Assembly (NCBI RefSeq): GCF_009650215.1
Contig: NZ_CP045851.1
Location: 682,001 to 746,000 of the forward strand
Direction of reading: 5' to 3'
Source of the DNA: Actinomarinicola tropica
GTDB taxonomy: Bacteria; Actinomycetota; Acidimicrobiia; Acidimicrobiales; SKKL01
DNA: 64,000 bases
The notes beneath the pieces are model-generated. The model saw only the letters and a program-made list of their open reading frames with translations. It did not search any database and was not told the origin of the DNA. A program made the translations under genes and the position numbers. This document shows positions 1 to 64,000 of the stretch, one piece after another; positions within the stretch are counted from its first letter, which is position 1; each line of letters opens with the position of its first letter.

Positions 1-1
1 C

Positions 2-385
2 GGCACCGTCCTCGCCAACGTGATGTTCGAGCTGCCCGCCGTCGCCTGGTCCACCACCGACCGCTCGTCCGCCGCGCTGTGGCTGTCCGAGGTCCTCGCC
101 ACCCTCACCCTGCTCGTCCTCATCCAGGGGTGCGTGCGCACCGGTCGGACGTCGGTCGTCCCCTTCGCCGTCGGCATCTGGATCGGCGGGGCCTACTGGT
201 TCACGTCGTCGACGAGCTTCGCGAACCCGGCGGTCACCATCGCCCGGACGCTGTCGGACAGCTTCGCCGGCATCGCGCCGGCCTCGGCGCCCGGGTTCGT
301 GGCCGCCCAACTGGTCGGCTGCGTCCTGGCGTACGCGCTCGTCCGGTTCCTCTACCCGCACCACCGATCGGAGGCTGCGCTGTGA
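2..385 (+). CDS. Aquaporin/MIP family channel, C-terminal part (gene starts before the window)
   Basis: The frame is open from base 2, so only the last 127 residues are present. The visible part has hydrophobic segments and the second pore motif, FANPAVTIAR, which contains the NPA signature of aquaglyceroporins. The protein should sit in the cytoplasmic membrane and pass small neutral solutes. The stop TGA overlaps the GTG start of the arsenate reductase gene by 4 bp. In arsenic operons an AqpS-type channel passes arsenite out after reduction, so this pairing suggests arsenic handling; that role is inferred from context. The 5' end and any regulator lie outside the window. Confidence 0.85.
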   Translation, partial: GTVLANVMFELPAVAWSTTDRSSAALWLSEVLATLTLLVLIQGCVRTGRTSVVPFAVGIWIGGAYWFTSSTSFANPAVTIARTLSDSFAGIAPASAPGFVAAQLVGCVLAYALVRFLYPHHRSEAAL

Positions 386-807
386 CCACCACCGTCCCCG
401 AGGTCCTCTTCGTCTGCGTCCACAACGCGGGTCGCTCCCAGATGGCCGCGGCGCTGCTCGCGCGCCACGCCGGCGACCGGGTCGTCGTCCGCTCGGCCGG
501 CTCGGCCCCGGCCGACGACCTCAACCCCGCCGTCGTCGAGGCCATGGCCGAGGTCGGCATCGACCTGCGGGCTGCCGGCGCACGCCCGAAGCGCCTGGAG
601 GACGCCGCCGTCGCGGCCTCCGACGTCGTCATCACGATGGGCTGCGGCGACGCCTGCCCCTTCTACCCGGGCACCCGCTACGAGGACTGGCAGCTCGACG
701 ACCCCGCCGGCCAGGGCATCGAGGCGGTCCGACCGATCCGCGACGAGATCGACCGACGGGTCCTCGATCTGCTGGCCTCGCTCGGGATCGAACGCGCGAC
801 CGCCTGA
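382..807 (+). CDS. arsC: Arsenate reductase, low-molecular-weight phosphatase fold (ArsC)
   Basis: This 141-residue cytoplasmic enzyme reduces arsenate to arsenite. The phosphate-binding loop is near the N-terminus: Cys12-Val-His-Asn-Ala-Gly-Arg18-Ser19, the CX5R(S) signature. Two further cysteines (88 and 92, in MGCGDACP) fit the three-cysteine relay of thioredoxin-coupled ArsC, and the general-acid Asp-Pro is at about 107. The GTG start overlaps the stop of the aquaporin gene (GTGA), implying translational coupling. Length and motifs are normal for the family. The main alternative, a tyrosine phosphatase, is less likely given the extra cysteines and the neighbour. Confidence 0.9.
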   Translation: MTTTVPEVLFVCVHNAGRSQMAAALLARHAGDRVVVRSAGSAPADDLNPAVVEAMAEVGIDLRAAGARPKRLEDAAVAASDVVITMGCGDACPFYPGTRYEDWQLDDPAGQGIEAVRPIRDEIDRRVLDLLASLGIERATA

Positions 808-813
808 TGCGCC

Positions 814-1761
<948 letters not shown>

Positions 1762-1845
1762 CCCGGTTCCTCCTCTCGGTCGAACGGCCGGAGCCTACGT
1801 GCGCAGCCGACCGCGAGGAACCACGCCGCTGTACGGTCCCCGTCC

Positions 1846-2886
1846 GTGGACCGGACCTTGGACGAGATCGGCTTCTACACCCTGGCCGGCGCGCCGGACT
1901 CGCCCGCCGACCTCTTCGACGAGGTCCGTGAGGCGGAGCGGCTCGGCCTCGGTGCGGTGTTCATCTCCGAGCGCTTCAACTCGAAGGAGGCGGTGACGCT
2001 CTCGGGAGCGGCGGCCGCGTGCTCCGAGCGGATGCGCATCATCACCGCCGCCACGAACCACAACACCCGCCACCCCGTCGTCACCGCCTCGTACGCCTCG
2101 ACGATGCACCTGCTCACCGGCGCCCGGTTCACGCTCGGCATCGGTCGCGGCATCGACCCCCTCTTCGACGCCTTCGGCATCCCCCGGATCACGACGGCGC
2201 AGATGGAGGAGTTCGCGAGCGTCATGCGACGCCTCTGGAAGGGCGAGGCCATCGTCGGCTACGACGGCCCGCTCGGCACCTACCCGGTGCTGCACCTCGA
2301 CCGCCGGTTCGACCTCGACATCCCGCTCGGTCTCGTCGCCTTCGGCCCCCAGAGCCTGGCCCTCGGCGGCCGGGCGTTCGACGACGTCGTCCTGCACACG
2401 TTCTTCACCGACGAGACGGTCGAGCGCTGCGTGCGCACGGTGAAGCGTGCCGCCGAGGAGGCCGGCAGGGATCCGGCGTCGGTGCGCGTGTGGACCTGCT
2501 TCGCGACGATCGGCGACCACATCCCCGAGGACCTGCGCCTGAAGAAGTCCGTCGGCCGGCTGGCCACCTACCTCCAGGGCTACGGCGATCTGCTCGTGCG
2601 CACGAACGGCTGGGACCCGGCGGTGCTGGCACGGTTCCGTGCCGACCCGCTCGTGCAGTCGATCGGAGGGGCGGTCGACGCGGTGGCCACGACCGCGCAG
2701 CTGGAGCACGTCGCGGAGCTGCTGCCCGACGAGTGGCTGGCGCCGTCGGCCACCGGGTCACCCCAGCAGTGCGGGTCCGCGGTGCAGGGCCAGCTCGACC
2801 TCGGTGCGGACGCGGTGATCATGCACGGCGCCACGCCCGCCGAGCTCGCGCCGATCGTCGCTGCGTACCGCGACCTCAGTCGCTGA
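1846..2886 (+). CDS. F420-dependent LLM-class oxidoreductase (TIGR03857-like)
   Basis: This 346-residue protein has the luciferase-like monooxygenase TIM-barrel pattern: ERLGLGAVFISERF near the N-terminus, a TGARFTLGIGRG strand, and a C-terminal GADAVIMHG strand. It resembles the actinobacterial F420-dependent TIGR03857 subfamily; the substrate is unknown. The GTG start was chosen because the conserved N-terminus (IGFYTLAG) begins just after it and a TACGGT hexamer at 1832-1837 ends 8 bases before it, the leaderless layout seen at many genes here. The last 11 bp overlap the 3' end of the convergent SRPBCC gene. Confidence 0.85.
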   Translation: MDRTLDEIGFYTLAGAPDSPADLFDEVREAERLGLGAVFISERFNSKEAVTLSGAAAACSERMRIITAATNHNTRHPVVTASYASTMHLLTGARFTLGIGRGIDPLFDAFGIPRITTAQMEEFASVMRRLWKGEAIVGYDGPLGTYPVLHLDRRFDLDIPLGLVAFGPQSLALGGRAFDDVVLHTFFTDETVERCVRTVKRAAEEAGRDPASVRVWTCFATIGDHIPEDLRLKKSVGRLATYLQGYGDLLVRTNGWDPAVLARFRADPLVQSIGGAVDAVATTAQLEHVAELLPDEWLAPSATGSPQQCGSAVQGQLDLGADAVIMHGATPAELAPIVAAYRDLSR

Positions 2887-3364
2887 GCATCGACCGGTAG
2901 AGGTCGCCGAGCGGCAGGTAGTCCTGGTCGAACGCCTCGAGGGTCGGCGGCTCCACGTCCTCCACGGCCGACTCCAGGCGATCGAGGTACCACTCCCATC
3001 CGGGCCCGACCTCGTGGGCCCCCGACGGGGCGACGTCACGCTGGGTCAGCACGAGGGTCGTCCGACCGTCGGCGTGGGAGAGGTCGAGGTCGAGCAGCCA
3101 CGTGCCGTACTCGTCGGTGGCGCTGACGGACAGCCGGTGCGGGCGGTCGCAGCGGTGGATGTCGTAGCGGGTCGGTGAGCCCGGTTCGGCCTCGGCGTTC
3201 ATCGTCACCGTGACGTGGCCCTCGGCGGGGTCGCCCGTCCAGGTGCCGAACCAGCGGGCGAGGCGCTCGGACTCGGTGACGCTCGCCCACACGTCCTCGA
3301 TCGGGGCGGCGAGCTCGCGTCGGAGCACGAGGTCCCCGTCGGTGATTCGGCCGGTGAGGTTCAT
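2876..3364 (-). CDS. SRPBCC/AHSA1-domain protein
   Basis: This 162-residue protein belongs to the START/Bet v1-like (AHSA1) superfamily. The N-terminal strand motif REL(A)APIEDVWASVTESERLARWFGTW is typical and is followed by a lipocalin-like beta region. Such proteins bind hydrophobic ligands, and many are encoded next to ArsR regulators. The ATG (3362-3364) overlaps the stop of the upstream ArsR gene as ATGA, so the two form a coupled operon. An in-frame start farther upstream would add a basic, low-complexity leader and is rejected. The ligand is unknown. Confidence 0.85.
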   Translation of the reverse strand: MNLTGRITDGDLVLRRELAAPIEDVWASVTESERLARWFGTWTGDPAEGHVTVTMNAEAEPGSPTRYDIHRCDRPHRLSVSATDEYGTWLLDLDLSHADGRTTLVLTQRDVAPSGAHEVGPGWEWYLDRLESAVEDVEPPTLEAFDQDYLPLGDLYRSMLSD

Positions 3365-3738
3365 GCGATCTCCTCGTCGGTGGTGGCGATGTCGGGTGGT
3401 GCCGTGCGTCGTCGGTCGCGTCCGGTGCGCCACACCTCCGTGGCGAGCGCGTCCAGGGCCTGGTCGGTCACGGGTGGGCGCCGGCCATCGAGCTCGCCGA
3501 GCAGATCTCGCACCGCGGTGAGGGGCGCGGTGGAGAGGGCGTAGTGGCGCTCCCGGCCGTGGTCGGTGGCGTGCACCAGTCCGGCATCGCCGAGGACGCG
3601 GAGGTGGCGACTGATGGCGGGGCGTGAGACCGGGTGCTCGGCGGCGACGTCGACCACGCGCGCCGGCCCGCGAGCGAGACGCCGGAGGATGTCGCGCCGG
3701 ATCGGGTCGGCCAGCGCCGCGAACACGTCCACGCCCAA
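3361..3738 (-). CDS. ArsR-family winged-helix repressor
   Basis: This protein of about 125 residues shows the ArsR core: FAALADPIRRDILRRLARGP, then the recognition-helix region SRPAISRHLRVLGDAGLV and the wing DHGRERHYAL. It should repress its own operon with the overlapping SRPBCC gene. Two starts are possible: TTG at 3738 or GTG at 3732. A TTGACA -35 and an inverted repeat lie directly upstream, and the predicted transcription start falls near 3732, so a leaderless GTG start is plausible. No cysteine metal site is visible, so the inducer is probably not a metal. Confidence 0.88.
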   Translation of the reverse strand: MGVDVFAALADPIRRDILRRLARGPARVVDVAAEHPVSRPAISRHLRVLGDAGLVHATDHGRERHYALSTAPLTAVRDLLGELDGRRPPVTDQALDALATEVWRTGRDRRRTAPPDIATTDEEIA

Positions 3739-3766
3739 ATGGTAACTAGTTCGTTACCAATGTCAA
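3738..3766 (-). promoter_or_regulatory. Promoter and operator of the ArsR/SRPBCC operon
   Basis: On the minus strand TTGACA (3766-3761) is followed by a 17-bp spacer and ACCATT (3743-3738). The spacer and -10 contain a perfect 7-bp inverted repeat, TGGTAAC at 3740-3746 and GTTACCA at 3753-3759, separated by 6 bp. An operator sitting between and over the promoter elements fits autorepression by the ArsR protein encoded immediately downstream. Confidence 0.7.
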
Positions 3767-3777
3767 GGGAACTGTTG

Positions 3778-3795
3778 ACGCGCCCGCGGGCGCGT
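3778..3795. repeat. Outer 5' GC palindrome of unit copy 1
   Basis: This is a perfect 18-bp palindrome, ACGCGCCCGCGGGCGCGT. The matching site in the other unit (49541-49558) differs by one base. It marks the 5' edge of similarity between the two copies. Confidence 0.8.
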
Positions 3796-3841
3796 GGGGG
3801 CTCGGTCTGTGGGCGGTTTGGTGTCACACCCCCTCGGTAGA

Positions 3842-3859
3842 GTCGAACGTACGTTCGAC
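3842..3859. promoter_or_regulatory. LexA-type SOS box upstream of DUF222/HNH copy 1
   Basis: GTCGAACGTACGTTCGAC is a perfect 18-bp palindrome containing the actinobacterial SOS-box core CGAAC-N4-GTTCG. It begins at the end of a TAGAGT hexamer (3838-3843), a likely -10, so bound LexA would block transcription initiation. Mycobacterial 13E12-repeat genes are known LexA targets. The same box precedes the second copy at 49477-49494. Confidence 0.8.
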
Positions 3860-3877
3860 CACAGCGGAGGCGGCACC

Positions 3878-4903
3878 GTGCAGATGAGAGAGAAGGTCAC
3901 CGAGCCGGTGGCGGAGATGGCAGTCGAGCGGCTCGAAGCCGAGATCGTCGCGTTGGCGGGCCGGCTGTCGGCGGGCACCTACGAGCTGTTGGTCCTCGTC
4001 GGCGAGCTCGACGCCCGTGGCACCTGGGCGGCGTGGGGTGCCCTGTCGTGTGCGGCGTGGCTCGCCGAGGTCGCCGACATCGACATCGGCACCGCCCGCA
4101 CCCAGGTCCGCGTCGCCCGCGCCCTGCGACACCACGCCGTGTTGGACGCCGCGATGCGCGCCGGTGAGGTCTCCTACGCCAAGGCCCGCGTCCTGGTCCC
4201 CCACGTCTGCGACGACAACGAGGAGGCACTCGTGGAGCTCGCCGCCTGCACCCCGGCAGGTCGGTTGGGCGCAGCGATCGCCGCCTGGTCACGCCGCCAC
4301 GAGGACCCCGACGAGATCGACCGACGCCACCACACCCAACGATCCCTCACGTGGCGCACCGACCCCGACGGCATGGTCACCCTCACCGCCCGACTCACCC
4401 CCCAACAAGCCGCCACCGTCACCGCCGCGATCGACCACCAGGTCATGACCAACCACGCGCCCGCGGGCGCGTCGCTGCGCCAACAACGCGCCGACGCCCT
4501 CACCGACACCGTCACACACGGCGGGACCGTCACCGCCGAGGTCGTCATCCACATCCGCGGCGACCAACCCACCCTCCTCGCCGACGGCACCCCCATCGCC
4601 GACCACGCCGTCGCCGCGCTCCTCCCCGACGCGTTCGTCTCCCTCCTGCTCTGCGACACCGCCCGCCACCCCATCGACGCCAGCCCCCGCCGACGCACCC
4701 CCACCCGCCGCCAACGCCGCGTCCTCGACCAGACCCACCCCGAATGCGCCCACCCCGGCTGCAGAGCTACCCACTTCCTCCAGTACGACCACATCCAGCC
4801 CTACACCCACGACGGCCCCACCACCCTCGACAACCTCCAACGCCTCTGCGGACCCCACAACCGCGCCCGCGCCCGCGGGCGCGTCGACGGGACGGGCCCG
4901 TGA
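3878..4903 (+). CDS. DUF222 domain / HNH endonuclease (13E12-repeat family), copy 1
   Basis: This 341-residue protein has an N-terminal DUF222 region (ELLVLVGELDARGTW, then ADIDIGTARTQVRVARAL) and a C-terminal HNH nuclease domain. The nuclease part shows a Cys pair at about 290/295 (ECAHPGC), His in YDHIQPY at about 304, and the LCGPHNR motif at about 324-328. It probably cleaves or nicks DNA. GTG at 3878 was chosen because GGAGG lies 7 bases upstream and downstream of the SOS box. The last few codons (VDGTGP) come from DNA outside the repeat unit, so the C-terminal tail differs from that of the inverted copy. By eye the two proteins differ at about 20 positions. Confidence 0.9.
   Translation: MQMREKVTEPVAEMAVERLEAEIVALAGRLSAGTYELLVLVGELDARGTWAAWGALSCAAWLAEVADIDIGTARTQVRVARALRHHAVLDAAMRAGEVSYAKARVLVPHVCDDNEEALVELAACTPAGRLGAAIAAWSRRHEDPDEIDRRHHTQRSLTWRTDPDGMVTLTARLTPQQAATVTAAIDHQVMTNHAPAGASLRQQRADALTDTVTHGGTVTAEVVIHIRGDQPTLLADGTPIADHAVAALLPDAFVSLLLCDTARHPIDASPRRRTPTRRQRRVLDQTHPECAHPGCRATHFLQYDHIQPYTHDGPTTLDNLQRLCGPHNRARARGRVDGTGP
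4455..4472. repeat. Internal GC palindrome of unit copy 1
   Basis: This is a second perfect ACGCGCCCGCGGGCGCGT inside the coding region, where it encodes part of HAPAGAS. The inverted copy has the same sequence at the same offset (48864-48881). Confidence 0.8.
4868..4883. repeat. Outer 3' GC palindrome core of unit copy 1
   Basis: The 16-bp palindrome CGCGCCCGCGGGCGCG lies within the last codons of the HNH gene. Sequence shared with the other copy ends here; the following bases (tcgacggg) are unrelated to those at the other locus. Confidence 0.75.
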
Positions 4904-4944
4904 ACCCGTCGGCGGTGGGGGACCGCCTGTGGCACGATCGCCCC

Positions 4945-5385
4945 GTGAGCGGGAGCACGGCGACGGACCAGCACCTGCGCGACCTCGCGCTCCTCCGGAG
5001 GGCGCGCGACCGCATGGACCGCGAGTACACCGAGCCGCTCGACGTGGAGTCGCTCGCCCGGGGCGTCCACATGTCCGCCGGGCACTTCAGCCGGGCGTTC
5101 AAGCGTGCCTACGGCGAGTCCCCCTACAGCTACCTGATGACGCGCCGCATCGAGCGCGCGATGGTGCTCCTGCGGCGCGGCGACATGAGCGTCACCGACG
5201 TCTGCTTCGCGGTGGGCTGCTCGTCGCTCGGCACCTTCAGCACGCGGTTCACCGAGCTCGTCGGTGTGCCGCCGAGCACCTACCGGCAGCGGGCCGACAC
5301 CACCGAGGGCATCCCCGGCTGCGTCGCCCAGCAGGTGACGCGACCGGTCAGGATTCGAGAAGCGCCCGTGGCGGCGCGTCCTTAG
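4945..5385 (+). CDS. AraC-family transcriptional regulator (single-domain)
   Basis: This 146-residue protein is essentially one AraC/XylS DNA-binding domain with two helix-turn-helix motifs: VESLARGVHMSAGHFSRAFKRAYG and SVTDVCFAVGCSSLGTFSTRFTELVGVPPSTYR. It has no ligand-binding domain. The GTG follows a CACGAT hexamer by 6 bp. It lies 10 bp before a VOC gene and a UvrA-like gene in the same direction. This three-gene order is common in actinobacteria, so it probably controls both. It begins 41 bp after the DUF222/HNH gene, and the possible effect of that insertion on its promoter is unknown. Confidence 0.88.
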   Translation: MSGSTATDQHLRDLALLRRARDRMDREYTEPLDVESLARGVHMSAGHFSRAFKRAYGESPYSYLMTRRIERAMVLLRRGDMSVTDVCFAVGCSSLGTFSTRFTELVGVPPSTYRQRADTTEGIPGCVAQQVTRPVRIREAPVAARP

Positions 5386-5395
5386 GGTCGACCGC

Positions 5396-5806
5396 ATGGA
5401 CATCACCATCCACAGCACCCTCCTCCCGCACACCGATCCCGACGCCTCGCTCGGCTTCTACCGGGACGTCCTCGGCTTCGAGGTCCGCAACGACGTCGGC
5501 TACGAGACCATGCGGTGGATCACCGTCGGCCCGCCGGGCCAGCCCGAGACCAACATCGTGCTCAGCCCGCCGGCGGCCGACCCGGGCATCACCGACGAGG
5601 AGCGCCGCACGATCGCCGAGATGATGGCGAAGGGCACCTACGGGTTCATCGTCCTCGCCACGCCTGACCTCGACGCCACGTTCGAGGCGATCCAGGCGCA
5701 CGACGTCGAGGTCGTGCAGGAGCCCATCGAGCAGGACTACGGCGTGCGCGACTGCGCCGTCCGCGACCCCGCCGGGAACATGGTCCGCATCCAGGAGAGG
5801 CACTGA
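5396..5806 (+). CDS. VOC-superfamily (glyoxalase/bleomycin-resistance fold) protein
   Basis: This 136-residue protein has paired beta-alpha-beta-beta-beta modules: the first contains ASLGFYRDVLGFEVRNDVG and the second ends in RDPAGNMVRIQE, the usual metal-ligand Glu region. It could be a metal-dependent dioxygenase or isomerase, or a drug-binding protein; the substrate is not evident. A TAGGGT hexamer (5383-5388) ends 7 bp before the ATG, so a leaderless transcript separate from the AraC gene is possible. The UvrA-like gene follows 5 bp later. Confidence 0.87.
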   Translation: MDITIHSTLLPHTDPDASLGFYRDVLGFEVRNDVGYETMRWITVGPPGQPETNIVLSPPAADPGITDEERRTIAEMMAKGTYGFIVLATPDLDATFEAIQAHDVEVVQEPIEQDYGVRDCAVRDPAGNMVRIQERH

Positions 5807-5811
5807 GCCGC

Positions 5812-8153
<2,342 letters not shown>

Positions 8154-8169
<16 letters not shown>

Positions 8170-9176
8170 ACCACCGATGCCCCGGCCGAGGGGCGCACGA
8201 CCCACGAGCGGACACCGAGGTCCGGCACCTCGGCATCGGCGTCGAGGAGCGCGACGCAGCAGCCGCCGAACCCGGCGCCGGTCAGCCGGGCGCCGTGCAC
8301 CCCCGGCCGTCGGCAGAGCGCCTCGACGAGCTCGTCGAGCACCGCGGTCGAGACCTCGAAGTCGTTGCGCAGGCTGCGGTGGCCGTCGACGAGCAGCGAG
8401 CCGAGCTCGTCGACCGCACCCTCCCGGAGGGCGGCCACGGCCGCGCGCACGCGCTCGTTCTCGGTGACGACGTGCCGGGCGCGCCGGCGCAGCACCGCGT
8501 CGGCGATGCGCTCCACGTCGGCCACGGTGGCGGACCGCAGCGGACCGATCGCGGCCTCGGCCGCCTCGCACTGCGCCCGACGTGCGCCGTACTCGCTCGT
8601 GGCCAGGGCGCGTCGTTGGCCGGAGTCGACGACCACGATCCGGAGCCCGTCGGGGATCTGCACCGGCTCGACGTCGAGGGTGTGGCAGTCGACGAGCAGC
8701 GCGTGGCCCTCGACGCCGGCCGCGGAGGCGAGCTGGTCCATGATCCCGCACGGCACCCCGGACGCGACCTGCTCGGCGGACTGGCAGGCCCGGGCGAGCT
8801 CGATCGGCGTCCCCTCGAACCCGAGCGCCAACGCCACCGCGACCTCGAGGGCGGCGCTCGAGGACAGGCCGGCACCGATCGGGACGTCGGTGCGCACCCG
8901 GCCCCGCCCGCCCACGGCCGGCCGCAGCACCTCGACGACGCCGGCGACGTAGCGCGCCCAGACGGGATGCACCTCGGCAGGCGGGACGCTCGACCCGAGC
9001 GCGACGACGGCGGCGTCGGGCTCGTCGTCGGACACCAGGTGGAGGGTGGATCCTCCGCGCTCGATCTCGACGACCGTCCGGCGATCGATCGCCATCGGCA
9101 GGACGAGACCGCCGGTGGTGTCGGTGTGCTCGCCGATGAGGTTGACCCGGCCCGGGGCCCGGGCGACGACCGTCAT
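8154..9176 (-). CDS. galK: Galactokinase (GHMP kinase)
   Basis: This 340-residue enzyme phosphorylates galactose at C1 in the Leloir pathway. It has all three GHMP motifs: [15 protein letters not shown] near the N-terminus, [18 protein letters not shown] in the middle (ATP-binding loop), and [13 protein letters not shown] near the C-terminus. It is shorter than the E. coli enzyme, mainly at the N-terminus. The ATG is preceded by a CAGGCT hexamer 6 bp upstream, and the alternative upstream start would add a low-complexity leader. It converges on the UvrA-like gene with a 16-bp overlap. No other gal genes are adjacent. Confidence 0.9.
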
Positions 9177-9267
9177 GGGACGAGCCTGCCAGGTCCGAGC
9201 GGGGCGTCCGGCGGTACTCTTCGGCCATCCGGCACCAGGGGCCCGGCGCGAGGGGAGAGGTGGCACC

Positions 9268-10413
9268 GTGGTCGGAGCCCGGTGGCGGCTGCTGTGGCTG
9301 GCGGTGGTGACGGTCCTCGTGGCGGCCTGCACGTCGAGCGCGGGCGGCGCATCGGGCGAGGGCCCGACCTCGGCGTCGACCACCCCGCGCCCGGTCCCCG
9401 ACACCAGCACGACCACGACGGCTCCACCACCGCCGACCACCACGACGACCGCGCCTGCGCCCACGATCGACCCCGCGGTGCACACGCCGCCGCCCGCCGA
9501 TCCGTCGGCGCCCGGCTGGCTGCCGACCACCCCGGACTTCGACATGCCGAACCCGCTCATCGTCCTGACCGACGAGCACTACGTGTCGTTCGCGACCCAG
9601 ACGGAGTGGGACGGCGTCACCATCAACGTGCCGTTCCGCCTGTCGACGGACCTCGTGACGTGGAGCCTCCCCGGCGACGCGCTGCCGGTGCTGCCGCCCT
9701 GGGCTGCGCACGACGTCACCTGGGCGCCCGACGTGCTCCAGACCGAGGACGGGTGGGTCCTCTTCTTCACCGCTCGGCTGCAGGGGACCGAGCTGCAGTG
9801 CATCGGCCACGCCGTCGGCGATGCGCTGCTCGGTCCGTACGCCGCGTTCGACGAGCCGATCGTGTGCCCCACCGAGCGGGGTGGCGCGATCGACCCGCGC
9901 AGCTTCGTCGACCTCGACGGGCAGGCGTGGCTCCTCTGGAAGACCGACGACAACTGGGACCTCGATCGCGAGGCGCCGTCGTCGATCGTGTCCCAGCGCC
10001 TGTCGTCCGACGGCACCGCGCTCGTCGGCGAGCCCTCCGTGATCCTCGACGCCGCCTTCGGGTGGGAGGGCCACATCGTCGAGGCGCCCGACATGGTGCG
10101 TGGTCCCGACGGGCGGCTGTGGCTGCTCTACTCCGGTGGGTGGTTCAACCAGCCGCACTACGGGCTCGGCTGGGCCGAGTGCGCCACGCCGGCCGGTCCG
10201 TGCACCCGCCACGGGGCCGGCCGCTTCCTCGGCACGAACCTCCAGGGTGAGGGGCCGGGGGAGGGGTCGATCTGGTTCGACCGGGACGGCTCGACCTGGA
10301 TCGCCTACGCCCCGTGGGCCCAGCGCTTCCGCACGCCCACGCCGCGCCCGCTGGCCCTCGTCCGGTTGGGCTTCGGACCCGACGGCCCCTACCTCGGATC
10401 GCCACAGCGCTGA
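9268..10413 (+). CDS. Secreted lipoprotein with GH43-like beta-propeller
   Basis: This 381-residue protein has a lipoprotein signal ending in the lipobox LVAAC (about residues 16-20) and a Thr/Pro/Ser-rich linker of about 45 residues. A glycoside hydrolase family 43-type five-bladed propeller follows. The blade motifs WAPDVLQ, AIDPRSFVDLDGQAWLLWK and VEAPDMVRGPDGRLWLLYSGG are characteristic, and the last two carry the pKa-tuning Asp and proposed acid Glu. It would be anchored outside the membrane and act on arabinan- or xylan-like glycans; the substrate is inferred only by family. The GTG has an AGGGGAGAGG site 7 bp upstream, and a TACTCT -10-like box is at 9215-9220. Confidence 0.8.
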   Translation: MVGARWRLLWLAVVTVLVAACTSSAGGASGEGPTSASTTPRPVPDTSTTTTAPPPPTTTTTAPAPTIDPAVHTPPPADPSAPGWLPTTPDFDMPNPLIVLTDEHYVSFATQTEWDGVTINVPFRLSTDLVTWSLPGDALPVLPPWAAHDVTWAPDVLQTEDGWVLFFTARLQGTELQCIGHAVGDALLGPYAAFDEPIVCPTERGGAIDPRSFVDLDGQAWLLWKTDDNWDLDREAPSSIVSQRLSSDGTALVGEPSVILDAAFGWEGHIVEAPDMVRGPDGRLWLLYSGGWFNQPHYGLGWAECATPAGPCTRHGAGRFLGTNLQGEGPGEGSIWFDRDGSTWIAYAPWAQRFRTPTPRPLALVRLGFGPDGPYLGSPQR

Positions 10414-10429
10414 GCCATTGCGCCGCTGA

Positions 10430-12769
<2,340 letters not shown>

Positions 12770-13979
12770 TCATCCCGCCGCCGAGGCCGTGGCCACGACG
12801 GCCTCGGCGGCGACCAGCGCACCGTCGGTGCGCACGCGGCTTGCGACGTCCGCCGCGCGCTCGACGGTCACCCGGTCAGACGCCGCGTCCAGCGCGGCGG
12901 TGAGGGACGCCACGCTCGCGGCGTGGCGGGACACCTCCGTGCCGATGCCCAGCTCGGACACGCGCCGGGCCCAGTGGTACTGGTCGTACTGCTGAGGGAC
13001 GAGCACTTGAGGGACGCCGGCCAGGGCGGCGGCCGTCGTGGTCCCGGCCCCACCGTGGTGGACGGCGACGGCGACGCGCGGCAGGAGCGCCCGGTGGTCG
13101 ACGTCGTCGACGACGAGCAGGTCGTCGGCCGGCGCGGGAGCGAGGCCCGCCCACCCCCGGTCCACGACCGCGCGCCGACCGAGGTCCCTCGCCGCATCCA
13201 GCGCGGCGCGTCCGTCCTCGGCGGCGCCCGCCATGCTCCCGAAGCCCACGTAGACCGGGGGCGGACCGGCGTCGAGGAACGCGTCCAGCTCCGGAGGCAG
13301 GGGCGACGGGGTGCCCTGCCGCAACCAGGCGCCGGTCGTGTGCACCACGGTCTCCGGATCGCTCCAGGGGGCGAGTACCGGATCGGCCGCCAGCCAGGGG
13401 ACGTCACCGAGGACGTGGTCGCGCACGCCCCCGACGGACGGCAGGCCCCGGGGCCGCCCGGTGCGCGTCGAGGGCCTCTCCGAACATCGCGTCGAAGAGG
13501 GCAGCGTCGCGCGCCCACAGCGCGGCGACGTCCTCGACCGTGCCCTCGGGGATCGAGGGCGGCGCGTGTCCGGTCGAGGGGAGGACCACGGGCGAGTAGG
13601 CGACGAACACGTAGGGGATCCCGGCGGCCTCCGCCACCGACCGTGCGCCGATCTGCAGCGCAGTCGCGGCGACGAGGACGTCGCAGCCCCTGACGGCATC
13701 GTCCAGCGCCTCGAACTGCCCGGCGACCGACGCCTCGGCCAGCGCCCGCCGCTGCTCCGCCGTCGGTGGTGCGGCGATGTCCGGCGTCGGGGTGGCCGGC
13801 GGGGTGCGCAGCGGCGGCCCCACGGTCGTCACGCGGAAGCCGAGCGAGCGCACCCACCCCGCGAAGTCGGGCGGCACGCACAGGCGCGACTCGTGCCCGA
13901 GCTCCCGTAGGGCTTCGGCCAGCGCGACCAGCGGCTGCACGTCGCCACGGGTCCCGATCGTCGACAGCAACGCACGCAC
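12770..13979 (-). pseudogene. GT1-type (MGT family) glycosyltransferase, frameshifted
   Basis: The two halves of a UDP-glycosyltransferase-like protein lie in different frames. The N-terminal half starts at GTG 13979 with RALLSTIGTRGDVQPLVALA, preceded by a GGAGG-type site. The C-terminal half has VYVGFGSMAG, HHGGAGTTTAAALAGVPQVL and a donor-site QYDQYHWARRV motif. The switch falls at the tract GGCCCCGGGGCC (13444-13455): removing one base restores ALDAHRAARGLPSVGGV. The intact protein would be about 400 residues and would transfer a sugar to a lipid or polyketide. A sequencing error in this tract is the main alternative to a real mutation. Confidence 0.8.
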
Positions 13980-14100
13980 GTGTCCCCCTCCCGCCAGTGC
14001 GGACCCTCCGCCCGAGCTGGGTGATCGAACCCCGCCGGAGCCGCTTGCGGCAATCCCCCCGACCCGGGGTACGTTGACGGCAGCGGGGTAGGCGGGCCGG

Positions 14101-15525
14101 ATGTCCGAGCACCGATCCGCCTGGCTTGCCACCGCCGAGCACCCGCACTTCCCTCCGCTCGACGGCGACCTCGACGTCGACGTCGCGGTGGTCGGCGGCG
14201 GCATCACCGGTCTCACCGCCGCGCTGCTCCTGCGGCGCGACGGCCACCGGGTCGCCCTCGTCGAGGCCGACCGGATCGGAGCGGGGACGACCGGCGGCAC
14301 CACGGGGAAGGTCACCGTGCAGCACGGCATGGTGTACGCATCCTTGATCGAGCGGCACGGCGTCGAGCGGGCGCAGGCCTATGCCGCGGCGAACCGCGCC
14401 GCGGTCGAGGAGGTCGCCGCACTCGTCGCCGAGCTGGGGATCGACTGCGACCTCCGACGGGCGCCGGCCTATGCCTACGTGCGTGACGAGCAGATGAGGG
14501 GCGACCTCGAGGCCGAGCACGACGCCGCGACCCGAGCCGGGTGCACCTACACCGCGACCACCGACATCGACCTGCCGTTCGAGGTCGTGCTGGCCCTACG
14601 GGCCGACGAGCAGATCCTCCTCCACCCGTCGCGGTACACGGCGGGTCTGGCCCGGGCGCTGGCGGACGAGGGTGTGCACGTCGTCGAGGGCACGCGGGCG
14701 ACGGGCGTCGACGAGCGCGACGACCACGCCGTCGTCCACACCACATCCGGGCGCGTGCGGGCGGCGCAGGTGGTCGTCGCCACCCTCATCCCGTTCTTGG
14801 ACCGCGGCGGGTTCTTCGCGCGGATGCGCCCGACGCGCGCCTACGGCATCTCGCTGCGGCTGGGGTCCGACGCGCCGCAGGGGATGCACATCGACGTCGG
14901 ACCGGGCGGGATGTCGACCCGTCCGTGGAACGACGGCGGGCGACCCGGGCTGGTCGTCGTCGGGTCCTCGCACCCCACCGGCGCGGCCGACGTCGGGCCG
15001 GACCGGTGGGACGACCTGGAGCGGTGGGCCCGGGCGCACGTCGACGTCGAGGCCGTCGTGCACCGCTGGTCGGCCCAGGACCACACGACCGTCGACGGGA
15101 TCCCCTACGTCGGACGTGTGCCGATGTCGACGCGCACGTTCGTCGCCACCGGCTTCCGCAAGTGGGGCCTCAGCAACGGCACCGCAGCGGCACGCCTCCT
15201 CGCCGACCTGCTGGGGGGACGGGAGGGGCCGTGGCACGCGGCGTTCGATGCCACGCGGATCGGCGGCGCGGCGACGCTCGGCGACACGGTGAAGGGCAAC
15301 CTCGAGGTCGCCGGGCACTTCGTCGGCGACCGGCTGTCGCGTGGACGGACCGGCCCCACCTGCACGCACCTGGGGTGCGCGCTGCGCTGGAACGGGGCCG
15401 AGGGCAGCTGGGACTGCCCGTGCCACGGGTCCCGCTTCGCGGCCGACGGCCAGGTGCTCGACGGTCCCGCCGTGCGGGCGCTGCGGCTGGACCCAGACGC
15501 ATCGCCCGGACAGCATCAGCCTTGA
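14101..15525 (+). CDS. FAD-dependent oxidoreductase with C-terminal Rieske [2Fe-2S] domain
   Basis: This 474-residue protein has an N-terminal DAO-type FAD domain (VDVAVVGGGITGLTAALLL, with Glu at the end of the second strand in ALVEADRIGAGTTGG). A C-terminal Rieske domain follows with ligands CTHLGC and CPCHGSRF. Such fusions pass electrons from the flavin substrate half to a partner; the substrate is not known. It diverges from the glycosyltransferase gene with a 121-bp gap. The downstream ArsR gene begins 33 bp after it from its own promoter, so it is probably a separate unit. Confidence 0.9.
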   Translation: MSEHRSAWLATAEHPHFPPLDGDLDVDVAVVGGGITGLTAALLLRRDGHRVALVEADRIGAGTTGGTTGKVTVQHGMVYASLIERHGVERAQAYAAANRAAVEEVAALVAELGIDCDLRRAPAYAYVRDEQMRGDLEAEHDAATRAGCTYTATTDIDLPFEVVLALRADEQILLHPSRYTAGLARALADEGVHVVEGTRATGVDERDDHAVVHTTSGRVRAAQVVVATLIPFLDRGGFFARMRPTRAYGISLRLGSDAPQGMHIDVGPGGMSTRPWNDGGRPGLVVVGSSHPTGAADVGPDRWDDLERWARAHVDVEAVVHRWSAQDHTTVDGIPYVGRVPMSTRTFVATGFRKWGLSNGTAAARLLADLLGGREGPWHAAFDATRIGGAATLGDTVKGNLEVAGHFVGDRLSRGRTGPTCTHLGCALRWNGAEGSWDCPCHGSRFAADGQVLDGPAVRALRLDPDASPGQHQP

Positions 15526-15549
15526 CGTATATAAGCGGTTCCTGATAGA
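15522..15549 (+). promoter_or_regulatory. Promoter of the second ArsR/SRPBCC operon
   Basis: TTGACG (15522-15527) and GATAGA (15544-15549) are separated by 16 bp of AT-rich sequence (TATATAAGCGG...). The -10 ends 9 bp before the ATG at 15559, indicating a leaderless transcript. The -35 overlaps the stop codon of the Rieske gene. Confidence 0.6.
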
Positions 15550-15558
15550 CCGTCGGAC

Positions 15559-15924
15559 ATGGAGGCGTTCGACGTCCTGGGGGACCCCGTCCGACGGCGG
15601 ATCCTCGAGCTGCTCGCCGGCGGTGAGATGTCCGCCGGCGACGTGGCGGCCCGCATCGGCACGGAGTTCGGCATCAGCCAGCCGGCGGTCTCCCAGCACC
15701 TGCGCGTGCTGCGCGACAGCGGCTTCGCCACCGTGCGCCCCGAGGGCCAGCGTCGCCTCTACGCCGTGCAACCGGAGGCGTTCGCCGAGGTCGAGGACTG
15801 GATCGCGGGGCTCCGGCAGTTCTGGGAGCAGCACCTCGACGCCCTCGCCACCGAGCTGGCTCGCGGCCGCCGCGAGCGGCGCACCACCGACCGACCACCA
15901 CGACAGGGGACGACAGGACGATGA
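15559..15924 (+). CDS. ArsR-family winged-helix regulator
   Basis: This 121-residue protein has the ArsR fold: FDVLGDPVRRRILELLAGGEMS, then the recognition helix region ISQPAVSQHLRVLRDSGFAT and the wing PEGQRRLYAV. There is no metal-binding cysteine motif. Its stop overlaps the ATG of the SRPBCC gene (ATGA), so the pair is coupled and probably autoregulated. The arrangement repeats that at 2.9-3.7 kb, though the two regulators are clearly divergent in sequence. Confidence 0.9.
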   Translation: MEAFDVLGDPVRRRILELLAGGEMSAGDVAARIGTEFGISQPAVSQHLRVLRDSGFATVRPEGQRRLYAVQPEAFAEVEDWIAGLRQFWEQHLDALATELARGRRERRTTDRPPRQGTTGR

Positions 15925-16577
15925 AGGACCTCATCCAGGAGATCGAGCACGCCGAGCGCACGCTGCGGGACGGCACGCTGCCGGCCGGGGCCGCGAAGGT
16001 GGTCGTGATCGAGCGCACCTACGACGCCGACATCGACGACGTCTGGGACGCCATCACCTCGCCCGAGCGCATCCCCCGCTGGTTCCTGCCGATCACCGGC
16101 GAGCTGCGCCTCGGCGGCCACTACCAGCTCGAGGGCAACGCCGGCGGGGAGATCCGGGTGTGCGAGGCGCCGACGCGCCTCCAGGTCACGTGGATCTTCG
16201 GCGAGGCGCCCGGTCCAGAGGACTCATCGATCGTCGAGGTGCGGCTCCGGTCCGACGCCACGTCGTCGACGACCCTGACGCTCGAGCACTCCGCCGTCGT
16301 GCCGCCCGAGATGTGGGACCAGTTCGGTCCTGGCGCCGTCGGGGTCGGCTGGGACCTCGCCCTCCTGGGGCTCGCCGGGCACCTCGACGGCGTCGACATG
16401 GGCTCCCCGGAGCAGGCCGACGCCGACCCGGCGATCCAGGCCGCCATGCGGGCGAGCAGCGCCGCGTGGGGCCGGGCGTCGGAGGCCGCGGGCGTCGCCG
16501 CCGACGTCGCGGCCGGCTGGGAGCGGGCGACCACCGACTTCTACGTCCCGCCGAGCGACGAGGGCGCGACCGGCTGA
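15921..16577 (+). CDS. SRPBCC/AHSA1-domain protein
   Basis: This 218-residue START-like protein has the AHSA1 motif RTYDADIDDVWDAITSPERIPRWFLPI followed by the beta-sheet core, and carries a C-terminal helical extension of about 60 residues (from about 150) not present in the smaller relative at 2.9 kb. The function and ligand are unknown. It is the second gene of the ArsR operon, with a 4-bp overlap. Confidence 0.88.
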   Translation: MKDLIQEIEHAERTLRDGTLPAGAAKVVVIERTYDADIDDVWDAITSPERIPRWFLPITGELRLGGHYQLEGNAGGEIRVCEAPTRLQVTWIFGEAPGPEDSSIVEVRLRSDATSSTTLTLEHSAVVPPEMWDQFGPGAVGVGWDLALLGLAGHLDGVDMGSPEQADADPAIQAAMRASSAAWGRASEAAGVAADVAAGWERATTDFYVPPSDEGATG

Positions 16578-16625
16578 GGGTGCGCGCGGGGTTACCGGTC
16601 GCGACCGGGGGGAAGGGGGCCACCC

Positions 16626-18074
16626 ATGGCTGCTGTCACGCGCGTCCTCGATCCCGAACCGGTCACGTCCCTCGAGGCCTACGTCGAGCGCGGAGGCGGC
16701 GCAGGGCTCGAGGCGGCGCTGCGGATGGGTGGCCTCGCCGTCATCGAGGAGCTCGATGCCGCCGGCCTCCGCGGGCGGGGCGGCGCCGGCTTCCCCACCG
16801 GGACGAAGTGGCGCACGGTCGTCGAGAACCGGGACCCGACCGTCGCCGTGACCGTCGTGGTCAACGCCGCGGAAGGCGAACCGGGCTCGTTCAAGGATCG
16901 GATGCTGCTCCGCCGGAACCCCTACCGCGTCCTCGAGGGGGCGCTCATCGCAGCGTCGGTGGTCGACGCCGACCGCGTCGTCGTCGCGACGAAGGCGTCG
17001 TTCACCGGGGAGCGCGATGCGATGGAGGCGGCGATGCGCGAGGTCGAGGCCGCGGGCTGGGCTCCGGACATGGCCCTCTCCGTGGTCGGCGGTCCAGGTG
17101 AGTACCTCTTCGGGGAGGAGACCGCGCTGCTCGAGGTCCTGGCCGGGCGAGGACCGTTCCCCCGCGTGGCGCCGCCGTACCGCCGGGGCATCGATCCGAC
17201 CGACGACACCAGCGCCGAGGCCGAGCTCACCGGTCCGTCCGGGCCCGGCACCGGCGACCCGGCGCTGGTCAACAACGCCGAGACGATGGCGCACGTCGCG
17301 ATGATCCTCGCGGAGGGGCCCGACTGGTTCCGGGAGGTCGGCACCGCGGACTCCCCCGGGACGGTCGTGTGCACCATCTCCGGCGACGTCGAGCGCAGCG
17401 GCGTGGTCGAGGTGGCGATGGGCACCCCGCTGTCGGAGGTCATCGCGCTCGTGGCCGGCGACCCCCGCAAGGGCCGCCGCTGGTCCGCCGCCCTGTCCGG
17501 GGTCGCGAGCAGCGTGCTCCCCGCCGAGCTGTTCGCCACACCCCTCACCTACGAGGACATGGCCGCCGCCGGATCCGGGCTGGGCGCGGCCGGGTTCATC
17601 GTCCTCGACGACGGGACCGACCTCGTCGCCCTCGCCGAGGGCGTGTCGCGGTTCCTGTCGATCGAGTCCTGCGGCCAGTGCCTGCCGTGCAAGCTCGACG
17701 GCACGACGATCACCCGGCTCCTCGAGCGGGTGCGCACCGGCCGGGCCGACGAGACGGCGCTCCTCGCGCTCGACGACCGGTTGAACACGGTCACCCGAGG
17801 CGCCCGGTGCACCCTGGCCGAGCAGCACCAGCGGGTCGTCACCAGCGCGCTCGAGCTGTTCCCCGACCAGGTGCAGCGGGCGCTCGATCGGGACCCCGAC
17901 GACGAGGAGGGTCGGGTCGATCCCTACTTCATCGCCCCGATCGTCGACATCGTCGACGGGGAGGCGATCCTCGACGACGCCCACGCCCGCAAGCAGCCCG
18001 ACTGGAGCTTCGACGCCGTCGACTCGGGGCAGCTGCCGGTGGATCGCATCCGGGTCGCCCGGTCGGGCTCGTGA
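16626..18074 (+). CDS. NuoF-like NADH-binding (51-kDa subunit family) protein, stand-alone
   Basis: This 482-residue protein is related to the NADH/FMN subunit of complex I. It shows LRGRGGAGFPTGTKW (NADH loop), NAAEGEPGSFKDRMLL (FMN region), an SLBB-like middle and the cluster motif ESCGQCLPCKLDG with a later Cys in ARCTLAE. It should oxidise NADH and pass electrons to an Fe-S partner. No other nuo genes are nearby, so it is not an ordinary complex I gene. The GTG of the histidine phosphatase gene overlaps its stop. A purine-rich ribosome site precedes the ATG. Confidence 0.85.
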   Translation: MAAVTRVLDPEPVTSLEAYVERGGGAGLEAALRMGGLAVIEELDAAGLRGRGGAGFPTGTKWRTVVENRDPTVAVTVVVNAAEGEPGSFKDRMLLRRNPYRVLEGALIAASVVDADRVVVATKASFTGERDAMEAAMREVEAAGWAPDMALSVVGGPGEYLFGEETALLEVLAGRGPFPRVAPPYRRGIDPTDDTSAEAELTGPSGPGTGDPALVNNAETMAHVAMILAEGPDWFREVGTADSPGTVVCTISGDVERSGVVEVAMGTPLSEVIALVAGDPRKGRRWSAALSGVASSVLPAELFATPLTYEDMAAAGSGLGAAGFIVLDDGTDLVALAEGVSRFLSIESCGQCLPCKLDGTTITRLLERVRTGRADETALLALDDRLNTVTRGARCTLAEQHQRVVTSALELFPDQVQRALDRDPDDEEGRVDPYFIAPIVDIVDGEAILDDAHARKQPDWSFDAVDSGQLPVDRIRVARSGS

Positions 18075-18730
18075 ACCTGGTCCTCGTGCGCCACGGCGCC
18101 GCGCACGCCGGCTTCCACGGGGTGATCGGCGGTCCCCGCGGCTGCGCGGGGCTCACCGACGTCGGCCGCGAGCAGGCTGCCGCGCTCCGCGACCACCTGG
18201 CCCGCACCGGTCGGGTGCGCGCCGACGTGCTGCTCTCGAGCACCATCCCCCGGGCCATCGAGACGGCCGAGATCATCGCCCCGGCCCTCGGGTTCGAGAC
18301 CTTCCCCCACGAGCACGACCTCTGCGAGGTGCACACCGGCGAGGCCGACGGGCTCGAGTGGGCCGAGTACGGCGTGAAGTACGGCGGGTTCGACATGGAG
18401 GCCGAGCCCGACCGGGTCTTCGCGCCGCAGGGCGAGAGCTGGAACGGCTTCCACACCCGCGTCGGCCAGGTGCTCGATCGCCTCGCCGACGAGTACGTCG
18501 GTCGCACCGTGGTCGCCGTGTGCCACGCCGGGGTGATCATGGCCTCGCTCCGCGTGCTCCTCGGCATCCCGCACCCCGGCACGGGGACGCGGATCCAGCC
18601 GACGAACACCGGGCTCACCGAGTGGGAGTGGGAGAAGGACAGGGAGCGCTGGACGCTCCACAGCTTCAACGAGTCGGTGCACCTGCTCGAGGGTGCGTCA
18701 TCACAGGTGGAGGCCTCACATGACCGCTGA
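18071..18730 (+). CDS. Histidine phosphatase superfamily protein (phosphoglycerate-mutase-like)
   Basis: This 219-residue protein starts with the catalytic LVLVRHGAAHAG motif (phospho-accepting His of RHG). It has the SSTIPRAIETAEIIA segment, an acid-base Glu region and a second catalytic His in VAVCHAGVI. It could hydrolyse a small phosphate ester; the substrate is not predictable. GTG at 18071 overlaps the stop of the NuoF-like gene (GTGA), and the next gene starts inside its last codons, so the three genes are coupled. Confidence 0.87.
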   Translation: MNLVLVRHGAAHAGFHGVIGGPRGCAGLTDVGREQAAALRDHLARTGRVRADVLLSSTIPRAIETAEIIAPALGFETFPHEHDLCEVHTGEADGLEWAEYGVKYGGFDMEAEPDRVFAPQGESWNGFHTRVGQVLDRLADEYVGRTVVAVCHAGVIMASLRVLLGIPHPGTGTRIQPTNTGLTEWEWEKDRERWTLHSFNESVHLLEGASSQVEASHDR

Positions 18731-19172
18731 CCAGCGGTTCGACCTGGCGTCGGCCCGTCGCGCCGGCGAGCGGGACGAGCTCGGCGCGTGGGTCGCCGAG
18801 TTCCTCGCGAGCCCCGGGAGCGACAACGCCGAGCTCGGGGAGATCCTGAGCGACCAGGACCTCTGGTGGCTCGGACCGGTGCAGGTCCCGATCGACCAGC
18901 TGCACCGCCTCGCCGGGCCGCCGGGCGATCCGGTCCTCGTGCCGGTGAAGGACGAGGACTGGCGCGACGACGTCGAGGACCTGGAGGAGAAGGTCGAGGA
19001 GGGGTGGGAGCCGCCCCCGGTGGTCGTCACCTGGCGCGACGACCAGATGGTCCTCGAGGACGGCAACCACCGGGTGGAGGGCATGCGCCGTGCCGGGGAG
19101 CGCGAGGCGTGGGCGGTCATCGGGTTCCACGACCCGGAGCACCGCGAGCGCTTCCGGGTGCCCCGCTCCTGA
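18720..19172 (+). CDS. Small ParB/sulfiredoxin-fold domain protein
   Basis: This 150-residue protein contains one ParB N-terminal-like domain: a strand-rich part (VPIDQLHRL) and VLEDGNHRVEGMRRAG, which resembles the ParB box DGxHR followed by an alpha helix. Partition-type DNA-binding helices are absent, so a role in chromosome segregation is unlikely. Related single-domain proteins may bind nucleotides. The ATG lies inside the end of the phosphatase gene (11-bp overlap), giving a three-gene cluster with the NuoF-like protein. Confidence 0.65.
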   Translation: MTADQRFDLASARRAGERDELGAWVAEFLASPGSDNAELGEILSDQDLWWLGPVQVPIDQLHRLAGPPGDPVLVPVKDEDWRDDVEDLEEKVEEGWEPPPVVVTWRDDQMVLEDGNHRVEGMRRAGEREAWAVIGFHDPEHRERFRVPRS

Positions 19173-19176
19173 TCGC

Positions 19177-19422
19177 TCAGTGCCCGGCGCTCTCCTGCGC
19201 CTTGGCCGCCAGTCGGGCCGCAGCCACCATGAAGCCGAAGCCGGCGCCTCCCCAGATGCCGACGAAGAGACCGACGCCCAGTGCCCCGGCCACCTCCTCC
19301 CCGAGCACGACGCCGATCGCCGTGACGGCGACCGTGACCAGCACGAGCCCCGACACGGTGGCCAGTGCTGTGCTGACGACCGGCGAGCGCGTCGATGACG
19401 GGGTGAGCAGGGTGTCGGACAT
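19177..19422 (-). CDS. Small membrane protein, function unknown
   Basis: This is an 81-residue protein with two predicted membrane helices (about residues 15-40 and 45-70, the second rich in Gly). The ATG is preceded by a perfect AGGAGG (19427-19432) 4 bp upstream, good evidence that it is translated. I do not recognise a family. The gene converges on the ParB-like gene with a 4-bp gap. Confidence 0.7.
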   Translation of the reverse strand: MSDTLLTPSSTRSPVVSTALATVSGLVLVTVAVTAIGVVLGEEVAGALGVGLFVGIWGGAGFGFMVAAARLAAKAQESAGH

Positions 19423-19433
19423 CGATCCTCCTG

Positions 19434-19466
19434 GGGTTTTCTACAGCAAACACTACAAAAAAGGGA
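19434..19466 (-). promoter_or_regulatory. AT-rich promoter region of the small membrane protein gene
   Basis: This short AT-rich island includes a run of six A. On the minus strand GTAG occurs twice 12 bp apart (GTAGTGTTTGCTGTAGAAA), just upstream of the ribosome site. It probably holds the promoter and perhaps a regulator site, but no clear -35/-10 pair is assigned. Confidence 0.35.
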
Positions 19467-19502
19467 CGGCCATGGCGAGCCGGCGCTAGCGTCCGGCCTT
19501 CG

Positions 19503-21239
19503 ATGGGTGGAGAGCACGGTGGTCGCCCGACCACAGCGTCGGCGTGGCGGCTACCGCTCGGCGTCCGTGCCGTCCTCGGCGTCGTCGCGGTCCTGATCGG
19601 CGGCTGGCTCCTCCCGCGGCCGGTGGCGGCCTTGGCGGTGGTCGTGTGGCTCCTCTCCGCTGCGCTGGTGGTCCAGGGCCTGCGGCTGCTGCTCGCCGCG
19701 CGGTCGCACGCCGCCCTCGCCGCTCCGTCCGCGGCCGCCCTCGTCGTCGGCGGTGCGGGCATGGCGTGGCCCGAGCACGCCGTCCGCGTGCTGGCCGTCG
19801 TCGTCCCCCTCGCCGTCATCGGCGCCGGGATCGCCGCGATCGTCCGCCGGCGTGGGACCACGCGCCCCGTGCGGGCATCGGCGGTGGCGGCGGGGCTCGC
19901 CGCGATCCTCCTCGGTGGCGTGGCCCTGCGCTGGCCGGACCTCACCGCCGTGGGCATCGGGGTGCTCGGGGCGATCCTGCTGGTCGTCGGCGGCGTGCGG
20001 GAGCTGGTGGCGGCGGCCGGGCTCGTCCCGCCCCGGCCCGGGCGTCGGGTGCTCCGGGTCGCGGCGCCCGTCGGCGCCGTCGTGTCGCTCGTCGTCGCCG
20101 TGGCGCTCGCCGGGGCCTCCGTCGTGCTCCACCGGGGTGAGCCCACTGTCCCCTCCTTCTACGCCACGCCCGACGACGTCCCCGACGAGGCCGGTCGCCT
20201 CGTGCGCGTCGAGCCGTACCTCGACGTGCCGGCCGGCGCCGAGGGGTGGCGGATCCTCTACACGACGACGGGCATCGGCGGTCGCCCCGCGCTCTCGAGC
20301 GGCGTCGTCGTCGCGCCGATCGAGCGGCAGGGTGCCCGACCCGTCGTCACGTGGGCGCACGGGTCGACAGGTGTGGACCGGACCTGCGCCCCGTCGCTGC
20401 TCGACGAGGGGCTGGAGGCCGGCGCGTTCTTCCTCGACGAGGAGGTCGTCGACCAGGGCTGGGTCCTCGTCGCCTCGGACTACGTGGGTCTGGGCACCGA
20501 GGGCCCGCACCCCTACCTGGTGGGCGGGGCCACCGCCCCGGCCGTGCTCGACGCCGTCCGTGCCGCGCGTGAGCTGGACGGGCTCGACCTGGCCGACGAG
20601 ACGGTGGTGTGGGGCCACTCCCAGGGGGGTGCTGTGGCGCTGTGGACCGGTCAGGACGGGCCCGGCGACGCCGACGAGCTCGGCGTCGTGGGCATCGCCG
20701 CCCTGGCACCGGTGTCGGACGTCGGCGACATGGTCGACGTGCTCGACGTGACCTCTGGCGGGAGCATCTTCGCCGCCTACGTCGTGACCGGGTACGACGC
20801 GGCCTACGACGACGTCGTCCGCGACGACCACGTGGTGCCGACCGGGCGCCTGGTCGTCGACGGCCTGGCCGGCCGGTGCCTGGCCGAGCCGCAGATCGCC
20901 GTGTCGGCCATCACGTCGCTCGCCACCGAGATGACGCCGTTCACCGGCGTGGGGGAGGGGACGCTGGCCGCCCGGCTGGCCGAGAACGTCCCCGACGGCC
21001 CCTACGACGTGCCGCTGCTCGTCGCGCAGGGAGGCGTCGACCTGCTCGTGCGCACCGACATGCAGGAGCGCTTCGTCGCCCGGCTCTGCGCCCAGGGCGA
21101 GGACGTCGAGCTGCGCACCTACGAGGGACTCGGCCACGTGGCGCTCGTCGAGGAGCCCTCGCCCCTCGTGCCCGACCTCCTCCGGTGGACCGCGGCCCGG
21201 TTCGAGGGAGAACCGACCGACGCGGCCTGCGGGCCGTGA
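19503..21239 (+). CDS. Membrane protein fused to a secretory-lipase-like alpha/beta hydrolase
   Basis: This 578-residue protein has about six membrane helices in the first 210 residues, with an HdeD-like pattern of paired helices, then a large extracytoplasmic hydrolase. The hydrolase shows the oxyanion region VTWAHGSTGVDRTC, the nucleophile elbow GHSQGG (Ser), a late Asp (QGGVDLLV) and His in YEGLGHVAL. It resembles the fungal/actinobacterial secretory lipase family. A TAGCGT hexamer (19487-19492) ends 10 bp before the ATG. Tethering a lipase to HdeD-like helices is unusual; the join is in one open frame. Confidence 0.8.
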   Translation: MGGEHGGRPTTASAWRLPLGVRAVLGVVAVLIGGWLLPRPVAALAVVVWLLSAALVVQGLRLLLAARSHAALAAPSAAALVVGGAGMAWPEHAVRVLAVVVPLAVIGAGIAAIVRRRGTTRPVRASAVAAGLAAILLGGVALRWPDLTAVGIGVLGAILLVVGGVRELVAAAGLVPPRPGRRVLRVAAPVGAVVSLVVAVALAGASVVLHRGEPTVPSFYATPDDVPDEAGRLVRVEPYLDVPAGAEGWRILYTTTGIGGRPALSSGVVVAPIERQGARPVVTWAHGSTGVDRTCAPSLLDEGLEAGAFFLDEEVVDQGWVLVASDYVGLGTEGPHPYLVGGATAPAVLDAVRAARELDGLDLADETVVWGHSQGGAVALWTGQDGPGDADELGVVGIAALAPVSDVGDMVDVLDVTSGGSIFAAYVVTGYDAAYDDVVRDDHVVPTGRLVVDGLAGRCLAEPQIAVSAITSLATEMTPFTGVGEGTLAARLAENVPDGPYDVPLLVAQGGVDLLVRTDMQERFVARLCAQGEDVELRTYEGLGHVALVEEPSPLVPDLLRWTAARFEGEPTDAACGP

Positions 21240-21242
21240 CGT

Positions 21243-23624
21243 TCACGACCCGACGAGGACCTCGGATCCCGAGCGGCGCCGCTCGTGCTCGTGCAGCTCG
21301 GCCACGTCGCCTCGACGTGCCCGCCACTCGCCCCACAGCTTGAGGCAGGCGGGCTGGATGAGGATGGCGGCGACGAACGAGTAGAGGATCGTGATCGCCA
21401 CGATCATCCCGAACTGGCGCATGGGGACGAGCGACGCGAACACCAGGACGCCGAAACCGGCGGCCGTCGTGAACGCCGAACCGGCCATCGCCCCGCCGGT
21501 GTGGGTGGCGGTCATGCGGATCGCCTCGTCGATGGTGTCGTAGCGGCGGCGATCCTCGAGGAAGCGGTGCGTGACGTGGATGCCGAACGGCACGCCGATG
21601 CCGATGCCGATGCTCGCGACCATGGCGGTCAGCACGTTGAAGCTGATGTCGAGCACCCACATCGTGCCGAGCACCCAGCTGACGACGGCGAGCGAGGGGA
21701 TCATCGTGATGACGCCGAGGAGCGGCTTGCGCTCCTTGATGCCGTAGTAGGTGACGAGCAGCAGCAGGGCGGCGACGAGCGTGATGACGATGCCCTGGGT
21801 CTGGCTCGCCGTGAGCGCGTCGAGCGATTCCTCGAGGACGAGCGGCTCCGACGTGATCGTCGCCGTCAGACCGGCCTCCTCGAGCGGCGCCACCGCGGTC
21901 CGGAGCAGGGACTCGAGCTCACCGGCGCGGTCCTGTCCGGCGTTGGAGGCGATGACGAGCACGCCTGCGTCGTCGTCGGGGCCGAGCACGCTGACGGCGC
22001 GCGCCGGCAGCTCCGAGCGGACGAGCTCGTACAGCCCGGCCACGTCGGCGGCCTCGGTGAAGCCCGCCTCCGGCGCGTAGCCCAGGTCGGCCACCGCCCC
22101 GGCGGTGTCCGGATCGGCGGCCAGCTCGGCCACGAGCGCGGCGGGGGAGCTGACCTGCGCGGCGTCGCCGGTGGTGCGGACCAGGTCGGTCCCCGAGAGG
22201 TCGCGGGCGACGGTGAGCATCGCGTCGGCCGCCGCGGGGGTGGCGAGGTCGCCGTCGAGGACGACGAAGGTCGTCTCGGTCAGCTCGCCGCCGAAGCGAT
22301 CGGCGATGCGGTCGATGAGCCGGCCGATCGCGGAGTCCGAGGGGATGAAGTCGTCCTGGGAGAACGTCGTCGTCACCTGGGTCGCGGCGACCGTGGCGAG
22401 GAGGCTCACCGCGAGGGCGACGCCGAGCGCGGCCTTCGGTGCGCGCTCGGCCACGACCGCGGCGCGGCCGCTCAGCAGCGCGAGCGCGCCCGGCCCGCGG
22501 TGCGCCTCGGCGACGGCCTCGGCGGAGGTCGCTGCCCGACGGGACCGCCGGGCGTCGAGGAGGTTCCGCGCCGCCGGGACGAGCATCGCCATGACGACGA
22601 AGGCGGAGATGACCCCGACCGCCACGAACACGCCGAAGTCGGCGATCGGCGGCAGGGGCGACGCCAGGTTGGTGAGGAAGCCGACGACCGAGGTGGTGGT
22701 GGCGAGCACCAGGGCGCCGCCGACGGTGCGCACGGCCATCGCCGCGGCCGCCGGAGGCCGCTCGCCGTGGCGCTGCTCCTCCCGGTACCGCGACGTCAGG
22801 TGGATGGCGTAGTCGATGCCGAGGCCGACGATGAGCACCGGCACGATGAGCGAGATCTGCGAGAACGGGCCGACGAGCCCGAGACCGTCGGGGCCGAGGA
22901 TGACCCCGATCCCGAACGTCCACGTGATCGACACGACGAGGCCGACGAGGCCGAGCAGCACGTCGCTCACCGACCGGAACTGGAACAGCAGGATGCCGAT
23001 GATGAGCAGGAACGACAGCCCGAGCAGACGGGGCATCTCCTCCTCAGAACCCGTCTGGAGCGCCGAGGAGAGGACGTACTGGTTGTAGGGGTCGACGTCG
23101 ATCCCGTCCACGTCGACCTGGGCGTCGATCGCGTCAGCCAGCGTCGTCGACGCCTCGAGCGCCTCCTCCTCGGTCAGGTCGATGGGCAGGTCCACGACGA
23201 CGAGCCCGGCGGTCACGGTGCCGGCCTCGAGGTCGGCATCGGTCGACAGGAGGGAACCGGCCCGGTCGCCGGCCTGGTCGAACGACGACACCGGGGCGAC
23301 GCGGTCGCCGAGGTCCACGCCCGACCCCTCGATCGCCTCGCGCACCTGGCGTGCGGCCTCGAGGCCGTCGGGGCCGAGCACGTTGCCGCCCTCGCCGGCG
23401 TCGACGAGGACCTGGAGCGACGCGCCACCGGCTCCGAACTCCTCCTGCACCCGGTCGAGCGCCGCGGCGGCCTCGGAGTCGGGCGCGAAGGCGGTCAGCT
23501 CGCTGTCGCTCTGGGCGCCGCCGGCGAAGGCGCCGAGGACGATGGTGAGGGCGAGGAGGCCGACGAGCACGCGACCCGGGCGCGCCTCGGCGAGTCGGGC
23601 GAGGATCCCGAGGACGGTGTTCAC
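21243..23624 (-). CDS. MMPL/RND-family (HAE3-like) transporter
   Basis: This 793-residue membrane protein has the RND/MMPL pattern: one N-terminal helix, an extracytoplasmic loop, a helix bundle with VLIVGLGIDYAIHLTSRY, then a second copy with a loop and VASIGIGIGVPFGIHVTHRF. It likely exports lipids or hydrophobic compounds using the proton gradient. The start GTG (23622-23624) overlaps the stop of the MFS gene (GTGA), so both exporters form one operon controlled by the divergent TetR gene. The longer upstream frame lies within the MFS gene and is rejected. Confidence 0.9.
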   Translation of the reverse strand: MNTVLGILARLAEARPGRVLVGLLALTIVLGAFAGGAQSDSELTAFAPDSEAAAALDRVQEEFGAGGASLQVLVDAGEGGNVLGPDGLEAARQVREAIEGSGVDLGDRVAPVSSFDQAGDRAGSLLSTDADLEAGTVTAGLVVVDLPIDLTEEEALEASTTLADAIDAQVDVDGIDVDPYNQYVLSSALQTGSEEEMPRLLGLSFLLIIGILLFQFRSVSDVLLGLVGLVVSITWTFGIGVILGPDGLGLVGPFSQISLIVPVLIVGLGIDYAIHLTSRYREEQRHGERPPAAAAMAVRTVGGALVLATTTSVVGFLTNLASPLPPIADFGVFVAVGVISAFVVMAMLVPAARNLLDARRSRRAATSAEAVAEAHRGPGALALLSGRAAVVAERAPKAALGVALAVSLLATVAATQVTTTFSQDDFIPSDSAIGRLIDRIADRFGGELTETTFVVLDGDLATPAAADAMLTVARDLSGTDLVRTTGDAAQVSSPAALVAELAADPDTAGAVADLGYAPEAGFTEAADVAGLYELVRSELPARAVSVLGPDDDAGVLVIASNAGQDRAGELESLLRTAVAPLEEAGLTATITSEPLVLEESLDALTASQTQGIVITLVAALLLLVTYYGIKERKPLLGVITMIPSLAVVSWVLGTMWVLDISFNVLTAMVASIGIGIGVPFGIHVTHRFLEDRRRYDTIDEAIRMTATHTGGAMAGSAFTTAAGFGVLVFASLVPMRQFGMIVAITILYSFVAAILIQPACLKLWGEWRARRGDVAELHEHERRRSGSEVLVGS

Positions 23625-25213
23625 AGCAGCGCCTCCCCGGCCGGGAGGTCGGCGTCGAGCACGTCCTCCGCCGCGATGTCGCCCTGCCGTGGGCCGCGCA
23701 GCACGAGGTAGCCGAGGGTCGCGGCGGCGACGCCCACGCCGAACCACATCGAGAGCTGCCACCCGTCCACCAGCGCCGACTGCGCGGCCTGGAGGATCCG
23801 GGGTGCGTCGCCCCCGAGCGCGGGTGCTGCGCCGAACGCCGCGCCGATGCCCTCCTCGACCTCGTGGGCGAGCTCGGCGGAGAGGCCGACGGTCGCGTCC
23901 GACACGCTCGACCGGTAGCCGGCGGACACGACCGAACCGAGCAGGGCGATGCCGATGGCGCCGCCGAGCTCCCGCACGGTGTCGTTGAGCGCCGAGGCCA
24001 CCCCCTGCTTGGTGACGGGCAGCGACTCGGTGATGATCGTCGTCGCCGGGCTCATGCACAGGCCGATGCCGACGGAGAGCACGAGCAGGCCCGGGAGGAC
24101 CGACATGTAGCCGCCCTCGGCCGAGACGAGCAGGGCGAGGAGCGCGAGTCCGAGGGCGAAGAGGCCGACGCCGATCGAGAGGATCGTGCGGAAGCCGATC
24201 CTGCTCGCGAGCACGGGGGCCGCCGCCGAGAGGGGCATCATCACGAGCACCATCGGGAGCATGGCCGTGGCGGCCTTGAGCGCCGAGTAGCCGAGCACCG
24301 CCTGGGTGAACTGCGGCAGCACGAGGAAGACGCCGAACATCACGGCGAACACGACGAGGAGGGTCAGCGACCCGGCCGCGAGTCCGCGGTGCGAGAACAG
24401 CCGGACGTCGAGGAGCGGCTGGTCCTGGCGGAGCTCCCAGACGACGAAGGCCGCGAGCCCGAGGAGGCCGGCGGTCATGCCGAGCATCGTCAGCGGATCA
24501 CCCCAGCCGCGCTCGGGGCCCTCGTGGATCCCGAGGACGAGACCGCCGATGGCGACCGCCGACACGATCGAGCCGACGGCGTCGAAGCGCCCCTCGTGCA
24601 CCTCCTTCGAGTCGTCGACCGCGGGGACCGTGAGCACGAACGACGTCACGGCGAGGACCGCCGGCATGGCGAAGAGCCACGGCCAGGTCAGGTAGTCGAC
24701 GATGAACGACGAGACGAACAGGCCGATGATGCCGCCGGCGCCGGCGAAGCCGGCCCAGATGCCGATGGCCTTGGCCCGCTCGTCGGGCGGGAAGCTCGAC
24801 GTGATCACCGACAGGGTGACCGGCATGATCATCGCCGCCGCGACGCCGGCGAGGACCCGCGCCGCGAGGAGGATCGTGGTCGAGTCCGCCATGCCGCCCA
24901 TGAGGTTGGCGGTGGCGAAGAGGCCGAGGCCGGCGAGCAGCACGGGCTTGCGTCCCCACCGGTCGCCGATGGCGCCGACGGGCAGCAGGAGCGCGGCGAG
25001 GGCCATCGTGTAGCCGTTGATGATCCAGAGCAGGTCGTTCTGCGACGCCTGGAGGTCGAGGGCCAGGTCCTGCTGGGCGACGTTGAGGCCCGACACCGAC
25101 GCCACGACGGCGACGAGGGCGGCGCACATGGCGACGAGGATCTGGCGCTGGCGTCGGGGGTCGGTGACCAGCGCGTGGTGCGCCTCGGCCTCGGCGGGCG
25201 GGGTGGCGGTCAT
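23621..25213 (-). CDS. MFS drug exporter, DHA2 (14-helix) family
   Basis: This 530-residue transporter has 14 predicted helices. It has the DHA2 antiporter pattern LWIINGYTMALAALLLPVGAIGDRWGRKPVLLAGL, with motif A DRWGRK, and motif C-like glycines in the fifth helix region. It probably expels drugs or toxic metabolites. ATG at 25213 was chosen because the conserved cytoplasmic N-terminus begins shortly after; an upstream ATG would run through the operator. A TetR gene is divergent, separated by 116 bp. Confidence 0.9.
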   Translation of the reverse strand: MTATPPAEAEAHHALVTDPRRQRQILVAMCAALVAVVASVSGLNVAQQDLALDLQASQNDLLWIINGYTMALAALLLPVGAIGDRWGRKPVLLAGLGLFATANLMGGMADSTTILLAARVLAGVAAAMIMPVTLSVITSSFPPDERAKAIGIWAGFAGAGGIIGLFVSSFIVDYLTWPWLFAMPAVLAVTSFVLTVPAVDDSKEVHEGRFDAVGSIVSAVAIGGLVLGIHEGPERGWGDPLTMLGMTAGLLGLAAFVVWELRQDQPLLDVRLFSHRGLAAGSLTLLVVFAVMFGVFLVLPQFTQAVLGYSALKAATAMLPMVLVMMPLSAAAPVLASRIGFRTILSIGVGLFALGLALLALLVSAEGGYMSVLPGLLVLSVGIGLCMSPATTIITESLPVTKQGVASALNDTVRELGGAIGIALLGSVVSAGYRSSVSDATVGLSAELAHEVEEGIGAAFGAAPALGGDAPRILQAAQSALVDGWQLSMWFGVGVAAATLGYLVLRGPRQGDIAAEDVLDADLPAGEALL

Positions 25214-25252
25214 GGGGCGGGGTTCCTCGGTGGAGTGATGTGAAACAGGACG

Positions 25253-25261
25253 GTACTGTAC
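25253..25261. promoter_or_regulatory. Possible TetR operator between the exporter operon and tetR
   Basis: GTACTGTAC is a 9-bp inverted repeat (4-1-4) inside an AT-richer stretch midway between the divergent starts. Its position suits repression of the exporter operon by the TetR protein. The short arms make this tentative. Confidence 0.4.
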
Positions 25262-25329
25262 GATTTCTCGGCCGACGACGGAAGGGTGCGGAGGTGCGAC
25301 ATCGGTCACGGGTAACGTCGGGCGTCACC

Positions 25330-25920
25330 ATGGACGTCCGCGTCGCGCGCACCCGCAGCAACGTGCTCCGTGCCGCCACCGAGCTGCTCGTGGAGGGCGG
25401 ACCGGGCGCGGTGACGATCGACGCGGTCGTGGCTCGCTCGGGTGTGGCCCGCTCCACGATCTACCGCCACTGGGAGAGCCGCGACGAGGTGCTCTTCGAC
25501 GTCATCGAGTCCTGCGCCCCCGAGGTCGACCCTCCCGGCGACGAGCTCGACTTCGAGGCCGCCCTGCGGGCCCTCGTCGACCAGGTGCGGCGGATGTCGA
25601 ACGACCCCGAGTGGGCGCGCATCCTCCCCGCGCTGCTCACGTTGCGCTCGCAGCAGCACGACCTCGCCGACCTCGAGCGGCGGTTGGAGGAGCGCCAGAA
25701 GGAGGCGCTCGGTGCCGTGCTGCAGCGGGGCATCGACGCCGGGAGCCTGCCCGCCGACGTCGACGTCGAACAGGCCGGCGCCCTCCTCATCGGGCCGCTC
25801 GTGTTCGCCATGCTGATGGACCGACCGGCGATCGACGACGACTTCTGCGACCTCGTCGTCACCGGCTTCCTCTCCGGCTACGCCTCCCGCCACGCCTCGC
25901 GCGCCACCCACGCCCGGTAG
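25330..25920 (+). CDS. TetR-family repressor
   Basis: This 196-residue protein has the TetR N-terminal helix-turn-helix (ARTRSNVLRAATELL, then TIDAVVARSGVARSTIYRHWESRDEVLFDVI) and an all-helical ligand domain. It is divergent from the MMPL/MFS exporter operon and so is its probable ligand-responsive repressor. ATG at 25330 gives a normal N-terminus; no strong ribosome site is visible. Its 3' end overlaps the convergent PIG-L gene by 43 bp. Confidence 0.9.
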   Translation: MDVRVARTRSNVLRAATELLVEGGPGAVTIDAVVARSGVARSTIYRHWESRDEVLFDVIESCAPEVDPPGDELDFEAALRALVDQVRRMSNDPEWARILPALLTLRSQQHDLADLERRLEERQKEALGAVLQRGIDAGSLPADVDVEQAGALLIGPLVFAMLMDRPAIDDDFCDLVVTGFLSGYASRHASRATHAR

Positions 25921-26585
25921 GTGTCGAGGCCGAGCGCCTCGACCAACCCCGACGTCTGGCTCGCCTGGGCGCGGAGGGCGCCGACCTTGCGGTCGAGCAG
26001 CTCGTCGTCGAGGTGCACGTCGAGGGCGAGCTCGTGCTCCGGCGTGATCGGCGGACCCGACTCGTGGATCGGCGCGTTCACCTCGGCGAACTCGGCGGCC
26101 CAGTCCGGGGTGGTCGTGGCGTGGAGCACGCGGCAGCGGGCCCCGGTGGCGGCGACCGCCGCCTCGGCCCAACGACCGACGACGACGTGGTCGAGGTGGC
26201 CGGTCATCCCGTCGGGGCCGAAGGTGAGGATGGTGTCGGGGCGGACCCGCCGGACGACCTCGGTGATCAGCGCGACGCCGTCGGCGTCGTCGACCGTGGG
26301 CAGCCCTCCGTCGGGCAGCCCGAGGATCGTGTGGTCCTCGATGCCGAGGATGCCGAGCGCGGCGTGCAGCTCCTCGGCACGGATCGTCGCCAGGCGCTCC
26401 GGGGGCCAGCGCCGCGGGTCGGCGGACTCGCCGGCCTCGCCGGCGGTGGCGGTCACGCACGCGACGCGGTGTCCGGCGGCGAGGGCCGCCATCGCCGTGC
26501 CGGCCATCAGGTAGCTCTCGTCGTCGGGGTGGGCCCAGACGCCGAGCACCGTGCCGAGCTCGGCCGGGTCGCGTCGGACGGTCAC
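25878..26585 (-). CDS. PIG-L-family deacetylase (LmbE/MshB-like)
   Basis: This 235-residue protein has the LmbE fold: the metal motif GVWAHPDDES (His-Pro-Asp-Asp) near the N-terminus, TATAGEAGE, and a later HxxH-type motif TGHLDHVVVGRW that completes the zinc site. Members remove acetyl groups from N-acetylglucosamine conjugates, including mycothiol precursors and their adducts (Mca), or from other sugars; which applies here is not clear. The GTG start overlaps the stop of the PadR gene (GTGA), so it is co-transcribed and probably regulated by it. Confidence 0.87.
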   Translation of the reverse strand: MTVRRDPAELGTVLGVWAHPDDESYLMAGTAMAALAAGHRVACVTATAGEAGESADPRRWPPERLATIRAEELHAALGILGIEDHTILGLPDGGLPTVDDADGVALITEVVRRVRPDTILTFGPDGMTGHLDHVVVGRWAEAAVAATGARCRVLHATTTPDWAAEFAEVNAPIHESGPPITPEHELALDVHLDDELLDRKVGALRAQASQTSGLVEALGLDTYRAWVAREAWREA

Positions 26586-27244
26586 GTCGCCCCCTCGTCG
26601 TGTCCGTGCTCGCTGAGCACGCCCCGGTAGAAGGCGACGGCGTCGGCGAACATGCGCTGGCTGCCGGCGGTGGGTCCCACGCCGGCGGTGGCGCCGGCCC
26701 AGGCATCGAGCTCGGCCTCGACGTCGTCGCACCACGCCATGAGGTTGCGCACGTGGCCGGCGAGCAGGTGGGCGTAGGCCGCGTTGAGGTGGGCCCGCTC
26801 GGGGAAGGGCGGGTGCTCGCCGACGTAGTCCTCGAGGACGGTGGCGGCGTCGGCGGCGACGTCGAGGCACCACGAGCGCGTCGCCGCGAGCGACGCCCGC
26901 AGGTCGTCCGCGCTCCCGAGGTCGGCCAGGAAGGTCCGCAGCAGCACCTCGAGCTCCATCTTCGGCTCGCTCGGCGGTTGCTGACCGAGCCAGGCCGTCA
27001 CCGCCTCCCGTCCGGCGTCGGTGATCTCGTAGCGCGTGCGCGACCGGCCGCCGCTCTCCTCCTCGATGGCGACCGCGAGCCCGGCGTCGGCCAGCCGCTT
27101 GATCTCGTTGTAGAGGTTCGCCTCCGACCGCGGCCAGGCCCACCGCACGGCTCGCCGCATCTGCTGGGTCAGCTCGTAGGCGGTCCAGCTCCGCAGGGCG
27201 AGGAGCCCGAGCAGGACGTGTCCGGTGGTCGTGGGCGTGCGCAT
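26582..27244 (-). CDS. PadR-family transcriptional regulator
   Basis: This 220-residue protein has the PadR winged helix (TGHVLLGLLALRSWTAYELTQQMRR, NLYNEIKRLADAGLV-type region, then TRYEITDAGREAV) and a long C-terminal helical part with the Vir-like dimerisation helices. It diverges from the methyltransferase gene, and two palindromic sites occupy the shared 86-bp promoter region. It likely represses both its own operon with the PIG-L gene and the methyltransferase. ATG at 27244 gives the standard N-terminus. Confidence 0.9.
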   Translation of the reverse strand: MRTPTTTGHVLLGLLALRSWTAYELTQQMRRAVRWAWPRSEANLYNEIKRLADAGLAVAIEEESGGRSRTRYEITDAGREAVTAWLGQQPPSEPKMELEVLLRTFLADLGSADDLRASLAATRSWCLDVAADAATVLEDYVGEHPPFPERAHLNAAYAHLLAGHVRNLMAWCDDVEAELDAWAGATAGVGPTAGSQRMFADAVAFYRGVLSEHGHDEGAT

Positions 27245-27249
27245 GGCTC

Positions 27250-27297
27250 TTGACAATACTCTACATTGGAGTATGAATGCACTACTCCAGTTTGGAG
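27250..27297 (+). promoter_or_regulatory. Methyltransferase promoter with two PadR-type operators
   Basis: TTGACA (27250-27255) and TATGAA (27272-27277) are spaced 16 bp. Between them is the inverted repeat ATACTC-N7-GAGTAT (27256-27274). Just downstream is a second one, CTCCA-N3-TGGAG (27285-27297), at about the expected transcription start. Both share the half-site WCTCC/GGAGW. Binding would block RNA polymerase toward the methyltransferase. Confidence 0.65.
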
Positions 27298-27330
27298 CAT
27301 CACTCTGCCGTCCCCCACAGGAGGACCCCC

Positions 27331-28401
27331 ATGACCACCGCACCCCCCGCCCCTGCCGTCGACGCCCAGCGGCTCGAGGACTTCATGTCCCGCGCCGTCG
27401 CCGACCTCGCCGCCGCCGAGAGCGCCGTCGCCGGCTACATCGGCGACCGCCTCGGGCTCTACCGGGCGCTGGCCGACGTCCCGAGCGCCACCGCGGCGGA
27501 GCTCGCCGCCGCCACCGGCACGCACGAGCGCCTGGTGCTCGAGTGGCTCCGCAACCAGACCGCGGGCGGCTACGTCGAGCACCGCGACGGACGGTTCCGG
27601 CTGCCGCCCGAGCAGGCCCTCGCCCTCGCCGACGACACGTCGCCGGTCTTCCTCGGCGGGGCGTTCGAGATCCTCGCCTCGGTCTGGGCCGACACCGCCA
27701 AGGTCGAGCGGGCCTTCCGCGGCGACGGCGCGATCGACTGGGGCGACCACGACCACCGCCTCTACCACGGCGTCGAGCGCTTCTACGGGCCCGCCTACCG
27801 CGGCAGCCTCGTCCAGGAGTGGCTCCCCGCCCTCGACGGCGTGGTCGACCGGCTCGCCGCCGGCGCCCGCGTGGCCGACGTCGGCTGCGGCTACGGCTTG
27901 ACCACCACGATCATGGCCCAGGCCTTCCCCGCGTCGACCTTCGTCGGCATCGACGCGCACGCACCGTCGATCGAGGCGGCTCGCGACGGTGCCGTCGCGG
28001 CCGGGGTCGCCGACCGCATCCGCTTCGAGGTGCGCGACGCCGGCGACGTGCCGGCCGAGGGCTTCGACCTCGTCTGCATCTTCGACGCCCTCCACGACAT
28101 GGGCGACCCCGTCGCAGCGGCGGCGTCCGCTCGTGCCGCGCTGGCCGAGGACGGGGTGCTGATGGTGGTCGAGCCGCGTGCCGCCGATGACCTCGACGAC
28201 AACCTCAACCCCGTCGCCCGCATGTTCTACGCGGGGTCCACGTTCCTCTGCACCCCGAGCGCCCTGGCCCAGGACGGGCCGCACGCCCTCGGGGCACAGG
28301 CCGGACCCGCCGTGCTGACCGAGGTCCTGCACGCCGCCGGATTCACCGACGTGCGGGTCGCGGCCGAGACGCCGTTCAACCTCGTGCTCGAGGCGCGGTG
28401 A
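27331..28401 (+). CDS. SAM-dependent methyltransferase with N-terminal winged-helix domain
   Basis: This 356-residue protein has an N-terminal helical/winged-helix domain (VPSATAAELAAATGTHERLVLEWLRNQ) as in plant-type O-methyltransferases. A class I Rossmann domain follows with motif I VADVGCGYGLTTTIMA, the acidic FVGIDAHA and DLVCIFDALHDMGD. The methyl acceptor is unknown. The ATG has AGGAGG (27319-27324) 6 bp upstream, so a longer frame from 27277 is rejected. It is divergent from the PadR gene, whose operators overlap its promoter. Confidence 0.88.
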   Translation: MTTAPPAPAVDAQRLEDFMSRAVADLAAAESAVAGYIGDRLGLYRALADVPSATAAELAAATGTHERLVLEWLRNQTAGGYVEHRDGRFRLPPEQALALADDTSPVFLGGAFEILASVWADTAKVERAFRGDGAIDWGDHDHRLYHGVERFYGPAYRGSLVQEWLPALDGVVDRLAAGARVADVGCGYGLTTTIMAQAFPASTFVGIDAHAPSIEAARDGAVAAGVADRIRFEVRDAGDVPAEGFDLVCIFDALHDMGDPVAAAASARAALAEDGVLMVVEPRAADDLDDNLNPVARMFYAGSTFLCTPSALAQDGPHALGAQAGPAVLTEVLHAAGFTDVRVAAETPFNLVLEAR

Positions 28402-28417
28402 TCGCCGACCGGCGCGC

Positions 28418-29206
28418 TCAGTCCCTGCGGAGCCGTCGAGCGTAGGCCCGAGCGGCGTCGCGGTACTCGTCCTCGGTGAACGACCAGTGCTGGTGGTCCG
28501 CATCGCCCCACCCGGCGAGCATCGCCGGGTGGGCGCGACCGATCGCCGCCGTCATCGCCCGGGTCATCGCCAGTGGTCCGGGTGGCACGGCGAGCAGCTC
28601 CTCCACGCACCTGTCGAGGGCGGCATCGAGCTCGGCGGCGGGCACGAGCCTCGACGCGAAGCCGCTGCGGTGCAGCTCCACGGCGTCGACGGCGCGGCAG
28701 GTCATGATCCAGTCACGGGCGGTCGGCAGCCCGACCTCGCGGACGAGCAGCGGGATCCCGGCCCAGGTCAGCGGGATGCCGATCGCCAGCTCGGGGATCC
28801 GCAGCAGCGTGTCGTCGGCAGCGAGGCGGATGTCGAACGCCGAGGCCAGCAGCGCACCTCCGCCGACGACGTGGCCGTGCAGGGCGGCGACCGTGGCCTG
28901 GGGGATGCGATCGAGCTGGGCGAGCAGCCGCTGCCAGCTCCCGGTGGCGTGACGGCGCTGCACCCAGTCGCCGTCGATGGGCGGGTAGGCCGTGCGCCGG
29001 AAGTCGGCGCCGGCGGAGAACGCCCGTCCGGCTCCCGTGAGCACGAGCACCGAGACCTCGGGCCGGTCCTCGAGCTCGTGGAGGAGGTCGGCGAACGCCC
29101 GGCGGAGCTCGTCGTCGAGCACGTTCAGGCGCTCGGGGCGGTCGAGGGTGACACGCACGATCCGGCCGGTCTCGACGATGGTCAGCCCGCTGGCGTCCTC
29201 GGTCAT
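28418..29206 (-). CDS. Enoyl-CoA hydratase/isomerase family protein
   Basis: This 262-residue crotonase-fold protein has DRPERLNVLDDELRRAF, the oxyanion strand LTGAGRAFSAGADFR and the second loop LHGHVVGGGALLASAFDIRLAA. The usual catalytic acids around the IPELAIGIPL loop are only partly recognisable, so hydratase or isomerase activity cannot be chosen. The minus-strand CACACT hexamer (29213-29218) ends exactly 6 bp before the ATG, suggesting its own leaderless transcript even though its ATG overlaps the stop of the upstream diguanylate cyclase gene. Confidence 0.87.
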   Translation of the reverse strand: MTEDASGLTIVETGRIVRVTLDRPERLNVLDDELRRAFADLLHELEDRPEVSVLVLTGAGRAFSAGADFRRTAYPPIDGDWVQRRHATGSWQRLLAQLDRIPQATVAALHGHVVGGGALLASAFDIRLAADDTLLRIPELAIGIPLTWAGIPLLVREVGLPTARDWIMTCRAVDAVELHRSGFASRLVPAAELDAALDRCVEELLAVPPGPLAMTRAMTAAIGRAHPAMLAGWGDADHQHWSFTEDEYRDAARAYARRLRRD

Positions 29207-30792
29207 CGGCCGAGTGTGTCACCACCCTCGCGGCCGTGTCGGGAGCGCTTCACGTCGAACATCGCTGCGTCGGCCCGGCGGAGGAGCGCCATCGGATCGT
29301 CGCCCTCCTCCCGCCGCGCCCAACCGATGCTCGCCGACGGGGCCCACGTCGTGCCGTCGAGCTCGATGACGCGCCCGAGCGCGCCCACGGCCAGGCGCTC
29401 GGCGACGAGGTCACCGGCGGTCTCCGACGCGCCGCGGCACACGACGACGAACTCGTCGCCGCCGTAGCGACCCACCTGGTCGCCGGGCCGGACGGCCTCG
29501 GCCAGACGGCGGCCCACCTCCGCGAGCACCTCGTCGCCCACGTCGTGGCCGTAGGTGTCGTTGACCCCCTTGAACCCGTCGAGGTCGATGAACAGGACGA
29601 GCGTGCCGTCCGGGTCCTCGGCGAGAGCTCCCTCGAGGTCGGCGAGGATCTGCGTGCGGTTGGGGAGCGCGGTGAGCGGGTCGTGCGTGGCCCGCCGGTG
29701 CAGCTCCAGGGCCGCGGTGATGTCGGTGATCGACCCGACGATGCGTCGGTCGTCGTCGCGGCCGACGGCACGCCCGCGCAGGCTCAGCATCCGCTGCCCG
29801 TCGGCGCCGAGCAGCTCGACCGAGCGCGACGTCCGCCCCGGCGGCATCGCCAGGAACGCGTCGAGGTCGGCGTGGGAGTCCGGGTGGGCGACGGCGTGCA
29901 ACGTCGCGGCGTCGCCGAGGTCGGGCATCGACTCGTCCCACTGGGCGTTGCGGAAGTCGATGCGGCCGTCGGCGTCGCAGCGGAAGACCGGCAGCGGCAC
30001 CTCGTCGGCGACGAGGCGGAAGTCCTCGGCCAGGGCGGCGAGCTCCTGGCGGCTGCGATCGAGCGCCTCCTCGTTCGCCACCCGCTCGTCGACGTCGACG
30101 ATGACCATCTCGACCTCGCCGTCGGGCAGGACGAGGAACGTGGACTCCACCCACACGGGGCGTTCATCGGCGCGCACCCAGACCTGGCGTGACGTGCGCG
30201 TCTGCTCCGGGTGCTCCCGCAGCTCGATCCAGTTCTCGACCGCGCCGGAGATCGACTCGGGGTGCACGAAGTGGGTGGCGTAGCGGCCGACGACGTCGTC
30301 GACGCCGTAGCCGAGCACCCCCTCGATCGATCCGCGCACCGCGCTGATGCGGCCCCGGGGGCTGAGGGTGAGGATGACCCAGTTGGTGGCGGCGTGGACG
30401 GCCGCCCCTCGCCCGGGCTCCGGGGGTTCGATCGGTGGACCGTCGACCAGCCGGACCGTGCAGAGGACGCCACCCACCTCGGGCTGGCGGGTGAGGTCCA
30501 ACCAGGTGACCTGGGCGTGCAGCCACATCCCCGCAAACGAGATCCGGATGCGGCGCTCAACGACGACCCCGGGGTTCCACGTCGCCTCCATGAACGAGGC
30601 CACGAGGTCGGCGCGGTCGTCGGGGTGGGTGATCTCGAGGCTCTCGGTGGAGTTGGCCTCGCTGACGCCGAGCGACGCCCCGACGAGCCACTCGGGGGCG
30701 TCCACGTCCGCTCCGCTGCGGTCGCGCACGACCACCTGCGCGCCCTCGACGTGCGCGCGCAGGTCCTCCCGGCTCCAGGTGGGCGCATCCAT
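29203..30792 (-). CDS. Diguanylate cyclase with PAS-type sensor region
   Basis: This soluble protein of about 529 residues has three PAS-like segments followed by a C-terminal GGDEF domain. The active site is GRYGGDEFVVVC, and the inhibitory RxxD site (RPGD) lies 5 residues before it. The PAS-to-GGDEF junction has the usual THDPLTALPNR motif. It should make cyclic di-GMP in response to an unknown cue. ATG at 30792 is preferred, with a CGATGT-like hexamer 7 bp upstream; an in-frame ATG at 30843 would add 17 residues. It is divergent from the GntR gene. Confidence 0.88.
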   Translation of the reverse strand: MDAPTWSREDLRAHVEGAQVVVRDRSGADVDAPEWLVGASLGVSEANSTESLEITHPDDRADLVASFMEATWNPGVVVERRIRISFAGMWLHAQVTWLDLTRQPEVGGVLCTVRLVDGPPIEPPEPGRGAAVHAATNWVILTLSPRGRISAVRGSIEGVLGYGVDDVVGRYATHFVHPESISGAVENWIELREHPEQTRTSRQVWVRADERPVWVESTFLVLPDGEVEMVIVDVDERVANEEALDRSRQELAALAEDFRLVADEVPLPVFRCDADGRIDFRNAQWDESMPDLGDAATLHAVAHPDSHADLDAFLAMPPGRTSRSVELLGADGQRMLSLRGRAVGRDDDRRIVGSITDITAALELHRRATHDPLTALPNRTQILADLEGALAEDPDGTLVLFIDLDGFKGVNDTYGHDVGDEVLAEVGRRLAEAVRPGDQVGRYGGDEFVVVCRGASETAGDLVAERLAVGALGRVIELDGTTWAPSASIGWARREEGDDPMALLRRADAAMFDVKRSRHGREGGDTLGR

Positions 30793-30857
30793 ACGCTGTA
30801 CATCGGCCTCTGGGACGGCCACCTGAGGGCTCGACGAGGCCATGTGGAGTGCTGGCT

Positions 30858-30878
30858 TGTTCTAGCTACACTCGAACA
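30858..30878 (+). promoter_or_regulatory. GntR promoter -10 within an inverted repeat
   Basis: TACACT (30867-30872) ends 7 bp before the GTG start at 30880, a leaderless arrangement. It lies within the inverted repeat TGTTC-N11-GAACA (30858-30878), a plausible GntR operator overlapping the promoter and start point. Confidence 0.5.
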
Positions 30879-30879
30879 T

Positions 30880-31227
30880 GTGCTCATCCAGATCGACGAG
30901 TCGGCGAGCCTGCCGCTCTTCTCCCAGATCGCCGGCCAGGTCCGCCACGCCATCGCCGACGGCTCGCTCCGCGTCGGCGACCGCCTGGCGCCGGCGCGGG
31001 AGCTCGCCGCGTCGCTCGGCGTCAACATGCACACGGTGCTGCGCGCCTACCAGGAGCTGCGCGACGAGGGCCTGGTCGAGATGCGCCGGGGCCGCGGCGT
31101 CACCGTGTCGGCCGCGGCCCCCGACGTCGCCCCGCTGGTCGAGCTCGCCACCGCCTACATCGCCGCGGCGCGCCGCCGGGGCATGACCGACGACGCCGTC
31201 GTCGCCCACCTGAAGGAGCTGCTGTGA
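30880..31227 (+). CDS. GntR-family regulator, YtrA subfamily
   Basis: This 115-residue protein has the YtrA-type short form: LIQIDESASLPLFSQIAGQVR, then the winged helix with LAPARELAASLGVNMHTVLRAYQELRDEGLVEMRRGRGV, and only a short C-terminal helical tail. YtrA regulators usually control adjacent membrane-protein genes. Here the stop overlaps the GTG of a DUF1648 membrane protein (GTGA). The GTG start gives the expected N-terminus. Confidence 0.9.
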   Translation: MLIQIDESASLPLFSQIAGQVRHAIADGSLRVGDRLAPARELAASLGVNMHTVLRAYQELRDEGLVEMRRGRGVTVSAAAPDVAPLVELATAYIAAARRRGMTDDAVVAHLKELL

Positions 31228-32189
31228 CCCTCGCCCCGCGCCCCGCAGTGGGTCGATCCGTGCTGATCGTCGTCGCCCTGGCGCTCGTCCTGGCGACCGT
31301 GCTGCCGATCGTCGCCATCGGCGAGCTCCCCGACCCCCTGGCGACGCGGTGGGACGGCAGCGGCACGCCGACGAGCTCGGTCGGACGGACGGCGCTCGTC
31401 GCGGTGGTGGGTGCCACGGTCCTCGTCGCCGCCGTGGCCCTGGTGGCCCTCGCGCTGTGGCCGCGACCGCTGCGCAGCAACCAGGGCCCGGTGCTCGCCG
31501 GAGGCGCCGCCGCGGTGGGCGCCGTCCTCGCCCTGCCCCTCGTCTCGATCCTCCTCGCCAACCAGGGCGCCGAGGACTGGCGCGAGGTCGCCGGTCCCCC
31601 GGTGTGGGAGATCGCGCTGGTGATCCTCGGTTCCCTCGCCGTCGGTGCCGTCGCGGCCTGGGCGGCCTCCTCGCTCCCCTCCGTCGACGAACGCCCGGCG
31701 CCGACCCCGCCGCTGGACGCGCCCGAGGGCACCCAGGTGGCGTGGACCCGCGGGCTGTCGGTCGGTTGGGCGGCGTTGGCGTCCGGCGCCACGGTGGTCG
31801 CCGGCGTCGTCACCGCTGCGGTGGGATCGATCGGCGTCGGCCTCACGGTCGCCGTGGCCGGTGCGGCGACGAGCATCCTGTCGCGCATCCAGGTGTTCGC
31901 CGACCACCGGGGCCTCACCGTCACCTACGGCTGGTGGGCGTGGCCGCGCACGCGCATCCCCCTCGACCGGATCGCCTCGGCCGCGGCGATCGAGGTCGTC
32001 CCGTCGCAGTGGGGCGGTTGGGGGTACCGCGGCAGCGTCCGGCTGTTCCGTCAGGCGGCCGTGGTGCTCCGCAAGGGCGAGGGCCTCCGCATCGACCTCG
32101 TCGATGGCCGCCGGTTCGTCGTCACGATCGACGACGCGGCGACGGCGGCGGCCGTCCTCGAGCGGGAGCGCGTCCGGGCCGCCTCCTGA
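31224..32189 (+). CDS. DUF1648-type multi-spanning membrane protein
   Basis: This 321-residue protein has an N-terminal helix followed by ELPDPLATRWDGSGTPTSS, the hallmark of DUF1648 (SdpI-like). About six membrane helices and a cytoplasmic PH-like C-terminal region follow (ADHRGLTVTYGWWAWPRTRIPLDRI). DUF1648 proteins paired with YtrA regulators are common in Firmicutes and actinobacteria; the function is unknown, with immunity or envelope-stress roles suggested for relatives. It is coupled to the GntR gene. Confidence 0.82.
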   Translation: MTLAPRPAVGRSVLIVVALALVLATVLPIVAIGELPDPLATRWDGSGTPTSSVGRTALVAVVGATVLVAAVALVALALWPRPLRSNQGPVLAGGAAAVGAVLALPLVSILLANQGAEDWREVAGPPVWEIALVILGSLAVGAVAAWAASSLPSVDERPAPTPPLDAPEGTQVAWTRGLSVGWAALASGATVVAGVVTAAVGSIGVGLTVAVAGAATSILSRIQVFADHRGLTVTYGWWAWPRTRIPLDRIASAAAIEVVPSQWGGWGYRGSVRLFRQAAVVLRKGEGLRIDLVDGRRFVVTIDDAATAAAVLERERVRAAS

Positions 32190-32208
32190 GGTCCGCGATG
32201 ATGCAGCC

Positions 32209-32898
32209 ATGCGGCGCATCGGACTCATCGGCGGCATGTCCTGGGAGAGCACTGCGGCCTACTACCGCCTGATCAACGAGGACGTCCGCGACCGGCTCGG
32301 CGGGCTGCACTCGGCGCGCCTCGTCCTCGACTCTGTCGACTTCGCCGACGTCGAGGCCCTGCAGGTGGATGGCCGTTGGGACGAGGCGGGGGAGCTGCTC
32401 GCCGGCTCCGCCCGGCGCCTGGTGGGCGCGGGCGCCGAGCTGGTCGCGCTGTGCACCAACACGATGCACAAGGTCGCCGACTCGATCGAGGAGGCGGTCG
32501 ACGTGCCCTTCGTCCACCTCGCCGACGTCACCGCCGACGCGGTGCGCGCCGCCGGCCTCGGCCGCGTGGGCCTGCTCGGCACGGCGTTCACGATGGAGCA
32601 GGCCTTCTACCGGGATCGGGTGGCGTCACACGGCCTCGACGTGGTCGTGCCTGCGGCCGACGATCGGGCCCAGGTGCATCGGGTCATCTACGACGAGCTG
32701 TGTCGTGGCGTCGTCCTCGACGCGTCACGCCGCACCTACGCGGAGGTGATCGGCCGCCTCGTCGCCGACGGGGCCGAGGGGGTCATCCTCGGCTGCACCG
32801 AGATCGAGCTGCTCGTGCGCGCCGCCGACAGCCCCGTGCCGGTCTTCCCGACCACCGCGCTCCACGCCCGCGCCATCGTCGACGCCGCCCTGTCCTGA
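32209..32898 (+). CDS. Aspartate/glutamate racemase family protein
   Basis: This 229-residue protein has IGLIGGMSWESTAAYYRLIN at the N-terminus and the two catalytic cysteines of cofactor-independent amino-acid racemases: LCTNTMHK in the first half and ILGCTEIELL in the second. It most resembles YgeA-type aspartate racemases of broad specificity. GATGAT ends 6 bp before the ATG. It follows the DUF1648 gene by 19 bp but may have its own leaderless start. It converges on the peptidase gene. Confidence 0.9.
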   Translation: MRRIGLIGGMSWESTAAYYRLINEDVRDRLGGLHSARLVLDSVDFADVEALQVDGRWDEAGELLAGSARRLVGAGAELVALCTNTMHKVADSIEEAVDVPFVHLADVTADAVRAAGLGRVGLLGTAFTMEQAFYRDRVASHGLDVVVPAADDRAQVHRVIYDELCRGVVLDASRRTYAEVIGRLVADGAEGVILGCTEIELLVRAADSPVPVFPTTALHARAIVDAALS

Positions 32899-32913
32899 CC
32901 TCCTGTCGGCCGG

Positions 32914-34134
32914 TCAGGGGTCGAGCTCGTAGTGGGCGGGGTCCGGGTACCGCCAGTCCCCGCCCCACTCGAAGCCGGCCTCGACCATGAGCTCGGTGAA
33001 CCGGGGGTGCTGGGTGGCGAAGTCCCCACGAGGGTCGCCGTCGACGTTCACGTCGACCGCCAGCCCCCACGCGTGCTTCGACAACGGAGCCCCGGGGAGC
33101 ATGCGACGTGCGTTCCAGCAGCCGGAGTAGGTCGCAGGGTCGACGGTGTGGGCGAGGCCCTCGGCCTGCAACTGGCCGAGCGCGCTCGTCAGCGGCTCGA
33201 TCATCGCCCGGTGGCACCGGACGGGACCGAGGATCGGGACCTGCTCGGTCACGATGTTCTCCGCGACCCACGCCGGGTCGATCTCGACCTGGCGGCCCGA
33301 CAGGTCCCGGTAGGCGAACTCGCCGAAGGCCAGCTTGATCTGCACGGTCGGTACGACGCTGTCGCCGTGGCGCAGCCGGGTCGTGTCGGCGGTGGTGCGG
33401 ATGTTCACCGGGTTGGTGCCGGCCAGCTCGGTGAGCGCGGCGTCGAGGGTCGGTCGCTGGGTCGGGTCGTGGACGGCGAGCAGGAACCGCTCGACGCCCA
33501 CGCCGAACCGGTCGGCGTCGTCGACGTGGACCACCAGCTCGGCCTCGGCGCCGCTGCGGTCCCCGACGATCCCGACGACGGTGACGGTGCCGCCCTCGAG
33601 CGCCAAGGTCCCGCCGACGTCGACGCCACGCAGCTCCGCCGACGAGGCGGTGAGCAGGCCCTCGCCGACGTCGAGGCCGTCGATCAGCTCGCGGTCGACG
33701 GGGTCGTTGACGAAGCCGGCGTAGGTGCCGGGTGCGACGGCGACGGTGTCGAGGGGGTACGCCCAGCCGGGTGGTGCGGCGTCCACGGCGGTGCCGTCGG
33801 CCTGCGCCGAGGCCGTCAGGTCGGCCTGGCCGCCGCGCACGACGGTGGTGCGCTCGACCTCGGGACGGGCCGCGGCGGCGTCGGCGAAGCCCGGTGGCAG
33901 GCCGCCGGAGGTCCACACGAGAAGGATGGTCGACTCGTCGACGACCGTCGTCGTCGTGGTGGGCGGTGCGCCGGTCGTGGAGGTGGGCGGTGCGCTGGTG
34001 GTGGTCGTCGTCTCGGCGTCGGCGGGGCTCGACGGGGATGCGCCGTCGTCCGAGCCGCGGGCGACCACCGCGCCGCTTGCGACCAGCGCCACGAGGAGGC
34101 CGACGACGATCCCGGCGAGTCGACGGCGTCCCAT
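32914..34134 (-). CDS. VanY-type (M15) carboxypeptidase with an N-terminal MacB/FtsX-like extracytoplasmic domain
   Basis: This 406-residue protein starts with a signal anchor (LAGIVVGLLVALVASGAVVA) and a Thr-rich linker. A middle domain of about 180 residues follows, with strands such as GVDVGGTLALEGGTVTVVGIVGD resembling the periplasmic core of MacB/FtsX permeases. The C-terminal M15 peptidase has LSKHAWGLAVDVNVDGDP (His and Asp zinc ligands) and GFEWGGDWRYPDPAHYEL. It should trim peptidoglycan stem peptides outside the membrane. No permease helices are attached to the middle domain, which is odd. It lies 3 bp from the dioxygenase gene. Confidence 0.82.
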   Translation of the reverse strand: MGRRRLAGIVVGLLVALVASGAVVARGSDDGASPSSPADAETTTTTSAPPTSTTGAPPTTTTTVVDESTILLVWTSGGLPPGFADAAAARPEVERTTVVRGGQADLTASAQADGTAVDAAPPGWAYPLDTVAVAPGTYAGFVNDPVDRELIDGLDVGEGLLTASSAELRGVDVGGTLALEGGTVTVVGIVGDRSGAEAELVVHVDDADRFGVGVERFLLAVHDPTQRPTLDAALTELAGTNPVNIRTTADTTRLRHGDSVVPTVQIKLAFGEFAYRDLSGRQVEIDPAWVAENIVTEQVPILGPVRCHRAMIEPLTSALGQLQAEGLAHTVDPATYSGCWNARRMLPGAPLSKHAWGLAVDVNVDGDPRGDFATQHPRFTELMVEAGFEWGGDWRYPDPAHYELDP

Positions 34135-34137
34135 CGG

Positions 34138-35025
34138 CTAGAGGTTGGTCTGGTCGGCGGGGCGGTCGGCGCCACGCTGGTCGTGGCCCTCGCCCGTCGC
34201 CGGTTCGCCGCCTCCGGTCCAGTCGCCGTGCACGTCGAGCCCGTAGGCGGTCATCGAGATCGATCCCATGGCGTACCCGTCGACCAGGGTCGAGGTCGGG
34301 CGACCGGCGGACGCCGCCAGGCCCGCGAGGTAGGCGAGGGGCAGGAAGTGGTCGGGGGTCGGGACGGCCAGGTCGTAGGCGTCGTGGTCCTGGAGGCGAC
34401 CGATCTGGGACGGGTCGTCACGTAGGACCTCGCGCGCCGCCTCGTCGAACGACCGCGCCCAGTCGTAGGCCGCGTCGGGACGGCCCCAGTCGACCATCCG
34501 CAGGTTGTGCACCACGTTGCCGCTGCCGACGACGAGCACGCCGCGCTCGCGCAGCGGCGCGAGCCGGGCGCCGAGCTCGACGTGGTCGTCGAGCGGCTTC
34601 TGGGCGTTCACCGCCAGCTGCACGACCGGGATGTCGGCCTCGGGGAAGGCGTGGGTCAGCACCGACCAGGTGCCGTGGTCGAGGCCCCAGCTGTCCTCGT
34701 CCTGGCCCACCCACGTCGGGTGCACGACGTCGGCGACCTCGGCGGCCAGCTCCGGGTCCCCCGGGGCCGGGTAGTCGACGGCGAACAGCTCGTCGGGGAA
34801 GCCGTAGAAGTCGTGGATCGTGCGCGGCCGGGCCATCGCCGTGACGGCGGTGGCGTTGATGTACCAGTGCGCCGACACCGCGAGGATCGCCCGGGGGCGG
34901 GGCACCGTGGCCCCGAACGTCTGCCACGCCTCGGTGTAGCGGTTGGCGTCGAGGGCGTTCATCGGGCTGCCGTGGCCGAGGAACGCTGCCGGCATGACCG
35001 GCTCGGGGGCCGAGGTCGCACTCAT
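34138..35025 (-). CDS. DODA-type extradiol ring-cleavage dioxygenase (YgiD/LigB fold)
   Basis: This 295-residue protein has the class III extradiol dioxygenase pattern: AFLGHGSPMNAL and ILAVSAHWYI (iron-ligand His region), GLDHGTWSVL with a catalytic His, and a late HFLPLAYLAGLA. Relatives act on DOPA or other catechols; the substrate is not known here. The CACACT hexamer (35032-35037) lies exactly 6 bp before the ATG, the same leaderless spacing as the enoyl-CoA hydratase gene. It is divergent from the phosphotransferase gene. Confidence 0.9.
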   Translation of the reverse strand: MSATSAPEPVMPAAFLGHGSPMNALDANRYTEAWQTFGATVPRPRAILAVSAHWYINATAVTAMARPRTIHDFYGFPDELFAVDYPAPGDPELAAEVADVVHPTWVGQDEDSWGLDHGTWSVLTHAFPEADIPVVQLAVNAQKPLDDHVELGARLAPLRERGVLVVGSGNVVHNLRMVDWGRPDAAYDWARSFDEAAREVLRDDPSQIGRLQDHDAYDLAVPTPDHFLPLAYLAGLAASAGRPTSTLVDGYAMGSISMTAYGLDVHGDWTGGGEPATGEGHDQRGADRPADQTNL

Positions 35026-35081
35026 GGCGCCAGTGTGCCCCCGGACGCAGCGGGACGTGCGTCTCTCCTAGCGTGCCGGAC

Positions 35082-35963
35082 ATGGGCGAGCGACCCCCGC
35101 CGGCGACCCTCCGGTGGCTCGAGGCGGTCACGGGCGGCCGGGTGGCGCGGGTGCAGGCCCTGGCCGGTGCGACCACGTCGGACGTCCACGCCGTGCGCCT
35201 CGTCGCCCCGGACGGCGAGCGGCGCACGGTGGTGCTGCGCCGCTACGCCGTGCCCCGGGTCCTCGAGGAGGACCCGGGCATCGTCCGTCGGGAGGCCGAG
35301 GTGCTCGCGCTGCTGGACGGCTCCGAGCTGCCGGCCCCACGCCTGCTCGCCGTCGACGAGGAGGGTCGGGACGCCGACGTCCCCGCCGTCGCCATGTCGC
35401 ACCTCGCCGGGCGGGTCGAGTGGGCGCCCTCGGACCTCGACGGGTGGCTCACCCGCCTCGTCGACCTGATGGCGCTCGTCCACGCGCACCCGGTGGCGGT
35501 CGCTCAGGTCCAGCCGTTCCGCCCGTACGCGCCAGCGTCGTGGGACCCGCCGCCGTGGCTCCGGGATCGTGGGGCGTGGGACGCCGCGGTCGCCCTCGCG
35601 CGTGAGCCCCGCCCGGAGAGCGCCACCGACGTGTTCCTCCACCGAGACCTGCACCCGGGGAACGTCCTGTGGCGCCGGGGCGAGGTCTCGGGACTCGTCG
35701 ACTGGCCGTCGGCGAGCATCGGACCGCCCTCGGTCGACGTGGTCCACTGCCGGACGAACGTGCTGGTGCAGCTCGGCGTCGACGCCGCCGAGCGCCTCGA
35801 GGCGGTGTGGCGCGAGCGGACGGGGCTCGGGATCGACCCCTGGATCGAGGTCGTCATGCTGGTGGACGCCATGTGGTGGACGGAGCGGTTCCCGCGGCCA
35901 CCGGCCGTGCTCCGCCACATGGAGGGCCTGCTCGGTCGGGCGCTGTCGTCGCTCGGCGGCTGA
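35082..35963 (+). CDS. Aminoglycoside-phosphotransferase-fold (APH) kinase
   Basis: This 293-residue protein has the APH kinase fold with the N-lobe VVLRRYAV (Lys equivalent replaced by Arg in this region), the catalytic FLHRDLHPGNVLW and the metal-binding GLVDWPSASIGP. Such enzymes phosphorylate small molecules; resistance is only one possibility. ATG at 35082 is preferred over GTG at 35073 because a TAGCGT hexamer (35069-35074) overlaps the GTG and stands 7 bp before the ATG. It converges on the XRE-cupin gene. Confidence 0.85.
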   Translation: MGERPPPATLRWLEAVTGGRVARVQALAGATTSDVHAVRLVAPDGERRTVVLRRYAVPRVLEEDPGIVRREAEVLALLDGSELPAPRLLAVDEEGRDADVPAVAMSHLAGRVEWAPSDLDGWLTRLVDLMALVHAHPVAVAQVQPFRPYAPASWDPPPWLRDRGAWDAAVALAREPRPESATDVFLHRDLHPGNVLWRRGEVSGLVDWPSASIGPPSVDVVHCRTNVLVQLGVDAAERLEAVWRERTGLGIDPWIEVVMLVDAMWWTERFPRPPAVLRHMEGLLGRALSSLGG

Positions 35964-35970
35964 GGGCGCC

Positions 35971-36531
35971 TCAACCCGAGTGGACGTGGGCCCGCTGGCC
36001 GTCGCGGTCGACGATCATCACCACCTCCGCCGGACCGTCGACGGCCTCCATCGCGTGCGGCGTCATCGTGGCGAACTCCGCGGCCTCGCCCGTCTCGACG
36101 AGGATCTCCCGCTCGCCGAGCAGCAGGCGGACCCGCCCGTCGACGACGAACAGCCAGTCGTGCCCGGGGTGCACCTTCTGCTCCGGGCGGCGGGTGGTCG
36201 GCTCGATCCGCATCTTCATGGCCGTGGTGCTGCTCGTCGGCTGGCTGAGCATCCACACGGTGTGACCGCCCGAGCTCGTGGGGACCGGGCGGATGACGAC
36301 GTCGTCGTCGGCGCGCACGTCGAGCAGTGCGTCGAGGCCGACCTGGAGCGCGGTGGCGAGAGGCAGGAGGACGTCGAGGCTGATCGTGCGCTTGCCCGTC
36401 TCGATGCGGCTGATAGTGGAGGGGCTGAGGTTGGTCCGGGCGGCGAGCTCGTCGAGCGAGAGGCCCATCGTCTGGCGCAGGCTGCGCAGCCGGGTGCGGA
36501 CGAGGTGCTCGATCGCCGGGAGGTCGGTCAT
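35971..36531 (-). CDS. XRE-cupin regulator
   Basis: This 186-residue protein has an N-terminal XRE helix-turn-helix (LRQTMGLSLDELAARTNLSPSTISRIETGKR, about residues 15-45) and a C-terminal cupin_2 domain (HPGHDWLFVVDGRVRLLLGE, with metal-ligand-like His). Regulators of this type sense small ligands. It is divergent from the reductase-methyltransferase fusion gene, and a perfect inverted repeat lies between them. ATG at 36531 gives the standard length; a longer frame would run through the operator. Confidence 0.88.
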   Translation of the reverse strand: MTDLPAIEHLVRTRLRSLRQTMGLSLDELAARTNLSPSTISRIETGKRTISLDVLLPLATALQVGLDALLDVRADDDVVIRPVPTSSGGHTVWMLSQPTSSTTAMKMRIEPTTRRPEQKVHPGHDWLFVVDGRVRLLLGEREILVETGEAAEFATMTPHAMEAVDGPAEVVMIVDRDGQRAHVHSG

Positions 36532-36549
36532 GGGCTCCACTCCGTCGTC

Positions 36550-36598
36550 TTGCGAATGCTGCAAGCTCAGTTGCAGCTGGCGGGAGGCACCGTAGCGT
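36550..36598 (+). promoter_or_regulatory. Divergent operator and promoter of the reductase-methyltransferase gene
   Basis: GCTGCAA (36558-36564) and TTGCAGC (36571-36577) form a perfect 7-bp inverted repeat with a 6-bp spacer. A further TTGC (36550-36553) pairs with the GCAA at 36561-36564. TTGCAG (36571-36576) serves as a -35, with TAGCGT (36593-36598) 16 bp later and 7 bp before the ATG. The operator covers the -35, which fits repression by the adjacent XRE-cupin protein. Confidence 0.65.
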
Positions 36599-36605
36599 CC
36601 ATCCC

Positions 36606-38198
36606 ATGAGCGCACACCGACCCACCACCGTCGAACGCCACTGCGACGTCGCCGTCGTCGGCGGCTCGGCCGCGGGGCTCGCGGCCGCCCTCCAGCTCGG
36701 GCGCCAGCGTCGCTCCGTGATCGTCGTCGACGCCGGCGACCCGCGGAACGCCCCGGCCTCGCACATGCACAGCTACCTCGGCCACGAGGGGCTCCCGCCG
36801 TCGGAGCTGGTCGCGATCGGTCGCGAGGAGGTGCGCAGCTACGGCGTCGAGGTGGTGCCTGGCCGGGCCGTCGAGGTGCGCCGCACCGACGACGGCCGCT
36901 TCCGGGTCGAGCTCACCGGCGGCCACGTGGTGGTCGCGCGACGGGTCCTGGCCGCCACCGGGATCGTCGACGAGCTCCCCGACATCGACGGGCTCGCCGA
37001 GCACTGGGGCGGGGACGTGATCCACTGCCCGTTCTGCCACGGCTACGAGGTGCGCGACCGACGCATCGTCCAGCTCGTGACCCACCCCGCCGGCCTGCAC
37101 CCCGCTGCGCTGTTCCGCCAGCTGACCCGACGCCTCGTGGTGGTGCTCCACGACGGGGTCGAGCCCGACGCCCCGGAGGTGGCCGCGTTGCGCGCCGCCG
37201 GCGTCGACGTGCGGTCGGTGCGCGCGCGGCGGGTCGTCGCCGGTGACGACGGTCATGTCGCAGCCGTCGAGCTCGACGACGGCGCACGGGTCGCCGCCGA
37301 CGCCGTCGCCGTCGGCCCCCGGTTCCGGCCCCGCCTCGAGCCGTTCGCGTCGCTCGGCCTCGTCGCGGTCCCGCACCCGAGCGGTCTCGGCGAGGTCGTC
37401 GAGGTGGACGCGACGGGTGCGACGTCCGTGCCCGGCCTCTTCGCCGCCGGCAACGTGACCGACCCGAGCCTCCAGGTCCTGCCGTCCGCCGCCGCCGGCA
37501 GCCGGGTGGGCGGGATCATCAGCGCCGCCCTCGCCGTGGAGGACCTGCACGCCGCGGCCCGACCATCGGCGAACGAGGTCGACTGGGACCACCGCTACGG
37601 CGGCGAGCCGATGTGGAGCGGCAACCCGAACGGGTCGCTCGTCGCCGAGGTGGCCGGCATGCGTCCCGGGCGGGCGCTCGACGTGGGGGCGGGCGAGGGC
37701 GGTGACGTGATCTGGCTGGCCGAACAGGGCTGGCGGGTGACGGCGAGCGACATCTCGAGTCGTGCGCTGGCGCGGGTGGCGGCAGAGGCCGAGCGGCGGG
37801 GGCTGCCCGTCCAGCTGCGCCACGTCGACGCCAACGCCCTGGATGCGTTCGCACCGGGCGCTTTCGACCTGGTGTCCGCGCAGTACGCGTCGATCCCCCG
37901 GACGCCCGACGGGCGCGGCGTGCGCAACCTGCTCGACGCCGTCGCTCCCGGGGGCACGCTCGTCGTGGTCAGCCACGACCTCGAACCGATGCGGGTCCCG
38001 GTCGACACGCGCACCCAGAGCCGCCCCTTCGACCCCGACGCCTACGTGCGGGTGGAGGACGTCCTGGCTGCGCTCCACGGCGACGACGCCTGGGAGGTCG
38101 AGGTCCACGAGACCCGGCCGCGACCCCCCGGTGCGGCCTCGGCGTCGCACCACGTCGACGACGTCGTCCTGAGGGCCCGGCGATCGCCCCTCGGGTGA
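36606..38198 (+). CDS. Thioredoxin-reductase-like flavoprotein fused to a class I methyltransferase
   Basis: This 530-residue fusion has residues 1-310 as a TrxB-like FAD/NAD(P)H oxidoreductase (DVAVVGGSAAGLAAALQL, the redox pair in IHCPFCHGYE, and a C-terminal GLFAAGNV). Residues about 320-530 form a SAM-dependent methyltransferase (ALDVGAGEGGDVIWLAEQGW, VTASDIS). Reductase-methyltransferase fusions of this order are known in actinobacteria, but their substrate is not established; thiol or metalloid methylation would fit both halves. It is divergent from an XRE-cupin regulator and has a leaderless-type promoter. Confidence 0.88.
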   Translation: MSAHRPTTVERHCDVAVVGGSAAGLAAALQLGRQRRSVIVVDAGDPRNAPASHMHSYLGHEGLPPSELVAIGREEVRSYGVEVVPGRAVEVRRTDDGRFRVELTGGHVVVARRVLAATGIVDELPDIDGLAEHWGGDVIHCPFCHGYEVRDRRIVQLVTHPAGLHPAALFRQLTRRLVVVLHDGVEPDAPEVAALRAAGVDVRSVRARRVVAGDDGHVAAVELDDGARVAADAVAVGPRFRPRLEPFASLGLVAVPHPSGLGEVVEVDATGATSVPGLFAAGNVTDPSLQVLPSAAAGSRVGGIISAALAVEDLHAAARPSANEVDWDHRYGGEPMWSGNPNGSLVAEVAGMRPGRALDVGAGEGGDVIWLAEQGWRVTASDISSRALARVAAEAERRGLPVQLRHVDANALDAFAPGAFDLVSAQYASIPRTPDGRGVRNLLDAVAPGGTLVVVSHDLEPMRVPVDTRTQSRPFDPDAYVRVEDVLAALHGDDAWEVEVHETRPRPPGAASASHHVDDVVLRARRSPLG

Positions 38199-38252
38199 GG
38201 TCCGCCCACGTCCCCTGGGATCCGGGGCATCCGCCGGTACCCTCGTGTCCGG

Positions 38253-39779
38253 ATGCCCCTCGACGACGCCCTCCTCCCCGCGCCGCCGGGCACCGATCCG
38301 TGGATCGTCATGTCGGCGGTGCCCCAGGGCATCGTGATCGTCGACGAGGACGACCGGGTGGCGTGGGCCAACCCTGCCGCCGTCGAGCTGCTCGAACGGC
38401 CGGCCACCGAGCTCGTGGGCGCCACGGCGGACCTCGTCGAAGGGATCGCGGCCGCTGCCGGCGTGCAGGTCGACCGACGCCCGACCCCGGACGGCGGCGG
38501 TTCCGTGCTCCTCCTCCGAGGCGACGACCGCGCCGCAGCCGAGACCTCCCTCCTCGGGGAGGCGAGCGACCGCCTGTCGGGGTCGCTGCACCTGGGACGC
38601 ACGATGGCGTTGATCGCCGAGCTGGTGGTGCCCCGGATGGCCGACGCGTGCACCGTCGGGTTCGTCGAGGGCCGCGTCCTGCGCCGCACGGGGGCGGTCG
38701 TCACCGACGACGGCGGGGTCGACCACGTCGCGGAGGAGGACGTGCCGGTCTCGACCGCGGCGGCCCTCACCCGGAGGGCGTGGCGCACGGGGAGCGCCGA
38801 GCTCCACCAGGTGGTCGATCCCGGCGCGGCCGTCCCGGAGGGTGCGGCCTGGTCGACCCTCCGCGACCTCGAGCTCGGGTCGGCCATGGTCGTGCCGCTG
38901 CGCGCCCGGGGGGTGACGCTCGGCGCGCTGGTGCTGCTGCGTCGCACCGGCCGGGAGCCCTTCGGCGCCGCCGACCTCCGCCTGGCCGAGGCCTTCGCCC
39001 GGCGGGCGGCCATCGCCCTCGACAACGCCGCGCTCTACCGCGACCGCAGCCTCGTCGCCCGCATGCTCCAGCAGTCGCTGCTGCCGGCGCTGCTGCCCGA
39101 CATCCCGCACCTCGACGTCGGTGCCCGCTACCGCCCGCTCGTGATGGTGAGCGAGATCGGCGGCGACTTCTACGACGTGTTCCCGACCGGTGGCGACCGG
39201 TGGGCGGTCGTCGTCGGCGACGTCTGCGGCAAGGGCCTCGGCGCCGCGGCGATGACGGGGCTCGCCCGCCACTCCGTGCGCACCGCAGCGATCCAGGCCG
39301 ATGCCCCCAGCGGGGTGCTGGCCGCGCTCAACGACACGATCCTCTCCGAGGACGGGTCTCGCCACTGCACCGTCGTCTACGCCAACGTCGAGCCGACGCT
39401 CGGCGGCGCCGACGTCACGATCGCGTCGGGCGGGCACCCGCCGCCGTTCGTCCTCCGCGCCGACGGCGCGGTCGAGGAGGTGCCGGTGCGCGGCACGCTC
39501 CTCGGGGTGCTCCCCGAGCCGCGGCTCACCGACGTGGCGGTGCACCTCGGCCCCGGCGACTCGCTCGTCCTCTACACCGACGGCGTGATCGAGGCCCGGG
39601 TCGATCGACGGGAGTTCGGCGAGCCCCGGCTGCGCCAGACGCTGGCCGAGTCGCGTGGCCTGAGCGCCGACGCCGTCGCCGAGCACGTCCTGCAGGAGGT
39701 CGCCGACTTCGTGCGCAGCGACCAGACCGACGACATCGCCGTCGTCGTCGTGCGGGTGCCGGGAGGGTCCGATGCCTGA
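38253..39779 (+). CDS. PP2C/SpoIIE-family phosphatase with PAS and GAF domains
   Basis: This 508-residue protein has a PAS-like region (about 15-65), a GAF region (about 110-265) and a C-terminal SpoIIE-type PPM phosphatase. Metal and core motifs are GGDFYDVF, GDVCGKG, ASGGHPPPF, YTDGVIEAR and TDDIAVVV. Members dephosphorylate anti-sigma-factor antagonists in partner-switching pathways. No antagonist or anti-sigma gene is nearby. TACCCT (38238-38243) lies 9 bp before the ATG. The ABM gene starts within its last codons (8-bp overlap), making it the first gene of a three-gene operon with the B12-binding protein. Confidence 0.9.
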   Translation: MPLDDALLPAPPGTDPWIVMSAVPQGIVIVDEDDRVAWANPAAVELLERPATELVGATADLVEGIAAAAGVQVDRRPTPDGGGSVLLLRGDDRAAAETSLLGEASDRLSGSLHLGRTMALIAELVVPRMADACTVGFVEGRVLRRTGAVVTDDGGVDHVAEEDVPVSTAAALTRRAWRTGSAELHQVVDPGAAVPEGAAWSTLRDLELGSAMVVPLRARGVTLGALVLLRRTGREPFGAADLRLAEAFARRAAIALDNAALYRDRSLVARMLQQSLLPALLPDIPHLDVGARYRPLVMVSEIGGDFYDVFPTGGDRWAVVVGDVCGKGLGAAAMTGLARHSVRTAAIQADAPSGVLAALNDTILSEDGSRHCTVVYANVEPTLGGADVTIASGGHPPPFVLRADGAVEEVPVRGTLLGVLPEPRLTDVAVHLGPGDSLVLYTDGVIEARVDRREFGEPRLRQTLAESRGLSADAVAEHVLQEVADFVRSDQTDDIAVVVVRVPGGSDA

Positions 39780-40086
39780 GCCGCGCGAGCCGGCGTTCGT
39801 CGTGTCGAGCGAGGTGCACGTCGAGGTGGACGGGGCGGACGGCCTCGAGGGCGCCTTCCGTGACCGCCTCGGCGCGGTCGACGGATGGCCCGGGTTCCGC
39901 CACCTCGAGGTGTGGCGCGACGTCACGCGCCCTGGCCAGTACCTGATGGTCTCGTGGTGGGACGCCCGTGAGGACTGGGTCGCGTACATGCGCAGCGACG
40001 CCCACGGCCGGTCGCACGCGCGGATGCCGGACGACCCCGCACCCCGCGCCGCCGGTGTGCGCCGGTGGGAGCTGGTGGCCGAGTGA
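39772..40086 (+). CDS. ABM-fold (antibiotic biosynthesis monooxygenase-like) protein
   Basis: This 104-residue ferredoxin-like barrel protein carries FRHLEVWRDVTRPGQYLMVSWWDAREDWVAYMRS, which matches the ABM superfamily (includes haem-degrading and quinone monooxygenases). It shows no secure catalytic residues for a specific reaction; it may bind haem or another small molecule. It overlaps the phosphatase gene upstream by 8 bp and the B12-binding gene downstream (GTGA), so it is tightly coupled to both. Confidence 0.8.
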   Translation: MPEPREPAFVVSSEVHVEVDGADGLEGAFRDRLGAVDGWPGFRHLEVWRDVTRPGQYLMVSWWDAREDWVAYMRSDAHGRSHARMPDDPAPRAAGVRRWELVAE

Positions 40087-41090
40087 CCGACGTCGTGATG
40101 GAGCGCTACCTCGCCCGGCTCGTGGCCGGCGACCCGCACGGCGCGGTCGGCGTCGCGTCCGAGCTCATCGCTGCGGGCCGCTCGCTCGACCAGGTCGTCG
40201 AGGAGCTGGTGTGCCGCGCCCAGGTGGAGGTCGGACGCCGCTGGGAGCGCAACGAGTGGTCGGTGGCCCAAGAGCACGCCGCCACCGGGGCGAGCGAAGC
40301 GGTCCTCGCCGCGCTCGGTGCCCTGGCCGGGCCCGAGCGACCGACCTCGCAGGGGTCCCTCGTCGCCGTGTGCGTGGAAGGGGAGTGGCACACCCTGGCC
40401 CTGCGCGTCATCGCCGAGATCGTCGGCCGGTCGGGGTGGGACGTGACGTTCCTCGGTCCGTCGGTGCCAGCGGCCCAGCTCGCCCGGTACCTGCACGACC
40501 TCGGTCCCGACGGCCTCCTCCTCAGCTGCTCGGTGGCGCTCAACCTCGGCGGAGCCCGCCGGGTCATCGAGGCCACCCGGGAGACCGGCACCCCTGTGCT
40601 CGCCGGTGGGCGCGGCTTCGGCACCGACGACCGCCGGGCGCTCCTCCTCGGCGCCAACGCCTGGGCCGGCAGCGCCGTCGGTGCGGTCGAGGTGCTCGGC
40701 ACCTGGTCCCGGTTCACCGATCCGGCCCCGCCGCTCACCCATGCCGGCTACGGCGAGCACCGCACGATCGAGCGGACCTCCGCCGACCTCGTCGATGCCT
40801 CGATGGCGGCGCTCGTCGCCGCGTTCCCCGCCGTCGCCTCCTACGACGAGGAGCAGGTGCACCGCACCCGCGAGGACCTCGGCTACCTGCTCGGCTTCAC
40901 GTCCGCGGCGTTGCTCGTCGATGACGTCGACCTGCTCCACGAGTACGTCACCTGGCTCGACGCCGTGCTGTCCGCACGCGGGCTGCCCGAGCAGGTCGTC
41001 CCCGTCACGCTCGGCGCGGTCGCCACGGCGTTGGACGGGTCGCTGCCGCTCGCCGCCGCCATGGTGCGCGACGCCGCCTCGGCCCGCTGA
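40083..41090 (+). CDS. Cobalamin-binding sensor-like protein
   Basis: This 335-residue protein has a helical cap (RRWERNEWSVAQEHAATGASEAVLA, as in methionine synthase and CarH) followed by a Rossmann B12 domain. In the latter, EGEWHTLALRVIAEIVG corresponds to the cobalamin-ligand His motif and GWDVTFLGPSVP to the binding loop. A C-terminal helical region of about 110 residues has no clear output domain. It is coupled to the PP2C and ABM genes, so it probably senses light, oxygen or B12 and influences the phosphatase. That partnership is inference from the operon. Confidence 0.82.
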   Translation: MTDVVMERYLARLVAGDPHGAVGVASELIAAGRSLDQVVEELVCRAQVEVGRRWERNEWSVAQEHAATGASEAVLAALGALAGPERPTSQGSLVAVCVEGEWHTLALRVIAEIVGRSGWDVTFLGPSVPAAQLARYLHDLGPDGLLLSCSVALNLGGARRVIEATRETGTPVLAGGRGFGTDDRRALLLGANAWAGSAVGAVEVLGTWSRFTDPAPPLTHAGYGEHRTIERTSADLVDASMAALVAAFPAVASYDEEQVHRTREDLGYLLGFTSAALLVDDVDLLHEYVTWLDAVLSARGLPEQVVPVTLGAVATALDGSLPLAAAMVRDAASAR

Positions 41091-41108
41091 GCACCGCGCT
41101 CGCCGCGC

Positions 41109-41885
41109 TCAGCTGCCCGCGCCGGCACGGCCGTGCTTCCAGTAGCCGCGCACGACCGTGCGGCTCCGTGGCACGCCCCGCTCGCCGAGCAGCTTGCGCA
41201 GCTTCTGCACCGCCGCCGCCTCGCCGGCGGCCCACACCACGACGTCGTCGATGAGGGGCTGCTCCTGCATCGCGGCGAGCATCGCCGCGCCGGGTGGGTC
41301 GTCGGGTGCCGCGACGCACCGCACCACCTCGGTGCCGTCGCGTCCCGGGAGCGACGGCTCGGCGTCGTCGTCGACCACCTCGAGGACGACGTCGACGTGG
41401 ACGGCCGGCGGGAGCCACTCGAGGAGCTGGCCCACGGCGGGCACCGCGGACTCGTCGCCCACCAGCAGCAGCCGGGCGACCTCGGGGTCGGGGACGAAGC
41501 CGCGGCCCGGGCCGGAGACGGCGACCTCGTCGCCGAGCGGCTCCGCCTCGGCCCAGCGCGACAGCGCGCCGTCGCCGTGCAGCACGACCTCCACCTCGAC
41601 GCGCCCGTGCTCGGGGTCGGGCGACAGCGGGGTGAGGGTGCGGATCGGCGGGCGCGCGTCATCCGCGAAGCGGAACTCGTTGCCGTTCCACGACGGCAGC
41701 TCGAGCGGTGTGCCCGGACCCTCGCGCGGCAGGAGCAGCCGCAGGCTGGCCGCCGGTTCGGGGGCGTCGAAGCCGACGAGGTCGTCCCCGGCGAGCGTCA
41801 GCCGCACCAGCCGCGGCGTGCGTCGGTCGACCGCCACCACCTCGGCGCGTCGGAAGTCGGGCGGCGGTCGGCGCAGTCGGTCCAC
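41109..41885 (-). CDS. Siderophore-interacting protein (FAD/NAD(P)H ferric-siderophore reductase)
   Basis: This 258-residue protein has the SIP pattern: an N-terminal FAD domain (RRAEVVAVDRRTPRLVRLTLAGDDL, then PPIRTLTPL where RxYT-like motifs bind FAD), a GDGALSRWAEAEPLGDEVAVSGPG loop, and a C-terminal NAD(P)H domain ending in VVRGYWKHGRAG, the family-typical YW.G motif. It would reduce ferric siderophores in the cytoplasm. No siderophore uptake genes are adjacent. The GTG start is the first in frame beside the divergent LLM gene. Confidence 0.9.
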   Translation of the reverse strand: MDRLRRPPPDFRRAEVVAVDRRTPRLVRLTLAGDDLVGFDAPEPAASLRLLLPREGPGTPLELPSWNGNEFRFADDARPPIRTLTPLSPDPEHGRVEVEVVLHGDGALSRWAEAEPLGDEVAVSGPGRGFVPDPEVARLLLVGDESAVPAVGQLLEWLPPAVHVDVVLEVVDDDAEPSLPGRDGTEVVRCVAAPDDPPGAAMLAAMQEQPLIDDVVVWAAGEAAAVQKLRKLLGERGVPRSRTVVRGYWKHGRAGAGS

Positions 41886-41980
41886 GCTCCGATGGTGGCA
41901 GACACGGCCGTGACGGGACGGTCCCCCGTCCCGTCTACTGTCGGCGCACCAGCAGATCGCGCACCACGGGGGACGAGCAC

Positions 41981-42907
41981 GTGACCGAGAACCGCATGCG
42001 GATGGGCCTGTCGTTGACGGAGGCCTCCGGTCCCGACGCCCTCGACCGGCTGCGGGAGCAGATCGCCGGCGCGGCGGCCGACGGCTTCGACTCGGCGTGG
42101 ATGGCCAACATCTTCGGGCTCGATGCCCTCACCGCCCTCGCCGTCGCCGGTCGCGAGGTGCCCGGCATCGAGCTCGGCACCGCCGTCGTGCCCACCTACC
42201 CCCGCCACGCGGCCACCCTGGCCCAGCAGGCGCTCACCGTGCAGGCGGCGCTCGACGGGCGCCTGGCCCTCGGCATCGGCCTGTCGCACCAGATGGTCAT
42301 CGAGAACATGTTCGGCTACTCGTTCGACAAGCCGGCCCGCCACATGCGCGAGTACCTCGAGATCCTGCTGCCGCTCCTGCGAGAGGGTCGGGCCAGCTTC
42401 ACCGGCGAGACGATGAAGGCCGAGCTCGCCATGTCCGGCCCGCGCGAGCACGAGACGCCGGTGCTGCTCGCCGCGCTCGCACCGCGGATGCTCCACCTGG
42501 CCGGCGCCGTCGCCGACGGCACCATCCTCTGGATGACCGGACCGGACACGATCGAGAGCCACATCGTGCCGAAGCTCACTGCCGCGGCCTCGGACGCGGG
42601 ACGGCCCGCGCCACGCGTCGTGTGCACCCTGCCGATCTGCGTCACCGACGATCCCGACGGGGCCCGCGAGCGCACCAGCGCCACGCTCACCATCTACGGC
42701 CAGCTGCCCTCCTACCGGGCGATGCTTGACATGGAGGGCGCCGCCGGACCGGGCGACGTGGCCCTCGTCGGCGACGAGGAGCAGGTGGCGCGCCAGATCG
42801 ACCACCTGGCCGAGATCGGCGTGACCGACTTCGTCGCCGCCTGCGTCGGCGACCGCGACGAGATCGCCCGCACCCGCGAGCTGCTGCGGTCCCGCCTCGC
42901 GAACTGA
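41981..42907 (+). CDS. F420-dependent LLM-class oxidoreductase (TIGR03564-like)
   Basis: This 308-residue luciferase-like protein has LREQIAGAAADGFDSAWMANIFG, then ELGTAVVPTYPRHAATLAQQALTVQAALDGRLALGIG. It belongs to the actinobacterial F420-type family; the substrate is unknown. GTG at 41981 was chosen because a GGGGGA site lies 7 bp upstream; ATG codons at 41996 and 42002 are alternatives. It resembles the oxidoreductase at 1.8 kb only at the superfamily level. It converges on uppP. Confidence 0.87.
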   Translation: MTENRMRMGLSLTEASGPDALDRLREQIAGAAADGFDSAWMANIFGLDALTALAVAGREVPGIELGTAVVPTYPRHAATLAQQALTVQAALDGRLALGIGLSHQMVIENMFGYSFDKPARHMREYLEILLPLLREGRASFTGETMKAELAMSGPREHETPVLLAALAPRMLHLAGAVADGTILWMTGPDTIESHIVPKLTAAASDAGRPAPRVVCTLPICVTDDPDGARERTSATLTIYGQLPSYRAMLDMEGAAGPGDVALVGDEEQVARQIDHLAEIGVTDFVAACVGDRDEIARTRELLRSRLAN

Positions 42908-42923
42908 GCGCCGGCCGGAACGC

Positions 42924-43886
42924 TCAGATGACGCCGGCAGCGAGGAGGCCGGCACCGACGACGGCGATCGCGATCCGGTACCACCCGAACACCTCGAGGC
43001 CGCGGCGCTCGAGGTAGGTGACGAGCCACCGCACGGCGACCGCTGCGGACACCAGCGCGGCCGCGAGGCCGACCAGGGGGGCGGCGAGCCCGAACTCGTC
43101 GACGATCGTGCCGCCCGAGTCCCACCCCTCGTAGACGGTGGCGATGCCCAGGGTGATGAGGCCGAGCAGGAAGCTGATCTCGACCGCCGCCACCGCGCCG
43201 AACCGGCGGCTCATCGCGGCGATGATCGTCACCAGGCTGCGGCTGACGCCGGGCCACAGGGCGAGGATCTGGACGACGCCGATGATCAGCCCGTCGCGCA
43301 GCGTGATGTCGTCGAGGGGCCGATCGCCGCTGCGTCCCTTGCGGCTCCACCACAAGATGACCAGGCCGCCGACGAACCAGGCGACCAGGGTCGGCCACAT
43401 GCCGAAGAGGCGGTCCTTGATGAGGTCGCCGAACACGAACGCCGTGAGCCCCGCGGGCACGAAGGCAGCCACGAGCGCCAGCGCCAGCCGGCGACCGTCG
43501 TCGTCGTCGCTGCGGGGGACGAGCACGGCGCGCAGCGTCCGGGCGATCCGCTGCCGGTAGAGCCCGAGCACGGCGAGGATGGCGCCGAGCTGGATGACGA
43601 TGGCGTAGGCGTTGGCGGCGTCGGTGCCCGCCTCGGTGTCGGTGAGGCCGAGGAGGTCGTTGACGACGTTCAGGTGGCCGGTCGAGCTGACCGGGAGGTA
43701 CTCGGTGATGCCCTCGACCACGCCGAGGAGGAGCGCCTCGGGGATCGACAGCGCCTGGTCGCCCGACTCGACGACCGACCACGCGAGGACCGCCACCACG
43801 ACGGCGAGGCCGACGCCGACGGCGATCCGGGGGAGGCGACGGGCGCGGACGCGCGGCGAGGTTCCGGTCTCGGGCGGGGGAGGCAC
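42924..43886 (-). CDS. uppP: Undecaprenyl-diphosphatase UppP (BacA)
   Basis: This 320-residue membrane enzyme recycles undecaprenyl diphosphate for peptidoglycan synthesis and can confer bacitracin resistance. It has the two conserved active-site regions GVVEGITEYLPVSSTGHL (about residues 55-72) and ALWPGVSRSLVTIIAAM (about 208-224), with eight or so membrane helices. An extra N-terminal helix (residues 20-40) precedes the usual start, making it longer than E. coli BacA. The GTG start at 43886 is the most upstream; an internal start would remove that helix. Confidence 0.93.
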   Translation of the reverse strand: MPPPPETGTSPRVRARRLPRIAVGVGLAVVVAVLAWSVVESGDQALSIPEALLLGVVEGITEYLPVSSTGHLNVVNDLLGLTDTEAGTDAANAYAIVIQLGAILAVLGLYRQRIARTLRAVLVPRSDDDDGRRLALALVAAFVPAGLTAFVFGDLIKDRLFGMWPTLVAWFVGGLVILWWSRKGRSGDRPLDDITLRDGLIIGVVQILALWPGVSRSLVTIIAAMSRRFGAVAAVEISFLLGLITLGIATVYEGWDSGGTIVDEFGLAAPLVGLAAALVSAAVAVRWLVTYLERRGLEVFGWYRIAIAVVGAGLLAAGVI

Positions 43887-43929
43887 GCCGACAGCTTCGC
43901 GGACGGGGCGGGTGGGCTCGGTCGCGGCC

Positions 43930-44604
43930 TCAGCTGCGCTCGTAGACCCAGCCGTCGGGGCGCATCCACAGGCGGTGGCGGGCCCCGCCCACCGTGGCGT
44001 CGGCCGTGTCGTAGCCGTCGTCGCCGTGCCACATGCACACCTGGACGTCGCCGCCCCGCCCGAACCGGGTCTCGTAGCGGGGGATCGGTCGCCGGGCCGC
44101 CGCCATGGCGATGACCTCGTCGACGGTGCCGGCCTCGGCCAGGTCGTGAAGGGTGACGAAGGTGGGCGGGGCGAGGTCGACCTCGCCCCGGTCCCGTCGG
44201 GCCATCACCTCGCGCGGTGACAGCCAGGCGTGGTCGTGGATCTCGTGGCCGTCGACGAGGACGTCACCGTCGGAGGCGCGGGCGACGAAGAACCACGTGG
44301 CGAAGCGCACGGGCGTCTCCGGCGGCGGTGTCCAGTGGGAGAACGGCACCAGTTCGTGGGGCTCGAGCCGCAGCGCGCACTCCTCGATCGCCTCCCGCAC
44401 CGCGGCGCGCCGGGCCGGGACCTCGTCGTCGGGGTCGTCGTCCGTGCGGTCGTCGTCGTCGACCCGGCCGCCGGGGAACACCCACATGCCACCGAACGCG
44501 CCCTTGGAGCTGCGTCGCAGCATCAGCGTCTCGACCCCGCCCGGCTCGTCCCGCAGCAGGACCACGGTGGCCGCAGGACGGACGGGGGTGGGGGCCTCGG
44601 ACAT
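43930..44604 (-). CDS. NUDIX hydrolase
   Basis: This 224-residue protein has a Nudix fold with GGMWVFPGGRVD and the catalytic RREAIEEC-type motif (residues AVREAIEECAL). An acidic insertion of about 18 residues sits between the two halves of the Nudix box, as in NUDT19/RP2-like members that act on CoA esters. The substrate is therefore uncertain. A GATCAT hexamer ends 7 bp before the ATG. The upstream ECF41 sigma gene is 18 bp away in the same direction. Confidence 0.85.
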   Translation of the reverse strand: MSEAPTPVRPAATVVLLRDEPGGVETLMLRRSSKGAFGGMWVFPGGRVDDDDRTDDDPDDEVPARRAAVREAIEECALRLEPHELVPFSHWTPPPETPVRFATWFFVARASDGDVLVDGHEIHDHAWLSPREVMARRDRGEVDLAPPTFVTLHDLAEAGTVDEVIAMAAARRPIPRYETRFGRGGDVQVCMWHGDDGYDTADATVGGARHRLWMRPDGWVYERS

Positions 44605-44622
44605 GGCGTCGATGATCCCACG

Positions 44623-45495
44623 TCAGGTGTCGACCCAGCGCAGCTTGCTGCGGTTCAGCACCCAACGGATCGCGGTGATGCGACCGCCGTGCACCTCGAT
44701 CGTGCCGGCCAGGTGCGTGCCCGTCGGGGTGCGCACCACGAACCCCGGTTCGCCGTTCAGCCGGGCCCGTTCGATCGTGCCGGCGCCGAGCGCGGCGGGG
44801 CCCACGCGCCGGAGGAAGCGGGCGATGCGCTCCAGGCCCACGATGGGGTGGCGAGCCGCGCGCACGTCGGCGCCGCCGTCGCTGACGAGCACCGCGTCGG
44901 GCGCCAGCAGCTCGAGCAGGCCGTCGACGTCCCCGCCGCGTGCGGCGCGGAGGAAGCGGTCGAGGAGCACCTCGTGCTCCTCGGGGTCGGCCCGGACGCC
45001 TCCCTGCCCGTGGTTCGCGGCGAGGCTCCGTCGGGCCCGCGAGACGAGCTGTCGACAGGCCGCCTCGGAGCGGTCGAGCGTCGTGGTCAGCTCGCGGTAG
45101 CCCCAGCCGAACACGTCGTGCAGCACGAAGGCGGCGCGCTCGGCCGGCGACAGCGAGTCGAGCACGACGAGCATCGCGAACGAGACCGAGGCGGCGAGCT
45201 CCGCAGCGCGATCCGGGTCGCGGAGCGGATCGTCGACCACGGGCTCCGGGAGCCACGGGCCGATGTAGGTCTCCCGGGCGACCCGGGCCGACCGGAGGTG
45301 GTCGAGGGCGAGGCGGGTGGTGATCGTGGTGACGAGGGCCTCGGCATTGCGCGCCGGCTCCCTCGTCGTGGCGCGCAGGAACCGCACGAGGGCGTCCTGC
45401 GCGAGGTCCTCGGCGTCGGTCCGGCTGCCGAGCATCCGGTACGCGACGCCGACCGCCACCGCCCGGAGGCGCGCCTCGTCCACCTCGACGTTCAT
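44623..45495 (-). CDS. ECF41-family sigma factor (SigJ-like) with SnoaL-type C-terminal domain
   Basis: This 290-residue protein has sigma region 2 (VAYRMLGSRTDAEDLAQDALVRF), a linker with the ECF41 signature GPWLPEPV, sigma region 4 (LSPAERAAFVLHDVFGWGYRELTTTLDRSEAACRQLVSRARR) and a fused SnoaL-like domain. The C-terminal domain carries SDGGADVRA and NRSKL, equivalents of the DGGG and NPDKL motifs. ECF41 sigmas lack an anti-sigma factor and are controlled by this domain. Its ATG overlaps the stop of the AhpD-like gene, and an ECF41-type promoter lies upstream of that gene, so the operon is probably autoregulated. Confidence 0.92.
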   Translation of the reverse strand: MNVEVDEARLRAVAVGVAYRMLGSRTDAEDLAQDALVRFLRATTREPARNAEALVTTITTRLALDHLRSARVARETYIGPWLPEPVVDDPLRDPDRAAELAASVSFAMLVVLDSLSPAERAAFVLHDVFGWGYRELTTTLDRSEAACRQLVSRARRSLAANHGQGGVRADPEEHEVLLDRFLRAARGGDVDGLLELLAPDAVLVSDGGADVRAARHPIVGLERIARFLRRVGPAALGAGTIERARLNGEPGFVVRTPTGTHLAGTIEVHGGRITAIRWVLNRSKLRWVDT

Positions 45496-45941
45496 GCCGC
45501 GGCCAGTCCCGGGGGTTGGGCGTGGGTGGGGACCGCGACCCGGTTCCAGACGTTGATGGTCGCGATGGCGAGGAGCAGCCAGGCGGTGCCCTCCTCCCCG
45601 TGGGCGTCGACCGCCGCCGCCCAGACGTCGTCGTCCACGCCGTGCTCGCCGAGGCGGGTGACGGCGTCGGTCAGCGCCAGAGCGGCGCGCTCGGCCGGGG
45701 TGAAGAAGGGCGACTCCCGCCAGGTGGTGACGGCGAGCACCCGGCGCACGTCCTCGCCGCCGTCGAGCAGGTCGGTGCCGTGCATGTCGACGCAGTAGGC
45801 GCAGCCGTTGATGATCGAGGCCCGGACCTTCACGAGCTCCATCAGACGGTGATCGATGTGCGCCCGCACCTCGGTCTCGAGCGCGTGGACGGCGCGCACG
45901 CCCGCGGGAGCGATCTCGTGCAACGTCATGCGGGGGGCCAT
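45492..45941 (-). CDS. Carboxymuconolactone decarboxylase/AhpD-family protein
   Basis: This 149-residue protein has the AhpD redox motif NGCAYCVDMH (Cys47, Cys50, His54) preceded by the conserved Glu35 in LMELVKVRAS. It probably acts as a peroxidase-linked disulfide reductase rather than a true decarboxylase. AhpD/CMD genes are typical neighbours and targets of ECF41 sigma factors. The ATG has an AGGAGGT site upstream. It overlaps the sigma gene by 4 bp. Confidence 0.9.
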   Translation of the reverse strand: MAPRMTLHEIAPAGVRAVHALETEVRAHIDHRLMELVKVRASIINGCAYCVDMHGTDLLDGGEDVRRVLAVTTWRESPFFTPAERAALALTDAVTRLGEHGVDDDVWAAAVDAHGEEGTAWLLLAIATINVWNRVAVPTHAQPPGLAAA

Positions 45942-45989
45942 GGTGGTACCTCCTGTGGTGGGGACGGCCGGTCCGTCCTCACGAGGTAC

Positions 45990-46015
45990 GACGGGTGGGG
46001 TGCGGATCTGTGACG
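45990..46015 (-). promoter_or_regulatory. ECF41-type promoter for the AhpD-sigma operon
   Basis: On the minus strand CGTCACA (46015-46009) is followed by 15 bp and CGTC (45993-45990). This matches the published ECF41 motif (TGTCACA at -35, CGTC at -10) at 10 of 11 positions with correct spacing. A leader of about 40 bp with an AGGAGGT site follows. Confidence 0.75.
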
Positions 46016-46061
46016 CGTGGGGAGGGGAGGATCTCCACCCCACGGGGTAGGGGCGGGGCCC

Positions 46062-47708
46062 ATGAGCACATCTCTGCGCGTGGGCCACCTCGGACGTTAC
46101 GCACGCATCGCCGCCCTCCTCGTGAAGCACGGCCGTTCGGCCACGTTCGGTCCGCTGGGCGATCCGCCGCCCGTCGACGCCGACGACGACCTCGCCACCG
46201 AGGAGGACGCCCGAGCCCTGGTGGACGAGCTCGAGTCGATGGGCCCGACGTTCGTGAAGCTCGGCCAGGCGCTCTCGACCCGCGCCGACCTGCTGCCGCC
46301 GGTGTACCTCGACGCCCTCGCCGACCTGCGCGACGCGGTCGAGCCCATCCCCTTCGCCGAGGTCGAGCAGGTCGTCGAGCGGGAGCTCGGTGTGCGGATG
46401 TCCCAGGGGTTCCGGTCCTTCGACCACGAGCCGCTGGCGTCCGCGTCGCTCGGCCAGGTGCACCGCGCCGTGCTGCGCGACGGGCGTCCGGTGGCGGTGA
46501 AGGTCCAACGGCCGGAGATCCGCGAGCGCGTCGTCGACGACATGGACGTCATCGAGGAGCTGGCCGGCTTCGCCGCCGACCACACGAGGACCGGCCGCCA
46601 GCTCGGCTTCCGATCGTTGGCCCGCGAGTTCCGCCGCACGACGATGGCCGAGCTGGACTACCGCCGCGAAGCGTCGAACCTCCGACTGATGGGCGAGCAC
46701 CTGGCGGAGCTCGACCTCATCTGGGTGCCCCAACCCATCGACGACTACACGACCTCGGCGGTGCTGACGATGGAGCTGGTCGAGGGCCGCAGCGTCGCCG
46801 CCCTCACCCCCGTCGGGCGCCTCGACGTCGACGGCGCGGCGCTGGCCGAGCAGCTGTTCCGGGCGTACCTGGAGCAGATCCTCCTCCACGGCTTCCTCCA
46901 CGCCGATCCGCACCCCGGCAACGTGATGCTCACCGACGACGGTCGGCTCGGGCTCATCGACCTCGGCATGGTCGCCCACCTCGACGAGGCCACCCAGGAC
47001 CACGTGATCCGGCTCCTCGGCGCGCTGAGCGACGGCGACGCGCCGAAGGTCGCGGTCGAGCTGCGCGAGATGTCGACCCCGCTCGATTCGTGGGACGAGA
47101 CGGAGTTCCGGGAGCGGATCGGCCATCTGGTGCACACCTACCGCACCATCACGATGGCCGAGCTCGACGCCGGCCGCGTGGTGGGCGAGCTGGCGGCGAT
47201 CGCCGCCGACTGCGGCCTGCGGCCCCCGTCGACGCTCACGCTGGTCGGCAAGGCGCTGCTGAACCTCGACCACGTGGTGCGCCTGCTCGACCCCGAGCTC
47301 GACCCCAACGAGCTCATCGAGCGCCACGTCGCCTCGATCGTGGAGCGACGGATGATGTCGGCCGCCTCCCCGGCGGCGCTCCTCTCCCTGGCCATGGAGG
47401 GAAAGGAGTTCGTCGAGCGGCTCCCCGGTCGGGTCAACAAGGTGATGGATGCGCTGGCCGAGGGGCAGATGACCCTGAACGTCCGCGGCATCGACGAGGC
47501 CGAGCTGATGCGGACCGCACGCGCCCTGGCCAACCGCCTGACCTCCGGCCTTGTCGTCGCGGCCCTCATCATCGGCGCCGCCATGCTCATGCGCATCGAG
47601 TCCGACTGGACGATCCTCGGGTACCCGGGCATCGCGATGGTGCTGTTCCTCGTGGCATCGCTGCTCGGGCTGTGGCTGGTCGTCACGTCGATCATGGAGG
47701 ACCGATGA
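46062..47708 (+). CDS. ABC1/UbiB-family atypical kinase (AarF-like)
   Basis: This 548-residue protein has the UbiB N-terminal extension ELESMGPTFVKLGQALSTRADLLPP (KxGQ motif), the A-rich ATP loop LASASLGQVHRA, a catalytic HADPHPGNVML and the metal motif LIDLGMVA. Two C-terminal membrane helices anchor it. UbiB-like proteins are ATPases that help extract or modify isoprenoid lipids; the target here is not known. ATG at 46062 begins just before the helical GRYARIAALL segment. The DUF6544 gene overlaps its stop (ATGA). Confidence 0.9.
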   Translation: MSTSLRVGHLGRYARIAALLVKHGRSATFGPLGDPPPVDADDDLATEEDARALVDELESMGPTFVKLGQALSTRADLLPPVYLDALADLRDAVEPIPFAEVEQVVERELGVRMSQGFRSFDHEPLASASLGQVHRAVLRDGRPVAVKVQRPEIRERVVDDMDVIEELAGFAADHTRTGRQLGFRSLAREFRRTTMAELDYRREASNLRLMGEHLAELDLIWVPQPIDDYTTSAVLTMELVEGRSVAALTPVGRLDVDGAALAEQLFRAYLEQILLHGFLHADPHPGNVMLTDDGRLGLIDLGMVAHLDEATQDHVIRLLGALSDGDAPKVAVELREMSTPLDSWDETEFRERIGHLVHTYRTITMAELDAGRVVGELAAIAADCGLRPPSTLTLVGKALLNLDHVVRLLDPELDPNELIERHVASIVERRMMSAASPAALLSLAMEGKEFVERLPGRVNKVMDALAEGQMTLNVRGIDEAELMRTARALANRLTSGLVVAALIIGAAMLMRIESDWTILGYPGIAMVLFLVASLLGLWLVVTSIMEDR

Positions 47709-48445
47709 TCGACCTCCCGGCCCTCGAGGCTCGCCTCGCCGTCCCCGCGTTGGCGGACGTCGTCAGCGAGGACGACCTGGCGGGCCTGCCCGAGCCGGCG
47801 GCGCGGTACCTGCGCCACGCCGCGCCCCCAGGGACGCCGATCGCGCGCGCCGCCCGCATCGAGATGGCCGGCCGGATCCGCATCGGCCGGTGGCTCCGGT
47901 TCCGGGCCCGCGAGGTGCTCGCCCCGCTGGAGGGGTTCGTGTGGTCGGCCAGGGTCGGCGGGGTGATCGTCGGCTCGGACCACTACGCCGACGGTGAGGG
48001 CGCGCTCGACTGGCGACTGCTCGGCCGCGTCCCGCTCGTGCACGCCGAGGGCGCGGACGTCAGCCGCAGCGCCGCCGGACGAGCCGCAGGTGAGGCGGCG
48101 TGGCTCCCGACGGTGCTGCTGCCCCGGTTCGGCGCGGAGTGGCGGGCCGACGACGACCGCCACGCCACGGTGACCTTCGCCGTCGATGGCCAGGAGCCGG
48201 TCGACGCCGACCTGGTCGTCGGCGCGGACGGCGAGCTGCTCGCCATGACCTACCGGCGCTGGGGCGACCCCGACGGCGCCGGGACGTTCGGCTGGCACGA
48301 CTTCCGCATGACCGCTGAGGCGGAGGGTGACGTCGCCGGCATGCGGGTCCCGGTGGCCGGCCGCGTCGGATGGGGCGACACGGACTTCTTCCACTACGAG
48401 ATCACCTCCCTGGCGCCCGTCCCCTCCGCCTGCGGCGCCGGCTGA
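47705..48445 (+). CDS. DUF6544-family protein
   Basis: This 246-residue protein has LPEPAARYLRHA near the start and a beta-rich body including RFRAREVLAPLEGFVWSARVGG and FGWHDFRMT, as in the DUF6544 (former DUF6920) family. Its function is unknown. It is co-transcribed with the UbiB-like kinase (4-bp overlap). The last 52 bp overlap the 3' end of the inverted DUF222/HNH gene, whose stop lies inside it. Confidence 0.8.
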   Translation: MIDLPALEARLAVPALADVVSEDDLAGLPEPAARYLRHAAPPGTPIARAARIEMAGRIRIGRWLRFRAREVLAPLEGFVWSARVGGVIVGSDHYADGEGALDWRLLGRVPLVHAEGADVSRSAAGRAAGEAAWLPTVLLPRFGAEWRADDDRHATVTFAVDGQEPVDADLVVGADGELLAMTYRRWGDPDGAGTFGWHDFRMTAEAEGDVAGMRVPVAGRVGWGDTDFFHYEITSLAPVPSACGAG

Positions 48446-49458
48446 CCCGCCCCGCGCCCGCGGGCGCGGGCGCGGTTGTGGGGTCCGCAGAGGCGTTGGA
48501 GGTTGTCGAGGGTGGTGGGGCCGTCGTCGGTGTAGGGCTGGATGTGGTCGTACTGGAGGAAGTGCGTAGCTCTGCAGCCGGGGTGGGCGCACTCGGGGTG
48601 GGTCTGGTCGAGGACGCGGCGTTGGCGGCGGGTGGGGGTGCGTCGGCGGGGGCTGGCGTCGATGGGGTGGCGGGCGGTGTCGCAGAGCAGGAGCGAGACG
48701 AACGCGTCGGGGAGGAGCGCGGCGACGGCGTGGTCGGAGATGGGGGTGCCGTCGGCGAGGAGGGTGGGTTGGTCGCCGCGGACGTGGATGACGACCTCGG
48801 CGGTGACGGTCCCGCCGTGTGTGACGGTGTCAGCGAGGGCGTCGGCGCGTTGTTGGCGCAGCGACGCGCCCGCGGGCGCGTGGTTGGTCATGACCTGGTG
48901 GTCGATCGCGGCGGTGACGGTGGCGGCTTGTTGGGGGGTGAGTCGGGCGGTGAGGGTGACCATGCCGTCGGGGTCGGTGCGCCACGTGAGGGATCGTTGG
49001 GTGTGGTGGCGTCGGTCGATCTCGTCGGGGTCCTCGTGGCGGCGTGACCATGCGGCGATCGCGGCGCCCAACCGACCTGCCGGGGTGCACGCGGCGAGCT
49101 CCACCAGGACGACCGCGTCGTGGTCGGTGAGGTGGGGGACCAGGACGCGGGCCTTGGCGTAGGAGACCTCACCGGTCCGCATGGCGGCGTCCAGCACGTC
49201 GTGGTGGCGCAGGGCGCGGGCGACGCGGACCTGGGTGCGGGCGGTGCCGATGTCGATGTCGGCGACCTCGGCGAGCCACGCCGCACACGACAGGGCACCC
49301 CACGCCGCCCAGGTGCCACGGGCGTCGAGCTCGCCGACGAGGACCAACAGCTCGTAGGTGCCCGCCGACAGCCGGCCCGCCAACGCGACGATCTCGGCTT
49401 CGAGCCGCTCCGCTGCCATCTCCGCCACCGGCTCGGTGGCGTTTGCTCTCGTGTCCAC
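48394..49458 (-). CDS. DUF222 domain / HNH endonuclease (13E12-repeat family), copy 2
   Basis: This 354-residue paralogue of the protein at 3.9-4.9 kb is in opposite orientation, with the same DUF222 region and HNH motifs (ECAHPGC, YDHIQPY, LCGPHNR). Differences cluster in the first eight residues and around the PHLTDHDAVVLVE segment. GTG at 49458 follows the same GGAGG site and LexA box. Reading continues past the end of the repeat unit into neighbouring DNA, giving a 19-residue tail (GAGQPAPQAEGTGAREVIS) unrelated to the other copy and lying antisense to the DUF6544 gene. Confidence 0.9.
   Translation of the reverse strand: MDTRANATEPVAEMAAERLEAEIVALAGRLSAGTYELLVLVGELDARGTWAAWGALSCAAWLAEVADIDIGTARTQVRVARALRHHDVLDAAMRTGEVSYAKARVLVPHLTDHDAVVLVELAACTPAGRLGAAIAAWSRRHEDPDEIDRRHHTQRSLTWRTDPDGMVTLTARLTPQQAATVTAAIDHQVMTNHAPAGASLRQQRADALADTVTHGGTVTAEVVIHVRGDQPTLLADGTPISDHAVAALLPDAFVSLLLCDTARHPIDASPRRRTPTRRQRRVLDQTHPECAHPGCRATHFLQYDHIQPYTDDGPTTLDNLQRLCGPHNRARARGRGAGQPAPQAEGTGAREVIS
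48453..48468. repeat. Outer 3' GC palindrome core of unit copy 2
   Basis: CGCGCCCGCGGGCGCG is a perfect 16-bp palindrome at the 3' boundary of the unit, 8 bp after the DUF6544 stop codon. Confidence 0.75.
48864..48881. repeat. Internal GC palindrome of unit copy 2
   Basis: ACGCGCCCGCGGGCGCGT lies within the HNH gene at the same offset (677 bp from the outer 5' palindrome) as in copy 1. Confidence 0.8.
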
Positions 49459-49476
49459 GGTGCCGCCTCCGCTACG

Positions 49477-49494
49477 GTCGAACGTACGTTCGAC
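49477..49494. promoter_or_regulatory. LexA-type SOS box upstream of DUF222/HNH copy 2
   Basis: GTCGAACGTACGTTCGAC is identical to the box at 3842-3859 and in the same position relative to the gene start. The flanking promoter sequence is nearly identical as well. Confidence 0.8.
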
Positions 49495-49540
49495 TCTACC
49501 GAGGGGGTGTGACACCGAACCGCCCACAGACCGAGCCCCC

Positions 49541-49558
49541 ACGCGCCCGCAGGCGCGT
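49541..49558. repeat. Outer 5' GC palindrome of unit copy 2 (one mismatch)
   Basis: ACGCGCCCGCAGGCGCGT has one base changed from the perfect palindrome found elsewhere. The final T is also the first base of the gamma-glutamyltransferase stop anticodon triplet (tca, read TGA on the minus strand). Confidence 0.75.
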
Positions 49559-51144
49559 CACCAGGTGGCGGTGCCGCCCGTCAGCGCGCGCGGGTCGTGC
49601 ATCCCCGCGAGCACGCCGTCCTCGCCGCGCTCGATGAGATGCGCGTGGCCGTGGTCCGTGCTCCACGCCGGGTCGCGCTCGACGACGTGGCCACGTGCCG
49701 CCAGCCCCTCGGCCCACGCCGGCGGCGCGTCGTCCTCGATCGCCACGGTGCCCGGGCCGCCGTCCGCCCACGTGTCGAACCCGCCGCTGCCCAACCGCCA
49801 GCGTGGTGCGGGCACGATCCGCCCGGCGCTCTGGTCGTGCAGCAGCAGCCGGGCGAGCATCTGCAGCACCACCTGGGGCTGGGTGTCGCCGCCCATCGTC
49901 CCGAGCACGGCCCGCAGGGACCCGTCGGTCCGCTGCACGAGCGCGGGCGAGAGCGTGTGCGGCGGCCGTCGACCGGGCGCCAGCTCGGCCGGGTGCCCGG
50001 GCTCGAGCGAGAAGCCGAGCCCCCGGTTGTGGAGGAAGATGCCGACCTCGGGCACCGCGATGTGCGCGCCCCATCCCCTGGCGTTGGACTGGATGAGCGA
50101 CACCGCCTGGCCTTCGCCGTCGGCGGCGCAGAGGTAGATCGTGCCGCCGCCCTCGGCGAGCGGCGGCAGGTCGCCTCGCCGGTCGGGGTCGATCCGCGCC
50201 GCACGCGGCACGAGCCGCTCGTCGGCGAGCAGCGAGCACCCGTCGGCTGCGTCGTGCAGCACCGCCGGTCGGTCATGTCCGGCGAGCCGGCTGGCCTCGA
50301 CGAGCAGGTGCACCCACTCGGCCGTGCCCGGTTCGGGGGCGTCGCCCGGGCTCATGCCCGCGAGCTCGGCGATGCGGGCGGCGGCGAGCGACAGGTAGCC
50401 CTGGCTGTTCGGCGGCACGGTCCAGGTGCGGTGGCCCCACACGTCCAGCCCGAGCGCCTCGACCCAGTCGGCCTGGGAGCGCCGGAGGTCCTCGGCCGAG
50501 AACAGCCCGTCGCCGACCCGCAGGAGGCCCTCGCCGAACTCGCCCTCGTAGAACGCCGCCCGCCCGCCATCGGCGATCGCGGCGAGCGTGCGCGCCACGC
50601 CCGGCCGGGTGATGATCGTGCCCGGCCGGATCGGTCCCCGCCGGTAGTCGTCGGCGCCGTCCACGTGGAGGATGCGGGGCACGGTGGCCGCCAGGTGCGG
50701 CGACGCGGGGAAGCCCTCGGCGGCGTACGCCCGGGCCGGTTCGAGCACCTCGGCCAGCGGGAGACGCCCGTGGCGCTCGTGGAGCGCCAGCCACCCGTCG
50801 ACACAGCCGGGGACGGTCACGGTCTGGATCTCCTCGTCGAGCGGCATGCGGGTGTGCCCGGCGGCCCGCAACCGCTCGGGATCGGCCCCGCGGCCGGCTC
50901 GACCGCTGCTGTTCAGGCAGTCCGGATCGGACCCGTCGGCGTGGTGGACGAGCGCGAGCAGGTCGCCGCCCATCCCGCACATGTGCTGGGTGGTGACGGC
51001 GAGCACCGCGCTCATCGCGACGGCGGCGTCGGCCGCGCTCCCGCCCGCCCGCAGCACGGCGATGCCGGCCTGCGAGGCGAGGTGGTCCACCGAGCAGACC
51101 ATCCCCTTCATCGAGCGGTAGGTGTGGAGCGACGGCATCCACAC
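49558..51144 (-). CDS. Gamma-glutamyltransferase family protein
   Basis: This 528-residue Ntn-hydrolase-type protein has an N-terminal SVDHLASQAGIAVLRAGGSAADAAVA, the substrate region QHMCGMGGD and the autoprocessing/nucleophile Thr in EGGGTIYLCAADGEGQAVSLIQSN. It should hydrolyse or transfer gamma-glutamyl groups, or act on acylated beta-lactam-like substrates. GTG at 51144 and ATG at 51138 are both possible starts. The stop begins at the edge of the DUF222/HNH unit, so the C-terminus may have been shortened by insertion; the usual C-terminal strands still appear present. No signal peptide is obvious. Confidence 0.88.
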   Translation of the reverse strand: MWMPSLHTYRSMKGMVCSVDHLASQAGIAVLRAGGSAADAAVAMSAVLAVTTQHMCGMGGDLLALVHHADGSDPDCLNSSGRAGRGADPERLRAAGHTRMPLDEEIQTVTVPGCVDGWLALHERHGRLPLAEVLEPARAYAAEGFPASPHLAATVPRILHVDGADDYRRGPIRPGTIITRPGVARTLAAIADGGRAAFYEGEFGEGLLRVGDGLFSAEDLRRSQADWVEALGLDVWGHRTWTVPPNSQGYLSLAAARIAELAGMSPGDAPEPGTAEWVHLLVEASRLAGHDRPAVLHDAADGCSLLADERLVPRAARIDPDRRGDLPPLAEGGGTIYLCAADGEGQAVSLIQSNARGWGAHIAVPEVGIFLHNRGLGFSLEPGHPAELAPGRRPPHTLSPALVQRTDGSLRAVLGTMGGDTQPQVVLQMLARLLLHDQSAGRIVPAPRWRLGSGGFDTWADGGPGTVAIEDDAPPAWAEGLAARGHVVERDPAWSTDHGHAHLIERGEDGVLAGMHDPRALTGGTATW

Positions 51145-51177
51145 GTTGTACAGCGCAGCCGCCTCGCGCGCCGTGGG

Positions 51178-52092
51178 TCAGCGGCTCGGTGTCGACGCGT
51201 TCCACGCGCTCAGCTTCTCCGGGTTGACGACCACCCACAGGTTGCGGATGCGCGCGCCCTCGATCCCGACGGCGAGCACCACCACCGTCTCGCCGGCGAT
51301 GCGGCCGGCGAGGCCCGGACGCCCGTTGACGGTGGTCTCGACCAGCTCGAGGCCGAGCTCGTCCCGCTTGCTCGCCAGGTTCGCGAGGTAGCGAGCCAGG
51401 CGCGGGCCACCGGTGATCGGGCGGCGCGCCGCGTTGACCAGCCCGCCCCCGTCGGCCACGACCGTGGCGTCGGGGTCGAGCAGGTCGACGAGGGCGGCGA
51501 CGTCCTGGGCCTCCCACGCCCGGCGGAACGCGTCGACGATCGCCGTGTCCTTCGCCGACGGTGCGCCGGTACGCCCCGAGCGCTCGACGCGGCGCCGCGC
51601 GGACGTCGCCAGCTGGCGGCACGCCTCGGCCGACCGGCCGACGACCGTGGCGATGTCGGCGAAGGGGTAGCGGAAGACGTCGTGGAGTATGAACGCCACC
51701 CGCTCGGCCGGCGTCATCGCCTCGAGCACGACGAGCAGGGCCATGTTGACCGACTCGTCGAGCGTCACGCGCTCTGCCAGGTCGAACCCCAGTGGCGGCA
51801 GGGGCTCGGGGATCCACTCACCGACGTAGCGCTCACGCCGCGCCCGGGCGGACTTCAGCTGGTCGAGGCAGATGCGGCTGGCGACGGTCGTCAACCAGGC
51901 CACCGGCGACTCGATCGCCCGACGCTGCTCCTCGGACAGGGCGTACCACCGGGCGTAGGTCTCCTGGACGGCGTCCTCGGCCTCGGTCAGCGAGCCGAGG
52001 AGGCGATAGCCGACGTTCAGCAGGTGCCGCCGCTCGCGCGCCACGGCACCGTCGTCCTCGGGCTCGCGGGGTCCGTCGTCGGTGTCGGCCAT
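51178..52092 (-). CDS. ECF41-family sigma factor with SnoaL-type C-terminal domain (second copy)
   Basis: This 304-residue protein has sigma region 2 (VGYRLLGSLTEAEDAVQETYARW), the linker GEWIPEPL, region 4 (MTPAERVAFILHDVFRYPFADIATVVGRSAEACRQLATSARR) and a C-terminal domain with ADGGGLVNA and VNPEKLSAW, the classic ECF41 DGGG and NPDKL-type motifs. ATG at 52092 is fixed by AGGAGG at 52099-52104, 6 bp upstream; the earlier ATG at 52110 includes that site. It is divergent from the DoxX gene, with mirrored ECF-type promoters between them. Confidence 0.93.
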   Translation of the reverse strand: MADTDDGPREPEDDGAVARERRHLLNVGYRLLGSLTEAEDAVQETYARWYALSEEQRRAIESPVAWLTTVASRICLDQLKSARARRERYVGEWIPEPLPPLGFDLAERVTLDESVNMALLVVLEAMTPAERVAFILHDVFRYPFADIATVVGRSAEACRQLATSARRRVERSGRTGAPSAKDTAIVDAFRRAWEAQDVAALVDLLDPDATVVADGGGLVNAARRPITGGPRLARYLANLASKRDELGLELVETTVNGRPGLAGRIAGETVVVLAVGIEGARIRNLWVVVNPEKLSAWNASTPSR

Positions 52093-52118
52093 GGGATCCC
52101 TCCTTGCCATGCATCTTC

Positions 52119-52145
52119 GACGAGTGAGGGGCCGCGGACGTGAGG
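52119..52145 (-). promoter_or_regulatory. ECF-type promoter for the second sigma gene
   Basis: On the minus strand CCTCACG (52145-52139), 16 bp, CGTC (52122-52119). The -10 equals the ECF41 consensus; the -35 is a variant of TGTCACA. A short leader with AGGAGG follows. Confidence 0.6.
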
Positions 52146-52156
52146 TGTCGGCCCGA

Positions 52157-52183
52157 CCTCACGATCTCCCGTGGCGGCTCGTC
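52157..52183 (+). promoter_or_regulatory. Mirror-image ECF-type promoter for the DoxX gene
   Basis: On the plus strand CCTCACG (52157-52163), 16 bp, CGTC (52180-52183). It has the same -35, spacer length and -10 as the oppositely oriented promoter of the sigma gene, only 11 bp away. Shared control by one sigma factor is the simplest reading. Confidence 0.6.
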
Positions 52184-52222
52184 AGGTCGTCGTCACCTCC
52201 CCCCGACCCACGGAGCCACCTC

Positions 52223-52612
52223 ATGACCCTCAACGCTCTGCTCTGGATCATCGCCGGGTTCTTCGGCGTCGCCTTCACGTTTGCCGGGACCACCCTGGTC
52301 CTCCTGCCGAAGGAGCGCTACCGCCGCATCCACGAGAGCCAGCACTGGGTGGACGACTTCACGCCCGGCCAGGTGAAGGGGATCGGCGTGATCAAGGTGC
52401 TCGGTGGCCTCGGGCTGCTGCTCCCCGCCGTGGGCGACGTGGCCCCCGGTCTGGTCCCGGTGGCAGCGTGCGGCCTCGCCCTGTTCATGGCCGGCGCGGG
52501 TGCCACCCGCCTCCGCCGGGGCGAGGTCGTCTCGCTCGTCGGCGACGTCGTCTTCCTCGGCCTGTTCGTGCTCCTGGCGTGGGGCCGCTTCGATCTCGAG
52601 CCGTTCGTCTGA
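52223..52612 (+). CDS. DoxX-like small membrane protein
   Basis: This 129-residue protein has four predicted membrane helices. The pattern HWVDDFTPGQVKGIGVIKVLGGLGLLLPAV resembles the DoxX/DUF4267-like family, some of whose members affect membrane redox balance. ATG at 52223 is chosen because the longer frame begins before the predicted promoter. It is divergent from the ECF41 sigma gene and a probable target of it. Confidence 0.8.
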   Translation: MTLNALLWIIAGFFGVAFTFAGTTLVLLPKERYRRIHESQHWVDDFTPGQVKGIGVIKVLGGLGLLLPAVGDVAPGLVPVAACGLALFMAGAGATRLRRGEVVSLVGDVVFLGLFVLLAWGRFDLEPFV

Positions 52613-52614
52613 GC

Positions 52615-53934
52615 TCAGGCGCGGCGTTCCGGCTGACCGCTGCTGCGCTTGTCGGAGTACATCGCGGCGTCAGCCCGGGCGATCAGGTCGTCGAGGGCGT
52701 CCTCGTCCGATCCCCCGATGCTCACACCGACCGCCGCGGAGATGCCCGGCCAGCGCTCGCCCACCGTGTCCAGGGCCCGACGGATCCGCTCGGTCAGCTC
52801 GCCGGCGTCCTCGCGGGTGGCGGGGACCACGACGACGAACTCGTCGCCACCGAGCCGCGCGACGAGGTCGTCGGCCCGGACCGCGTGGCGCAGGGCATCG
52901 CCGGTCGCCCGCAGGACGTCGTCGCCCGTGCCGTGTCCCAGCGCGTCGTTCACGGCCTTGAACCCGTTGAGGTCGACGAACACCACCGCGACCGGCTCCC
53001 GGGGGAGGGGGTCGTCCCAGGTGGTGGCCTCGCGGAGGAGGCCTCGACGGTTGAGCAGTCCGGTCAGCGCGTCGCGCGTGGCGTGGTGGTGGGACTGCTC
53101 CTCCTCCCCGCAGCGGTGCGCGGTCGAGGCGAGGACCGACCCGAGGACACGGACGTGGTCGCTGTTGGCGTCCTCCCACCGTGGGAACCCGTCCGGGAAG
53201 TGCAGCCGCACGACGCCGGACCCGCCGTTGGCCGAGTCGTACCAGACCTCGGCGACCTTCTCTCCGCCGTCGCCGACGTCGCTGCGGACGCACGGCTGGT
53301 CCCGCAGGTCGTCGATGCCGGCGACGAGGCGCGTCGTCCCCACGGTGGCATCGTCGTCGGCGACCCACGCGAGCGCCACGGCAGCCGCGGGTCCGCCCGC
53401 GCGGTCGTGGGCCACCGTCACCAGCTCGATCCGGTCGGCGCCGACGATCGACGCCACCTGCTCGAGGCCGGCCGGGACCAGCTCGTGGAGCTCGTACCAC
53501 CGGACGCCGGCGCAGATCTCCGAGACGCGGGCGACGGCTGCGCCGAGCTCCCGGCGGCGGAGCTCCAGTGCGACGTCGTCCTCCTCACCCCGACCGCACA
53601 GGACGAGCCAGTCGCCGTCGGGTCGGGGGACAGTCGTCGCGGTGACCCGCAGGCGCACGAGCCGGGCGTCGTCCCGCCGCATCCGGATCACCGTCGCCTG
53701 GTGGAACCCGGGCTTGGAGGACGCCTCGGCCAGGGCGCCCGTGGCCTGGACGACGTCGTCGGGGTGGACGTAGTCGAGGAGCGGCCGGCCGAGGGCGCGG
53801 TCGAGCTCGGGGCCGACCTTGGCGGTGGCGCCGCCCAGCCAGGCGAGGCGCCACTCGGGGTCGAGGACGGCGAGGACATCGGGCGCGTGCGCGACGGCGA
53901 AGGCGGCCAGGTCGGGGTGGAGATCCTGCACCAC
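52615..53934 (-). CDS. Diguanylate cyclase with PAS and GAF-like sensor region
   Basis: This soluble 439-residue protein has an N-terminal PAS domain (PDVLAVLDPEWRLAWLGGATAKVG), a GAF-like middle (about 130-270) and a C-terminal GGDEF domain. The active site is ARLGGDEFVVVV, and the inhibitory RxxD site (RADD) is 5 residues before it. It should make cyclic di-GMP. It converges on the DoxX gene with a 2-bp gap. The GTG at 53934 is the first start of a complete PAS domain. Confidence 0.88.
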   Translation of the reverse strand: MVQDLHPDLAAFAVAHAPDVLAVLDPEWRLAWLGGATAKVGPELDRALGRPLLDYVHPDDVVQATGALAEASSKPGFHQATVIRMRRDDARLVRLRVTATTVPRPDGDWLVLCGRGEEDDVALELRRRELGAAVARVSEICAGVRWYELHELVPAGLEQVASIVGADRIELVTVAHDRAGGPAAAVALAWVADDDATVGTTRLVAGIDDLRDQPCVRSDVGDGGEKVAEVWYDSANGGSGVVRLHFPDGFPRWEDANSDHVRVLGSVLASTAHRCGEEEQSHHHATRDALTGLLNRRGLLREATTWDDPLPREPVAVVFVDLNGFKAVNDALGHGTGDDVLRATGDALRHAVRADDLVARLGGDEFVVVVPATREDAGELTERIRRALDTVGERWPGISAAVGVSIGGSDEDALDDLIARADAAMYSDKRSSGQPERRA

Positions 53935-54110
53935 CCCCTGGTCGGCGGAGGTCCGACGGTGATGAGAGCGGCGAGCCGAACCTCGCCCGCCAGCAGGAGC
54001 AGCGCAGGATCGACTAGGACCAGGTCATCCGCCAGCTGCTGATCCGCCTGCGCGACCGCGTTGACGCCGCGTCGCCCCTGACCTTCGTCATCGGCACGCT
54101 CGGGTTCGCC

Positions 54111-54794
54111 GTGCTGGTGTCGCTCACGGCCGGTGCGGCGTTCGTCGAGCTGGTCGATGCGGTCACCTCCGAGGAGGGGGCGTCGTCACCGGACGCAGAG
54201 GTCGCACGATGGATCGCCGAGCGCCGGACCCCATGGGTCACGGCGCTGATGCGGCTCACGACCCGCCTGGCCGACTACGCCATCGCCGGCACGGTGGCGG
54301 CGGCCGCTGCCGTGGCGCTCGTCGCCGCCCGGCGGCGGGGTCCGGCTTCCGCCCTCGTCGCCTCGAGCCTGGGCGCCATGCTCGTCACCGAGGTGCTGAA
54401 GGAGGTCGTCGGACGGGAGCGGCCGATGGCCGACGGTCGCTTGGTCGAGGCCGCCGGCCACGCCTTCCCCTCGGGGCACTCGTCGCAGGCGGTCGCCTGC
54501 TACGGCGGGCTGGCGTTGGCCGTCGTCCTGACCACGCGCAGCTCACGTCGACGCGCCGCCGCCGTCGCAGCTGTGGCGGTCGTCGCCCTCGCCGTCGGGA
54601 CATCCCGCGTTTACCTCGGCGTGCACTGGCCGGCCGATGTCCTCAGCGGCTGGATCGTCGGTCTGACGTGGCTGGCCCTGGTCGCCAGCGGGTCGCTGCT
54701 CCTCCAGCGGCTCGACCGGCCCCGAGGGTGGTGGCCGGTCGAGCGCGACGGGAGCGCTACTCGATGCGCATGCCGGAGATGGCCCGGCCGATGA
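54111..54794 (+). CDS. PAP2-family membrane phosphatase, start codon uncertain
   Basis: This membrane protein has the PAP2 phosphatase motifs KEVVGRERP, PSGHSSQAVAC and SRVYLGVHWPADVLSGW, so it should dephosphorylate a lipid or isoprenoid phosphate. GTG at 54111 is the first standard in-frame start, giving 227 residues, but it cuts into the first membrane helix. Coding-like sequence (DQVIRQLLIRLRDRVDAASP) continues in frame upstream to a TAG at 54015-54017, with no ATG, GTG or TTG after that stop. The true N-terminus may use a rare start or have been damaged. The 3' end overlaps the convergent acyl-CoA dehydrogenase gene by 38 bp. Confidence 0.75.
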   Translation: MLVSLTAGAAFVELVDAVTSEEGASSPDAEVARWIAERRTPWVTALMRLTTRLADYAIAGTVAAAAAVALVAARRRGPASALVASSLGAMLVTEVLKEVVGRERPMADGRLVEAAGHAFPSGHSSQAVACYGGLALAVVLTTRSSRRRAAAVAAVAVVALAVGTSRVYLGVHWPADVLSGWIVGLTWLALVASGSLLLQRLDRPRGWWPVERDGSATRCACRRWPGR

Positions 54795-55974
54795 CGAGCT
54801 GCTGGATCTGCTCGGTGCCCTCGAAGATGTCCATGATCTTGGCGTCGCGGTGGAAGCGCTCGACCGGGTACTCGCGGGTGTAGCCGTAGCCGCCGAGGAT
54901 CTGAATGGCCCGCTCGGTGACCCACACCGCGGTGCGGCCGGCCTTGAGCTTCGACATCGAGCCCTCGGCGTTGGTGTAGCCGCCGTTGTTGGCGAGCCAC
55001 GCCGCGCGCCAGACGAGGAGGCGGGCGGCGTCGATCTCGGTGGCCATGTCGGCGAGCATGAAGCTGATCGCCTGGTTCATGATGATCGGCTTGCCGAACG
55101 CCTCGCGCTCCTTGGCGTAGTCGAGGGCGTACTCGTAGGCGGCCCGGGCGATGCCCACGGCCATCGCGGCGACGGCGGGGCGGGTCGACTCGAACGTCGA
55201 CATCGCCGGCTGCTTGGCGCCGGTGCGGGCGCCTTCGCGGGCCTTGGCCAGCTTGGCGTCGAGCTTCTCCTTGCCGCCGAGCAGCATCCGCCCGGGCAGG
55301 CGCACGTCGTCGAGGACGACCTCGGCGGTGTGGGAGGCCCGGATGCCGTGCTTCTTGTACTTCTGCCCCTGCGACAGCCCCTTGGTGCCGGGCGGGACGA
55401 TGAAGCTCGCCTGGCCCCGGCCCTTCAGCTCGGGGTCGACCGAGGCGACGACGACGTGGACGTCGGCGATGCCGCCGTTGGTGATCCACGCCTTGGTGCC
55501 GTTGAGGACCCACTCGTCGGTGGCCTCGTCGTAGACGGCGCGGGTGCGCAGCGACGACACGTCGGAGCCGGCGTCGGGCTCGGAGACGCAGTAGGCGCCG
55601 AGCTTCACGTCGTCGGCGTCGCCGTAGCACTGCGGCACCCACTCCATGACCTGCTCGGGGGTGCCGGAGCCGGCGATGCCGGCGGCGGCGAGGCCCGAGC
55701 CGAAGATCGACAGGGCGATGCCGGCGTCCCCCCAGAACATCTCCTCCATGGCGACCGGCATGGTGAGCCCGGTCGGGTCGCCCATCATCGCCTGGGCCAT
55801 GAAGTCGGTGCCGTACAGCCCGATCTTGGCGGCCTCCTGGATGATCGGCCAGGGCGTCTCCTCCCGCTCGTCCCACTCCTCACCGGCGGGGCGGATGACG
55901 TCACGGGCGAACTCGTGGACCCAGTCGCGGATCTGCTTCTGGTCGTCGTTGAGCTCGAGGGAGAACTCGGCCAT
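54757..55974 (-). CDS. Acyl-CoA dehydrogenase
   Basis: This 405-residue FAD enzyme carries out alpha,beta-dehydrogenation of acyl-CoA. Family signatures are GAYCVSEPDAGSDVSSLRT (first ACAD motif) and QILGGYGYTREYPVERFHRDAKI (second), with the catalytic Glu in the IFEGTEQIQQLVIGR loop. ATG at 55974 begins the standard FSLELNDDQKQIRDWVHEFARD helix; an upstream frame adds unrelated sequence. A 97-bp gap separates it from the aconitase gene upstream. Chain-length preference cannot be read from sequence. Confidence 0.92.
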   Translation of the reverse strand: MAEFSLELNDDQKQIRDWVHEFARDVIRPAGEEWDEREETPWPIIQEAAKIGLYGTDFMAQAMMGDPTGLTMPVAMEEMFWGDAGIALSIFGSGLAAAGIAGSGTPEQVMEWVPQCYGDADDVKLGAYCVSEPDAGSDVSSLRTRAVYDEATDEWVLNGTKAWITNGGIADVHVVVASVDPELKGRGQASFIVPPGTKGLSQGQKYKKHGIRASHTAEVVLDDVRLPGRMLLGGKEKLDAKLAKAREGARTGAKQPAMSTFESTRPAVAAMAVGIARAAYEYALDYAKEREAFGKPIIMNQAISFMLADMATEIDAARLLVWRAAWLANNGGYTNAEGSMSKLKAGRTAVWVTERAIQILGGYGYTREYPVERFHRDAKIMDIFEGTEQIQQLVIGRAISGMRIE

Positions 55975-56071
55975 GGGAGGCACCTCTGGTCTGGGGGGGA
56001 CAGGGGGGTGGGGGACGGTGCGCGACGAGGGGACGCCACGCGCCACACTCAACTGTACGGCGTAGAGCGCC

Positions 56072-58869
<2,798 letters not shown>

Positions 58870-58873
<4 letters not shown>

Positions 58874-59988
58874 GGCTCCATCGTGCTCCTGATCGCGTCC
58901 TGGTGCTCGCCTCCAGCGGCCGTACCCGGGTCGGTCGGCGGCGAACCGGACGCCGGCTCCTCGAACGTGACCCGCACGCCGAGCAGGCGGACGGGCCGGT
59001 CGAGCTCGAAGCGATCGAACACCACGAGGGCGTGGGCGGCGACGGCCGCCGGGTCGAGGGTGGGAGCGGGCAGCTTCCCGGAGCGGGTGCGGGTCCAGAA
59101 CGACGCGGTGCGCACCTTGACCGCCACGTGGGTGACGCGGCGACCCTCGGGCGCGACCTCGTCGACCAGGCCGCGAGCCATGCGGTCGACCCGGTCCCGC
59201 ACGTCGGCGGGGTCGGGCAGGTCGGTGGTGAACGTCTCCTCGTGACTGCGGCCCTTGGCCACCCGTGGCTCGGCGCGGACCGGGTCGTCGTCGCCGCCGA
59301 GACCGAGCAGCCGCAGGTGCGGGCCGATCGTCGGTCCGAACGTGGCCGCCAGCTCGGCGTGGTCCGTGCGTGCGAGGTCGAGGACCGTGTGGATCCCGAG
59401 CGCCCGGAGCTTCTCCGCCGTGCGGGGTCCGATGCCCCAGATGTCCGACGCCGGCGCGTCGCCGAGCCGCTCGAACCACTCGTCCCGGGTGAGGCGGGCC
59501 ACCGCTCCGGGCTTGGCCCAACCGGTGGCCGTCTTGGCCTGGAGCTTCGTGTCGCCGATCCCGACGGCGCAGGTGAGCCCGGTGCGCTCGACGACGGCTG
59601 CCTTCACCTGCTCGGCGAACGCCTCCGGGTCGTCGCTGGCCACGCCGAGGAACGCCTCGTCCCACCCGAGCACCTCGACGGGCACGTCGAAGGACCGCAG
59701 CACCGACATCACCTCGGCCGACGCCGCGTCGTACGCCGGCCGGTCCGACGGGAGGAAGACGGCGTCGGGGCAGCGCCGCTGAGCGGTCCGCAGCGGCATG
59801 CCGGACCGCACGCCGTGGGCGCGCGCCTCGTAGGACGCGGTGGCGACCACCTGCCGGGGACGGGTTGGGTCGCCGTCGCCGCCGACGACGACGGGCCGCC
59901 CGGCCAGCTCCGGGCGCCGCCGGACCTCGACCGCAGCGAGGAACTGGTCCAGGTCGACGTGGAGGATCCACTCCCGGGGGGTTCCCAC
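58870..59988 (-). CDS. dinB: DNA polymerase IV (Y-family)
   Basis: This 372-residue translesion polymerase starts with [24 protein letters not shown] (first catalytic Asp). It has [15 protein letters not shown], the catalytic GWDEAFLG in place of the usual SIDE loop, [19 protein letters not shown], the [15 protein letters not shown] helix-hairpin-helix and a little-finger domain. GTG at 59988 is chosen because TCCACT (59995-60000) ends 6 bp before it. No LexA box is visible upstream. It is the first gene of an operon with aconitase, an unusual partner. Confidence 0.9.
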
Positions 59989-60071
59989 GAAGCCAGTGGA
60001 GCACACTGGGCCGATCGGCCCGACGCCGTTCGGGTCCTCACGACGATCCGGCCCGTTCCGATCGATCGGTG

Positions 60072-61097
60072 ATGGACCAGCGCGGGTTCGACGGGGCCGA
60101 ACGGCCTGACTTCTGGCTCGCACACGTGCGCGCCGGCGTCGTGCTGACCGTCCTCGCGTGCAGCAGCGGTGTCGTCTACGTCGCGACCGACACCGCGGTG
60201 GCGGAGCGCGTGACCCTCACCATGCTGCTGTTCGCCACGATGGGGGCGACCGTCGGCCTCCTGCTGCTCCCGCTCGACGTCATCGTCACCAGCCGGCGCG
60301 CCGCGTGGTTCTTCTACGGCTGGTCGGGCACCGCGTCGCTCGCGGTGACCGCCGGGTGCTACGTCGAGGGCCAGAGCCGCAGCCCGTTCTCGGCGTTCTA
60401 CTTCCTCATCCTCGTCTACGCCGCCACCGCCTACCCGCCGGGAGCGGTCCTGAAGGTGTCGGTGGGCATCCTGCTGCTCTACGGCGGGTTGATCGTCAAC
60501 GACGCCGCGGAGCCCGGCGGCAACCTGCTGGTCGCCGGCTGCCTGGCCCTCACGGCGTGGATGTGCTCGGTCGCCGCGCGCAACCAGTGGGACCAGTTCC
60601 AGGAGCAGGTGCAGCTGGCCCGGGAGGACGAGCTGACCGGGTGCCTCAACCAGCGTGGCTTCCAGGAGGCGTTCACGTCCGAGGTGGAGCGGGCGAACCG
60701 GCTGCGGCGCCCGCTCGCCCTTCTCCTCGTCGACCTCGACGAGTTCAAGGCGGTGAACGACGCCCGCGGGCACGGCATGGGCGACGCAGTGCTGCGGCGG
60801 GTCGGCGACCTGCTGCGTCAGTCGGTGCGCGACGTCGACGTCGTCGGGCGGGTGGGCGGTGACGAGTTCGCCGCCCTGCTCGTCGAGACGTCCGGCCGTG
60901 AGGCGCTCGACGTCGCCGACCGCCTGTGCCGTCGGGCCCGGACCCTCTCGGGGACGGTCACCACGTTCAGCATCGGGGTCGCCGGGCTCGTGCCGGGCGA
61001 CACCGTCGCCTCCCTCCTCGACGCCGCCGACGCCGCGCTCTACGACGCCAAGCGCGCCGGACGTGACCGGGCGCTGCTGCACCAGCGCGAGTGGTGA
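60072..61097 (+). CDS. Membrane diguanylate cyclase
   Basis: This 341-residue protein has about six N-terminal membrane helices (residues 15-175, a MASE-like sensor) and a C-terminal GGDEF domain. It has LAREDELTGCLNQRGFQ, the active site GRVGGDEFAALL and the RxxD inhibitory site (RDVD) 5 residues before it. It should make cyclic di-GMP at the membrane. ATG at 60072 gives the complete first helix. It is divergent from dinB, 83 bp apart, and converges on the acetoacetyl-CoA synthetase gene. Confidence 0.88.
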   Translation: MDQRGFDGAERPDFWLAHVRAGVVLTVLACSSGVVYVATDTAVAERVTLTMLLFATMGATVGLLLLPLDVIVTSRRAAWFFYGWSGTASLAVTAGCYVEGQSRSPFSAFYFLILVYAATAYPPGAVLKVSVGILLLYGGLIVNDAAEPGGNLLVAGCLALTAWMCSVAARNQWDQFQEQVQLAREDELTGCLNQRGFQEAFTSEVERANRLRRPLALLLVDLDEFKAVNDARGHGMGDAVLRRVGDLLRQSVRDVDVVGRVGGDEFAALLVETSGREALDVADRLCRRARTLSGTVTTFSIGVAGLVPGDTVASLLDAADAALYDAKRAGRDRALLHQREW

Positions 61098-61104
61098 CCG
61101 CCGC

Positions 61105-63042
61105 TCAGCGGTGGCGGTGCGCCTCGTACCACTCGAGGGCCGCAGGATCGACGAGCGAGTCGCGGCTGGCGGCCCGCTCCGCCGGCGCGCCCTCGAGGAT
61201 CCGCTTGACCGGGACCTCGAGCTTCTTGCCCGACAGCGTGCGCGGCACCGCCGGCACCTCCTCGATGCGGTCGGGGACGTGCCGGGGCGACAGCTCGGCG
61301 CGGAGGGCGCCGGCGATGCGGGCCCGCAGGTCGTCGTCGACGTGCACGTCGGGGACGGGCCGGACGAACAGCACCAGCTCGCCCATGCCGGTGGGGTCGT
61401 CGTCGGAGGTGAGGTGGACGACGAGGCTGTCGTCGACCTCGGGCAGCGACTCCACGACGGTGTAGAGGTCGCTCGTGCCGAGGCGGACCCCGCCCCGGTT
61501 GAGGGTGGCGTCGGACCGTCCGCTGATCGTGCAGGCACCGTCGTCGGTGAAGGTCACCCAGTCGCCGTGTCGCCAGACGCCGGGGAACACCGAGAAGTAG
61601 GCGTCCCGGTACCGCGCGCCGTCCTCGTCGCCCCAGAACCCCACGGGCATCGACGGCATCGGCTCGGTGACGACCAGCTCGCCGGTGACCCCGGGCGGCA
61701 ACGGACGGCCGTCGGGGTCGAACGCCTCCACGGCGCAGCCGAGCAGCCGGCACGGGATCTCGCCGGCCCGCACGGGCACCAGGGGTGACGAGCCGACGAA
61801 CGCGGTGCACACGTCGGTGCCGCCGCTGATCGAGCTGACCGGGACGCCGAGTGCCTCGTCGACCCAGCGGAACCCCGCGGCCGGCAGCGGCGCGCCGGTG
61901 GAGCCCACCCAGCGGAGCGAGCCGCGTGGCGGTTCGATGCCCGCCTTGCGGCAGGCGAGCAGGAACGGGGCCGACGTGCCGAACACGGTCGTGCCGGTCT
62001 CCTCCGCGGTGCGCCACAGCGTGCCGAGGTCGGGGTGGCCGGGGTCGCCGTCGAAGAGGACGATCGATGCGCCGGTGAGGAGCCCCGACACCAAGTAGTT
62101 CCACATCATCCACCCGGTGGTCGTGAACCAGCAGAAGCGGTCCGCCGGCGTCAGGTCCTGGTGGAGGGTGAGCACCTTGAGGTGCTCGAGGGTGATGCCG
62201 CCGTGGGAGTGGACGATCGCTTTGGGCAGGCCGGTGGTGCCCGAGCTGAACAGCACGTACAGCGGGTGGTCGAACGGGACGGGCGTGAACGAGAGCGGCT
62301 CGGTCGGTCCGGCGAGGAGGTCGCCCCAGAGCGTGGCGTCGGGGAGGCCGTCGTCGAGGTAGGGGATCGCCACGACGTGGCGGAGCGTCGGCAGCTGGTC
62401 GCGGATGGCGGCGACGTGCTCGCGACGGTCGATCGCCCGCTCCCCGTAGCGGTAGCCGTCGACGGCGACGAGCACCGTCGGGTCGAGCTGCGCGAACCGG
62501 TCGACCACCGCCCGCACGCCGAACTCCGGTGCGCAGCTGGACCACACCGCCCCGAGCGAGGCCGTCGCGAGCATGGCGACGAGCGTCTCGGGGACGTTGG
62601 GCGCGAACGCGACGACACGGTCGCCGCGTCCGACGCCGAGGCGGCGCAGCCCCGCTGCGCAGGCGGCGACGGCGTCGACGAGCTCGGTCCACGTGAGCGT
62701 CGTCCCGGCGCGTGTCTGGCTCCGGGCGGTCACGGCGACGCCGTCGGGGTCGACCTCGGCGTGGCGCAGCGCGTGTTCGGCGTAGCTCAGCTCGCCGCCG
62801 GGGAACCAGCGCGTGCCGGGGATCCCGTCGGGCCCACGGGCGAGCACGGCGTCGGGCCGGCGGTGCCACATCACGTCGAGGTCGTCGGCGACCGCGCCCC
62901 AGAACCCGTCCAGGTCGGTGACCGACCAGTGGTGCAGCGCGGCGTATGTGTCGTGGCCGTGGGCGCTGGCGAACCGTCCCGCAGCTGTCGACGACCAGAC
63001 GTCGTCCGGTGGCGTCCAGAGGACCTCGCCCCGCTCGCTCAT
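61105..63042 (-). CDS. Acetoacetyl-CoA synthetase (acetoacetate-CoA ligase)
   Basis: This 645-residue ANL-superfamily enzyme activates acetoacetate to the CoA ester with ATP. It has an AacS-type N-terminus (FWGAVADDLDVMWHRRPDAVLARG), the P-loop YVLFSSGTTGLPKAIVHSHGG, a GGTDVCTAFVG motif, GDWVTFTDDGACTISGRSDATLNRGGVRLG (A8 hinge) and the C-terminal catalytic Lys in LSGKKLEVPVKRIL. Length and order match AacS. ATG at 63042 follows the acyl-CoA dehydrogenase stop by 16 bp, so they probably form a short ketone-body or acyl-CoA catabolic operon. Confidence 0.92.
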   Translation of the reverse strand: MSERGEVLWTPPDDVWSSTAAGRFASAHGHDTYAALHHWSVTDLDGFWGAVADDLDVMWHRRPDAVLARGPDGIPGTRWFPGGELSYAEHALRHAEVDPDGVAVTARSQTRAGTTLTWTELVDAVAACAAGLRRLGVGRGDRVVAFAPNVPETLVAMLATASLGAVWSSCAPEFGVRAVVDRFAQLDPTVLVAVDGYRYGERAIDRREHVAAIRDQLPTLRHVVAIPYLDDGLPDATLWGDLLAGPTEPLSFTPVPFDHPLYVLFSSGTTGLPKAIVHSHGGITLEHLKVLTLHQDLTPADRFCWFTTTGWMMWNYLVSGLLTGASIVLFDGDPGHPDLGTLWRTAEETGTTVFGTSAPFLLACRKAGIEPPRGSLRWVGSTGAPLPAAGFRWVDEALGVPVSSISGGTDVCTAFVGSSPLVPVRAGEIPCRLLGCAVEAFDPDGRPLPPGVTGELVVTEPMPSMPVGFWGDEDGARYRDAYFSVFPGVWRHGDWVTFTDDGACTISGRSDATLNRGGVRLGTSDLYTVVESLPEVDDSLVVHLTSDDDPTGMGELVLFVRPVPDVHVDDDLRARIAGALRAELSPRHVPDRIEEVPAVPRTLSGKKLEVPVKRILEGAPAERAASRDSLVDPAALEWYEAHRHR

Positions 63043-63058
63043 CGCACCGGCAAGCTGC

Positions 63059-64000
63059 TCATCGGACCGGAAGGCCGAGGCCGCGGCTGATGATGAGGCG
63101 CTGCACCTCGCTCGTGCCCTCGCCGATCTCGAGGATCTTGGCGTCGCGGTAGTGGCGGGCCACCGGGGTCTCGTCCATGAACCCGCTGCCGCCGAACACC
63201 TGGGTCGCGGTGCGGGTGGCGGCGACGGCGGCCTCGGTCGACTGGAGCTTGGCGATCGCAGCGGCGTGGGTGAACGGGCGCCCCTGGTCGCGCAGCCAGG
63301 CCGCGTGGTACGTGAGCGACCGCGCGGCGTGGAGGGCGACCTCCATGTCGGCGATGGCGAAGGCGACCGCCTGGTTCGAGCCGATCGGCCGGCCGAACGT
63401 GTGGCGCTCCGTGGCGTAGGCGACGGCGTCGTCGACGCAGCGCTGGATGACGCCGACGGCGAGGGCGCTGATCGCCACGCGGCCCTCGTCGAGGATGCCG
63501 AGGAACTGGGCGAACCCACGGCCCCGCGGGCCGAGGAGGTGGTCCTCGGGCACCCGGCAGCCGCTGAACGCCAACCCGTGGGTGTCCGACGCGTGCCAGC
63601 CCATCTTCCGGTAGGGCGGGAGCACCTCGAACCCGGGCGTCCCCGCGGGGACGACGATCGTGCTGATCTCGTCGGGGCCGGTGCGGGCGGTGACCGTGAC
63701 GAGCGACGTGATCGGCGTGCCGGAGTTGGTGATGAACGCCTTCTCGCCGTCGATCACCCACTCGCCGGCGGACCCGTCGAGCGTGGCGGTCGTGCGGGTG
63801 CCGCCGGCGTCGCTCCCGGCGTCGGGCTCGGTGAGCCCGAACCCGCCGAGGGCGCGACCGGCGCACAGGTCCGGCAACCACCGCTCCTTCTGCTCGTCGG
63901 TGCCGAAGCGTGCGATCGGTCCGGCGCCGAGGCCCACGCCCGCCTCCAGCGTGATCGCCAGCGACTGGTCGACCCGGGCGACCTCCTCGATGGCGACGCA
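63059..64000 (-). CDS. Acyl-CoA dehydrogenase, C-terminal part (gene continues past the window)
   Basis: The frame is open to the window end, so the N-terminal portion is missing; at least 314 residues are visible. Signatures are GGFGLTEPDAGSDAGGTRT (first ACAD motif), TATQVFGGSGFMDETPVARHYRDAKI (second) and the EIGEGTSEVQRLIISRGLG C-terminus. It differs markedly from the enzyme at 54.8-56.0 kb. It precedes the acetoacetyl-CoA synthetase gene by 16 bp in the same direction. Confidence 0.9.
   Translation of the reverse strand, partial: CVAIEEVARVDQSLAITLEAGVGLGAGPIARFGTDEQKERWLPDLCAGRALGGFGLTEPDAGSDAGGTRTTATLDGSAGEWVIDGEKAFITNSGTPITSLVTVTARTGPDEISTIVVPAGTPGFEVLPPYRKMGWHASDTHGLAFSGCRVPEDHLLGPRGRGFAQFLGILDEGRVAISALAVGVIQRCVDDAVAYATERHTFGRPIGSNQAVAFAIADMEVALHAARSLTYHAAWLRDQGRPFTHAAAIAKLQSTEAAVAATRTATQVFGGSGFMDETPVARHYRDAKILEIGEGTSEVQRLIISRGLGLPVR

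Follow-up and report, generated by a model that had tools for sequence, protein, structure and literature searches.

The region between the gene for a SigJ/ECF41-type sigma factor and a divergent DoxX-like gene carries the motif CCTCACG-N16-CGTC on both strands within 65 bp (52119-52183; 52157-52183 on the plus strand and 52145-52119 on the minus strand) of the window, by which we mean the whole stretch of 64,000 nucleotides that was analysed. This arrangement raises the question of whether a single sigma factor reads both copies as promoters, and of what the departure of their -35 element from that of known ECF41 targets signifies. The preliminary description, in which an identical motif occurs once per strand in 65 bp, proved exact, coordinates included. 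The predicted promoter toward the sigma gene (52119-52145, minus strand) consists of the -35 element CCTCACG at 52145-52139, a spacer of 16 bp and the -10 element CGTC at 52122-52119, and that toward the DoxX gene (52157-52183, plus strand) of CCTCACG at 52157-52163, a spacer of 16 bp and CGTC at 52180-52183; both are kept in relatives. The two -35 boxes stand 11 bp apart (52146-52156), the most frequent distance among relatives, and together they make a perfect inverted repeat, CGTGAGGT / ACCTCACG, with 8-nt arms 9 nt apart (52139-52163). With spacers of 14-18 tried, no further CCTCACG/CGTC match was found in the window outside 52119-52183.

The sigma gene (51178-52092, minus strand) most likely starts at the ATG at 52092, which is preceded by a Shine-Dalgarno-like AAGGAGGG (52098-52105, minus strand; by sequence reading), and not at the upstream ATG at 52110 of the longest ORF. 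Its predicted mRNA leader of ~20 nt is close in length to the leaders of two ECF41 targets, mapped at 22/23 nt (PMC3426412). The divergent gene (52223-52612, plus strand) encodes a DoxX_2 family membrane protein (PF13564), most likely starts at the ATG at 52223, and lies tail to tail with a PAS-GGDEF diguanylate cyclase gene (52615-53934, minus strand). On the other side, a gamma-glutamyltranspeptidase gene (PF01019; 49558-51144, minus strand) starts ~33 bp past the sigma stop codon on the same strand; it may be co-transcribed with the sigma gene and hence be among the targets of the sigma factor. The 304-aa sigma protein can be aligned with SigJ end to end and has sigma regions 2 and 4 followed by a long SnoaL-like C-terminal extension, the architecture of ECF41. 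Sigma70_r2 and Sigma70_r4_2 score above their Pfam cut-offs and SnoaL_2 below (24.5 bits against 27); among NCBIfam models SigJ passes (299 against a cut-off of 271) and TIGR02957 falls below (288 against 323). The linker and C-terminal domain of ECF41 proteins bear the signature motifs W-PEP, DGGG and an NPDKL-like sequence, which read WIPEP, DGGG and NPEKL in the window sigma and are also frequent in both sets of relatives described below.

The first set comprises 80 loci fetched by the window sigma protein alone (the best 80 of 573, actinobacterial by their titles). When CGTC had to match exactly at a spacer length of 15-17, NNTCACN was found in 53 of these best 80 of 573 on the strand of the sigma gene and in 48 on the other strand; CCTCACA-N15-17-CGTC accounts for 42 and 38 of them, respectively, and 27 of the 80 have no exact sigma-strand site. 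When up to two mismatches per promoter are allowed and the window is added to the best 80 of 573, the mirror pair is present at 61 of the 81 loci; among the 20 loci without it, 10 have the divergent-side promoter only, 9 have only or mainly that of the sigma side, and 1 has neither. The spacers are themselves conserved in relatives, as CCTCACAgTTCGGnGCGCTGTCTCGTC on the sigma side and CCTCACATTCCGgGGGGCTGCGTCGTC on the divergent side, and the spacers and gap of the window fit this consensus poorly by eye. A Ser164 relative with CCTCACA-N16-CGTC also occurs in a genome of the window's own order (L040); beside the window genome that sample comprised 297 genomes, of which this one alone gave a match at E 1e-70.

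The genes on the divergent side are diverse. Among 78 divergent ORFs scanned (two of the best 80 loci were left out), DoxX_2 was matched by 9, CMD by 9, FMN_red by 10, and each SnoaL-type or DUF4440 family, taken singly, by 6 to 13; a cluster of 16 resembles a small membrane protein by eye, and two of its members, scanned singly, matched no Pfam family. The relaxed pair is present throughout the DoxX cluster (8 of 8 loci) and the main SnoaL cluster (12 of 12), and at most FMN_red (8 of 9) and CMD-like loci (8 of 9), but at 7 of 16 loci of the membrane-like cluster. Six loci with a small uncharacterized divergent membrane-like protein (L044, L050, L064, L067, L073 and L082) have CCTCACA on the divergent side only and none before the sigma gene. 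Using ORFs from a simple composition-based caller, some of which are therefore mis-called, we found the mirror pair at 50 of the 62 loci whose divergent gene belongs to a recurring family and at 2 of the 9 that lack a credible divergent gene (Fisher p 0.00095), the latter being loci where the upstream gene is co-directional and nothing else in the set is homologous to the opposite ORF; 9 loci belong to neither class, and the pair is present in 8 of them. The pair thus tracks the presence of a divergent gene, as expected of promoters, whereas a fixed operator need not do so. DoxX is one among several partners of this sigma clade, and the identities of the partner genes suggest a redox or electrophile response.

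The spacing of the pair was compared in 54 loci, namely the 40 pairs that show no more than one deviation, 13 pairs from the class-wide scan described below, and the window (two deviations). The gap is 11 bp in 29 loci, 9-14 in 40, -1 to 1 in 8 and 6 in 2, and gaps of 24, 41, 42 and 51 occur in one locus each. The peaks at 11 and 0-1 are one helical turn apart, and both are found with DoxX (L076 has a gap of 1); gap classes changed at least 21 times on a tree whose inner branches are mostly weak. Gaps outside 9-14 lie nearer the phase of 11 than random ones (P 0.0032, for related loci and with the phase set from the mode), and in 17 representatives periods from 10 to 13 fit about equally. Helical phasing of the pair is therefore suggestive only, and two holoenzymes may bind co-operatively. 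The sequence of the 11-bp gap, approximately CGACGCGCCGA with a near-palindromic core, is conserved in 28 relatives (L042 to L117, e.g. L059 and L086) with a mean identity of 0.66 versus 0.35 when shuffled, and the window's own gap fits it poorly. This conservation goes beyond bare promoter needs and, with the perfect 8-nt inverted repeat, would suit an operator CGTGAGGT-N9-ACCTCACG for a dimeric repressor or activator, the resemblance to a -35 element being secondary. Such an operator is nevertheless very unlikely, given that CGTC is kept at a spacer of 16 on both outer flanks, that gaps range from -1 to 51, that loci with no credible divergent gene usually have one half site and lack its mirror, and that no regulator gene besides the sigma gene was seen beside the window's element.

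The -35 element of these promoters goes together with a residue of the sigma factor. The second set of relatives, which lie outside the clade, consists of 34 ECF41-like sigmas, drawn from five earlier loci and from the matches to the second ECF41-like sigma of the window. Within 1500 bp upstream, on either strand, [TC]GTCAC-N15-17-[CT]GT[CT] was found in 26 of these 34, some of the sites being due to chance because position was not filtered, and CCTCAC(A/G) in the same format was found in 0 of 34. Residue 164, in the sigma4.2 recognition helix (codon at 51601-51603, minus strand, placed by arithmetic), is Ser in 93, Ala in 1 and Thr in 1 of 95 clade members, and Arg in 34 of 34 other ECF41-like sigmas; L040 was assigned to the clade by its promoter before residue 164 was read. 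In 20 further loci the residue is Arg in 14, of which 12 have [TC]GTCAC sites and 0 have CCTCAC, and Ser in 6, of which two have CCTCACG, two have CGTCACA and one has no site; the sixth, L185, is the most distant Ser164 sigma, and its sole site is TGTCACC, 1.15 kb away. Since Ser164 sigmas also use CGTCACA, the relation between residue 164 and the -35 element is a preference. The split between Ser and Arg corresponds to one change on FastTree trees of 129 and 149 rows computed with the trait column left out, and no second, independent Arg-to-Ser event was found outside the clade among the 20 further loci. As a single event, the split is a correlation that cannot by itself tell residue 164 apart from the other residues peculiar to the clade.

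Structural comparison offers a possible basis for this correlation. When a profile of eight of these sigmas is aligned to E. coli sigmaE (1or7), positions 22-162 pair with 47-187 at an offset of 25; the match is weak (E 0.78), and in it residue 164 corresponds to profile position 154 and chain residue 179. This is residue 176 of sigmaE, a protein of 191 aa, if the 194-residue chain carries a 3-residue tag; the same alignment column holds Arg in both SigJ and the SigE chain. According to the part of PMC6713349 that describes the sigmaE4 complex, R176 and R173 bind G-35, R176 contacts C-36, and R171 binds G'-31. Placing the last C of TCAC at -31, the register that we infer, puts both changed bases at -36 and -35, with C-31 and Arg159 (aligned with R171) unchanged. 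The use of CCTCAC(A/G) in place of TGTCACA is probably due to Ser in place of Arg at 164.

The association of the pair with this sigma clade was also seen in a scan that made no use of the sigma protein. The pattern GACG-N17-GTGAGG-N0-30-CCTCAC-N17-CGTC (gap 0-30 bp) occurs at one place in the window genome and at none in the other 395 of the 396 genomes scanned as a phylum sample. Within an actinobacterial class (that of G320), 13 of 394 genomes have it, at a single place per genome, some genomes being common to both samples; the backwards control gave 0 in each row listed. In 13 of 13 fetched places, a SigJ-like gene whose product is 56-64% identical to the window sigma adjoins the pair. This finding bears on whether the promoters are read by another sigma factor, either another ECF41-like sigma or an unrelated ECF. 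The window genome holds three ECF41-like sigmas and three weaker matches, CGTCACA sites occur in both sets of relatives, and the dependence of the pair on the adjacent sigma is presumed from comparison, all of which would allow such a reading; in 13 of 13 places of that scan, however, the pair lies beside this clade, and the two remaining ECF41-like sigmas both have Arg at the 164 position and [TC]GTCACA sites (for the L002 sigma TGTCACA-N16-CGTC, ~1.35 kb upstream). We regard recognition by another sigma as highly improbable. Chance matches, or a hairpin or terminator in GC-rich DNA, are hardly credible despite the frequency of single matches, as the pair occurs in none of the 395 other phylum-sample genomes, elsewhere adjoins this sigma, and is conserved at orthologous places both among the relatives and in the 13-genome scan, and a terminator or hairpin was rejected upon RNA folding (z -1.34, with 22 of 200 shuffles folding equally well).

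Single copies of the motif are a different matter. At least two single-motif matches occurred in 45 of 100 shuffled windows, and the 3.7-Mb window genome contains 40 CCTCACG-N15-17-CGTC sites and 25 CCTCACN-N16-CGTC sites, two of the latter being the pair itself. Single copies are thus unremarkable, and the mirror pair is significant and not due to chance. Many random matches had been named beforehand as an outcome that would count against the promoters; with 25 to 40 matches in the genome this is borne out for single motifs and fails for the pair. The proposal that the single motif could reveal the regulon is unsupported, because single matches are common and coding frames hold the majority of the 25. 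The 17 sites of CCTCACC type (C at the seventh -35 base) were rejected, 16 lying in long coding-like frames and L132 in a short one only. Among the other six CCTCAC(A/G) sites, one (L033) and probably two more (L141 and L136) are inside coding frames, and L130 and L139 face the 3' end of an opposing ORF by eye. The remaining one, L017 (CCTCACG-N16-CGTC at genome positions 1217278-1217304, plus strand), is the only other such site in the genome placed like a promoter, ~80-100 bp before an ORF that by eye resembles an M13-type peptidase, and is at best a weak candidate for a regulon member.

Because the pair tracks the sigma clade and mostly accords with the direction in which the neighboring gene runs, one sigma most likely reads both promoters, which would provide autoregulation and one divergent target. 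The comparison in this way supports the earlier suggestion that one sigma serves both genes, the dependence of both promoters on this sigma being presumed, and the suggestion of a distinct ECF41 specificity is supported by the [TC]GTCAC sites of the relatives outside the clade, the split at residue 164 and the further loci; that the -35 element marks an ECF41 sub-specificity distinct from TGTCACA appears well supported. We consider it highly probable overall that the adjacent SigJ-like ECF41 sigma reads both promoters, combining feedback with a DoxX target; the -35 variant probably arises via Ser164. In the proposed mechanism, the SnoaL-like C-terminal domain would permit activation of the sigma factor, as the ECF41 literature suggests, and the active holoenzyme would transcribe the sigma gene leftwards, giving positive feedback if this sigma is indeed the one used, and the DoxX gene rightwards; Ser164 would lose the contact favoring G at -35, leading to CCTCAC(A/G). 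A bolder version, in which a single Arg-to-Ser change rewired the clade from TGTCAC to CCTCAC, created two circuits without cross-talk in one cell and was joined by phased co-operative binding of two polymerase complexes, is conceivable and rather unlikely. The outcome is an ECF41 sub-specificity for which a candidate residue can be named, and -35 recognition by group IV sigma factors becomes testable by one substitution and two promoters. Both kinds of promoter coexist in one genome, so a test of orthogonality is a natural one.

The promoter of M. tuberculosis SigJ is of the GTCACA type. This protein (5xe7) is the best match to the window sigma among solved structures and shares its domain order, with Arg where the window sigma has Ser164. 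The second ECF41-like sigma of the window (44629-45941, together with CMD) belongs to the same family and the same genome, with 40-41% identity, and differs in having Arg at the 164 position and in the arrangement of its locus, where the sigma gene lies behind a CMD (AhpD-like) gene (45941-45492) in a row on one strand and a canonical-type site, CGTCACA-N15-CGTC (45990-46015, minus strand), precedes both.

The published ECF41 target promoter is TGTCACA-N16-CGTC (Wecke et al. 2012, PMC3426412). The ECF41 systems of that paper and the window's sigma locus have in common a fused C-terminal domain with no anti-sigma gene seen, the -10 element CGTC, a spacer of 16, and a promoter before both the sigma gene and its neighbor, the motif having been found on both sides of divergent ECF41 loci in 36 and 41 of 55. 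The window's locus differs in its -35 element CCTCAC(A/G) (CCTCACG in the window itself and CCTCACA in relatives), in Ser for Arg in the recognition helix, and in the preferred 11-bp back-to-back spacing; because the -35 element differs, the window sigma is a variant of the group that is non-canonical in its promoter. The neighbor of ECF41 genes is a carboxymuconolactone decarboxylase, oxidoreductase or epimerase in ~70% of cases, and DoxX is unmentioned in the accessible text (PMC3426412); the partner in the window is DoxX_2 instead, and relatives have CMD, FMN_red, SnoaL-type, DoxX and other partners. Among orphan ECF41 genes the TGTCACA motif was reported in 38 of 126 (PMC3426412), and some of those without it may use the CCTCAC variant. 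Our search, which did not extend to the 2021 re-classification or the 2017 SigJ paper, found no literature joining ECF41 and DoxX, and among papers naming CCTCACA or CCTCAC with sigma or ECF none was about ECF41, as judged by title and the start of the abstract. The 2021 re-classification reportedly divides ECF41 into numbered subgroups with listed motifs. Subject to that scheme, what is known here is the autoregulated divergent ECF41 locus, and what is new is the variant of its promoter and of the recognition helix.
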